Shown: piece by piece, positions 1-31,370 of the stretch | How positions within the stretch are numbered: the first letter of the stretch is position 1 | Layout: the number at the start of each line of letters is the position of its first letter | Origin: a virus | DNA: 31,370 nt | Virus record (IMG/VR): IMGVR_UViG_3300046515_000179 | Location: 1-31,370 of that record | Strand: one strand, 5' to 3' | Position numbers and translations under genes: made by a program | Notes under the pieces: generated by a model | Told to the model about the DNA's origin: nothing | Databases searched by the model: none | What the model saw: only the letters and a program-made list of their open reading frames with translations

Positions 1-187
1 ACACGCTCGCAGGATCCATCTCGTTCAACAGGTCCACCGCCCGGGCATCCACGCGGGAAAACTCAAGGGCGACTCCGGTCAGCACCAGATCAATTTCCGG
101 TACCAGGTCCGGATCCCATGCAGGACCCGCAGGCAATAAGCCACGAAGCTGAAGTCGGTATTGGTCAGCGGTTCTGGCTACAGCCAT
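1..187 (-). CDS. Mu gp48-like (DUF2313) baseplate/tail protein, 5' part only
   Basis: This is the N-terminal 62 codons of a minus-strand gene that runs off the left edge. The product begins MAVARTADQYRLQLRGLLP followed by GPAW, the usual opening of the DUF2313 / Mu gp48 family, a baseplate component that acts after gp47 in contractile-tail assembly. The ATG at 187 has a GGAGG ribosome-binding site 7 nt upstream, and the gene overlaps the end of the gp47 gene by 10 bases, so the two are translationally coupled. The family and gene order (gp46-gp47-gp48) are those of Mu-type tails. The C-terminus, and any fibre genes that normally follow, cannot be seen. Confidence 0.85.
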   Translation of the reverse strand, partial: MAVARTADQYRLQLRGLLPAGPAWDPDLVPEIDLVLTGVALEFSRVDARAVDLLNEMDPASV

Positions 188-1221
188 GTGATACCTCCGA
201 ACGTCAGCAGTTGATTGGCGGCTGCGACGACATCAGCCGCCGGCACGCTCAGATGATGATCGGTCTCGCCGGACGATCCACTGATGGCTTCAGCAATGTG
301 GGTCAGCAGAAGCGTTTCGCCTAACCCGGCTTCACGTTCATGCAGATCGATCAGCTGCGCCTGAATTGCTGCCCTCACCACGGAGGTGTCCGGTACTGCA
401 TGGATGCTGTACAGCACCGGCACCTTGGCTGGTGGCAAGACGTAAAGCTCTGCCGTCACGGGGCGCCTGAAAGGAGCTTCGATGTAAGCCTTCACCTCGG
501 CCAGCTGTGTTGGATTCGGGATTGGCTCGACATCCCCATCGCGCATTACGAACAAGCCCACCGTGCCAGGCCCTAGATAATTGCGCCGACACCAAGCGCG
601 GGTGATGCCCGGCACCTCTAGAGCCCAAGTTTCATAGTCGTCCGCCGAGCCGCCATGTGGTATTACCCGATAAGATCGCACCACCCTTGCGCGGAGTGAC
701 TCAACGCTTTCCTTGGCGATGCCTCCCACCACACCAGGCGCCAGAACTGTGAACTGGTTTGTCACGCCAGCAACCGGCTGCACTAGGGTTAAGGTCAGTC
801 CCGCATCAGCGTTGCCCAAGACACCTGCGTCAACAGCCTCGACCGTGGTGGTGTTCAGCCCGGCCACGGTGGTGACACTTGTTGTCACTTTGTAGGTACG
901 CCCGTCCCCCGCCTGCAACACCACATCAACGTCGAGCACGGCACCTGCTGCCGCAGTAAAGTTCACCGGTCCCTCAGCGGGTTGAGCAGGCTTGCGGGGC
1001 TGGTTCAGTCGCAGCAGCGCGACTCGCTCCAACGTTTCTTCATCAGCCCGATCCGGCAATATTTGTTCAGCGATCCAGTCGAGATAGCCGTACAAGCCAT
1101 AGGCCGTGCCACCCAAGGTTCTGGCTAACACCTGCGCATCGGAGCGGCGCAGCGAGTCGCTTGCCAGATCGCCCTGGGTGCGCCCAATCAAGACAGGTAA
1201 CGAAGGCGTTTCAAACGGCAT
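178..1221 (-). CDS. Baseplate J family protein (Mu gp47-like)
   Basis: A 347-residue protein of the baseplate J/gp47 family, which forms the wedge that surrounds the hub and triggers sheath contraction. It begins MPFETPSLPVLIGRTQGDL and has the characteristic central beta-rich region (around residues 85-160, Val/Thr-rich) followed by the conserved segment ESVESLRARVVRSYR and then GGSADDYETWALEVPGI (about 170-210), which is diagnostic of this family. Length is normal. The ATG at 1221 overlaps the end of the gp46 gene by 11 bases. It belongs to the leftward late operon. Confidence 0.93.
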   Translation of the reverse strand: MPFETPSLPVLIGRTQGDLASDSLRRSDAQVLARTLGGTAYGLYGYLDWIAEQILPDRADEETLERVALLRLNQPRKPAQPAEGPVNFTAAAGAVLDVDVVLQAGDGRTYKVTTSVTTVAGLNTTTVEAVDAGVLGNADAGLTLTLVQPVAGVTNQFTVLAPGVVGGIAKESVESLRARVVRSYRVIPHGGSADDYETWALEVPGITRAWCRRNYLGPGTVGLFVMRDGDVEPIPNPTQLAEVKAYIEAPFRRPVTAELYVLPPAKVPVLYSIHAVPDTSVVRAAIQAQLIDLHEREAGLGETLLLTHIAEAISGSSGETDHHLSVPAADVVAAANQLLTFGGITWL

Positions 1222-1609
1222 AGATCACCTGCCAAGAAGAGGGTTGTTTGATTTCAAGCCGAGCACCGCTGGAGACAGTCAGCGTGGGAATCAGATTCAA
1301 CCGGTTGATATCGACCTTTTCGCTGGCAATGACGACGTCGGTCACGTGGCCATCATCCAGCAACCATTGCAGGGCTTCGCGCGCGTAGGCCTCTGCATCA
1401 CGTTGTGTTTGTGGTGTTAGCTTCACCCGCCGCAACAGCCACAAGCGCGAACCGATACGGTCATCGGCAATGGCTGGGTAACTGTCCCCCCACCAGCCGA
1501 AACGTTCGTCGTCATCAACACGATCATCTGTTTCGGCGCGGCGCCAGGTGTACAGACTGATGGTCACAGCACGAATCAGCGAAGCCTCTAGATCAGAACT
1601 GATGACCAT
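1211..1609 (-). CDS. Mu gp46-like baseplate protein (GP46 family)
   Basis: A 132-residue protein of the Mu gp46 / phage GP46 family, a small baseplate wedge protein. The central segment holds FGWWGDSYPAI followed by GSRLWLLRRVKLT, which is the family signature. I chose the ATG at 1609 because a GGAGG site lies 6 nt upstream; an in-frame TTG at 1615 is directly next to that site and is too close to be used. The neighbours gp45 and gp47 confirm the assignment. Confidence 0.88.
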   Translation of the reverse strand: MVISSDLEASLIRAVTISLYTWRRAETDDRVDDDERFGWWGDSYPAIADDRIGSRLWLLRRVKLTPQTQRDAEAYAREALQWLLDDGHVTDVVIASEKVDINRLNLIPTLTVSSGARLEIKQPSSWQVIYAV

Positions 1610-1611
1610 GA

Positions 1612-2118
1612 TCAACCTCCCGCGACTGGTGCGCCGCTCTGGCCACTACCGGCTTGAACGCCACCGTGAGGGTGATGAATCTGGCTGACACCAGCCGCAA
1701 CCTGATCACCTTGCGAGACGATTTTCCCGGTCTGGTTGATTACGGGGGTGTCAATGTTCACAGCCGTCGTCGCCTTGATGTTGAGCGTGCCTGTCTCTAT
1801 GTCGATGATCCGGCCACGCTTGAAATGAATCCGATCACCTTCGTCGGTGAAGATTGCCACCTCACCCGGCTCAAGCTCCTGTATGCGGTACCGGCGATCA
1901 GTCGCCACCAAAACCACCGCATGGGATCGGTCACCGCCGATGAACGCAGTGAGTACTTCGGCCCCGGCCAGCGGGTTGCTGGTGAATCCGTAAGGTTCGA
2001 AATGTTCGGCGCCATCTTTGAGCTCGCCGGCGGTGAGGCGAACTTGTAGGCTCTGAAGCTTCTTGGCTGCATCGACCAGCACAACCGTGCCGCGAGCCAG
2101 CATAGTTTTGAGGTTCAT
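1612..2118 (-). CDS. Baseplate assembly protein V / central spike (Mu gp45-like)
   Basis: A 168-residue gpV/gp45-type spike protein, the needle at the tip of the contractile tail. An N-terminal OB-like region (about residues 10-90: QSLQVRLTAGELKDGAEHFEPYG begins it) is followed by a repetitive beta-prism segment (about 90-135) and a C-terminal tip containing IHHPHGG. A His-x-His motif at this place coordinates a metal ion in known spikes of P2 and Mu. The gene ends 2 nt upstream of the gp46 start. Length is normal for the family (Mu gp45 is about 200 residues). Confidence 0.9.
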   Translation of the reverse strand: MNLKTMLARGTVVLVDAAKKLQSLQVRLTAGELKDGAEHFEPYGFTSNPLAGAEVLTAFIGGDRSHAVVLVATDRRYRIQELEPGEVAIFTDEGDRIHFKRGRIIDIETGTLNIKATTAVNIDTPVINQTGKIVSQGDQVAAGVSQIHHPHGGVQAGSGQSGAPVAGG

Positions 2119-3230
2119 TTTTTGGGCTCGTAGTCAGCGGGAATGAGGTATTCGAAGTTGTCGCCCTTGCCGCCCTTCTTCACTTTTCGTTTGCCGTGCG
2201 GATCCTTGGGCTCAGGCTCAAAACTCTCAGGCGGCCCCAGTTCCAGCTTGGTGAGAGTCCCCTGCTCGCTCAACGTGTAGGTGATGCGCGAGATCAACAT
2301 GTCGCGATCCATGCCAATGATGGGGTCGATCACGCGGGTGATCATGTTGTGCCGCCAAAGCTGACCATTAGACTGACGCCAGCCTTGCACCACATAGGTG
2401 ACGGTCATCGCCTTCCCCATACGGCTGCTGCGTTCCCAATTGGCCCGGGCACTCGCGAGCTCGTTGGTCACCTGTCCGGACTCCTGAATGATCAGGACGC
2501 GCTTGCGGGTCGTGCGGTCATCGGTCAGGACTGCGGATACTTCCGCGGCGTCGGGGCCGAACTCAACGTCGGTTCCGCTCTTTTGTCCCAGCACCTGGTA
2601 CTCTGAAAATACGCCGGAGAAATCGAGCGGCGCCTCGCCGGTCTTGACGTTCTTACCGACCTCCACTGCATCAAAGGTACGCCCACCACTGCCGGGGCTG
2701 GCCAGCACTGCCGCACCGCGCGCGTCGTCAGTGGAGAACACCCGAAACAACGTCAGCAGCCTGTCGATGGAGGCGAACGCCGTCTCTCCCGGCTCGATGG
2801 TGTGGTCGGAAAGTTTGCCGCCCTCAGGGATCTCGCTGGTGACCCCGATGCCATAAGGCGCAGCCAACGCCTTGACAATGGACAGCACCGACTGGTTGTT
2901 CCATTGACCCGGCTTGTTGACTGCCGCGCAGTCGACCAGGTCCGCAGTCAATGATCGGCCACTGATAGATTTGGTGATTTGTTTATCGTCATGGCTGACC
3001 GGCGTTGCGAATACCCAAGCGGTCAGCACCAGGTCATCACCGATCCGCACCTGGCACTTGTCACCCTGGCGGATTGGAATGTTCTGAATCTGCCCGGGCC
3101 ACTTCCAGGTCAACGACACGTTGAAGGAACGGGCCTGATCTTCAAGCCCGGCAGTGATTTCTACGGATTTCCAGCCGAAGTAATCCATGCCGCCAACCGT
3201 GAGGCTGACCGCGTTTTGATCATCAGGCAT
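2115..3230 (-). CDS. Baseplate hub protein (Mu gpP/gp44-like, late control D type)
   Basis: A 371-residue hub protein, the equivalent of Mu gpP (gp44) and distant relative of T4 gp27 and P2 gpD. It starts MPDDQNAVSLTVGG and has the usual order of an N-terminal beta domain with GDKCQVRIGDD (about residue 55-65), a middle domain, and a C-terminal half with SRMGKAMTVTYVVQGWRQ and RDMLISRITYTLSEQGT. The Lys-rich C-terminus is typical. Stop and start overlap the downstream spike gene by 4 bases (ATGA). It connects tube and spike in the virion. Confidence 0.9.
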   Translation of the reverse strand: MPDDQNAVSLTVGGMDYFGWKSVEITAGLEDQARSFNVSLTWKWPGQIQNIPIRQGDKCQVRIGDDLVLTAWVFATPVSHDDKQITKSISGRSLTADLVDCAAVNKPGQWNNQSVLSIVKALAAPYGIGVTSEIPEGGKLSDHTIEPGETAFASIDRLLTLFRVFSTDDARGAAVLASPGSGGRTFDAVEVGKNVKTGEAPLDFSGVFSEYQVLGQKSGTDVEFGPDAAEVSAVLTDDRTTRKRVLIIQESGQVTNELASARANWERSSRMGKAMTVTYVVQGWRQSNGQLWRHNMITRVIDPIIGMDRDMLISRITYTLSEQGTLTKLELGPPESFEPEPKDPHGKRKVKKGGKGDNFEYLIPADYEPKK

Positions 3231-3232
3231 GG

Positions 3233-4519
3233 TTACCTCTGGGCGATTTTTATGGGCACTGAGGGCACGAAGCCCGGGTGTTGAATGCGGTTGCGCTGCA
3301 CAACCTCGGGCGCTCGCGTGGCATCACCAAAGCGACGATAAGCCAGCACCAACGCCGACAAGCTTTCCGCTGGGGTGACCTCAACCAACTTCACGCCCGA
3401 CTGCGCGACGGCCGTCAGGTGTTTCACCACGGTTTGGCGGAAAGTGTTCAGCACCAGGTAATGCGCCGGGTCGGCCTTCAGCGACGCCTCATGAATAGCT
3501 TCGTTGAGAGTGTCGCGCAGCTCGATCACATCATCGGCCACCGGCACGTCCGGCCGCACAATCGGCTGCACCGCCTGCTGATCAACCGACGGCATCGACT
3601 CTATTGACTCTGGCTGCGTGGCCACAGGCAGTTCGCTGACGATCAGGCCGATCTGCACCAGTGTCGAATCCTGCACCAAGTTTGCCGCCGCCTGCGAAGC
3701 AGTGATCGCATCGGTACCACCAACCGTGCTGACGGTGTTGATGCTGCTGACTGCTTCCGTTTGCTGGGTGGCTTCGGCAACTGCCGCCCGATAACCGCCG
3801 CCAGTATTACCGCCCGAGCTTGACCGACCGCTAGAACTTGAACCAAAAAAATTGAAGCCTGAAAAGCTGCTGAAGTAGCTGGAAAAGAGTGAGGACAGCG
3901 AGCCAGGGGAATTGATCAGCGACTGCGCAAAACCCGTGACATCAGTGAAGACACTCACGAACGGCGCGAACTGCTGCTGAATGACAGAGAAGACGTTCGT
4001 CAGGCTGTTGCGCATTTGCATAAGCCCCAATCGCGCCTGGTTCACGGTGCCCATTGCGGTCTGATAACGATTGAGCGACGACGTCAACAGGCTTTCAGAC
4101 GAATCCACCACCTGAGCTTGCGTGTTGACCTTAGCCGCCGGTGTCTTCAACGGCACGTCGGGATAGAACGTCAGATCAAAGCTGATCATGCCGCCGCCCA
4201 TGAGGTCGTGAGACATCTCACACTCGCCGGCCTTGACCTGCATTTTTCCAAGCCACGGGTGGACCAGCTCCCCACCACCCGGCGTGTTCAACGCTTCAAT
4301 CAACTTATCTCGACGGTCAAAGCAATCAGCGCCGATGACCCACCCCGTCATCTTGTGCACTTGGGACTGCTTGCCCAGTTGCTCGAAGAACGGTGTATCC
4401 CGCTGCGGAAATTCGTGCAGCTGTCCCTTCATGCCGACCGGCACCGAAGTCTGAGGGATCAAGAAGCTGATCCCCCGGAACGAAGCCGGCAACAACTGTT
4501 CACGCCACGTTGCCGTCAT
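3233..4519 (-). CDS. Tail/DNA circulation protein (Mu gpN-like)
   Basis: A 428-residue protein of the DNA circularisation N family (Mu gpN). The N-terminal domain (residues 1-120) carries the family pattern WREQLLPASFRGISFLI, HEFPQRDTPFFEQLG and GGELVHPWLGKMQV. A low-complexity stretch rich in Ser, Phe and Gly follows around residues 215-245, then a C-terminal helical half. The family name is historical; in Mu-type tails it acts as a baseplate/tail component. The ATG at 4519 overlaps the tape-measure stop by 4 bases. Confidence 0.9.
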   Translation of the reverse strand: MTATWREQLLPASFRGISFLIPQTSVPVGMKGQLHEFPQRDTPFFEQLGKQSQVHKMTGWVIGADCFDRRDKLIEALNTPGGGELVHPWLGKMQVKAGECEMSHDLMGGGMISFDLTFYPDVPLKTPAAKVNTQAQVVDSSESLLTSSLNRYQTAMGTVNQARLGLMQMRNSLTNVFSVIQQQFAPFVSVFTDVTGFAQSLINSPGSLSSLFSSYFSSFSGFNFFGSSSSGRSSSGGNTGGGYRAAVAEATQQTEAVSSINTVSTVGGTDAITASQAAANLVQDSTLVQIGLIVSELPVATQPESIESMPSVDQQAVQPIVRPDVPVADDVIELRDTLNEAIHEASLKADPAHYLVLNTFRQTVVKHLTAVAQSGVKLVEVTPAESLSALVLAYRRFGDATRAPEVVQRNRIQHPGFVPSVPIKIAQR

Positions 4520-6579
4520 AGGTTGGGCCTCATAATACCGATCGATCGAGTACCGACACTGGGCTTGATGTTCAGGCCTGGCTGGTTGGTTTTGGCTTGG
4601 TCAACGGTGGTGCCCGGCGGTGCGCCGTTGAGATTGATGTTGAGTTCACCATTGAGTTTCGGTGCTTGGTTGGCCGATGCCTGCTGAAGCAGCCCGCTGG
4701 ACTGATTGGCCAGATTCGGCCGACTCAACAACTTGTCAGTACTCGGGATGCCTGCCGCGTTGTTCATCATCCGCTGGTAACGCTGAGCACCCTCGACTGC
4801 GCCGGCTTCAACGAACGCGCCATCACCGCCGCCCGGTCCGGCGTTGCGTACTCGTTGCTCTTCGGCAAACTCGTTGGCTTTGTTGGTCGCGGTTTTGATG
4901 ATGCCTTCACCACCCTCGCCGCCGCCGAAATACTTCATCATCGGTTCAATGATCGGTTTCAACTTTTCCCAAAGCTTTCCAAACCAGGCTGCAATGGGCT
5001 CCCAGTTCTTGACGATCATTCCTAGCGGCGTCCATTCGAACATACGTCCGAGGAAGTCCATCACCGGCGTGGAGACGGCCACCAATACATTCCACAACGA
5101 CGAGAACAGCTCGGTCAGCGGCCCCCAGTTTTCGATCACCAGTCCGATCGGGGAGAATGCAAACGCCTGCTTGAACCAGCCCCACAGGACCATGGCCGGA
5201 CCTTTGATCTTTTCCCAGATCGCTTCGAAGTACGGCGCAACCGTCGCCCAGTTGGCAATCAATAAGCCCGCTGCGATCGCAATTCCACGAACGATCAACC
5301 CGACCGGAGACATCGTCGTAACGGCGCTCAGGATCTTGGTTGCTACCACTGCCCCCATCACTGCTAAACGCAACACACCGAAGGCAACGCCAGCACCCAA
5401 CACCCCACGGATTACGCCAGGGTGCTCAGCGGCAAGCGAAGACATTTGGGAAATAGCTGGGCCGATCTGGTCCATGAAGTCATTGAACGGCGGCAGGAGA
5501 CCGGAACCTACAGCAACGCCCAAGCGGGTGACCTTGTTGGTCAGCAGCTGCATGGAGTTGGCAGTGGTCGCAGACCGCGCCGTGTATTCCGCCTCCATCG
5601 AACCCGCAAATTTTCCTTCCTTGCCTACTGCACCGAAACTGGACTTCAACAGATCGAGGTTGGTCAACAGTGGCGCGATCGCGGACACCGACTCAGTACC
5701 GAAGAGCTGCGTCAGTAACCCGGCCTGCTTCGCCGGATCAACCTTGGCGATGCGCTCCAGCACGTCTTCGATGGTGCCCTGGGCGTCCTTTTGCATGCTC
5801 TTCGAAACTTGCTTCACGTCCAGCCGCAGCGACTTGAAAGCATCCGATTGCTGTTTGGTGGCCGCACTGCCTTTGGTCAGCGACAGCATGAAGTTCTTCA
5901 TGCCCGTCGCAGCCACTTCACTGGGCACGCCCACGCCGGCGAGCGTTGCGCCCATCGCGGCAACTTGCCCCGCCGACAGGCCGGCGATGCCACCCAACGA
6001 ACCGATACGGGTCACGATGTCGGAGATCTGCGCCGCCGACGAAGGGCCGATGTTGCTCAGGTAGTTGATCTTGTCAGCCAGGGTAACGACTTCCGGCTGC
6101 GTCATTTTGAATGAGGTCCGCCACTTCGCCATCATGTCGCCGGACTGGTCCGCTGTCTGATCGAAAGCGATCCCCATTTTCACCGCGTCCTCGGCGAACT
6201 GCTTCAGCTCACCACGGGCGAAACCGGCCTGGCCACCGGCGGCAACGATGGCCGCGATGCCGCTCGCCGCCATCGGCATTTTCTCCGACATATCAAGCAC
6301 GTCCTGCCCCATCTGCTTGAACTGTTCGGGCGTGTCGAAGGTGACGACCTTCTTCACGTCCGCCATGGATGTTTCAAATTCCATGGCTGCACGGGCACCA
6401 GCGATGAACGGCGCCGCAAAGGCGCCGCCCTGCAACATATCCTTGAAGCCGATGTTGCCAAGGCCGGTGCTGTTCATCTGTTTGCGGAAGCCCGCAACGT
6501 TCTTGCGGATCCCGGTCAGTGTCGGCGACAGCTTGTCGACGCCGGTGATCAACGCCTTGAGCTGAAACTTGTCCGCCAT
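4516..6579 (-). CDS. Phage tail tape measure protein
   Basis: A 687-residue tape measure protein that sets tail length. The N-terminal half has the TP901-type core pattern: AAMEFETSMADVKKVVTFDT, then alternating Ala/Gly helices up to about residue 330. Hydrophobic segments lie near residues 385-450 (GVIRGVLGAGVAFGVLRLAV and following). A typical region of repeated W-x2-I/L and LFSSLWN motifs follows. The ATG at 6579 overlaps the frameshift-product stop (TGATG); a GTG one codon upstream is also possible. The length suggests a tail near 100 nm by the usual 1.5 Angstrom per residue rule (inference). Confidence 0.93.
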   Translation of the reverse strand: MADKFQLKALITGVDKLSPTLTGIRKNVAGFRKQMNSTGLGNIGFKDMLQGGAFAAPFIAGARAAMEFETSMADVKKVVTFDTPEQFKQMGQDVLDMSEKMPMAASGIAAIVAAGGQAGFARGELKQFAEDAVKMGIAFDQTADQSGDMMAKWRTSFKMTQPEVVTLADKINYLSNIGPSSAAQISDIVTRIGSLGGIAGLSAGQVAAMGATLAGVGVPSEVAATGMKNFMLSLTKGSAATKQQSDAFKSLRLDVKQVSKSMQKDAQGTIEDVLERIAKVDPAKQAGLLTQLFGTESVSAIAPLLTNLDLLKSSFGAVGKEGKFAGSMEAEYTARSATTANSMQLLTNKVTRLGVAVGSGLLPPFNDFMDQIGPAISQMSSLAAEHPGVIRGVLGAGVAFGVLRLAVMGAVVATKILSAVTTMSPVGLIVRGIAIAAGLLIANWATVAPYFEAIWEKIKGPAMVLWGWFKQAFAFSPIGLVIENWGPLTELFSSLWNVLVAVSTPVMDFLGRMFEWTPLGMIVKNWEPIAAWFGKLWEKLKPIIEPMMKYFGGGEGGEGIIKTATNKANEFAEEQRVRNAGPGGGDGAFVEAGAVEGAQRYQRMMNNAAGIPSTDKLLSRPNLANQSSGLLQQASANQAPKLNGELNINLNGAPPGTTVDQAKTNQPGLNIKPSVGTRSIGIMRPNL

Positions 6580-6743
6580 CACTGCACCTGCTGAAGTTCG
6601 TTAATGCGTTGGGCGTGCTCAAGGCATTCCGTGAGCGCATCCAGTGGCCTGGCCATCATCTGTTCGGGGTCAACCTTCCAGAACCAGGCCAGGTCGTAGG
6701 CGACTGAAATCAGGTCGTTGATGGAGCCGACGCCGCACTCATG
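6579..6743 (-). CDS. -1 frameshift extension of the tail assembly chaperone (GpG-T-like second domain)
   Basis: The apparent gap between chaperone and tape measure is an open -1 frame without its own start. Codons zero-frame are GGT TTT TTC, so the heptamer T TTT TTC (6T then C, bases 6743-6749 on the minus strand) is a canonical X XXY YYZ slip site. After slipping, 54 residues are added, beginning HECGVGSINDLISVAYDLAW and including FWKVDPEQMMARPL and LEHAQRINELQ, and the stop TGA overlaps the tape measure ATG. This gives a fusion of about 142 residues. Frameshifted chaperones at exactly this place are known in most long-tailed phages; the slip itself is inferred. Confidence 0.82.
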   Translation of the reverse strand, partial: HECGVGSINDLISVAYDLAWFWKVDPEQMMARPLDALTECLEHAQRINELQQVQ

Positions 6744-7006
6744 AAAAAACCGGCAACCGCCCAGCTCAGCGCGTTGAGGTCAGCCAGGTCCAGTTGGTTG
6801 ACCGATGACGGAGGGATGCCCGCACAGACCGCGATGTATTTCGCTGCCACATCCATGTCGAGCCCGACCTCTTCGTTCTTGTCGATCCGATACGGCAGCG
6901 CCTTGATGGCACGTACTTCCTGCACAGTCGGTCGACGTAGCGCCAGCTCAGTCAGAGGCTCGCCATGGGCCTCAATGGCCACCTGAAGTTTTACTGCGCC
7001 CGTCAT
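6710..7006 (-). CDS. Tail assembly chaperone (Mu gp41-like), unshifted product
   Basis: A 98-residue protein of the Mu gp41 / phage tail assembly chaperone type. It carries the pattern LTELALRRPTVQEVRAIKAL and DLADLNALSWAVAGFF that defines this family. The chaperone coats the tape measure and brings it to the tube. I prefer ATG 7006, which overlaps the tube stop (ATGA) and has AAGGGG 7 nt upstream, over ATG 7012. The zero-frame product ends 30 nt after the slip site at 6743-6749; the shifted product is described separately. Confidence 0.88.
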   Translation of the reverse strand: MTGAVKLQVAIEAHGEPLTELALRRPTVQEVRAIKALPYRIDKNEEVGLDMDVAAKYIAVCAGIPPSSVNQLDLADLNALSWAVAGFFMSAASAPSTT

Positions 7007-7350
7007 TGCCATACCCCTTTGATGCCGTCGAATTGCAGTTCAATGGTGCCGTCATCACCTTTCGACGTCGGCTCGTCGACCAGGTACGCACCCGAGAGCA
7101 CGTAGACCTTGCCGTTGTTGAATTCACAGGTGACCGTCATGTCAGTGCCTTCGGTCAACGTCTTGATCGATAGCGCCGGGTCATGGATGGCGGTCATTTT
7201 CAGATAAGGTGCCAGCTCTTCTTCCTTGTAGAAACCCGGATAAACCGTCTCTCGTTTTTTATCCATCAACGGCGCTTCGGCGCCACCGGTGACGGTCAGC
7301 TGCATGCCGTCCACCTTGATGTAGGCCGTGCCCGCTACTTTTTTGCCCAT
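7003..7350 (-). CDS. Phage tail tube protein (Mu gpM-like)
   Basis: A 115-residue inner tube protein. It begins MGKKVAGTAYIKVDGMQLTV and carries the family features PLMDKKRETVYPGFYKEE, a TVTCEFNNGKVYVL strand pair, and a C-terminal GTIELQFDGIKG. Rings of this protein stack to form the DNA channel inside the sheath. GGAG lies 8 nt upstream of the ATG. It follows the sheath gene after a terminator-like hairpin (7371-7393), which may limit readthrough. Confidence 0.92.
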   Translation of the reverse strand: MGKKVAGTAYIKVDGMQLTVTGGAEAPLMDKKRETVYPGFYKEEELAPYLKMTAIHDPALSIKTLTEGTDMTVTCEFNNGKVYVLSGAYLVDEPTSKGDDGTIELQFDGIKGVWQ

Positions 7351-7370
7351 GGGTTGTATCTCCAGAATGA

Positions 7371-7393
7371 AAAAGCCCGCTCGGGGCGGGCTT
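7371..7393 (-). terminator. Terminator-like hairpin between sheath and tube genes
   Basis: On the minus strand AGCCCGC, loop CCCGA, GCGGGCT is followed by a run of T (TTTTT then C). The stem is 7 bp and perfect. It sits downstream of the sheath stop and upstream of the tube gene, inside the late operon, so it can only be a partial terminator or a processed 3' end, or be passed by antiterminated polymerase. Confidence 0.7.
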
Positions 7394-7410
7394 GGTGATC
7401 GTGGTCAGCG

Positions 7411-8907
7411 TTACGCGGCGGCGTCGTACTGGAGGCGGAACTGGTTGAGCAGCGCAAAAATGCGCAGGCCGTTGATGTAATCCGGCGGGAACAACACGTT
7501 CACCCGGCTCGGATCATTGCTGTCGCGCTCCACCACCAGATGCTCCGCGAACAGGTCGGCGTTTTCCACATGGCCTTCCTGCTCGAGCTTGGCGTACTGC
7601 GCAATCAGCTCGCCGCGAATGGTGCTCGGCGTGACGATCGGCTGGCCGGCACCGAAGCGCGTACCGTCGCTGGCCAGCTTGTGGCGGCCGTACTTGCTGG
7701 TGATTACGCTTTGCATGCGTCGGATGATGAACGCCGACTGGTGCATGGTCTCGCTGTCCAGGTACGAATTATCCGCCTGGCCATACGCGTTCTTTTGGTA
7801 GGTGGTGATCGAGCGCTGGATGCGCACGTAGCCACCTTCGTAGTAGGCCGTTGCAAGGCCGTAGGTCAGAAGCGACTGACGCTCCGTGAGCGTGAACCGC
7901 TCGCTGGCCGGCGCCGGATCCAGCCCGGGCAGCGAGCCGCATTGTGTTGGCCGACTGGCATCTGCCGAGATGAATACTGAAGTGCGCGCCGCCAGTGCCG
8001 CTGCCTGCACCCAGACCGGCTGGGGCACGCCCGGCTCCACCGCCTGGATGGTCATGTGCTGATCGTTGCGGGCCTGGCCTGCCGCCACCAGCGTACCCAA
8101 GGTGCCGCGCTTCGCTGTGTAGACGTGGCCGAACAGTTGCTTGGCCCAGCTCCAGCGGCCAGTGTTGTCATCCATCGCATCTTTCCACGCATTCAGCGTG
8201 GTGGTGTCCGACCAGGGCACGCAGATGAATTCGAACGGCTCATCGCCCAGAGCTGCTACCGCGTCGATCTGGTCCGGCGCACCGACGCCACCCGTCAGCT
8301 GGGTCGTAACGACGGTCAGGCCCGCAGGGGTGGCCTCGCCGCTGGACTTGCCCAATCGGTTCAGGACCAGACCGATATCGTTGCCGCTCTCACCTTTCCA
8401 CTTGCAAGTGAGCGTGACCACGCCCACCGCGGCTACAGCGGTGATCGGCAGGTCTGGAGTGGCGTTGATCTTCACGGCCAAGGCCGATGCCGCGATAGCC
8501 GGCGTGGCCGCTGCAACGACGACCGACTGCACGCGAACACCGCCGACGTAAAGATTCAACAAGCCCGGCTCGGTCGCCGTACCCGTGACGGTGACAGTCG
8601 CTGTGGCTGCGGTACCAGTTTCGCTTTGTAACGGTAGGCACCAGATCTCGCCAATCGGATCAGTCTTGCGCCAGGTTTCGTACATTGCCGCCAGCATCGA
8701 ACCTTGCCCGCCGAGATCCTTGGCCAGACCAAGGCTCGACACAAGCACCAGTTGGCCGATGCTTTCGCTAGTGGCGTTACCGTTGACCTGTGCAACGATC
8801 AGCCGGCGCATGGCCGACGATGCACTGTTGGCCGCTGAGTTATCCATCTCTGCATAGAACAGCGGCACACGCACATCGGCGGGGATGTTGCTGAATCCGA
8901 TAGCCAT
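7411..8907 (-). CDS. Phage contractile tail sheath protein (Mu gpL-like)
   Basis: A 498-residue sheath protein. The N-terminus MAIGFSNIPADVRVPLFYAE and DNSAAN match Mu gpL-type sheaths, and the C-terminal part has YGQADNSYLDSETMHQSAFIIRRM style sequence plus NPSRVNVLFPPDYINGLRIFA, the conserved sheath C-terminal domain that contacts the tube. A beta-rich inserted domain (about residues 100-190, Ala/Val/Thr-rich) is exposed in this family. Length is as expected. The start codon overlaps the stop of the DUF2635 gene (TAATG). Its presence shows a myovirus-type contractile tail. Confidence 0.94.
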   Translation of the reverse strand: MAIGFSNIPADVRVPLFYAEMDNSAANSASSAMRRLIVAQVNGNATSESIGQLVLVSSLGLAKDLGGQGSMLAAMYETWRKTDPIGEIWCLPLQSETGTAATATVTVTGTATEPGLLNLYVGGVRVQSVVVAAATPAIAASALAVKINATPDLPITAVAAVGVVTLTCKWKGESGNDIGLVLNRLGKSSGEATPAGLTVVTTQLTGGVGAPDQIDAVAALGDEPFEFICVPWSDTTTLNAWKDAMDDNTGRWSWAKQLFGHVYTAKRGTLGTLVAAGQARNDQHMTIQAVEPGVPQPVWVQAAALAARTSVFISADASRPTQCGSLPGLDPAPASERFTLTERQSLLTYGLATAYYEGGYVRIQRSITTYQKNAYGQADNSYLDSETMHQSAFIIRRMQSVITSKYGRHKLASDGTRFGAGQPIVTPSTIRGELIAQYAKLEQEGHVENADLFAEHLVVERDSNDPSRVNVLFPPDYINGLRIFALLNQFRLQYDAAA

Positions 8908-9113
8908 TATTGCGCTTCCTCGGGTTTCGGCGCAGTGACGCCCTTGGTGGATTGAGCCTTATCAGCCTTGAGAATTACGTCCCCATCCGACTGGCGGCGG
9001 CGCCACCACGCGTTATCTGGGACTTCCCGGCCTTCAACAGGCAACAGGTCGCCAGCCTCCGGATCGGGCACAGAGCGGCCAGAGGCCGGCACCACAGTGA
9101 TGCGTTTGGTCAT
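8907..9113 (-). CDS. DUF2635 family small tail protein
   Basis: A 68-residue protein with the DUF2635 signature: VVPASGRSVPDPEAGDLLP, then EGREVPDNAWWRRRQSDGDV. Members sit directly upstream of the sheath gene in Mu-type tail clusters (Mu gp38 position). The exact role is not known. The gene overlaps gp37 upstream by 4 bases and the sheath downstream by 1 base, so it is part of a tightly coupled set. Confidence 0.88.
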   Translation of the reverse strand: MTKRITVVPASGRSVPDPEAGDLLPVEGREVPDNAWWRRRQSDGDVILKADKAQSTKGVTAPKPEEAQ

Positions 9114-9700
9114 GGTGTTACGTCTCCTGAGAATTTCGCTTCAATGCGCCCATCCGGGCCAGGTCGTTGCAGGTTCGGATCTGCCGGGTCGATGCAGTCC
9201 ATGTTGAAGGTCGCGCCGGTGAATGGCGCCAGTCCATCAAGCTCAAGCTCATGCCACGTCTCAGCCGGTTCATTTGGCTTGCTACGTCCGAGCTGGAACT
9301 CGGCGGTGAATAGAAACTGGTACACCACCCGTGCCCTGCTGGTGTGAAGCAACGCACCTTTGCCATATTCGACTGGCTCGTATTCCGGGGCCGGGCACCA
9401 ACCGATTAAGGATCGCCAGAGTTCAGCGCGCAGGTCGTGCAACAAATCATTGGCCTCCTGGCCACGCTCATCGCCAGCCTCCAGAACAATCACCACAGCG
9501 AACTGATCAGTGATGTCTTGAATGACGGCGGTTTGGGCTTTGTTCGGGCCGCCAACATCTGCCGACGCAATGACATACGCCGCGGGAAATGTGAGCTTTG
9601 CGCTTTCGACAACAGCATCCCAGTCGATGCCGCCAGTGACTCGACCGGCAAAGGTGGGACATGTCGCTCGAATGTGAGCAACGACAGGGTTCAATTTCAT
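9110..9700 (-). CDS. Mu gp37-like tail terminator/completion protein (DUF1834-type)
   Basis: A 196-residue protein resembling the Gp37/DUF1834 family, which lies between head-joining and sheath genes in Mu-like phages and is thought to act in tail completion. Visible are MKLNPVVAHIRATCPTFAGR at the N-terminus and a central QTAVIQDITDQFAVVIVLEA strand, with a helix LLHDLRAELWRSLIGW. Family membership is by pattern and position. A bidirectional terminator separates it from the gene upstream (9760-10155). Confidence 0.75.
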   Translation of the reverse strand: MKLNPVVAHIRATCPTFAGRVTGGIDWDAVVESAKLTFPAAYVIASADVGGPNKAQTAVIQDITDQFAVVIVLEAGDERGQEANDLLHDLRAELWRSLIGWCPAPEYEPVEYGKGALLHTSRARVVYQFLFTAEFQLGRSKPNEPAETWHELELDGLAPFTGATFNMDCIDPADPNLQRPGPDGRIEAKFSGDVTP

Positions 9701-9718
9701 TGATTAAATCCCAGGTAT

Positions 9719-9748
9719 AAAAAAACCCCGCATCAGCGAGGTTTTTTT
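9719..9748. terminator. Bidirectional factor-independent terminator
   Basis: AAAAACCCCGC, loop ATCA, GCGAGGTTTTTTT forms a stem with one C-A mismatch, flanked by A and T tracts so that it can work in both directions. It lies between the secreted-protein gene (9760-10155) and the gp37-like gene (9700), inside the late operon. That position is typical of a moron, which carries its own terminator. Confidence 0.75.
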
Positions 9749-9759
9749 GAAGAAGCTAT

Positions 9760-10155
9760 TCAGCCCTTTTTAAAACTTTCCACTACAGAACCAACATCAA
9801 TGTCGGATGGCAGCGGGAGCTTCATAACTGTGATATCTGACTCACTGGAAAACTTAGTCTCGGCCAATTGGCGAGCGCTTCCATTTACCGGTTTGAACTT
9901 GTCTGCCTCGTAAAGCCAGACTTGCGGCGGGCTGTTTCCATTGAGCGTGTAGTTCCAACAGCCGATCATAGATCGACTGCCTACCACCTTCGACTCACAC
10001 TCGACAGAGCCTTTCGGGTAAACCTTGTGGTTCATGTAAATGAGCGTGATACGGTCGATTGCAGCACTTGGTGCTTTGTCAGCAGCCACGGCTGCATTCA
10101 CGTTCATGACAATCGCCACCACGGCGATAGGAGCAAACAGGTTCAATAGTTTCAT
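9760..10155 (-). CDS. Small secreted protein, probable prophage moron
   Basis: A 131-residue protein I do not recognise. The ATG at 10155 has GGGAG 8 nt upstream and opens a clear signal peptide: MKLLNLFAPIAVVAIVMNVN then AAVAAD, with an AxA cleavage site near residue 24. The mature part has two Cys residues (SVECES and IGCWNY) that could form a disulfide in the periplasm. It interrupts a structural gene order (gp10-like to gp37-like) and is followed by its own terminator. No promoter is convincing in the 52 bases upstream. A role in envelope modification or superinfection exclusion is possible but only inferred. Confidence 0.75.
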   Translation of the reverse strand: MKLLNLFAPIAVVAIVMNVNAAVAADKAPSAAIDRITLIYMNHKVYPKGSVECESKVVGSRSMIGCWNYTLNGNSPPQVWLYEADKFKPVNGSARQLAETKFSSESDITVMKLPLPSDIDVGSVVESFKKG

Positions 10156-10207
10156 GACAACTCCCTGTAAATAGAAGAGCAAGCCTATCCCATAGGCGTT
10201 TCGCAAG

Positions 10208-10729
10208 TCACGACAACGCAGCGGCGAACGCGGATTTCAGAATTGATTCGACCTGCGAAGACGAATCCTGCAGGGCATCAGCCATGTAGTTATCACGTGG
10301 CTTGATCCGCCATTCGCCAGCCGCGCGCTCGGCGACAAGCCTCGCCCGCGCGCCAGCTGCCCTTCGATTTTTCCGCCCCTTGCCCATCCCGGGCGCGAGC
10401 TTTGCCGGTTTCCTTCCCTTTTTTACGCCGTAGTGGAGGAAGGCGGGATAAAACTCTTCCATCGCAGATGTTTTAGACGGCGCGATTCGAACGAGAAAAC
10501 CCGCACGAGACACCTTGAAGCTAATCGACTGGACCGTAGCCCCTGTGCGATTGACCGGGTAGCCATCTTGCCCGTTACCCAAAGCCAGATTCATTTGCGC
10601 TTTCTGAGTTACAAGCAGTCCAACCTTCCGCATCCCCGCGCGAATCTTGCGTTTGTCGAATGCGTCACGCTCAAAATTGTCGAAACCTTCAATGTGCAGG
10701 TAACTATCAAGCGATGCCGAGTTAGACAT
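10208..10729 (-). CDS. HK97 gp10-like head-tail joining / tail completion protein
   Basis: A 173-residue protein of the HK97-gp10 family. Signs are the KRKIRAGMRKVGLLVTQKAQ helix, the beta segment GATVQSISFKVSRAGFLVRI, and YPAFLHYGVKKGRKP, the family pattern in which a Phe/Tyr-rich strand meets a basic loop. The middle is strongly basic (KGRKNRRAAGARARL). The ATG at 10729 with GGAGG 6 nt upstream is better than the upstream in-frame ATG at 10768. It overlaps the head-closure gene by 8 bases. Confidence 0.82.
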   Translation of the reverse strand: MSNSASLDSYLHIEGFDNFERDAFDKRKIRAGMRKVGLLVTQKAQMNLALGNGQDGYPVNRTGATVQSISFKVSRAGFLVRIAPSKTSAMEEFYPAFLHYGVKKGRKPAKLAPGMGKGRKNRRAAGARARLVAERAAGEWRIKPRDNYMADALQDSSSQVESILKSAFAAALS

Positions 10730-11084
10730 AGATACCTCCGTCCACCTGCGTAAGACCCAGCTCTTCAACTTCGAGAACAGTGAATCGCGTTTTTCCGTTC
10801 ATGTTGAAACCACGCCTCACGCGGTACAGCGTATCGCCGTGAACAACCTCAAACGCGGTGGTGATCCCCTTGCGATAACGCAGGATTACTCGGTGGGTTA
10901 TTTTCGATTCGGTTTGAACACTGCCCGTGTACACGGCAGAGCCCACCGGTTCAATCTTCGCCCACCGAGGATTGAGGCCTGAGAAAACCGAATCCAACCC
11001 CATGTCGTCAGCGGGCTCATCATCACGTCGACGCAGGGTCACATGCTTATCCAGCTCGCCTGCACCTGGTTCTCGATAGGCCAT
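10722..11084 (-). CDS. Phage head closure / head-tail adaptor protein
   Basis: A 120-residue protein of the SPP1 gp16 / HK97 head-closure family, which forms the stopper ring below the connector. The pattern GELDKHVTLRRRDDEPADDM, PRWAKIEPVGSAVY and ILRYRKGITTAFEVVHGDTL with YRVRRGF is characteristic. It lies directly after the gp6-like connector gene with no gap. Confidence 0.87.
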   Translation of the reverse strand: MAYREPGAGELDKHVTLRRRDDEPADDMGLDSVFSGLNPRWAKIEPVGSAVYTGSVQTESKITHRVILRYRKGITTAFEVVHGDTLYRVRRGFNMNGKTRFTVLEVEELGLTQVDGGIYV

Positions 11085-11435
11085 TTAAACCCCCATCTTC
11101 ACCCGGTAAGGATGCAGCAACGACTTCGAGCCCATTGGCAATTCGATGACCGATGCGACGTTAACGCCAGTCACGCTGTCCTCACGATTGGCGTACAAGT
11201 GGCCGAGAATGAGCAGGCACGCCGCCGTGATCGATGGAGCAATCACTATTGGATCATCACCTGCCACACCGTCGATGACCGCAGCTGCCAAGGCGGCTGT
11301 ATCGACGTAGAAACAACGCTGCAAGTACTGCGCAGCACTGTCCTCGGCGGCAGCAAGCAACACCTCGACATAGCCCCGGTCTTCAGTCTCTGCGCGCAAA
11401 TGCTGCATCGCCAGATCAACCGATATTGCCCCCAT
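11085..11435 (-). CDS. Head-tail connector protein (HK97 gp6-like)
   Basis: A 116-residue, mainly alpha-helical protein of the gp6-like connector family. Helices such as VDLAMQHLRAETEDRGYVEV and LLAAAEDSAAQYLQRCFYV are typical, and the C-terminal region has APSITAACLLILGHLYANRE, the conserved long helix followed by a glycine-rich loop (LPMGSKSLLHPYR). It forms a ring under the portal. Spacing to neighbours is 0-2 bases. Confidence 0.87.
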   Translation of the reverse strand: MGAISVDLAMQHLRAETEDRGYVEVLLAAAEDSAAQYLQRCFYVDTAALAAAVIDGVAGDDPIVIAPSITAACLLILGHLYANREDSVTGVNVASVIELPMGSKSLLHPYRVKMGV

Positions 11436-11437
11436 GA

Positions 11438-11725
11438 TCAGGTCGCCTTCTTTTTCTTCGCTGCGGCGGTCTTGCCCGGGACCGGATCGCCATCGCCCAC
11501 CGCTGCATCCGGCGGGGACAAACTCAACTGCCCACTGGTCAGTGTCATCGAGTTAACGACGGGCTCCTCTTCCAGGGTGACAACCGGCTCAGCGTCCGAT
11601 TCATCGAGCGCGGCATAGCCCTTGGCGATCAGCTCGCGGCCGTGCTGATCGTGTGTTTCGAATGACCGTCCCTCAACCACCGTCTTTCCGCCGAGGTACA
11701 ACGGCTTCATCGTAATCAGTTTCAT
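11438..11725 (-). CDS. Small acidic protein of the head cluster, unknown function
   Basis: A 95-residue protein. The ATG at 11725 (MKLITMKPLYLGGKTVVEGR) has GGAG 8 nt upstream; a longer frame from 11770 would overlap a hairpin and the end of the capsid gene and is unlikely. The N-terminal half has a small beta fold pattern (FETHDQHGRELIAKGYAALD) seen in head-cluster proteins of many phages; the tail is a disordered linker with AAAKKKKAT at the end. Proteins in this place are often called head fibre or decoration candidates, but I see no proof. Confidence 0.7.
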   Translation of the reverse strand: MKLITMKPLYLGGKTVVEGRSFETHDQHGRELIAKGYAALDESDAEPVVTLEEEPVVNSMTLTSGQLSLSPPDAAVGDGDPVPGKTAAAKKKKAT

Positions 11726-11739
11726 GGTGCTCTCCAGTT

Positions 11740-11757
11740 GGCCGCCCGGAGGCGGCC
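11740..11757 (-). other. Strong GC hairpin just after the capsid gene
   Basis: GGCCGCC, loop TCCG (minus strand), GGCGGCC is a perfect 7-bp stem closing a 4-nt loop, starting 10 bases after the capsid stop codon. There is no T tract, so it is unlikely to terminate alone. It might protect the 3' end of capsid mRNA from exonucleases, as intergenic hairpins do in other structural operons (inference). Confidence 0.55.
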
Positions 11758-11766
11758 TTGTGAGGA

Positions 11767-12987
11767 TCAACCGCCCGCAGGTTCAGGGGCAGTGAACGGG
11801 CCATAGACGAAGGCTTCGGGACGCTTGACCACCAGAGCCAGCCGCTCTTCGCAGCGGATCGTGATCATGTTCTTCTCGAAGTCATCGGCGTTTTCAGTGC
11901 TGATCACCACGTTCGCGTCCTCGCGATCGAAGAGTTGCGCGCCAGTCTGGAAGGCGCCGGTGAGAAACTTCCCTTCGAAACCCACCGCTTCGGTGGCCAC
12001 CACCGGCAAGCCCCAAAGCACAGGGCCAGCCAGGCCCAATGGGTTGGCCAGGATGTAACGACCGAGCGTGTCTTTCGTCAGCTCGATTTTTGCCCAGTCC
12101 ATAAAGTGCAGGACGTGACCGCTCGAAGGCAGACGAGCCAGCTGGCATTGCAGCATCGCCAGGCGCAGGTCATCGATGCCCGACTGGTGATCGACCTCGA
12201 ACGCAGGATCGTAGACGGAGGCTTGCGGCACGATGCCGTGCAAGTGAACTCCGGTACCGTCGGCGAACAGAATTTCCTGCTCTTCGACGTACTTCAGCCC
12301 ATAACGCATTTCGATATCGATGGTCGAACCGAGTTGTGCGAAGTCGTCCAGAATCTGTTTCGACGCTTTGAACAGGTGAGCGATGGTGGACACACCGGTG
12401 ATCTTTGGGGTGAACGTGATGCTGGAGTACGGCTTGGCCGTTCCTTCCGCCACAGCCTTAGCCGCATTGGTAAAGCCAGTTTGTTGCACCCAGAAGATGG
12501 CCGGCGAGCCCGTCTTACCAGGTGCGATCAGGTCACGGATGAACAAACGTTGTTTCGGCGAGACATCAATGCCCGGGATACGCTGTGGCTCGACAACACC
12601 CGCCGGGACATCGCCCGACAACAGGGCCGCGCTGACAGGAATGCTCAGCCGCTTATTACCCTCGACACTCGCAGCAAAGGCCTTCAACGCTTCGCTTTTG
12701 ATGATGGTGCCGCCCAACGTTTCGCGGGACTGACCAGAGGCTTGGGCCGGGAGTCGGGCGAACTCCTGTTCGATCTCACCCAGTTGCGCCTTGAGCTGCT
12801 TCTCAGCCTCGGACAACGAGTTGAATTTGGTTGCCAATTCGTCGACGGCGGCTTTCGTTTCGTTAGACAGGCTGCCAGCTTTCTTTGCCTCAGTTAGCGC
12901 GTTATCAGCTTGGCGGGTGAAATCTTCGGTAGCTTTTTTCAGCTCAGCGGAAACGCTTGCGAGCAGCTCAGCGGTTTTATCGGACAT
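11767..12987 (-). CDS. Major capsid protein, HK97 family
   Basis: A 406-residue capsid precursor. Residues 1-90 are a charged coiled coil, the delta/scaffold domain that the prohead protease removes. The mature part starts near residue 100 and has the HK97-fold landmarks: PQRIPGI, IRDLIAPGKTG, GTAKPYSSITFTP, TIAHLFKASKQILDD, LLFADGTG-like ILFADGTG, and WGLPVV. The residues that make the isopeptide chainmail in HK97 have counterparts here: Lys185, Asn373 and the catalytic Glu380 (KNM...CEERLAL). GGAG is 9 nt upstream of the start. It directly follows the protease gene. Confidence 0.94.
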   Translation of the reverse strand: MSDKTAELLASVSAELKKATEDFTRQADNALTEAKKAGSLSNETKAAVDELATKFNSLSEAEKQLKAQLGEIEQEFARLPAQASGQSRETLGGTIIKSEALKAFAASVEGNKRLSIPVSAALLSGDVPAGVVEPQRIPGIDVSPKQRLFIRDLIAPGKTGSPAIFWVQQTGFTNAAKAVAEGTAKPYSSITFTPKITGVSTIAHLFKASKQILDDFAQLGSTIDIEMRYGLKYVEEQEILFADGTGVHLHGIVPQASVYDPAFEVDHQSGIDDLRLAMLQCQLARLPSSGHVLHFMDWAKIELTKDTLGRYILANPLGLAGPVLWGLPVVATEAVGFEGKFLTGAFQTGAQLFDREDANVVISTENADDFEKNMITIRCEERLALVVKRPEAFVYGPFTAPEPAGG

Positions 12988-12990
12988 TCT

Positions 12991-13875
12991 TCAAGCTCCT
13001 GGTACGAGAGAGGCTGCGGATTTGAACTGAGCAAGGGCTCGTTCTAAGTCAGCAATGGCTTCGGCCGGAATGGCCGGGGGTTCGGTAGCGCTCGGCGTAC
13101 CCGGACCGGTAGCGCTGGGCGTGCCGGTCTTGATGTCTTGAATCAGGGAACGGCGCTCGCTACGCGGCATTCCCTGTTTTGCGAGGATGACGTCCAGTCG
13201 GCGAGCCGCGATCTGTTGCGGGCTACCGGCCTTGGCGTCATGTTTGGTTGCATCGGAGGGCAGCAGCTGGTCGGCAAACCCTTCCTCGATCGCGACGGAT
13301 CCGGCCATCCAAGTTTCAGCATCCATCAGCTTCTGCATGGCCTCGGTGGGATCACCGGTACGTGCGGCATAGATGTCGGCCAGGGCGATATCGATCTGTT
13401 CCAGGAAGTCCGCGACTTCACGGATGTCGTTGCGGTTGCCACCGACAATCGTCCACGCGTTATGAATCATCAGGAAGCCAGCGCGGGCGATCTGGACATC
13501 ATCGCCAGCCATCGCGATAAAGGACGCCGCGGAAGCAGCGAGGCCCAGCACCTTCACGGTCACCTTGCCTTTGTGCTCGCGCAGCAGGTTGTAAATCGCC
13601 AACCCCTCGAACACGTCCCCACCTGGTGAATTGATATTGACGGTCACGTCAGCGCCATTCATCGACCGTAGTGCGGCGCTGATACGTTTGGCCGTCACCC
13701 CCTCCCCGGTCCAAAAGTCATAACCGATCGGGTCATAAATCGAGATGGTGTTCTCTTCGTCTGCCGCCGCCCGGATCTCGGGGTTCCAGCGCTCAAGCGC
13801 CAAGGGCAACATGTCGCAGGAAACATCCGCGCGCGGCCGGGCCGCCGGTGCCGCCGGAAGCGTTTTGATTGTCAT
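12991..13875 (-). CDS. Prohead maturation protease, ClpP-like (S14 type)
   Basis: A 294-residue ClpP-fold head protease that cleaves the capsid delta domain. The strand NINSPGGDVFEGLAIYNLL is at residues 80-98, the serine nucleophile is in GLAASAASFIAMAG (Ser115), and the histidine is in FLMIHNAW (His138), as in ClpP. The C-terminal 60 residues contain two copies of GTPSAT and a helical tail, which may act as an internal scaffold or target. GGAG lies 7 nt upstream of the ATG. It sits between portal and capsid as in HK97 and its relatives. Confidence 0.92.
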   Translation of the reverse strand: MTIKTLPAAPAARPRADVSCDMLPLALERWNPEIRAAADEENTISIYDPIGYDFWTGEGVTAKRISAALRSMNGADVTVNINSPGGDVFEGLAIYNLLREHKGKVTVKVLGLAASAASFIAMAGDDVQIARAGFLMIHNAWTIVGGNRNDIREVADFLEQIDIALADIYAARTGDPTEAMQKLMDAETWMAGSVAIEEGFADQLLPSDATKHDAKAGSPQQIAARRLDVILAKQGMPRSERRSLIQDIKTGTPSATGPGTPSATEPPAIPAEAIADLERALAQFKSAASLVPGA

Positions 13876-13891
13876 GAAAACTCCGAGAGTG

Positions 13892-15313
13892 TCAGGCGGC
13901 CTTTTTTAGCCGGTCGATAGAGATCAGCGCATGGGCCATGACGGTTCCGTCAGGGTCACCAGCCTGAAGAGCCTTGGCCGCTTCGCTGTAAGCCAGTTGA
14001 ATCGAAGCCTTGTCGCCCGCGTCGTTGGCCACCATCAGGTCCTGCATGAACTTCGCGGCCTTCGCCGATAGCCCGCCGTTTTGACCCAACCATTCCAGCG
14101 AAACCATGGCGCCTTGCACGGTATAGACCTCGCCACCCGGGATCGGCGGCAGGTTTTCTTTGCGCCGGACTTCATTGCGGTTCATCCAGCCATTTGTCAG
14201 CGCGCCGTTGTAGTACGCAGAACGGCCCGCGCTGTCTGCACGCAGAAGGCCCTCAACCGAGAACTCCGCAAAGAACTCATCGGAGTCCTGATCACCGATC
14301 AGGCAACGAGTGATTTCCTGCTCGATGTTGACCAGCAACGGCCGCAGGCAGTTGGTGAGGAAATGCAGGTTTTGCGATTCGGTGCTCGCCGCCCAGCTGC
14401 TCTGCTTGTCCATGTGACCGACCATGAACGGGGGCACCTGGAACCAACGGCAGATTTCTTCGACGTTGAAGGATCGCGTCTCTAACATCTGAGCCGCTTC
14501 GGGATTCATGGTGATGCCCTGATACTTCAGGCCCGCCTCCAGCACCATGGTTTTGCCAGCGTTTGTCGAGCTGCTGAACGCGGCCAAGCTGGCCCGTAAC
14601 AGCTCACGCTGCTTGTCAGTGAGCGTGCCAGCGCCTTGAGCGCTGCCACCCTCGACCGTCAGAAAGCCGGAGGCTTGCAAGCCGTTGGCAAAGACCTTCG
14701 CCGCGGCTTCTTCCGCCGACATGGCCGCGCCGATGATGTCGCGCCCCGTGGTGATCGGCAGCATGCCGCACACGCCATCAAGGCCGAAGCCACGGATGTG
14801 CACCAACATCTTTTCGGGAATCACCCGCCTGGTACCATTTTCGGTGTAGCTGTATTCCAGTCGCCCATTGGCCAGGCGCTCGACCTTCATGCACTGAGGC
14901 AACAGCGGAATCAACGCGGTAATGCGGGTGCCGATCATTTTCTTTTCAATGAAGGCATTACCACGCAAACAGATGCTAGCCACGACCATCAGCATGAAGC
15001 GTTGCGGGGTCATCTCGATGTTGGGTGAGCGACAGAGAACCCGGTACAACGGATGGTCTGTGGCGACTTCTCGTGACCCGTCCGGCATCCGTCGGTACAG
15101 CTTCAACGGTAAGGTCGATACCGATTCAGACAGCAGGCGAACACAGGCCCAGACGGTGGATAGACGCAGCGAGCTGTCGACGGTTACCGACTTTCCGCTG
15201 CTGGATGTACCGATCCATTCCTGCCAGAACGCGGTGTTGTTCAAGCCGATCGGCACGCCCAGCCATTGCTGGAGGGCGGCACGAACTCGCCCGGTTTTCT
15301 GTTCCCGCGCCAT
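13892..15313 (-). CDS. Phage portal protein, HK97 family
   Basis: A 473-residue portal protein, the dodecameric ring through which DNA enters the head. It shows LSTVWACVRLLSESVSTLPL near residue 50, DHPLYRVLCRSPNIEMTPQRF around 82-102, and the stem/crown pattern FNVEEICRWFQVPPFMVGHM at about 280, all typical of the HK97-type portal. The start codon overlaps the terminase stop (TAATG). The C-terminus has RKENLPPIPGGEVY, a common feature of the family. Confidence 0.94.
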   Translation of the reverse strand: MAREQKTGRVRAALQQWLGVPIGLNNTAFWQEWIGTSSSGKSVTVDSSLRLSTVWACVRLLSESVSTLPLKLYRRMPDGSREVATDHPLYRVLCRSPNIEMTPQRFMLMVVASICLRGNAFIEKKMIGTRITALIPLLPQCMKVERLANGRLEYSYTENGTRRVIPEKMLVHIRGFGLDGVCGMLPITTGRDIIGAAMSAEEAAAKVFANGLQASGFLTVEGGSAQGAGTLTDKQRELLRASLAAFSSSTNAGKTMVLEAGLKYQGITMNPEAAQMLETRSFNVEEICRWFQVPPFMVGHMDKQSSWAASTESQNLHFLTNCLRPLLVNIEQEITRCLIGDQDSDEFFAEFSVEGLLRADSAGRSAYYNGALTNGWMNRNEVRRKENLPPIPGGEVYTVQGAMVSLEWLGQNGGLSAKAAKFMQDLMVANDAGDKASIQLAYSEAAKALQAGDPDGTVMAHALISIDRLKKAA

Positions 15314-17073
15314 TAGATTCCCACCATGATCGGATTGTTGTAGAAGCCGTCGCGGTCGCCAGAAACAACAGGCTGAGAATCTGCCGCACCAATACTCATC
15401 GCCAGCGCAACAACGCCATCGATTCGACCGGTGCTCCTACGCTTGGCAAATATTCGATTGTCTTTCTGGTCCGCATCCAGCACCGCGCTGGCTGCGTTCC
15501 AACGCAGCACAGGGTTGGTTTTTATCTTGATGCTCTTTTCGGTGAGCAGTGTTTCTGTCAGCTCAATAGAGCGAGGCATCCACAGCCCGGTTTCTTTCGA
15601 GACGGTGTAGCCCTGACCATGCGGCAGCAAAGGTACGTCGATGCCTTGAGCTTCGAGTTCAGGCGTGAAGTACTTGATGCGGTATGGATCGAAGGCGATG
15701 CCTTGGATGCTGTATCGCACCGCCAGCTCGCCCACGCGCGCAGCGACTGCCGCATAGTCGACGGCCATACCTGGTGGCGCATGCAGGAAACCGCCGCGCA
15801 CCCAAGCGTCGTAGGGCACACGGTCAACGCGAGCCCTGTCGAGCATGCTGTCTTTGGGCGTCCACAGTTCAGCGACTGCCAGTTTCAACCGGGGGAAATA
15901 CAGCACCAGGGCCGTGAGATCTCGCGAACCGGATAGGTCGAGGCCGCCATAACAAGGCTCGCCCTCGGGAATCTGCTCGAGATCGTAATCGTCCTCACAG
16001 GCCATCCAGATGTTTGCGGCCAACCAAGGGTTAGCGGCATCCACCCATTCACAGAAGTTGAGGCGACGCACGCTCGACTCTTTCGAGGGCATGCCGCGGG
16101 CTTCAGTGACCTGCTCGCGCAAGTACTTGAGCCCCGGCACCCCGCCGTTTGCATCACCGGGCTTGCCGAAGGCCAGGCTAGGGTTCGACTTGTACCAGCA
16201 GCCTTCGTCCTTGATCGGGTCATCACCCGGATCGAGTGAGCAGATGAAGGCGAAGAAACTGTCGTCCTGCTTGTCACCCTTGCACAGCGCGATGCCGTAT
16301 TCGTGGTACTCGTAGCAGATGGTCGTACGGTCGTGACCGCTGTTGGTGATCATCACGATCATGGCTTGGCGCCGGCTTTTGGTGCCGGCCCGCATCATGT
16401 CCACGACGGTCCGCGTTTTGTGTTCGTGGATCTCGTCGAGTAAAGCGATGTGAGGCCGCGGCCCCGATTGGCCGTCGTCAGCACTGATGGGGCGAAAGAA
16501 GCTGCCTGATGCCGGGTGCGCCAGGTTCCAGACTTTCTCACCGCGCCCAGACTGCTCGATCCGGTCAGCCAACAACTGCGACTGATCGACCATCGCCACC
16601 GCATCGCGGAACAGGATCATGGCCTGGTCTTTCTTCGTCGCAGCGGCATAGACCTCGGCCCGGGCTTCGCCATCGGAGGTCATGCCCAACAAGCCGATAC
16701 CGGCCGCCAGCGGCGATTTCCCCGACCCCTTGCCGGTTTCGACGTAGGCAGTCCGGAACCGGCGATATCCATCAGCCGCTTTCCAGCCATACAACGAGCC
16801 GATAACGAAGGCCTGCCAGGGGTTCAAGATGAACGGCAGCCCCTCATATTCACCACCGTTGAGGCACAGCACGATTTCGTAGTAACCGATGGCACGCTGC
16901 GCAGCGGCCAAATCCCAACGCAACCCACGAGATGGACCGAGTTTCAGGTCGTTGAGGTGCCGCTGGCAGGCGTTGCGTACATCGGGACCGGCGATGATGC
17001 GACCGGCCAGCACATCATTCGCGAAGGCAGCGACGCGATCAGAAGTAAGTGTCGACGATTCGTTTTTGTTCAT
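15313..17073 (-). CDS. Terminase large subunit (Terminase_1 type)
   Basis: A 586-residue ATPase/nuclease that packages DNA. Walker A is ETGKGSGKS (about residues 112-120) and Walker B is IALLDEIHEH with acid pair Asp213-Glu214. The RNase H-like nuclease has Asp379 in GGLDLSGSRD, Asp462 in GIAFDPYRIK and Asp552 in GRIDGVVALAM. All are intact. Family members of this type usually make cos ends with an HNH partner, which is present at 17768-18136. It overlaps the small subunit gene by 35 bases. Confidence 0.95.
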   Translation of the reverse strand: MNKNESSTLTSDRVAAFANDVLAGRIIAGPDVRNACQRHLNDLKLGPSRGLRWDLAAAQRAIGYYEIVLCLNGGEYEGLPFILNPWQAFVIGSLYGWKAADGYRRFRTAYVETGKGSGKSPLAAGIGLLGMTSDGEARAEVYAAATKKDQAMILFRDAVAMVDQSQLLADRIEQSGRGEKVWNLAHPASGSFFRPISADDGQSGPRPHIALLDEIHEHKTRTVVDMMRAGTKSRRQAMIVMITNSGHDRTTICYEYHEYGIALCKGDKQDDSFFAFICSLDPGDDPIKDEGCWYKSNPSLAFGKPGDANGGVPGLKYLREQVTEARGMPSKESSVRRLNFCEWVDAANPWLAANIWMACEDDYDLEQIPEGEPCYGGLDLSGSRDLTALVLYFPRLKLAVAELWTPKDSMLDRARVDRVPYDAWVRGGFLHAPPGMAVDYAAVAARVGELAVRYSIQGIAFDPYRIKYFTPELEAQGIDVPLLPHGQGYTVSKETGLWMPRSIELTETLLTEKSIKIKTNPVLRWNAASAVLDADQKDNRIFAKRRSTGRIDGVVALAMSIGAADSQPVVSGDRDGFYNNPIMVGI

Positions 17074-17566
17074 TGGGGAACAGCTCTCCCTGAGGCGCCG
17101 CGGGCTTCAGTGATCGGCGGGCCATGGGCGAAAATCCGAACTTACCGCCGGCGTCATTGGCGCGGCGCTCAGCGTCGTTGCGCAGCTTTCGCCAGATCGA
17201 AAGGTCTTGGGCGCCGGTGCGATAAGTCTGCACGTCTCCCTTGGTTGAGCTGGACAGGCTTTCGTTGAGCTCCTGAATTTTCAGGGTCCAGCGTCGGTAG
17301 TCCGACACGGCTTCGCAGTACTGAGCCATGACCTGCATGTCCATCTTGGAAATCAGCCCGAGCGTCACGAGGTCAGGTACCACCCGCTCCCACTCGCGTC
17401 GCGCATCTTCGTCGAGCCAATCGGGCATCGGCGGCGCTTCGACCGGCATCACCGGCTGGCTTTGCTCACGCAGCAGGTCGCCGCGGTTCTTCTTGCTGCG
17501 ATTGCCATTGATCAAATGGACGACGGCCGGCAGGGCTGGTCGCCCGGAGTTCTCGTTTCCGGCCAT
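17039..17566 (-). CDS. Terminase small subunit, P27 family
   Basis: A 175-residue P27-family small terminase, which recognises the packaging site. Signs are MAGNENSGRPALPAVVHLIN, PPMPDWLDEDARREWERVVP and the helical stretch LISKMDMQVMAQYCEAVSDYRRW. GAGG is 6-7 nt upstream of the ATG. It faces the 201-bp gene-free spacer at 17567-17767, where cos would be expected. Confidence 0.92.
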   Translation of the reverse strand: MAGNENSGRPALPAVVHLINGNRSKKNRGDLLREQSQPVMPVEAPPMPDWLDEDARREWERVVPDLVTLGLISKMDMQVMAQYCEAVSDYRRWTLKIQELNESLSSSTKGDVQTYRTGAQDLSIWRKLRNDAERRANDAGGKFGFSPMARRSLKPAAPQGELFPNEQKRIVDTYF

Positions 17567-17767
17567 TTCAAACCTCGGATTTCACACACGAACACCTAAC
17601 TTACCGAAGGGGTACCCCCCCATTTTTCCCGCTTTTGTGTAAAGACCATGGCGAGGGGTCAGCGAGCAAAAAGGTGCAGACTTTTTGCCCACCCCCCCCT
17701 AGGGGCGTTGACGTGCCGCACCGTCTCGGTGCATCGAGGTCAGGGGGCACAGCGCACCGCATGGGCG
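17567..17767. other. Gene-free spacer, candidate cos site
   Basis: No gene fits this 201-bp gap between the HNH nuclease and the small terminase. It is unusual in composition: runs of 7-8 C (around 17616 and 17692), an 8-bp perfect inverted repeat GCAAAAAG / CTTTTTGC with 7-nt loop (17666-17688), and a 6-bp hairpin GCACCG-TCT-CGGTGC (17718-17732). In HK97-like and D3-like phages, cos lies at this position between HNH and terS genes. The nick positions cannot be read from sequence alone. Confidence 0.5.
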
Positions 17768-18136
17768 TCAGCCCTGAGTCCAGTGGTGACCAGGGTCCAG
17801 CGGTATCCCCTGCTCGCTACATCCGATCTCATGCCCGCGCTTCTCAACGCGCTGCTTGGTCGAGTCGTGATGCACCTTGCAGAGCGCCTGCCAGTTGCCT
17901 TGATCCCAGAACAATTTCTGAGCCCGAGCGATAGCAGCCTTGTTGCCTGATTTGATTGCGTCCTTCAGGCCATGCCGGATCTTGTGGTCTACCACCCGAG
18001 AGGAAGCAATCAACCCCTGCTGCTGGCACATCACACACAGCGGATGCTTCAGCAGGTAGGCGCCGCGCGCCTTCTCCCATCGACTGTCATAAACCCGAGG
18101 TTCATTCGCCGACGGCCTAGCACCAGGCCTGCTCAT
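17768..18136 (-). CDS. HNH endonuclease (packaging-associated)
   Basis: A 122-residue HNH protein. A first CxxC (LCVMCQQ) precedes VVDHKI (His of the beta-beta-alpha metal fold) and the motif QGNWQALCKVHHDSTKQ, giving the N and the second H. The family next to terminase genes is needed with TerL for cos cleavage in HK97. The ATG overlaps the stop of the upstream gene by 4 bases (ATGA). All key residues appear intact. Confidence 0.9.
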   Translation of the reverse strand: MSRPGARPSANEPRVYDSRWEKARGAYLLKHPLCVMCQQQGLIASSRVVDHKIRHGLKDAIKSGNKAAIARAQKLFWDQGNWQALCKVHHDSTKQRVEKRGHEIGCSEQGIPLDPGHHWTQG

Positions 18137-18450
18137 TGGCTAACCCGATCCACTGCCTCAATCGCTTTGTCAGCAGCCTGAGTTGCAGTCGTCGCGGCTT
18201 TCGACGCCTTGTCAGCAGCGGAGCCAGTCTTGCGGGTCAATTCATCCAGCCGCATATCCCGCTCAGCCATCGCGGTGTCATAGGCGCGACGGATCTCCTC
18301 GACCTGCTTGGCCTGCTTCTCCGCGAGCGACCAGGAACAGGCCTGGTAACCCAGCACAGCACCGCCACCGACCAGAATGACCGCGATGGCCCAGACCTCA
18401 GTCCGGCGCCACCAGCGGCGAGCGATAAATTCCATTGCGCATCTGTCCAT
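18133..18450 (-). CDS. Small single-TM coiled-coil protein, possible i-spanin-like
   Basis: A 105-residue protein with a basic N-terminus, one membrane segment (about residues 18-38, VWAIAVILVGGGAVLGYQAC) and a charged helical remainder with heptads (KQAKQVEEIRRAYDTAMAER) and an Ala/Thr-rich tail. This is the topology of an Rz-type inner-membrane spanin, and the location between holin position and packaging genes fits lysis. No overlapping Rz1 lipoprotein frame was recognised, so the assignment is tentative. Start codon overlaps the upstream stop (TGATG). Confidence 0.65.
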   Translation of the reverse strand: MDRCAMEFIARRWWRRTEVWAIAVILVGGGAVLGYQACSWSLAEKQAKQVEEIRRAYDTAMAERDMRLDELTRKTGSAADKASKAATTATQAADKAIEAVDRVSQ

Positions 18451-18821
18451 CAGTTGGCACCTCCAAGTTGCTGCCGCAGACGGGCAATCTCTTGGCTTTG
18501 CGACATGACCTTTTCCGTGAGCTGGGAGACTTGGCTGGTCAGCGCATCAATGCGCCCTTCCATCCGGCCAACCGAGGCAGCGAGATCGTTACGCTCTTTA
18601 GCGAACTGATCAGCACGAGCCTCTGCCTCTTTTCGGGCGGTGCGTTCGGAGTCGAGCAATTCATTCAAACGCCGGACAGTACCGATGTCGGCGTTGTCCA
18701 TCGCCCGATCGGCGGCGTCCTTCGACAGGAAGCGGCGAAGCCAGAGCAACCCGCCAAAGATTACTGTGGCACTACCGCCCAGCCATGTGGCCGTGCCGGG
18801 GCCGAGGTCAGTAGGGTCCAT
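18450..18821 (-). CDS. Membrane-anchored coiled-coil protein in the lysis position
   Basis: A 123-residue protein. After MDPTDLGPGTATW comes one membrane span (about residues 13-30, LGGSATVIFGGLLWLRRF), then a long heptad coiled coil to the end (SERTARKEAEARADQFAKER, EGRIDALTSQVSQLTEK). Proteins like this are frequent between the late regulator and packaging genes of Pseudomonas phages and may be holin or holin-modulating; I am not sure. I chose ATG 18821 because GGAG lies 7 nt upstream; the longer frame to 18965 would translate the terminator at 18872-18898. Confidence 0.72.
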   Translation of the reverse strand: MDPTDLGPGTATWLGGSATVIFGGLLWLRRFLSKDAADRAMDNADIGTVRRLNELLDSERTARKEAEARADQFAKERNDLAASVGRMEGRIDALTSQVSQLTEKVMSQSQEIARLRQQLGGAN

Positions 18822-18843
18822 CGCTACTCCATGAATAAAGTGA

Positions 18844-18857
18844 TCTGCGATCGCAGA
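18844..18857. promoter_or_regulatory. 14-bp perfect palindrome
   Basis: TCTGCGATCGCAGA is a perfect 14-bp palindrome in the leader of the late operon, between the terminator (18872-18898) and the first late start codon at 18821. A dimeric protein could bind it. No known operator is recognised. Confidence 0.5.
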
Positions 18858-18871
18858 AACCCAGCGGGCCG

Positions 18872-18898
18872 AAAATAAAAACCCCGCCGAAGCGGGGT
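18872..18898 (-). terminator. Factor-independent terminator ahead of the late operon
   Basis: On the minus strand ACCCCGC, loop TTCG, GCGGGGT then TTTTATTTT. A 7-bp stem with the very stable TTCG tetraloop and a T tract make this the strongest terminator in the window. It lies between the Q-position gene and the lysis/packaging genes, as tR' does in lambda. Confidence 0.88.
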
Positions 18899-19003
18899 GT
18901 GGTGACCGGCTCAGGGAGGCCGGGTGAAGCTGCACAGCACGTGCGAGGTCAGCGCCAAGGCGCAAATTCCATATCGTGGGGACTTTTTACCCCCTCAGTA
19001 CGG

Positions 19004-19028
19004 AACCGAAAAGAGGGCATTTTCGGTT
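19004..19028. other. 9-bp inverted repeat after the Q-position gene
   Basis: AACCGAAAA, 7-nt loop, TTTTCGGTT is a perfect 9-bp inverted repeat overlapping the stop codon of the gene 19027-19509. No long T tract follows on the minus strand, so it is a weak terminator at best or a protein site. The following bases hold a second small hairpin, GGGG and CCCC around TAAAAAGT. Confidence 0.5.
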
Positions 19029-19509
19029 ATCCGACTTGACGCAACTTTGACGCTGCTTTGAGGAGACTTTGAGGCATTCCGCCCCGACCAGTGGCAAGCC
19101 ACTTGCGTGCGCCAGCCCGATCAGTGAGCACCTGCAACAGTCGCTGATGCAGGCAGTGCACCTGGTCGTAGTAGGTCTGCTTGGCGCTGGACGCCATCCC
19201 CACCAGGTGCATCTGCATCAACCACGTCGGCGCCGGATCATCGCCATATCGCAACGCAGCCAGCCGCTGCAACATCACGCCTCGATCATCCTGCCGTGCG
19301 ATCTCTGCCAAGGCCGCTGTGATCTCTTGGGCAACGCTATCAGGTCCTGCACCAGCACCCAGAATGATCCGTGAGCCGGGCGTACCGCGAGGCGCACAAC
19401 CACCCCACTCCATGATCGTTGCCATCGGACTGCCCATGCCACCGCTCTCACCGTTCTTACGGCACTGCTCTCCCCAGTGGTTCAACAGCACTTCAATTTC
19501 TTCGATCAT
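19027..19509 (-). CDS. Q-position late regulator candidate (ArpU/antiterminator-like), uncertain
   Basis: A 160-residue protein that begins MIEEIEVLLNHWGEQCRK and has the motif MGSPMATIMEWGGCAPRGTP, familiar from many Pseudomonas prophage proteins of unknown function. A helical C-terminal half includes ASSAKQTYYDQVHCLHQRLL, which resembles the helix-turn-helix end of ArpU/RinA-type phage activators. Position between replication and late genes, with a strong terminator just beyond, is that of Q. ATG 19509 has GGGAG 7 nt upstream. The regulator role is inferred from position and pattern. Confidence 0.62.
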   Translation of the reverse strand: MIEEIEVLLNHWGEQCRKNGESGGMGSPMATIMEWGGCAPRGTPGSRIILGAGAGPDSVAQEITAALAEIARQDDRGVMLQRLAALRYGDDPAPTWLMQMHLVGMASSAKQTYYDQVHCLHQRLLQVLTDRAGARKWLATGRGGMPQSLLKAASKLRQVG

Positions 19510-19533
19510 CACCAGCTCCCCCGAACAAACCGA

Positions 19534-19827
19534 ACCCGACACAAAAAACCCACAACCCGACACAAACCTGACACACCTAAAAACCTTATAAAACAATGCT
19601 TTAAAACAACTGTGTCAGGTGTGTTAGGTGTGTTGGGTAGTTCTTCACGCATAAAAAAACAAATAGAATGTTGTTTTGAGTTGGACTGTTGATGAGGTGC
19701 GTATGCCTGCGCACGCGTTAAACCTGACACACCTGACACGGACCTATGCAAAGCCAGTAACAGCGCGGTCTGTAGCTGTGTCAGGTTGCAGTGGCCGGCC
19801 TGAAACAGAGGAAACACACCTGACACA
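19534..19827. repeat. Iteron array, candidate replication origin
   Basis: The 328-bp gap 19510-19837 holds no gene but ten copies of ACCYGACACA or near variants: forward at 19534, 19555, 19566, 19722, 19731 and 19818; reverse at 19611, 19620, 19629 and 19777. Seven of them differ by at most one base from ACCTGACACA. Spacings of 9, 11 and 21 bases put many on one DNA face. An AT-rich stretch (19576-19610) lies between the inward-facing groups, and another at 19651-19680. Placed just downstream of the helicase gene, this fits a phage origin. Confidence 0.72.
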
Positions 19828-19837
19828 CGATTGGTCG

Positions 19838-21550
19838 TCATGCCGCCGCACTCCCCTTGTCAGCAAACTTCACGTGATCCCAGCTATCCACACTCCATCC
19901 GCCAGAACGAGCCTGATCTCTCCACTTGGCCACAGCCGTTCCGAGCGCGCCAGCGGTCATGGATGGGGCGGGGGAAGGCGCCGGGTCGATGCCAGACCAA
20001 GGAAAGAAGAAAGTCCCAAACGCCCGCCGCGCCCCTTCCATCCAAGGCACCCGCTGCACCTTGTCCACCTCCGTCGAAATGAACCCGCTGAACTTCGTGT
20101 GACTCAACGAATGCTCTTTGTTCCGATGGCACCATTCCAGGAAGAGCGCGTACAGATCACTACTCACGCAGATATCGAAAGGCGCACCAAGCAAGCCATG
20201 ACGCCATTCACGCAGGAAGGTCTGCCAGCTGGCCATGCTCAATTCCACCAACCGCTGGCGGGCATCAGTATTGGGCGGACGCGTACGCTCATCGAAGTCG
20301 CCCAGCGGATAGCTGAGCAAGTAGTCGTAAAGCGCCTCTACTCCGCCATTCGCCAGTTCGTGCGCGACCTTCTTCTGAGCATTGGCAGGCAGTGTGCCCT
20401 TGGGCCACACCACCAACATGCGCCGGTCGTTCTCACCGATCGGCCAAGGCATGATCTCGTTCGAAAGGAACACCGCGTTCATGTGGTTGGCCTCCTCCCA
20501 ACCGTTCACAAACTTCGACTCCATGCGGACTGTTTTGCCGGTAACCATGTGTTTGATCTTGCCAACCTGGTTGTATCGCTGGTCCCGGCTGACGACCTCT
20601 TCGAACACGCCGTAAAGCTTGTTCGACTGCCAGACAGTCCAATTCGACTCAAGCTGCGCTTGGCCGACTGTGGCGCCGCAGTCACCGTAGATCTGACCCA
20701 TGATGTCGCTGAACAGCAGGCTTTTGCCGCTGCCTTCCATTGTCGAATGCAACAGCACGGCGGTATCCATCTTGGCACCGACGTTTTGCAGCGGGTATGC
20801 CAGCCACTTCGTAAGCCAGTCAGTCGCAGCCTTGTCGCCGTTGCACAAGAACGGAATGAGCGTCTTCAGCGTGCGACATTTCTCCAGATCGCTATCAGGC
20901 ACCAAAGGCAACCCCTCGAAGGTGTTGATGTACACCTCAGGATCCTTCGTCATGCACGGATCAAACACGATGTGCTCCATATCCACCGTGCGGCGATCCG
21001 GACTGTTCAACCACATCCCGTACGCATCACCCAGGGACATTTTCAGCGCACCCTCGGGAATCCGTCGGCGCTTCTGGATATCCCACGAGTCCTTGGTGCC
21101 ATCGATGTAAACGTATCGCTCGACAGGCGCCATTCCGTTGCCGCTGACCTGTTTGAACTTGGCCTCGGCCTTCGCTTTGTTGGCCAGGCGCTCAGCCATG
21201 TCATCGGCGATGACCTTCTTCACCGGCAACTCCAACCAGTCTTTTGCGAGCGGTTTGGTCACCAGCATTTCGAAAGCCGATTTCTTGATGATCACTCGCT
21301 TGAAGGTGTCGAAGATCGCCGTCTTCCCCTCAACCAAAGCAAACCGGGTAAAAATCCGTTCAGCCGTCCACGGATTCCCCCCGCCCCCCTCTGGAGTAGC
21401 AGCGCCGTTTTCGGCGGGCTCTTCCAAAGATGGGGCATGGGGAAGATCGTTCAGTTGGGAAGATGCAGCAGACAGTGCCGCCGCGTCGAGCTGGGCACGA
21501 ACAACATCAAGACCTTGCTCGATGTGCAAATCATTCCAATCCTTGGCCAT
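19838..21550 (-). CDS. Replicative helicase / DUF5906 (D5-like) primase-helicase half
   Basis: A 570-residue SF3/D5-type helicase. Walker A is STMEGSGKS (about residues 269-277), Walker B-like GVFEEVVSR has Glu317-Glu318, and sensor-type residues are in NAVFLSNEIMPWPIGENDRR. This is the DUF5906 family that unwinds DNA at phage origins. The N-terminus MAKDWNDLHIEQGL is the sequence that in fused proteins joins the Toprim domain, so the primase has been split between this and the next gene. The start overlaps the Toprim stop. The array 19534-19827 lies just downstream. Confidence 0.9.
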   Translation of the reverse strand: MAKDWNDLHIEQGLDVVRAQLDAAALSAASSQLNDLPHAPSLEEPAENGAATPEGGGGNPWTAERIFTRFALVEGKTAIFDTFKRVIIKKSAFEMLVTKPLAKDWLELPVKKVIADDMAERLANKAKAEAKFKQVSGNGMAPVERYVYIDGTKDSWDIQKRRRIPEGALKMSLGDAYGMWLNSPDRRTVDMEHIVFDPCMTKDPEVYINTFEGLPLVPDSDLEKCRTLKTLIPFLCNGDKAATDWLTKWLAYPLQNVGAKMDTAVLLHSTMEGSGKSLLFSDIMGQIYGDCGATVGQAQLESNWTVWQSNKLYGVFEEVVSRDQRYNQVGKIKHMVTGKTVRMESKFVNGWEEANHMNAVFLSNEIMPWPIGENDRRMLVVWPKGTLPANAQKKVAHELANGGVEALYDYLLSYPLGDFDERTRPPNTDARQRLVELSMASWQTFLREWRHGLLGAPFDICVSSDLYALFLEWCHRNKEHSLSHTKFSGFISTEVDKVQRVPWMEGARRAFGTFFFPWSGIDPAPSPAPSMTAGALGTAVAKWRDQARSGGWSVDSWDHVKFADKGSAAA

Positions 21551-22587
21551 CAGGCAGCCTCCCCAAAATAAGGAAACGCAGCGAAGCCACCAACCTCAAC
21601 GGCAGCAGCTTCTGCTTTAGTTCGTCCGGGATTGCCAGGTGCGTCCGGATCATCGTCACCCGCAACAACAATTGCCGCCTCCGGATGAAGAGAACGAATG
21701 GACCTGACGACATTGACCAGGTTGCCCGAGTCAACGGCCATCGCTACCGGCCACCCACTTGCCATGTGCACACTGGCAGCAGTCGCGTAGCCCTCAGCGG
21801 CCGCCACGACAACTGGCGAATCAACGACGCCCAGCACATGAAAGCAGCCCGACTTGCGGCCGTATTTCGGAAACAGCTTGGTGCCCTGCCCATTGATCGA
21901 TTGAAGGCTCCAAAGCTTGCCCGCCAGATCCCGCAGCGGAATCGCAATGCTGCCGGGCTTGAACATCAGGAAGCTCAGTGACGCCGGGCGGGGCTTAGGC
22001 AGGTTGTTGAAGAACTGCATGGCGTTGCTGCCGGACCACACTTGGCAGCGTTTGTTGTGGTCATCGATGGACAGAATTACGGTGGTATTGAAAAAGCCGA
22101 TACCGAAGGCACCGACTTGTTTTCGTTCCAGATAAGCGCTCTGGCCATCTGGCCGGCAATGCTCTTTCCAGATCCGCTGACAGCTTTCCGCGACCAGTGC
22201 ACGCATCTCCTCGAGTAACGCCTCATCCGCCTCGACCTCAGCCTGACGCTGCTTGCGCCGTGCCTCCGCTTCCGCCGCAAACCGCTTCTTTTCCTCGGCG
22301 GTCATTTCATTTTTTTCAGGACGCCAGCCAGCATCGTGTGCCAGTTTGATCACGGTACCCATGCCGGTGCCGCCCTTTTTGAACGACTTCCAGACGGACA
22401 AGGCCGCCTTACCGTCATAGCTTTTGCTGCTCTGGCTCCAGATATTCCACGGGCCGTAACCGTCCTGCCCGAATTCAGCCTTCAAGCCCATACCCACCTC
22501 GACCCACGTATCTCGTGAGTCCGGCGATATGTATTGAAGAAGATTCGGCAGATCGGAAAGCTGTAGAGGGATTTTGTCGTCGCTCAT
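21550..22587 (-). CDS. Toprim-domain primase half (PriCT-2 + Toprim_3)
   Basis: A 345-residue protein. Residues about 15-75 (YISPDSRDTWVEVGMGLKAE, GPWNIWSQSSKSYD) match the PriCT-2 domain; a charged helix follows; the C-terminal 120 residues form a Toprim fold with VAAAEGYATAASVH (catalytic Glu), VAMAVDSGNL, and IVVAGDDDPDAPG (the DxD acid pair). ATG 22587 has GGGAGG 7-8 nt upstream; the in-frame extension to 22632 lacks a site. It works with the helicase encoded next. Confidence 0.88.
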   Translation of the reverse strand: MSDDKIPLQLSDLPNLLQYISPDSRDTWVEVGMGLKAEFGQDGYGPWNIWSQSSKSYDGKAALSVWKSFKKGGTGMGTVIKLAHDAGWRPEKNEMTAEEKKRFAAEAEARRKQRQAEVEADEALLEEMRALVAESCQRIWKEHCRPDGQSAYLERKQVGAFGIGFFNTTVILSIDDHNKRCQVWSGSNAMQFFNNLPKPRPASLSFLMFKPGSIAIPLRDLAGKLWSLQSINGQGTKLFPKYGRKSGCFHVLGVVDSPVVVAAAEGYATAASVHMASGWPVAMAVDSGNLVNVVRSIRSLHPEAAIVVAGDDDPDAPGNPGRTKAEAAAVEVGGFAAFPYFGEAA

Positions 22588-22790
22588 CGCCGCGCCTCCC
22601 GCAACCCCTGACAGTGGACGCAGGTTTCGCAACCTTCAATCGTCTGCTGTCGAAGCAACGGGATTGGGTCATCGCAGTCTTCGCAGAACTGCGCGCTGAC
22701 ACGGCTCGTAGGCACGCGCCGATTGCGATGGATAGCAACGTCGAGCAGGTATTGCGCCTGATCGTTGGCGCGATCGATATCGTCAGCCAT
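22584..22790 (-). CDS. TraR/DksA-type small zinc-finger protein
   Basis: A 68-residue protein with CEDCDDP and CETCVHCQG, the C4 zinc finger seen in phage TraR/DksA-like proteins. It starts MADDIDRANDQAQYLLDVAI and has a helix before the finger. Homologues such as TraR bind RNA polymerase in the secondary channel and alter promoter choice without ppGpp; whether this one does is inferred. GGAGG is 8 nt upstream of ATG 22790. Overlaps the CII-like gene by 8 bases. Confidence 0.85.
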   Translation of the reverse strand: MADDIDRANDQAQYLLDVAIHRNRRVPTSRVSAQFCEDCDDPIPLLRQQTIEGCETCVHCQGLREARR

Positions 22791-23271
22791 CAGTGCGATC
22801 CTCCATCGCCTGCCGCGCACCGGCCATGATGCCGAGGATCTCTCGGATCACATCCATGCCCTGCTTTTCAAGGTCAAGGACTTCGTGAAGCTCCCAGACA
22901 TTGTCGGCAGCGCCGTCGTGCATCGCGGCAACGAACTCACCGGTCTCGCCGAGCAACTTGCCAACCGCTTTCAAGGCATCACGTGTCGCCGGTACCGGCA
23001 CAGGGCGATACCAGACTGCACCCGCCGGACGCATCAGCGCATCGAGCAGGCGGGCATCGCCAGTCAGCCTGATCAGCTCTTCCAGCTCATCAGGATTCAG
23101 CCAACGGCGCTCCTCATCAAGCTTGAGTTTCTTCTGGAGGGTGTCGTTCTCCAACACCATGTCAAAGGCAAGGGCGGTGATTCCGCCCTTGTAGTCACGA
23201 CCAGCGCGATAGATCGCCTGGCGCAAAGGAAGGACCGGACCAGCGTCCGGCAAAAGATCTGTGCGACTCAT
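22783..23271 (-). CDS. Phage regulatory protein CII-like (CP76 family)
   Basis: A 162-residue regulator of the CP76/CII family. The pattern PVLPLRQAIYRAGRDYKGGI, ALAFDMVLENDTLQKKL and LNPDELEELIRLTGDARLLD contains the DNA-binding helices. I start at ATG 23271 (MSRTDLLPDAG) because an AGGGG site is 9-10 nt upstream; the frame stays open to 23406 but that part carries two hairpins and lacks a site before its ATG codons. The gene is second in the leftward early operon. Function in lysis-lysogeny control is inferred from family. Confidence 0.82.
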   Translation of the reverse strand: MSRTDLLPDAGPVLPLRQAIYRAGRDYKGGITALAFDMVLENDTLQKKLKLDEERRWLNPDELEELIRLTGDARLLDALMRPAGAVWYRPVPVPATRDALKAVGKLLGETGEFVAAMHDGAADNVWELHEVLDLEKQGMDVIREILGIMAGARQAMEDRTDG

Positions 23272-23272
23272 A

Positions 23273-23295
23273 ACCGTAAATCCCCTGTTTACGGT
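23273..23295 (-). promoter_or_regulatory. Hairpin presenting the cII ribosome-binding site
   Basis: On the minus strand ACCGTAAA, loop CAGGGGA, TTTACGGT forms a perfect 8-bp stem whose loop contains the Shine-Dalgarno AGGGGA, and the stem ends one base before the ATG at 23271. It can act as an RNA switch or as a protein site on DNA. Confidence 0.65.
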
Positions 23296-23367
23296 GTAGC
23301 CATAGTCCAGGGTAAACCCTATCCTACGACCACGACCGATGTGCATGTGCTGTGTGTCGTCGTAGCT

Positions 23368-23401
23368 GAGCTGGGGGATCTTTGGTGAGAGGCCCCAGCT
23401 C
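23368..23401 (-). other. Conserved-loop hairpin, copy D (cro-cII gap)
   Basis: On the minus strand a perfect 9-bp stem GAGCTGGGG / CCCCAGCTC closes a 16-nt loop CCTCTCACCAAAGATC. The loop core is shared with copies at 24629, 26546 and 27412, whereas the stem is not. It is in the leader between cro and cII, where lambda has nutR. Confidence 0.78.
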
Positions 23402-23411
23402 GGCACCTTTG

Positions 23412-23669
23412 TTAAGCAGCTTTTGATTCCTGAAGGTCTTGCGGTACGCAGAAGACATCAGGGCGAAGTCGAAACCGAGAAACACCGGTCATCAACTCGG
23501 CCCGAACCACTAGCTCCGCGGGCAAATACCCCCGCTTCAACCAATACGAGACGATCTGCTGAGAAACCACACGTCCCGGGCTCGACATGACCTGCGCGAA
23601 GGCGACCTGACCTTTGGCCGCCTCGACAGCTTCAACCAGCGCTAAGCGCATCTCATTAGAGTGGTTCAT
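23412..23669 (-). CDS. Cro-like / YdaS-type DNA-binding protein
   Basis: An 85-residue protein divergent from the CI gene. The helix-turn-helix region GRVVSQQIVSYWLKRGYLPA followed by AELVVRAELMTGVSRFRLRP and DVF is the YdaS/Cro pattern, in which LRPD(V/I)F ends the domain. It is the first gene of the leftward early operon and expected to repress from the operators in the 106-bp gap 23670-23775. GAGG is 6-7 nt upstream of the start. Gene length is normal. Confidence 0.87.
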   Translation of the reverse strand: MNHSNEMRLALVEAVEAAKGQVAFAQVMSSPGRVVSQQIVSYWLKRGYLPAELVVRAELMTGVSRFRLRPDVFCVPQDLQESKAA

Positions 23670-23700
23670 GGGGACCTCAAAGCAGAAAGTACAAACAGAA

Positions 23701-23730
23701 ATTACAGCTAAATTTGTATTTGCGCAACAA
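23701..23730 (-). promoter_or_regulatory. Leftward early promoter (cro)
   Basis: On the minus strand a -35 like TTGTTG (23725-23730), 18-nt spacer and -10 TGTAAT (23701-23706) lie in front of cro. The -10 overlaps operator 23703-23718, so CI binding would block it. The -35 is poor; the call rests on position and operator overlap. Confidence 0.6.
23703..23718. promoter_or_regulatory. CI/Cro operator O1, 16-bp
   Basis: TACAGCTAAATTTGTA: outer half-sites TACA and TGTA in a 16-bp frame, overlapping the leftward promoter -10. The same spacing recurs at 23750 and 24605. Confidence 0.7.
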
Positions 23731-23739
23731 ATTAGCGTG

Positions 23740-23769
23740 TTGGATGGAGTACAAAATCATTTGTATTAT
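23740..23769 (+). promoter_or_regulatory. Promoter of cI, probably making leaderless mRNA
   Basis: -35 TTGGAT (23740-23745), 18-nt spacer, -10 TATTAT (23764-23769). The expected start point falls at or next to the ATG at 23776, with no ribosome-binding site at a usable distance, as with lambda PRM. An operator (23750-23765) is inside the promoter, allowing self-repression. Confidence 0.6.
23750..23765. promoter_or_regulatory. CI/Cro operator O2, 16-bp
   Basis: TACAAAATCATTTGTA is a 6+6 perfect inverted repeat with 4-bp centre, located between the -35 and -10 of the cI promoter. It is the best match of the operator set. Confidence 0.78.
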
Positions 23770-23775
23770 TCAGGG

Positions 23776-24525
23776 ATGACTAAAGCCTCGAAAAATCCAT
23801 CTGCCGTAGCAGCCTTATTCAAGGCTCGCCGAAAACAACTCAAGCTCAGCCAGGTAGCACTTGCTGAGAAGGTGAGGTCCCTCTTGGGGCCAGAAGAAAC
23901 CTTCAGCCAGCAGACCTACGCAGCTTTCGAAGCCGGCGACACCAAAAACACGCGTTTCGCCATTCAGATAGCCCAGGTACTCGGCATCTCTATAGATGAA
24001 GTTGCCGCACTCAATGGCGAACAAAAGACATCATCCGCTCCTGAGGCGGTCATGCTCGGCCCAATTGAAGTTTGGGATGACGAGACGCCGCTAGATGACG
24101 ATGAAATCGAGGTTCCATTGCTCAAGGAAGTACAGCTTTCGGCGGGAAATGGCAGAGCCGTTACTCAGGACCACGTGAGATCAAAGCTTCGCTTCGGCAA
24201 AATCTCGCTGCGCAGGCAAGGAGTCGAACCCGACAACGCAGTCTGCGTCACGGTGTATGGCAACAGCATGGAACCGGTACTTCCAAACGGCAGTACGGTC
24301 GGCGTTGATCAAGGGAAAAAAGAGTTTAAGGATGGGGACATTTATGCGATCAGTCATAACGATGAGCTACGCGTAAAAATGCTCTATCGCTTACCCCTCG
24401 GCGGGATCAGGATGCGAAGTTTCAACAGAGACGAGTACCCCGACGAGGAATACACCCAGGAAAGAATTCGCTCGGAATCGATAATCATCATTGGCAGAGT
24501 GTTCTGGTATTCAGTCCTTCGCTGA
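23776..24525 (+). CDS. CI-type phage repressor (HTH + S24 peptidase)
   Basis: A 249-residue LexA/CI-like repressor. The N-terminal HTH (residues about 11-75) has ARRKQLKLSQVALAEKV and QQTYAAFEAGDTKN. The C-terminal S24 domain has the Ser nucleophile in VYGNSMEPVL (Ser164), the Lys in ELRVKMLYR (Lys201), and a likely self-cleavage Ala-Gly bond in LSAGNGRA (123-124), so RecA-dependent induction is expected. ATG 23776 is preferred over in-frame upstream starts because the upstream part would read through the operators. It maintains lysogeny and is divergent from cro. The operators are at 23703, 23750 and 24605. Confidence 0.94.
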   Translation: MTKASKNPSAVAALFKARRKQLKLSQVALAEKVRSLLGPEETFSQQTYAAFEAGDTKNTRFAIQIAQVLGISIDEVAALNGEQKTSSAPEAVMLGPIEVWDDETPLDDDEIEVPLLKEVQLSAGNGRAVTQDHVRSKLRFGKISLRRQGVEPDNAVCVTVYGNSMEPVLPNGSTVGVDQGKKEFKDGDIYAISHNDELRVKMLYRLPLGGIRMRSFNRDEYPDEEYTQERIRSESIIIIGRVFWYSVLR

Positions 24526-24536
24526 CACTCCCAAAT

Positions 24537-24565
24537 AAAAAGCCCGCATCAAGCGGGTTTTTTTT
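24537..24565 (+). terminator. Terminator after cI
   Basis: AAAAGCCCGC, loop ATCAA, GCGGGTTTTTTTT. A CCCGC/GCGGG stem with flanking A and T tracts ends the cI transcript before the rightward promoter at 24595. Confidence 0.88.
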
Positions 24566-24580
24566 CACCCAAAACCAGAA

Positions 24581-24596
24581 TACAAATTTACCTGTT
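24581..24596. promoter_or_regulatory. Weak operator half-set, 16-bp
   Basis: TACAAATTTACCTGTT has TACA and TGTT eight bases apart, a degenerate form of the TACA(N8)TGTA operator, ending on the first two bases of the -35 of the rightward promoter. Confidence 0.45.
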
Positions 24597-24622
24597 GACC
24601 ATATTACAAATTGAATTGTAGT
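24595..24622 (+). promoter_or_regulatory. Rightward early promoter
   Basis: -35 TTGACC (24595-24600), 16-nt spacer, -10 TGTAGT (24617-24622). It is covered by operator 24605-24620, so it is expected to be off in the lysogen and on after CI cleavage. The start point is predicted near 24629, exactly where hairpin copy A begins. Confidence 0.7.
24605..24620. promoter_or_regulatory. CI/Cro operator O3, 16-bp
   Basis: TACAAATTGAATTGTA: TACAA and TTGTA half-sites in the same 16-bp frame as O1 and O2, between -35 and -10 of the rightward promoter. Confidence 0.75.
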
Positions 24623-24628
24623 CTTGTT

Positions 24629-24657
24629 CTCGTACCCCTCTCACCAAAGAGTACGAG
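24629..24657 (+). other. Conserved-loop hairpin, copy A (5' end of rightward transcript)
   Basis: Stem CTCGTAC / GTACGAG (7 bp, perfect) closes a 15-nt loop CCCTCTCACCAAAGA. The stem ends two bases before the ATG at 24660 and begins at the predicted transcription start, so the mRNA would open with this hairpin. It also covers the place where a ribosome-binding site should be. Confidence 0.78.
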
Positions 24658-24659
24658 CC

Positions 24660-24860
24660 ATGCAAACCACACAGCACAGCAACACCCGTTGCCCGGTCTA
24701 TCTGCACCCGTCGGCGTGCAGTAGCCGGGCTGCCGTCGAAGCCATCCAGCGCCAAACCGGCTTACTGGTAATCACCAGCCCTAAAGGCCGTCCCGCGGCT
24801 GTCGAGCCATCCAACTCCGTCACCGACAGTTCGTGGCCATTCGGGGGCGACGCAGCATGA
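24660..24860 (+). CDS. Small protein of unknown function, first gene of the rightward operon
   Basis: A 66-residue protein, MQTTQHSNTRCPVYLHPSAC at the start and a 20-residue helix-like AAVEAIQRQTGLLVITSPKG segment. I do not recognise it. It starts 2 nt after a strong hairpin and has no clear Shine-Dalgarno, so translation may depend on opening of that hairpin. It overlaps the next gene by 4 bases (ATGA). Confidence 0.6.
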   Translation: MQTTQHSNTRCPVYLHPSACSSRAAVEAIQRQTGLLVITSPKGRPAAVEPSNSVTDSSWPFGGDAA

Positions 24861-25228
24861 ATAGCTATCTCATCCCCCTCGCAAAACAAGATCTGTTGCA
24901 CCACATGCTGCAAGTCGGCGGCGCAGCCGTATGCCCTCTCCAACGACCTGAGCAAACCATCCACGCGAAATTTGAAGTCGAGCTCACCGAGTCCACCGCA
25001 GTCATCAACGTTGACCTGGGCGGCCTTACCGGTGAATTGACGCTCAAGCGCGCGGATCGGGCCAACCACCTGCACCTGCGGGAGTTCATTCAGGACATTG
25101 CGAATGGCCGAATCGAGTCTGCGCAACCCGCACCACCAGGCCAGATCGGCCGCTTGGCGCAGATCGATCAAGCGCTGGCCGACTCGGAAGCATTGCTAGA
25201 CCGCGTTCGCAAACTGATCGCAGCCTGA
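24857..25228 (+). CDS. Conserved hypothetical phage protein
   Basis: A 123-residue protein starting MNSYLIPLAKQDLLHHMLQV. A beta-rich half (HAKFEVELTESTAVINVDLG) is followed by a C-terminal helical region (IGRLAQIDQALADSEALLDR). No known domain is recognised. It is coupled to the previous gene by ATGA and followed by the KilAC-like gene after 10 bases. Such genes accompany the early rightward operons of Pseudomonas phages. Confidence 0.65.
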   Translation: MNSYLIPLAKQDLLHHMLQVGGAAVCPLQRPEQTIHAKFEVELTESTAVINVDLGGLTGELTLKRADRANHLHLREFIQDIANGRIESAQPAPPGQIGRLAQIDQALADSEALLDRVRKLIAA

Positions 25229-25238
25229 GGACAGCGCC

Positions 25239-25520
25239 ATGAACCGCACCCTGGATGAAACCGCCGCCGTACTCGGTCTCAAACCCCGCAAATTTCGCAG
25301 CCAGCTGCGCGAGCTCCGTGTTTTGACCCAAAGCGGCGAGCTCGCCAGCCAGCATCGCGATCGTGGCCACCTGTTCTCCGATCCACGCAGCCGCTGGAAC
25401 GACAACATCAAAGGCTACAGCCACTACGCAGTAGTGATGGTGACTGAGCGCGGCGTCGAGTGGCTGGCAAAGCAGCTCGGCATCGGCATCAAGGCACAGA
25501 ACAAGGATGCTGCAGCATGA
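25239..25520 (+). CDS. KilAC/ANT-like DNA-binding protein, probable
   Basis: A 93-residue protein: an N-terminal winged-helix-like unit (DETAAVLGLKPRKFRSQLRE, LRVLTQSGELASQHRDRGHL) and a C-terminal strand-helix (SHYAVVMVTERGVEWLAKQL). This matches the C-terminal antirepressor (ANT/KilAC) module without an N-terminal partner. Antirepressors counter CI, which would fit its place in an early operon, but the activity is inferred. GAGGA precedes the ATG by 8 nt. Confidence 0.68.
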   Translation: MNRTLDETAAVLGLKPRKFRSQLRELRVLTQSGELASQHRDRGHLFSDPRSRWNDNIKGYSHYAVVMVTERGVEWLAKQLGIGIKAQNKDAAA

Positions 25521-25900
25521 AAACAAACTACTTCAACGCATACACCCAGGCCCTCGGCGCCCTACGGTTGATCCCGATTTATCTGGACAGCCCGGGCGTG
25601 GTCAGTCGAGCCACGCTCATCGGCGCCGCCAGCGAAGCCATTGACCTGCTGGGCAACATTCCCTGCCGCACTCTGGAACTGGCCGAAGTCTTTCGCTGCG
25701 TCAACGCCGTGATTCAAGAAGGCCAGGTGGCGTACGTCACCCCAACCAACTCACCGGAATACCCATTCGGCGCCGTAGTCGCTGACGACAAGGGCCGGAT
25801 CTGCGCTGCTGCCATGGGCAAAAGCAAAGAAGGCCTTGCCGAAATGATCCGCCTGAAGTTGGTGCCCCGATCGGAGGGGCACGGGGAGGAAGCCGCGTGA
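25517..25900 (+). CDS. Conserved hypothetical phage protein
   Basis: A 127-residue protein beginning MKTNYFNAYTQALGALRLIP. It has a helical N-terminal half and a strand-rich centre (QVAYVTPTNSPEYPFGAVVA) and ends in a Gly/Glu-rich tail. No domain is recognised. It is linked by 4-base overlaps to both neighbours (KilAC-like and PrtN-like), so it is in the same translational chain. Confidence 0.6.
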   Translation: MKTNYFNAYTQALGALRLIPIYLDSPGVVSRATLIGAASEAIDLLGNIPCRTLELAEVFRCVNAVIQEGQVAYVTPTNSPEYPFGAVVADDKGRICAAAMGKSKEGLAEMIRLKLVPRSEGHGEEAA

Positions 25901-26139
25901 GCAACACACTTGACCAATTGCGTCGCCAGTTCGCCACACCCTGCCCGACGCTGTCGGCGGTACGCGAACAATACTTCCCGCACATCCGGACCGACCGCTA
26001 TCTGCTGACGGAAATCAAGGCCGGGCGCATCGCGCTGGTGGTAAAGCGCCTGCACGGGTCCGCACGCGCACAACGCGTGGTGTACCTGCACGACCTGGCC
26101 GACTTCCTCGACGCCCAAGCAACCAAGGAAGCAGCCTGA
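25897..26139 (+). CDS. PrtN-like (pyocin activator family) protein 1
   Basis: An 80-residue protein starting at GTG 25897 with GGAGG 8-9 nt upstream. It has the PrtN pattern VREQYFPHIRTDRYLLTEIK, AGRIALVVKRLHGSARAQ and VVYLHDLADFLDAQ, which is a small wing-like DNA-binding fold. PrtN in P. aeruginosa activates pyocin genes; here it is prophage-borne and its targets are unknown. A second member lies at 29060-29335. The frame overlaps the preceding gene by 4 bases. Confidence 0.78.
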   Translation: MSNTLDQLRRQFATPCPTLSAVREQYFPHIRTDRYLLTEIKAGRIALVVKRLHGSARAQRVVYLHDLADFLDAQATKEAA

Positions 26140-26198
26140 CTCACCGGTGACCCCTGCCGACCAGGGGCAAACAACTCGCACTCAATGAGGCACAGCAC

Positions 26199-26543
26199 AT
26201 GAGCAAAGCACGCCCCTTCATCGACACGCTACGAGACATCGAGGCCGGCGGCCTACTCGATGAATTGAGCGAGGCCCAGTACAGCCTGATCGATGCCATT
26301 CGCCTGTCCGGCAAAGCCGGCAAGCTGGTGATCGAACTGAACTACAAGCCCGACGGGCGCGGCCAGATGAACATCAAGGCTGACGTCAAAGTGAAGGAAC
26401 CGGCTCTGTCCCGCGGTACTTCCCTGTTCTTCCTGACCCCCGAGGGCAACCTCACCCGCCGCGACCCACGGCAGCAAGACTTGCAGCTTCGCCCTGTGAT
26501 TGAAGAGGACAGCCCTGCAAGCCTTCGCAACGTTTCGCAGTAA
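26199..26543 (+). CDS. Conserved hypothetical phage protein
   Basis: A 114-residue protein: MSKARPFIDTLRDIEAGGLL, then ELSEAQYSLIDAIRLSGKAG and KLVIELNYKPDGRGQMNIKA, forming helices followed by a beta hairpin with a charged end. No family is recognised by me. GAGG is upstream of ATG 26199. It is followed after a 28-base gap, which holds motif copy B, by the DUF2303 gene. Confidence 0.68.
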   Translation: MSKARPFIDTLRDIEAGGLLDELSEAQYSLIDAIRLSGKAGKLVIELNYKPDGRGQMNIKADVKVKEPALSRGTSLFFLTPEGNLTRRDPRQQDLQLRPVIEEDSPASLRNVSQ

Positions 26544-26545
26544 AG

Positions 26546-26557
26546 CCTCTCACCAAA
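26546..26557 (+). other. Conserved-loop motif, copy B (no stem seen)
   Basis: CCTCTCACCAAA is identical to the core of the hairpin loops at 23368, 24629 and 27412, but I see no flanking pairing here. It lies between two genes, directly in front of the GGAG site of the DUF2303 gene. Confidence 0.6.
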
Positions 26558-26571
26558 ATGGAGCACATCCA

Positions 26572-27393
26572 ATGCAGCAAGCAATTCAACATCTCGTGAC
26601 CCTAGCCCAAGCCCTGGGCAAACCGATTGACCATGACGATCTGGCCGCACCATTCGCTCTGATTCCCGACGGCGTTGACATTAAGTCTCTGGAACATCTG
26701 CAACATGCACCAACGCGTGTCCGCCAGAAAATCACCGTGCTTGATGCCGACAGCTTCATTGCCTACGTCAACCGATTTGCTACTGCGGCAACTGCGGTCT
26801 TCTGCAATGGACCCGAAGGCCGCACATTCTCGGCGGTGATCGACTACCACCAACCCGATTTGCCAGCCTGGAGCGATCACACCGCAACCTATTGCTGCCC
26901 TATCACGGTCGAGTGGGGCCGCTGGAAAGCCGGCGATCGCAAGCGCATGGACCAGGCCACATTCGCCGAGTTTGTTGAAGAGAATGTGAAAGACATCGTC
27001 GTACCGGACGACACACCAACAGCGCCAAGCGCCGCCGACATGCTGGAGATCAGCAGAACACTGGAAGCGAAGAAGAACATTTCATTCCGCCAAGGCACTC
27101 GACTGGACAACGGCCAGGTCCAGTTGACCTACAACGAAGAAATCGACGGCCGTGCCGGCGAGACCGGACAGCTCAACATTCCCGAACAGTTTTTCATCGG
27201 CGTGAAACCTTTCCTCGGCGGTGACGCCTTCTGCGTCCCCGCGCGCTTTCGCTATCGAATTGTCGATAGCCGCCTGCAAATGTGGTTCGAGCTGGTACGA
27301 CCAGAAAAAGTACTGGAAGAAGCCTATAACGCGGTCCGCACAAAGATCAAAGGCGCGATCAACGACGTACCACTGTACGAAGCAACCCGGTAA
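26572..27393 (+). CDS. DUF2303 family protein
   Basis: A 273-residue protein of the DUF2303 family, often found in early operons of phages of Gram-negatives. It starts MQQAIQHLVTLAQALGKPID and has DGVDIKSLEHLQHAPTRVRQ, a central FCNGPEGRTFSAVIDYHQPD and a C-terminal GDAFCVPARFRYRIVDSRLQ segment. ATG 26572 with GGAG 9 nt upstream is preferred to the in-frame ATG at 26500. Function unknown; it may act near DNA or recombination proteins in other phages, but I cannot say here. Confidence 0.87.
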   Translation: MQQAIQHLVTLAQALGKPIDHDDLAAPFALIPDGVDIKSLEHLQHAPTRVRQKITVLDADSFIAYVNRFATAATAVFCNGPEGRTFSAVIDYHQPDLPAWSDHTATYCCPITVEWGRWKAGDRKRMDQATFAEFVEENVKDIVVPDDTPTAPSAADMLEISRTLEAKKNISFRQGTRLDNGQVQLTYNEEIDGRAGETGQLNIPEQFFIGVKPFLGGDAFCVPARFRYRIVDSRLQMWFELVRPEKVLEEAYNAVRTKIKGAINDVPLYEATR

Positions 27394-27411
27394 CTAACCC
27401 CGAAGCTAAAC

Positions 27412-27448
27412 CCCGCTGCCGTCCTCTCACCAAAGATCCGGCGGCGGG
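27412..27448 (+). other. Conserved-loop hairpin, copy C
   Basis: Stem CCCGCTGCCG / CGGCGGCGGG (10 bp, one U-G pair in RNA) closes a 17-nt loop TCCTCTCACCAAAGATC. It lies in the 76-base gap between the DUF2303 gene and the next gene. Confidence 0.78.
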
Positions 27449-27469
27449 CTCTACCGAGGATCACAGCAC

Positions 27470-28117
27470 ATGCAAACTCAACACTTGATTATCCTTGCCG
27501 GGATCGCCTTAGGGCTTGCCCTGATGGGTTACTACATCCGCAAGATCATCCTGCGAGCCTTCGACCGGCACTATGCTGCCGGGGTACATGATCACAAAAT
27601 GCAACACAGCGGACGTATCGCTGTGCTGAATTCGGACATTGCCACACTGACGCAGTTGCGCACTCGCGAGGCCCACCAGCTGGCAGACCTGCGCAAACAA
27701 ATTCATGGCATAAAAGCCACTCCGTTCATCCCGGGCGACTACCGCGACCTGATGGAAATCACCCAGTTTTTGGCACTCGCTCACCAGACCTGGAAAGCAC
27801 TGCACGGTACCGAGTCCACCCAGACACGAGCCGAACAACTGATCAAGATTTCCCGGGCCATGGCCTACCGCGTATTCCATGCCGTGGAATCAGCAGCGAA
27901 CCTCAATGTCCAGCCACTGGACACCCAGCTAATCGAATGGCTGGACAAGCGCGGCAGCTTCTACGCAGAGCCCGAGTTGAGTTCGATTAGCTTTCCCCAC
28001 GCAGCAGACACCTGGGGCTACAAGCATTTGCGCGATGCACTTCGTGAAGCCTACGAACTAGACATGAAACAGCAGGCCACGGAGATGGGGAAGCTGCCAG
28101 CGGAGGACGCCGCATGA
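27470..28117 (+). CDS. Membrane-anchored helical protein, unknown
   Basis: A 215-residue protein with an N-terminal membrane segment (residues about 6-28, LIILAGIALGLALMGYYIRK) and a helical, partly coiled-coil body (QLRTREAHQLADLRKQIHGI). The C-terminal 80 residues are globular (WLDKRGSFYAEPELSSISFP). No family recognised. GAGG is 10 nt upstream. It overlaps the HD gene by 4 bases (ATGA), so both are probably made together. Confidence 0.68.
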   Translation: MQTQHLIILAGIALGLALMGYYIRKIILRAFDRHYAAGVHDHKMQHSGRIAVLNSDIATLTQLRTREAHQLADLRKQIHGIKATPFIPGDYRDLMEITQFLALAHQTWKALHGTESTQTRAEQLIKISRAMAYRVFHAVESAANLNVQPLDTQLIEWLDKRGSFYAEPELSSISFPHAADTWGYKHLRDALREAYELDMKQQATEMGKLPAEDAA

Positions 28118-28659
28118 GCTGGATCCTTACTCACAGCGGTCGCCAGTTCGACTTGCTGCGCCCAACTGCCGCCATGATCAGTCCGAACGACATCGCCCAT
28201 GCCTTGGCCCATCTGTGCCGATTCAACGGCCACACCCGGACGCATTACAGCGTGGCGCAGCACAGCCTCTTGGTATCGAGCCTGGTCCCTGCGCAGCACC
28301 AGCTGGTGGCGCTGCTGCACGACGCAACCGAAGCTTACATCGGCGACATGACCCGCCCGTTGAAAGCCTTGCTGCCGCAATATCGCGAGGCCGAAGAAAC
28401 CATATGGCAGGCGATCTGCGCCCGATTCAATCTCGACCCGATCCTGCCCGAGTGTGTGGTGCGCGCCGACATGGTGGCACTGGCCACAGAACGCCGCGAC
28501 CTGATGCCGCAACACCACTGCGAATGGGAATGCCTGAAGGGCATCCCGGTCATGCCCGAGCGCATCACCCCGGTTCCGGCCCCAGAAGCGAGCATGCAGT
28601 TCTTCAGTCGTCTGATGGACCTGATGCAAGGTGATCACCGCCGGAGGATGAGTGCATGA
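28114..28659 (+). CDS. HD-domain phosphohydrolase (YfbR-like)
   Basis: A 181-residue HD protein. The metal residues are visible: HYSVAQHSLLV (His50 region), LLHDATEAY (His69-Asp70), and GDMTRPLK (Asp78), in the order of YfbR-type 5'-deoxynucleotidases. It probably hydrolyses nucleotides and may supply or deplete dNTPs during lytic growth, or counter a nucleotide-based defence (inference). The gene is in the accessory operon, coupled to its neighbours by 4-base overlaps. Confidence 0.85.
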   Translation: MSWILTHSGRQFDLLRPTAAMISPNDIAHALAHLCRFNGHTRTHYSVAQHSLLVSSLVPAQHQLVALLHDATEAYIGDMTRPLKALLPQYREAEETIWQAICARFNLDPILPECVVRADMVALATERRDLMPQHHCEWECLKGIPVMPERITPVPAPEASMQFFSRLMDLMQGDHRRRMSA

Positions 28660-29063
28660 CACACAAACTTTTCCCATGCCCCTTTTGCGGTAGCAGCGCT
28701 GAATTCGCCAACGACGGCGAAGGCGGCAACTGGATTGAATGCAGCCTAGGCACGTGCGGAGCAAGCACTAACATCCGCTACAGCACGATGGACGACTGCA
28801 AGGCGTTGCTTGTTCAACAGTGGAACAGACGGACCACCTCAGATGACGATTATCTTCTGGACAATGAGGCTGCCGTTGCAGCCATCGCATTCGCGCTGAA
28901 TGAGGCTTACGGCGATCTTGACGGCATCGAATTCCTTCGTTGTTGGAACGAAGGCGACTTCGACTCAGTGCGGGATCAGTGGCCCGAAGCCCCGGAAGAA
29001 GTGTTCATAGGTGCTGATCCGCTGTATCGCAAGAAAGCTGACGATCAGGAGGTCAACCCATGA
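28656..29063 (+). CDS. Lar-type restriction alleviation zinc-ribbon protein
   Basis: A 135-residue protein. The N-terminal 60 residues have the Lar pattern: CPFCGSSAEF, WIECSLGTCGAST and QQWNRR, with three Cys in the conserved order and a fourth in the first pair. Lar proteins reduce type I restriction in host cells (known for Rac prophage lar). The C-terminal half (LDNEAAVAAIAFALNEAYGD, EFLRCWNEGDFDSVRDQWPE) is extra, acidic and unfamiliar. It ends in a 4-base overlap with the second PrtN-like gene. Confidence 0.8.
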   Translation: MTHKLFPCPFCGSSAEFANDGEGGNWIECSLGTCGASTNIRYSTMDDCKALLVQQWNRRTTSDDDYLLDNEAAVAAIAFALNEAYGDLDGIEFLRCWNEGDFDSVRDQWPEAPEEVFIGADPLYRKKADDQEVNP

Positions 29064-29335
29064 ACACAGCTTTTCTCCTGATGGCGCAGTACAACGGCCG
29101 GGCCATCATCCCGCTGGACCAGGTGTGCAAGGACTACTTCACCCACCTAACCACCGAAATGTTCCAGCGCAAGGTACTGGCCGGACAGATCAAAATCCCG
29201 ATCACTCGCCTAGAGCCCAGCCAGAAAAGCGCCAAGGGCATTCACATAACCGACCTGGCCGCCTACCTCGACTTGCAGCGGGAAGCCGCAGTCAAGGAGT
29301 GCAACCAACTCAATGGCTTAAAACGCGCCTCTTAA
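29060..29335 (+). CDS. PrtN-like (pyocin activator family) protein 2
   Basis: A 91-residue PrtN-like protein with NGRAIIPLDQVCKDYFTHLT, VLAGQIKIPITRLEPSQKSA and IHITDLAAYLDLQREAA, closely following the family pattern. GGAGG lies 9 nt upstream of ATG 29060. Its 3' end overlaps the integrase gene's end by 26 bases, tail to tail. Because PrtN is an activator of late genes in pyocin clusters, this may be an activator of phage genes, or an excisionase-like factor given its place next to int (inference). Confidence 0.85.
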   Translation: MNTAFLLMAQYNGRAIIPLDQVCKDYFTHLTTEMFQRKVLAGQIKIPITRLEPSQKSAKGIHITDLAAYLDLQREAAVKECNQLNGLKRAS

Positions 29336-30461
29336 GCCACTTAATAGATGCGGCGCCTAGCTTGACGGGCGCCTTCAAAATCTTGTCATGCCACTCCCAA
29401 CCAACGTATGAATCACCTCGGCCACGCAGATGGGTATATCGCCTCAGCGAGTTCCAGTCCCTGTGCCCTGAAACACTTGCTACACGCGGGATATCCCAGT
29501 CCATCTCAAATAATCGACTAACACCGTCGTGCCTCAGATCGTGAAAGTGCAAGTCATCGATCTCTGTAAACTTGCAAGCTTTCGCCCAAGACGTAGAAAT
29601 AGATTCAGGGCTATAGGGAAATATATCCTCGCCAGCCTTAGGCATTGTTTGAAGTATTCGCCACGCTTCATCTGGTAAGTAACACCAAACATCATTGCCA
29701 ATCTTCTGGCCGGGGTTCTTCATATCCCGGACCATCACCCGCTGACCAGCCTCATCAACATCAGCCCAGGTGATACGAGTAATCTCATCGAGTCGCCGCG
29801 TGGAAAAAATCGCGAAGCCCACGACCTTCAGCATATTGATTGAACTACGCCGGCGCCCCTGCATTTCTTCGTAGTAACTCAGTACCTTTCCCAGCTCAAC
29901 CAACGACGGTCGACGATCCCTCTCGCGGCTCTTCAAGTTGTAACCGAGCTTACGCAATACCTTACGTGCGTCACCCATTGCATGCGGATCAACTTGATAA
30001 CCCCAGGCGGGCCGAGCAATTGATAACACTGCGCCAAGATGGGCAAGATCGTTGCCTGCGGTTTGAGGCTGCACCCCACCGCCTGCTTTGCTCATACGCC
30101 AAAGCGCGTAGTCCACCAGTTGCTGACTGTTCACGTCAGAATCAACCAACTTCCCAAAGTCCGTTTCCGAAATGGCATTCAACGTGGCCTTCTTGGTTTT
30201 CCCCAGCGGCCGGGCTTTCTCCATTTCATCCAGGTAGCGGGTGATCATGTCACTGACCGTGACCCCCTTTCGGTTCGCCCGCTCGATTGCACCAGGCTCA
30301 TCCAGCTCAGCACCGCGCTTTCGCGTCCAGGCCTGTGCTGCCTGTTTTCGGGCAAAGGTCTGACTCTCTTGGTAGACTTGCACTCCGTCGCGCTTGATGC
30401 GGATCTGAGCCGTGTAGCTCACAGTCCCGTCCGCCAGTTTTCTTGCCCTGATAGTCGCCAT
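29310..30461 (-). CDS. int: Tyrosine-family phage integrase (dusA-specific type)
   Basis: A 383-residue tyrosine recombinase. The N-terminal arm/SAM-like part spans residues 1-170; the catalytic part has the box I arginine in FSTRRLDEITRI (Arg223), the HxLR motif HFHDLRHDG (His307, Arg310), GHRDW (His333), and the nucleophile Tyr342 in RRYTHL. I start at ATG 30461 (MATIRARKLADG); no strong ribosome-binding site is present, and a longer frame to 30512 would cross the repeats at 30469-30506. The integrase lies directly next to the dusA junction, as in the known dusA-integrating family. Low expression may be due to the weak start. Confidence 0.93.
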   Translation of the reverse strand: MATIRARKLADGTVSYTAQIRIKRDGVQVYQESQTFARKQAAQAWTRKRGAELDEPGAIERANRKGVTVSDMITRYLDEMEKARPLGKTKKATLNAISETDFGKLVDSDVNSQQLVDYALWRMSKAGGGVQPQTAGNDLAHLGAVLSIARPAWGYQVDPHAMGDARKVLRKLGYNLKSRERDRRPSLVELGKVLSYYEEMQGRRRSSINMLKVVGFAIFSTRRLDEITRITWADVDEAGQRVMVRDMKNPGQKIGNDVWCYLPDEAWRILQTMPKAGEDIFPYSPESISTSWAKACKFTEIDDLHFHDLRHDGVSRLFEMDWDIPRVASVSGHRDWNSLRRYTHLRGRGDSYVGWEWHDKILKAPVKLGAASIKWLKRRVLSH

Positions 30462-30468
30462 ATCGAAA

Positions 30469-30506
30469 GTGGTACGCGTCAGTTTTGAAGTGGTACATCG
30501 TACCAC
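30469..30506. repeat. GTGGTAC repeats, candidate arm-type integrase/Xis sites
   Basis: GTGGTAC occurs at 30469, again at 30490 (21 bp on, two DNA turns) and inverted as GTACCAC at 30500, forming GTGGTAC-ATC-GTACCAC. A related TGGTACCA is at 30566. Placed between integrase start and att core, they fit arm-type binding sites and could also control int transcription. Confidence 0.62.
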
Positions 30507-30514
30507 TGACATTC

Positions 30515-30551
30515 AAAAAACGCCCGAAAACCCCCGAAAACACGCTGAAAA
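30515..30551. other. Phased A-tracts, probable intrinsic bend
   Basis: A6 at 30515-30520 and A4 at 30527-30530, 30537-30540 and 30548-30551 have centres 10-11 bp apart, so they lie on one helical face and should bend the DNA. Three are in repeats of C(C/T)GAAAAC. It is within the att region. Confidence 0.6.
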
Positions 30552-30564
30552 CACGTAGAGCAAT

Positions 30565-31370
30565 ATGGTACCAAACACCCACTCCAGCCCAGTAAACTCG
30601 AGCCCTGCGCTGTCCCGGCGCTTTAGTGTTGCGCCCATGATGGACTGGACTGACAGACACTGCCGTTTTTTCCTACGTCTATTGTCGAAAAACGCCCTCC
30701 TCTACACCGAAATGGTCACGACCGGCGCGCTGCTCAACGGCGATCACGATCGCTTCCTCCGTCACAACGAAGCCGAACACCCGCTCGCCCTGCAACTCGG
30801 TGGCAGTGTCCCGCTGGACCTCGCCGCCTGCGCCCGCATGGCCCAGGAACACGGCTACGACGAGGTGAATCTCAATGTCGGCTGCCCGAGTGACCGGGTG
30901 CAGAACAACATGATCGGCGCGTGCCTGATGGGGCATCCGCAGTTGGTGGCCGATTGTGTGAAGGCGATGCGCGATGCGGTGTCGATTCCGGTGACGGTGA
31001 AGCACCGCATCGGGATCAACGGACGGGACAGTTACGAGGAGCTCTGCGATTTCGTCGGCACGGTTCGGGATGCCGGGTGCACGAGTTTTACGGTACATGC
31101 GCGGATTGCGATTCTGGAGGGGCTGTCGCCGAAGGAGAACCGCGACATTCCGCCCCTGCGTTATGACGTAGCGGCGCAGTTGAAGACGGATTTTCCGGAG
31201 CTGGAGATTATTCTCAACGGCGGAATCAAGACGCTGGAGGCCTGCCACGAACATCTGCAGACGTTCGACGGCGTGATGTTGGGCCGCGAGGCCTATCACA
31301 ATCCTTATGTGATGGCTGAGGTGGATCAGCAACTGTTCGGCAGTACGGCGCCGGTGATCAGCCGCGCCGA
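30565..31370 (+). CDS. dusA: tRNA-dihydrouridine synthase A with phage-supplied N-terminus, 3' end cut
   Basis: Flavin-dependent synthase that reduces uridines 20/20a in the tRNA D-loop. From [20 protein letters not shown] on it is a regular DusA, with [10 protein letters not shown] and the catalytic Cys107 in [12 protein letters not shown] and [16 protein letters not shown]. The reading frame continues upstream over the junction to ATG 30565 ([20 protein letters not shown]), so the prophage gives a new start and leader. The natural start is at the other end of the prophage, outside the window. Only 268 codons are seen; the C-terminus runs off the right edge. Confidence 0.9.
30616..30645. other. 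Attachment site junction in dusA (candidate core)
   Basis: The bases encoding [10 protein letters not shown] in dusA (about 30616-30645) form the usual core used by dusA-specific integrases. Upstream codons from 30565 are unlike host DusA and come from the phage. The exact crossover and the opposite copy cannot be fixed because the left end of the prophage is outside the window. Confidence 0.6.

Follow-up and report, generated by a model that had tools for sequence, protein, structure and literature searches.

In a temperate Pseudomonas phage whose control region resembles that of lambda, the interval between cro and cII is, on a balance of sequence evidence that tips slightly in its favor, the gene of a plus-strand antisense RNA of the P1/P7 c4 or P22 sar type, with candidate targets in the leaders of the opposite early operon. 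Related phages exchange the loop of this element simultaneously in every copy, a pattern suggestive of an RNA lock and key that is specific to each phage. The window, here the whole 31,370-nucleotide stretch of DNA that was analysed, carries the following control region.

23669-23412, minus strand: cro, YdaS-like
From 23271, minus strand: cII (Phage_CP76), after cro
Minus strand, after cII: PriCT-2/Toprim primase-helicase, late genes
23776-24525, plus strand: cI, with its own terminator, followed by the left early operon
Left early operon, plus strand, in order: 66-aa protein, KilAC-like, phrog_8889, PrtN-like, YfdP-like (phrog_204), DUF2303/YfdQ-like and further genes up to the integrase

The start codon of cII is probably ATG 23271, because a related locus (L214) carries a stop upstream of it; the core copy in this region is therefore located between cro and cII, with ~110 nt separating it from the cII start downstream.

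The core CCTCTCACCAAA occurs exactly four times in the window, always in gene gaps and reading with transcription, at each of the positions given in a preliminary description of this DNA. The chance expectation for a random 12-mer in 31 kb is ~0.004, and the reversed core pattern has 0 occurrences. The four copies, designated L and R1 to R3, are as follows.

23381-23392, minus strand: core copy L (copy 1 of the preliminary description), between cro and cII
24629-24657, plus strand: candidate target site R1, stem CTCGTAC/GTACGAG, core at 24637-24648
26546-26557, plus strand: candidate target site R2, core only, without a stem
27412-27448, plus strand: candidate target site R3, stem CCCGCTGCCG/CGGCGGCGGG, core at 27423-27434

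The start codon of the first left-operon gene, the 66-aa gene (24660-24860), follows site R1 after 2 nt; the R2 core is directly ahead of the Shine-Dalgarno sequence of the DUF2303 (YfdQ-like) gene (26572-27393), and R3 occupies the gap between that gene and the next one, which starts at ATG 27470. Placement of three copies in hairpin loops, as originally proposed, agrees with the MFE z-scores of copies 1, 2 and 4 (-4.0, -2.4 and -3.0), while at copy 3 (R2) folding finds no hairpin (z +1.9). An Rfam search with the element returned 0 matches at the gathering threshold and only chance-level matches below it, in keeping with its description as an unnamed element.

A second motif, CACAGCAC, is found 21-27 nt 3' of the core at L, R1 and R3, giving these sites a bipartite design. 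It also occurs ahead of the YfdP-like gene, and sense-strand copies of it in the window's early operons are confined to the site gaps. Its positions in the left operon are listed below.

24670-24677, plus strand: motif 2 of R1, within codons 4-7 of the 66-aa gene (MQTTQHS)
26191-26198, plus strand: motif 2 of the phrog_204 (YfdP-like) gene, directly before ATG 26199
27462-27469, plus strand: motif 2 of R3, directly before ATG 27470

At R1, where the motif is part of the coding sequence, codon choice is skewed: the codon before Gln ends in A in ~90% of cases (97 distinct sequences), CAG is used in 93% as compared with 68% in the rest of the gene, and CAC is strongly preferred. No core accompanies the phrog_204 motif in the window phage, whereas locus L293 has one there. 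Four phages carry motif 2 altered to ACACAGCCA, the L copy and the target copies having changed together.

The preliminary description regarded the loop as fixed, which holds within one phage but not between phages, each of which has its own word. The words, identical at all sites of a given phage, include CTCTCACC, CTCTGACC, CCTCTAC, CTTACCA, CTCACCA and CCTACCA: every site of L293 carries CTCTGACC or CTCTGAC, while CTCTCAC is found in L256 and Turba, CCTCTAC in LPPA56, CTTACCA in PG1 and CTCACCA in pAN. CCTACCA and other words came from 40 further genome loci obtained via cII homology, each phage being internally coherent. The loop stretch in common spans 7-10 letters, and the stems are unrelated between the sites of one phage. 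Between loci L441 and L442, a single base (C to G) is switched at five orthologous sites (two at L, and R1, R2 and R3), with flanks and genes 85-94% alike around them. Over nearly the entire genome of Turba, LPPA56 and PG1, the loop word hardly occurs outside the sites. The putative RNA and its candidate targets covary among relatives, as in antisense control of the c4/sar type. If base pairing is the sole determinant of specificity, a change in the L loop must be matched in every R loop, resulting in phage-specific alleles; an antisense RNA would thus explain the concerted loop alleles without a protein.

Opposite the cro-cII copy, between the cII start and L, is a putative pRE-like promoter directed to cI, from which the following elements are predicted.

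23297-23325, plus strand: putative antisense promoter, -35 TAGCCA (23297-23302), 17-nt spacer, -10 TATCCT (23320-23325)
23332-23415, plus strand: predicted antisense RNA, its start modeled from the distance to the -10 hexamer
23347-23354, plus strand: antisense loop 1 GTGCTGTG, complement of motif 2
23365-23404, plus strand: antisense hairpin 2 GCTGAGCTGGGG/CCCCAGCTCGGC, loop GATCTTTGGTGAGAGG at 23377-23392, complement of the core

A -10 of the form TAnnnT, separated by 17 nt from the TAGCCA box, is present at the corresponding alignment position in 64 of 67 distinct phages; T1 is conserved in 97%, A2 in 99% and T6 in 97%, and the middle bases are variable; this conservation of the first, second and last base matches the sigma-70 pattern, and in the -35 hexamer T and G are invariant. 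The predicted RNA, folded over 96 nt (-40.2 kcal/mol, z -2.9), adopts two hairpins exposing in their loops GUGCUGUG and UUUGGUGAGAGG, the complements of motif 2 and core, in an order that suits antiparallel pairing with R1 and R3; loop 1 is placed in a hairpin in most phages. No convincing conserved terminator was found for the 3' end of the predicted RNA, which may continue through antisense cro towards cI.

Independently of the promoter signature, the L stem of the window clade pairs better on the plus strand. Across its 16 distinct stems, 99.5% of cells pair on the plus strand against 92.7% on the minus strand: of 192 cells, a single one fails to pair on the plus strand, and the cells failing on the minus strand are G-U on the plus strand. 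The covariation score is 0.297 on the plus strand and 0.190 on the minus strand (0/500 shuffles), and both sides are changed in 5 of the 12 pairs (0/500 shuffles). The covariation originally claimed for the stems is seen as compensatory change in the L stem, but a G-U excess sought among stem mismatches overall was not found (17 G-U, 18 A-C and 19 other in distinct contexts), so that the case for an RNA element relies on one clade's L stem together with the promoter, and not on ordinary RNA covariation throughout. The opposite strand gives the better fold of the L stem in 9 of 11 clusters of the CTCTGAC clade, a figure from an MFE strand test with neutral loops that is biased by composition and was followed by a mismatch-count control. 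The direction of differences in a G-U directional test between L and R was uninformative. Duplex energies are -63.4 kcal/mol for cognate and -56.4 kcal/mol for non-cognate pairs, both inflated by the long segments used. A search of Turba, LPPA56 and PG1 for 7-nt sequences complementary to the loop word gave no consistent place apart from the strand opposite the sites. Complementarity between L and R is not independent evidence, because it follows automatically from their common sense sequence.

The four copies, which the preliminary description treated as equivalent, are probably of two kinds, the cro-cII copy resembling an antisense gene and the others its targets. The RNA transcribed from the putative promoter would present first GUGCUGUG and then UUUGGUGAGAGG in its loops, and the mRNA of the left early operon would contain its targets R1, R2 and R3. 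In each target the core CCUCUCACCA would be accessible, either in the loop of a hairpin or as a single strand, with motif 2 following downstream at R1 and R3, so that RNA and target would form collinear antiparallel complements across the ribosome binding site and start codon. At R1 and R3, the start codon lies between core and motif 2 or is overlapped by them, and complementarity is found in the region of ribosome binding site or start codon; the pairing sequences lie in hairpin loops of both partners except at the stemless R2; the expectation that the loop is read in single-stranded form is supported. Pairing in vivo would either prevent translation or make the mRNA a substrate for RNase III, and the repression could serve lysogeny or early shut-off. 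The antisense RNA would also be fully complementary in cis to the cro-cII mRNA.

Several known systems share parts of this design, and in its proposed function the predicted RNA resembles P22 sar and lambda OOP; since no homology to them is shown, membership of c4, sar or OOP is not assigned. One target per RNA is usual among known phage antisense RNAs, and c4 RNA is located upstream in its target's own transcript. In c4 of P1 and P7, loop-placed complementary stretches pair with the mRNA around the ribosome binding site, and a specificity that differs between related phages underlies heteroimmunity (PMC12197685). The present element resembles c4 in its predicted loop pairing near ribosome binding sites and in its phage-specific specificity; however, c4 has one target, the ant mRNA, whereas here a single predicted RNA opposite the cro-cII leader would have at least three targets, in the other early operon. 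The sar RNA of P22, which belongs to the immunity region, is a small antisense RNA that acts in trans and blocks early-gene translation (PMC12197685). Its single target is ant, in contrast to the repeated candidate target sites of the window. To our knowledge, neither repeated target sites nor loop alleles have been described for sar. OOP of lambda has its gene on the strand opposite the cII region and acts in cis by pairing with the cII message (PMC12197685, PMC7067206); it overlaps the 3' end of cII and lacks trans targets, while the RNA predicted here lies upstream of cII and is directed to cI. STnc6030 of prophage BTP1 is an antisense RNA conferring phage-specific exclusion, which point changes can escape (PMC7067206); it differs in being a long RNA opposite late genes, without hairpin loops repeated in trans targets.

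That one two-loop antisense RNA governs several early genes of the opposite operon, with at least six concerted loop alleles forming RNA compatibility groups among phages with nearly identical early proteins, and with one key possibly carried by the late-operon leader, is a composite reading that we advance tentatively, rating it a little short of even. If true, the several hairpin targets and the natural series of loop alleles constitute a data set for the evolution of antisense specificity, and compatibility groups of Pseudomonas prophages could be predicted from sequence. Single-base loop changes with matching partners already exist in natural phages, making the lock and key directly testable.

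Lambda N/nut has sites in both early operons, hairpin elements and specificity groups among related phages. A nut-like processive antitermination system, in which the sites load on nascent early transcripts and modify RNA polymerase from the nutR/nutL positions of lambda, would account for the exact lambda-like placement in both early operons (cro-cII and the first leader of the other operon), for the constant sense orientation and for the likeness of the loop words to boxA, CTCTTAC being the word of one phage. We nevertheless consider it unlikely. No N-like reader tracks the loop, which measures 9-17 nt, and a matching phage protein was not found for the word among the early proteins compared; NusB/S10 would need no phage-wide switches; and the copies stand at internal gene starts, with targets abutting start codons. 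A scan of the left operon revealed no intrinsic terminator there for antitermination to overcome. On the right-operon strand, one strong terminator (18898-18881 in the window) is present upstream of holin in 6/6 phages examined, behind a phrog_4300-type gene with weak PA0613-family similarity in 4 of 5 members tested. AlpA lets RNA polymerase bypass intrinsic terminators (PMC7969949). By analogy, the direct repeats and the PrtN-like gene suggest a late switch like AlpA's, in which PrtN would act on terminators as AlpA does, and the lone late terminator looks like part of this PrtN-type switch rather than of a nut-like system.

Translational control by a loop-binding protein of phage or host, acting near ribosome binding sites, is quite improbable, even though the targets lie 2-40 nt from start codons and the core is retained where the stem is lost. 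Coherent switches of the word separate phages with 97-100% identity in their conserved early proteins, and none of the conserved early-region proteins compared across loop types tracks these switches, which makes the binding protein envisaged in the preliminary description unlikely. Between LPPA56 (CCTCTAC) and Meadow (CTCTCAC), identity reaches 99.4% for cII, 100% for TraR and 99.7% for the primase; the KilAC-like protein is 100% identical between L256 and LPPA56, the PrtN-like protein 98.7% identical between the words CCTCTAC and CTCTCAC, and the 66-aa protein 98.4% identical between L429 and pAN. Inside one loop type, cI and cro vary widely. Examined family by family, most proteins lack fixed columns in one contrast or more, and no family is convincing across all contrasts; virion modules common to the loop types were not found either. 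This is negative evidence covering the proteins encoded in the loci. A reader supplied by the host would be the same for all phages of that host, as with Turba and LPPA56. The 66-aa protein, which occupies the N position, was also considered as a reader and discarded, as it recombines freely against the loop word.

A DNA element, with single-stranded or cruciform hairpins serving as priming or initiation sites for a phage replication protein, is very unlikely. In its favor, the stems lack a G-U excess, the sites recognized by the NrS-1 PrimPol, TTTGGTTA and GTGA, are similar to the complement TTTGGTGA, and the hairpin arms extend into the promoter at R1 in some phages; but one word is served by both PrimPol and PriCT-2/Toprim primases (92 and 96 loci), 99.7% identical primases occur in phages with different words, and the sites are located in leaders only, reading with transcription. 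A priming site of the NrS-1 PrimPol type was specifically rejected, co-occurrence and co-variation with the primase not being found.

Beyond the antisense RNA proposed at L, the late-operon leader also contains an anti-motif.

18933-18940, minus strand: GTGCTGTG within the leader of the late operon, upstream of the terminator at 18898-18881

The GTGCTGTG sequence is found in the late leader of most phages and is absent from the four with altered motif 2. Sites complementary to the leader over at least 9 nt number 28, against 5.75 expected from shuffles, and complementarity to motif 2 is widespread. The late leader may give rise to a second, lambda-6S-like RNA with a motif-2 anti-loop acting on the R targets. 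As a partner of the core, it was rejected, being complementary only in L418 and L423, which was judged to be chance.

The element is distributed well beyond the window, occupying the leaders of both early operons across the phage family, as expected of the phage-wide signal first proposed, and the sites recur in equivalent gaps of >200 related Pseudomonadaceae phage or prophage loci; >200 loci could be typed. Viral contigs scanned with a 14-mer returned many Pseudomonas phages with an equal site set in equal gene gaps. Among loci picked by cII or DUF2303 homology, independently of the motif, the L gap contains the exact core in 52 of 61 and a core with one mismatch in 8 of 61. A looser pattern matched in 111 of 299 genomes of the genus, where the reversed control was frequent too, so that single matches in that sample mean little. 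In 24 host genomes, selected for carrying the site, the core occurs almost only in prophage clusters (59 among the matches listed, versus 4 for the reversed pattern). In some phages (L096, L116 and L123), the L hairpin is present in two or three tandem copies.

The late operon contains a strong terminator ahead of the holin. Taken with the TCAAAG direct repeats, the phrog_4300 gene and a PrtN-like gene, it resembles a late switch of the pyocin type, which may work by antitermination. The phrog_4300 gene upstream of this terminator shows weak similarity to the PA0613 family. The leader of this operon also contains GTGCTGTG, the complement of motif 2 (the short motif downstream of the repeated core), which sits in a small hairpin in most cases and is missing from the late leader in four phages, those with an altered motif 2.

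18898-18881, minus strand: strong terminator
About 19060-18990, minus strand: second stretch of the putative late switch, whose TCAAAG direct repeats and phrog_4300 gene precede the terminator
25897-26139: PrtN-like gene
18940-18933, minus strand: GTGCTGTG, in the late leader
24660-24860, plus strand: conserved 66-aa protein (phrog_13491)
23294-23272, minus strand: inverted repeat CCGTAAA/TTTACGG, with the cII ribosome binding site in its loop

The 66-aa protein (CPVYLHP...TGLLVI) occupies the position of lambda N and is absent from two related loci, L096 and L116. The arms around the cII ribosome binding site differ between phages (GCGTTA/TAACGC and GGTAG/CTACC elsewhere), and this repeat could also serve as an activator site for the putative plus-strand promoter opposite the cro-cII leader. 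In the right operon of the phage family, the primase retains its DUF5906 part, but its N-terminal half is exchanged, being either of PrimPol or of PriCT-2/Toprim type. One phage carries an additional exact core immediately 3' of the cI stop codon, where the cI terminator begins (L039:4736-4747, plus strand).
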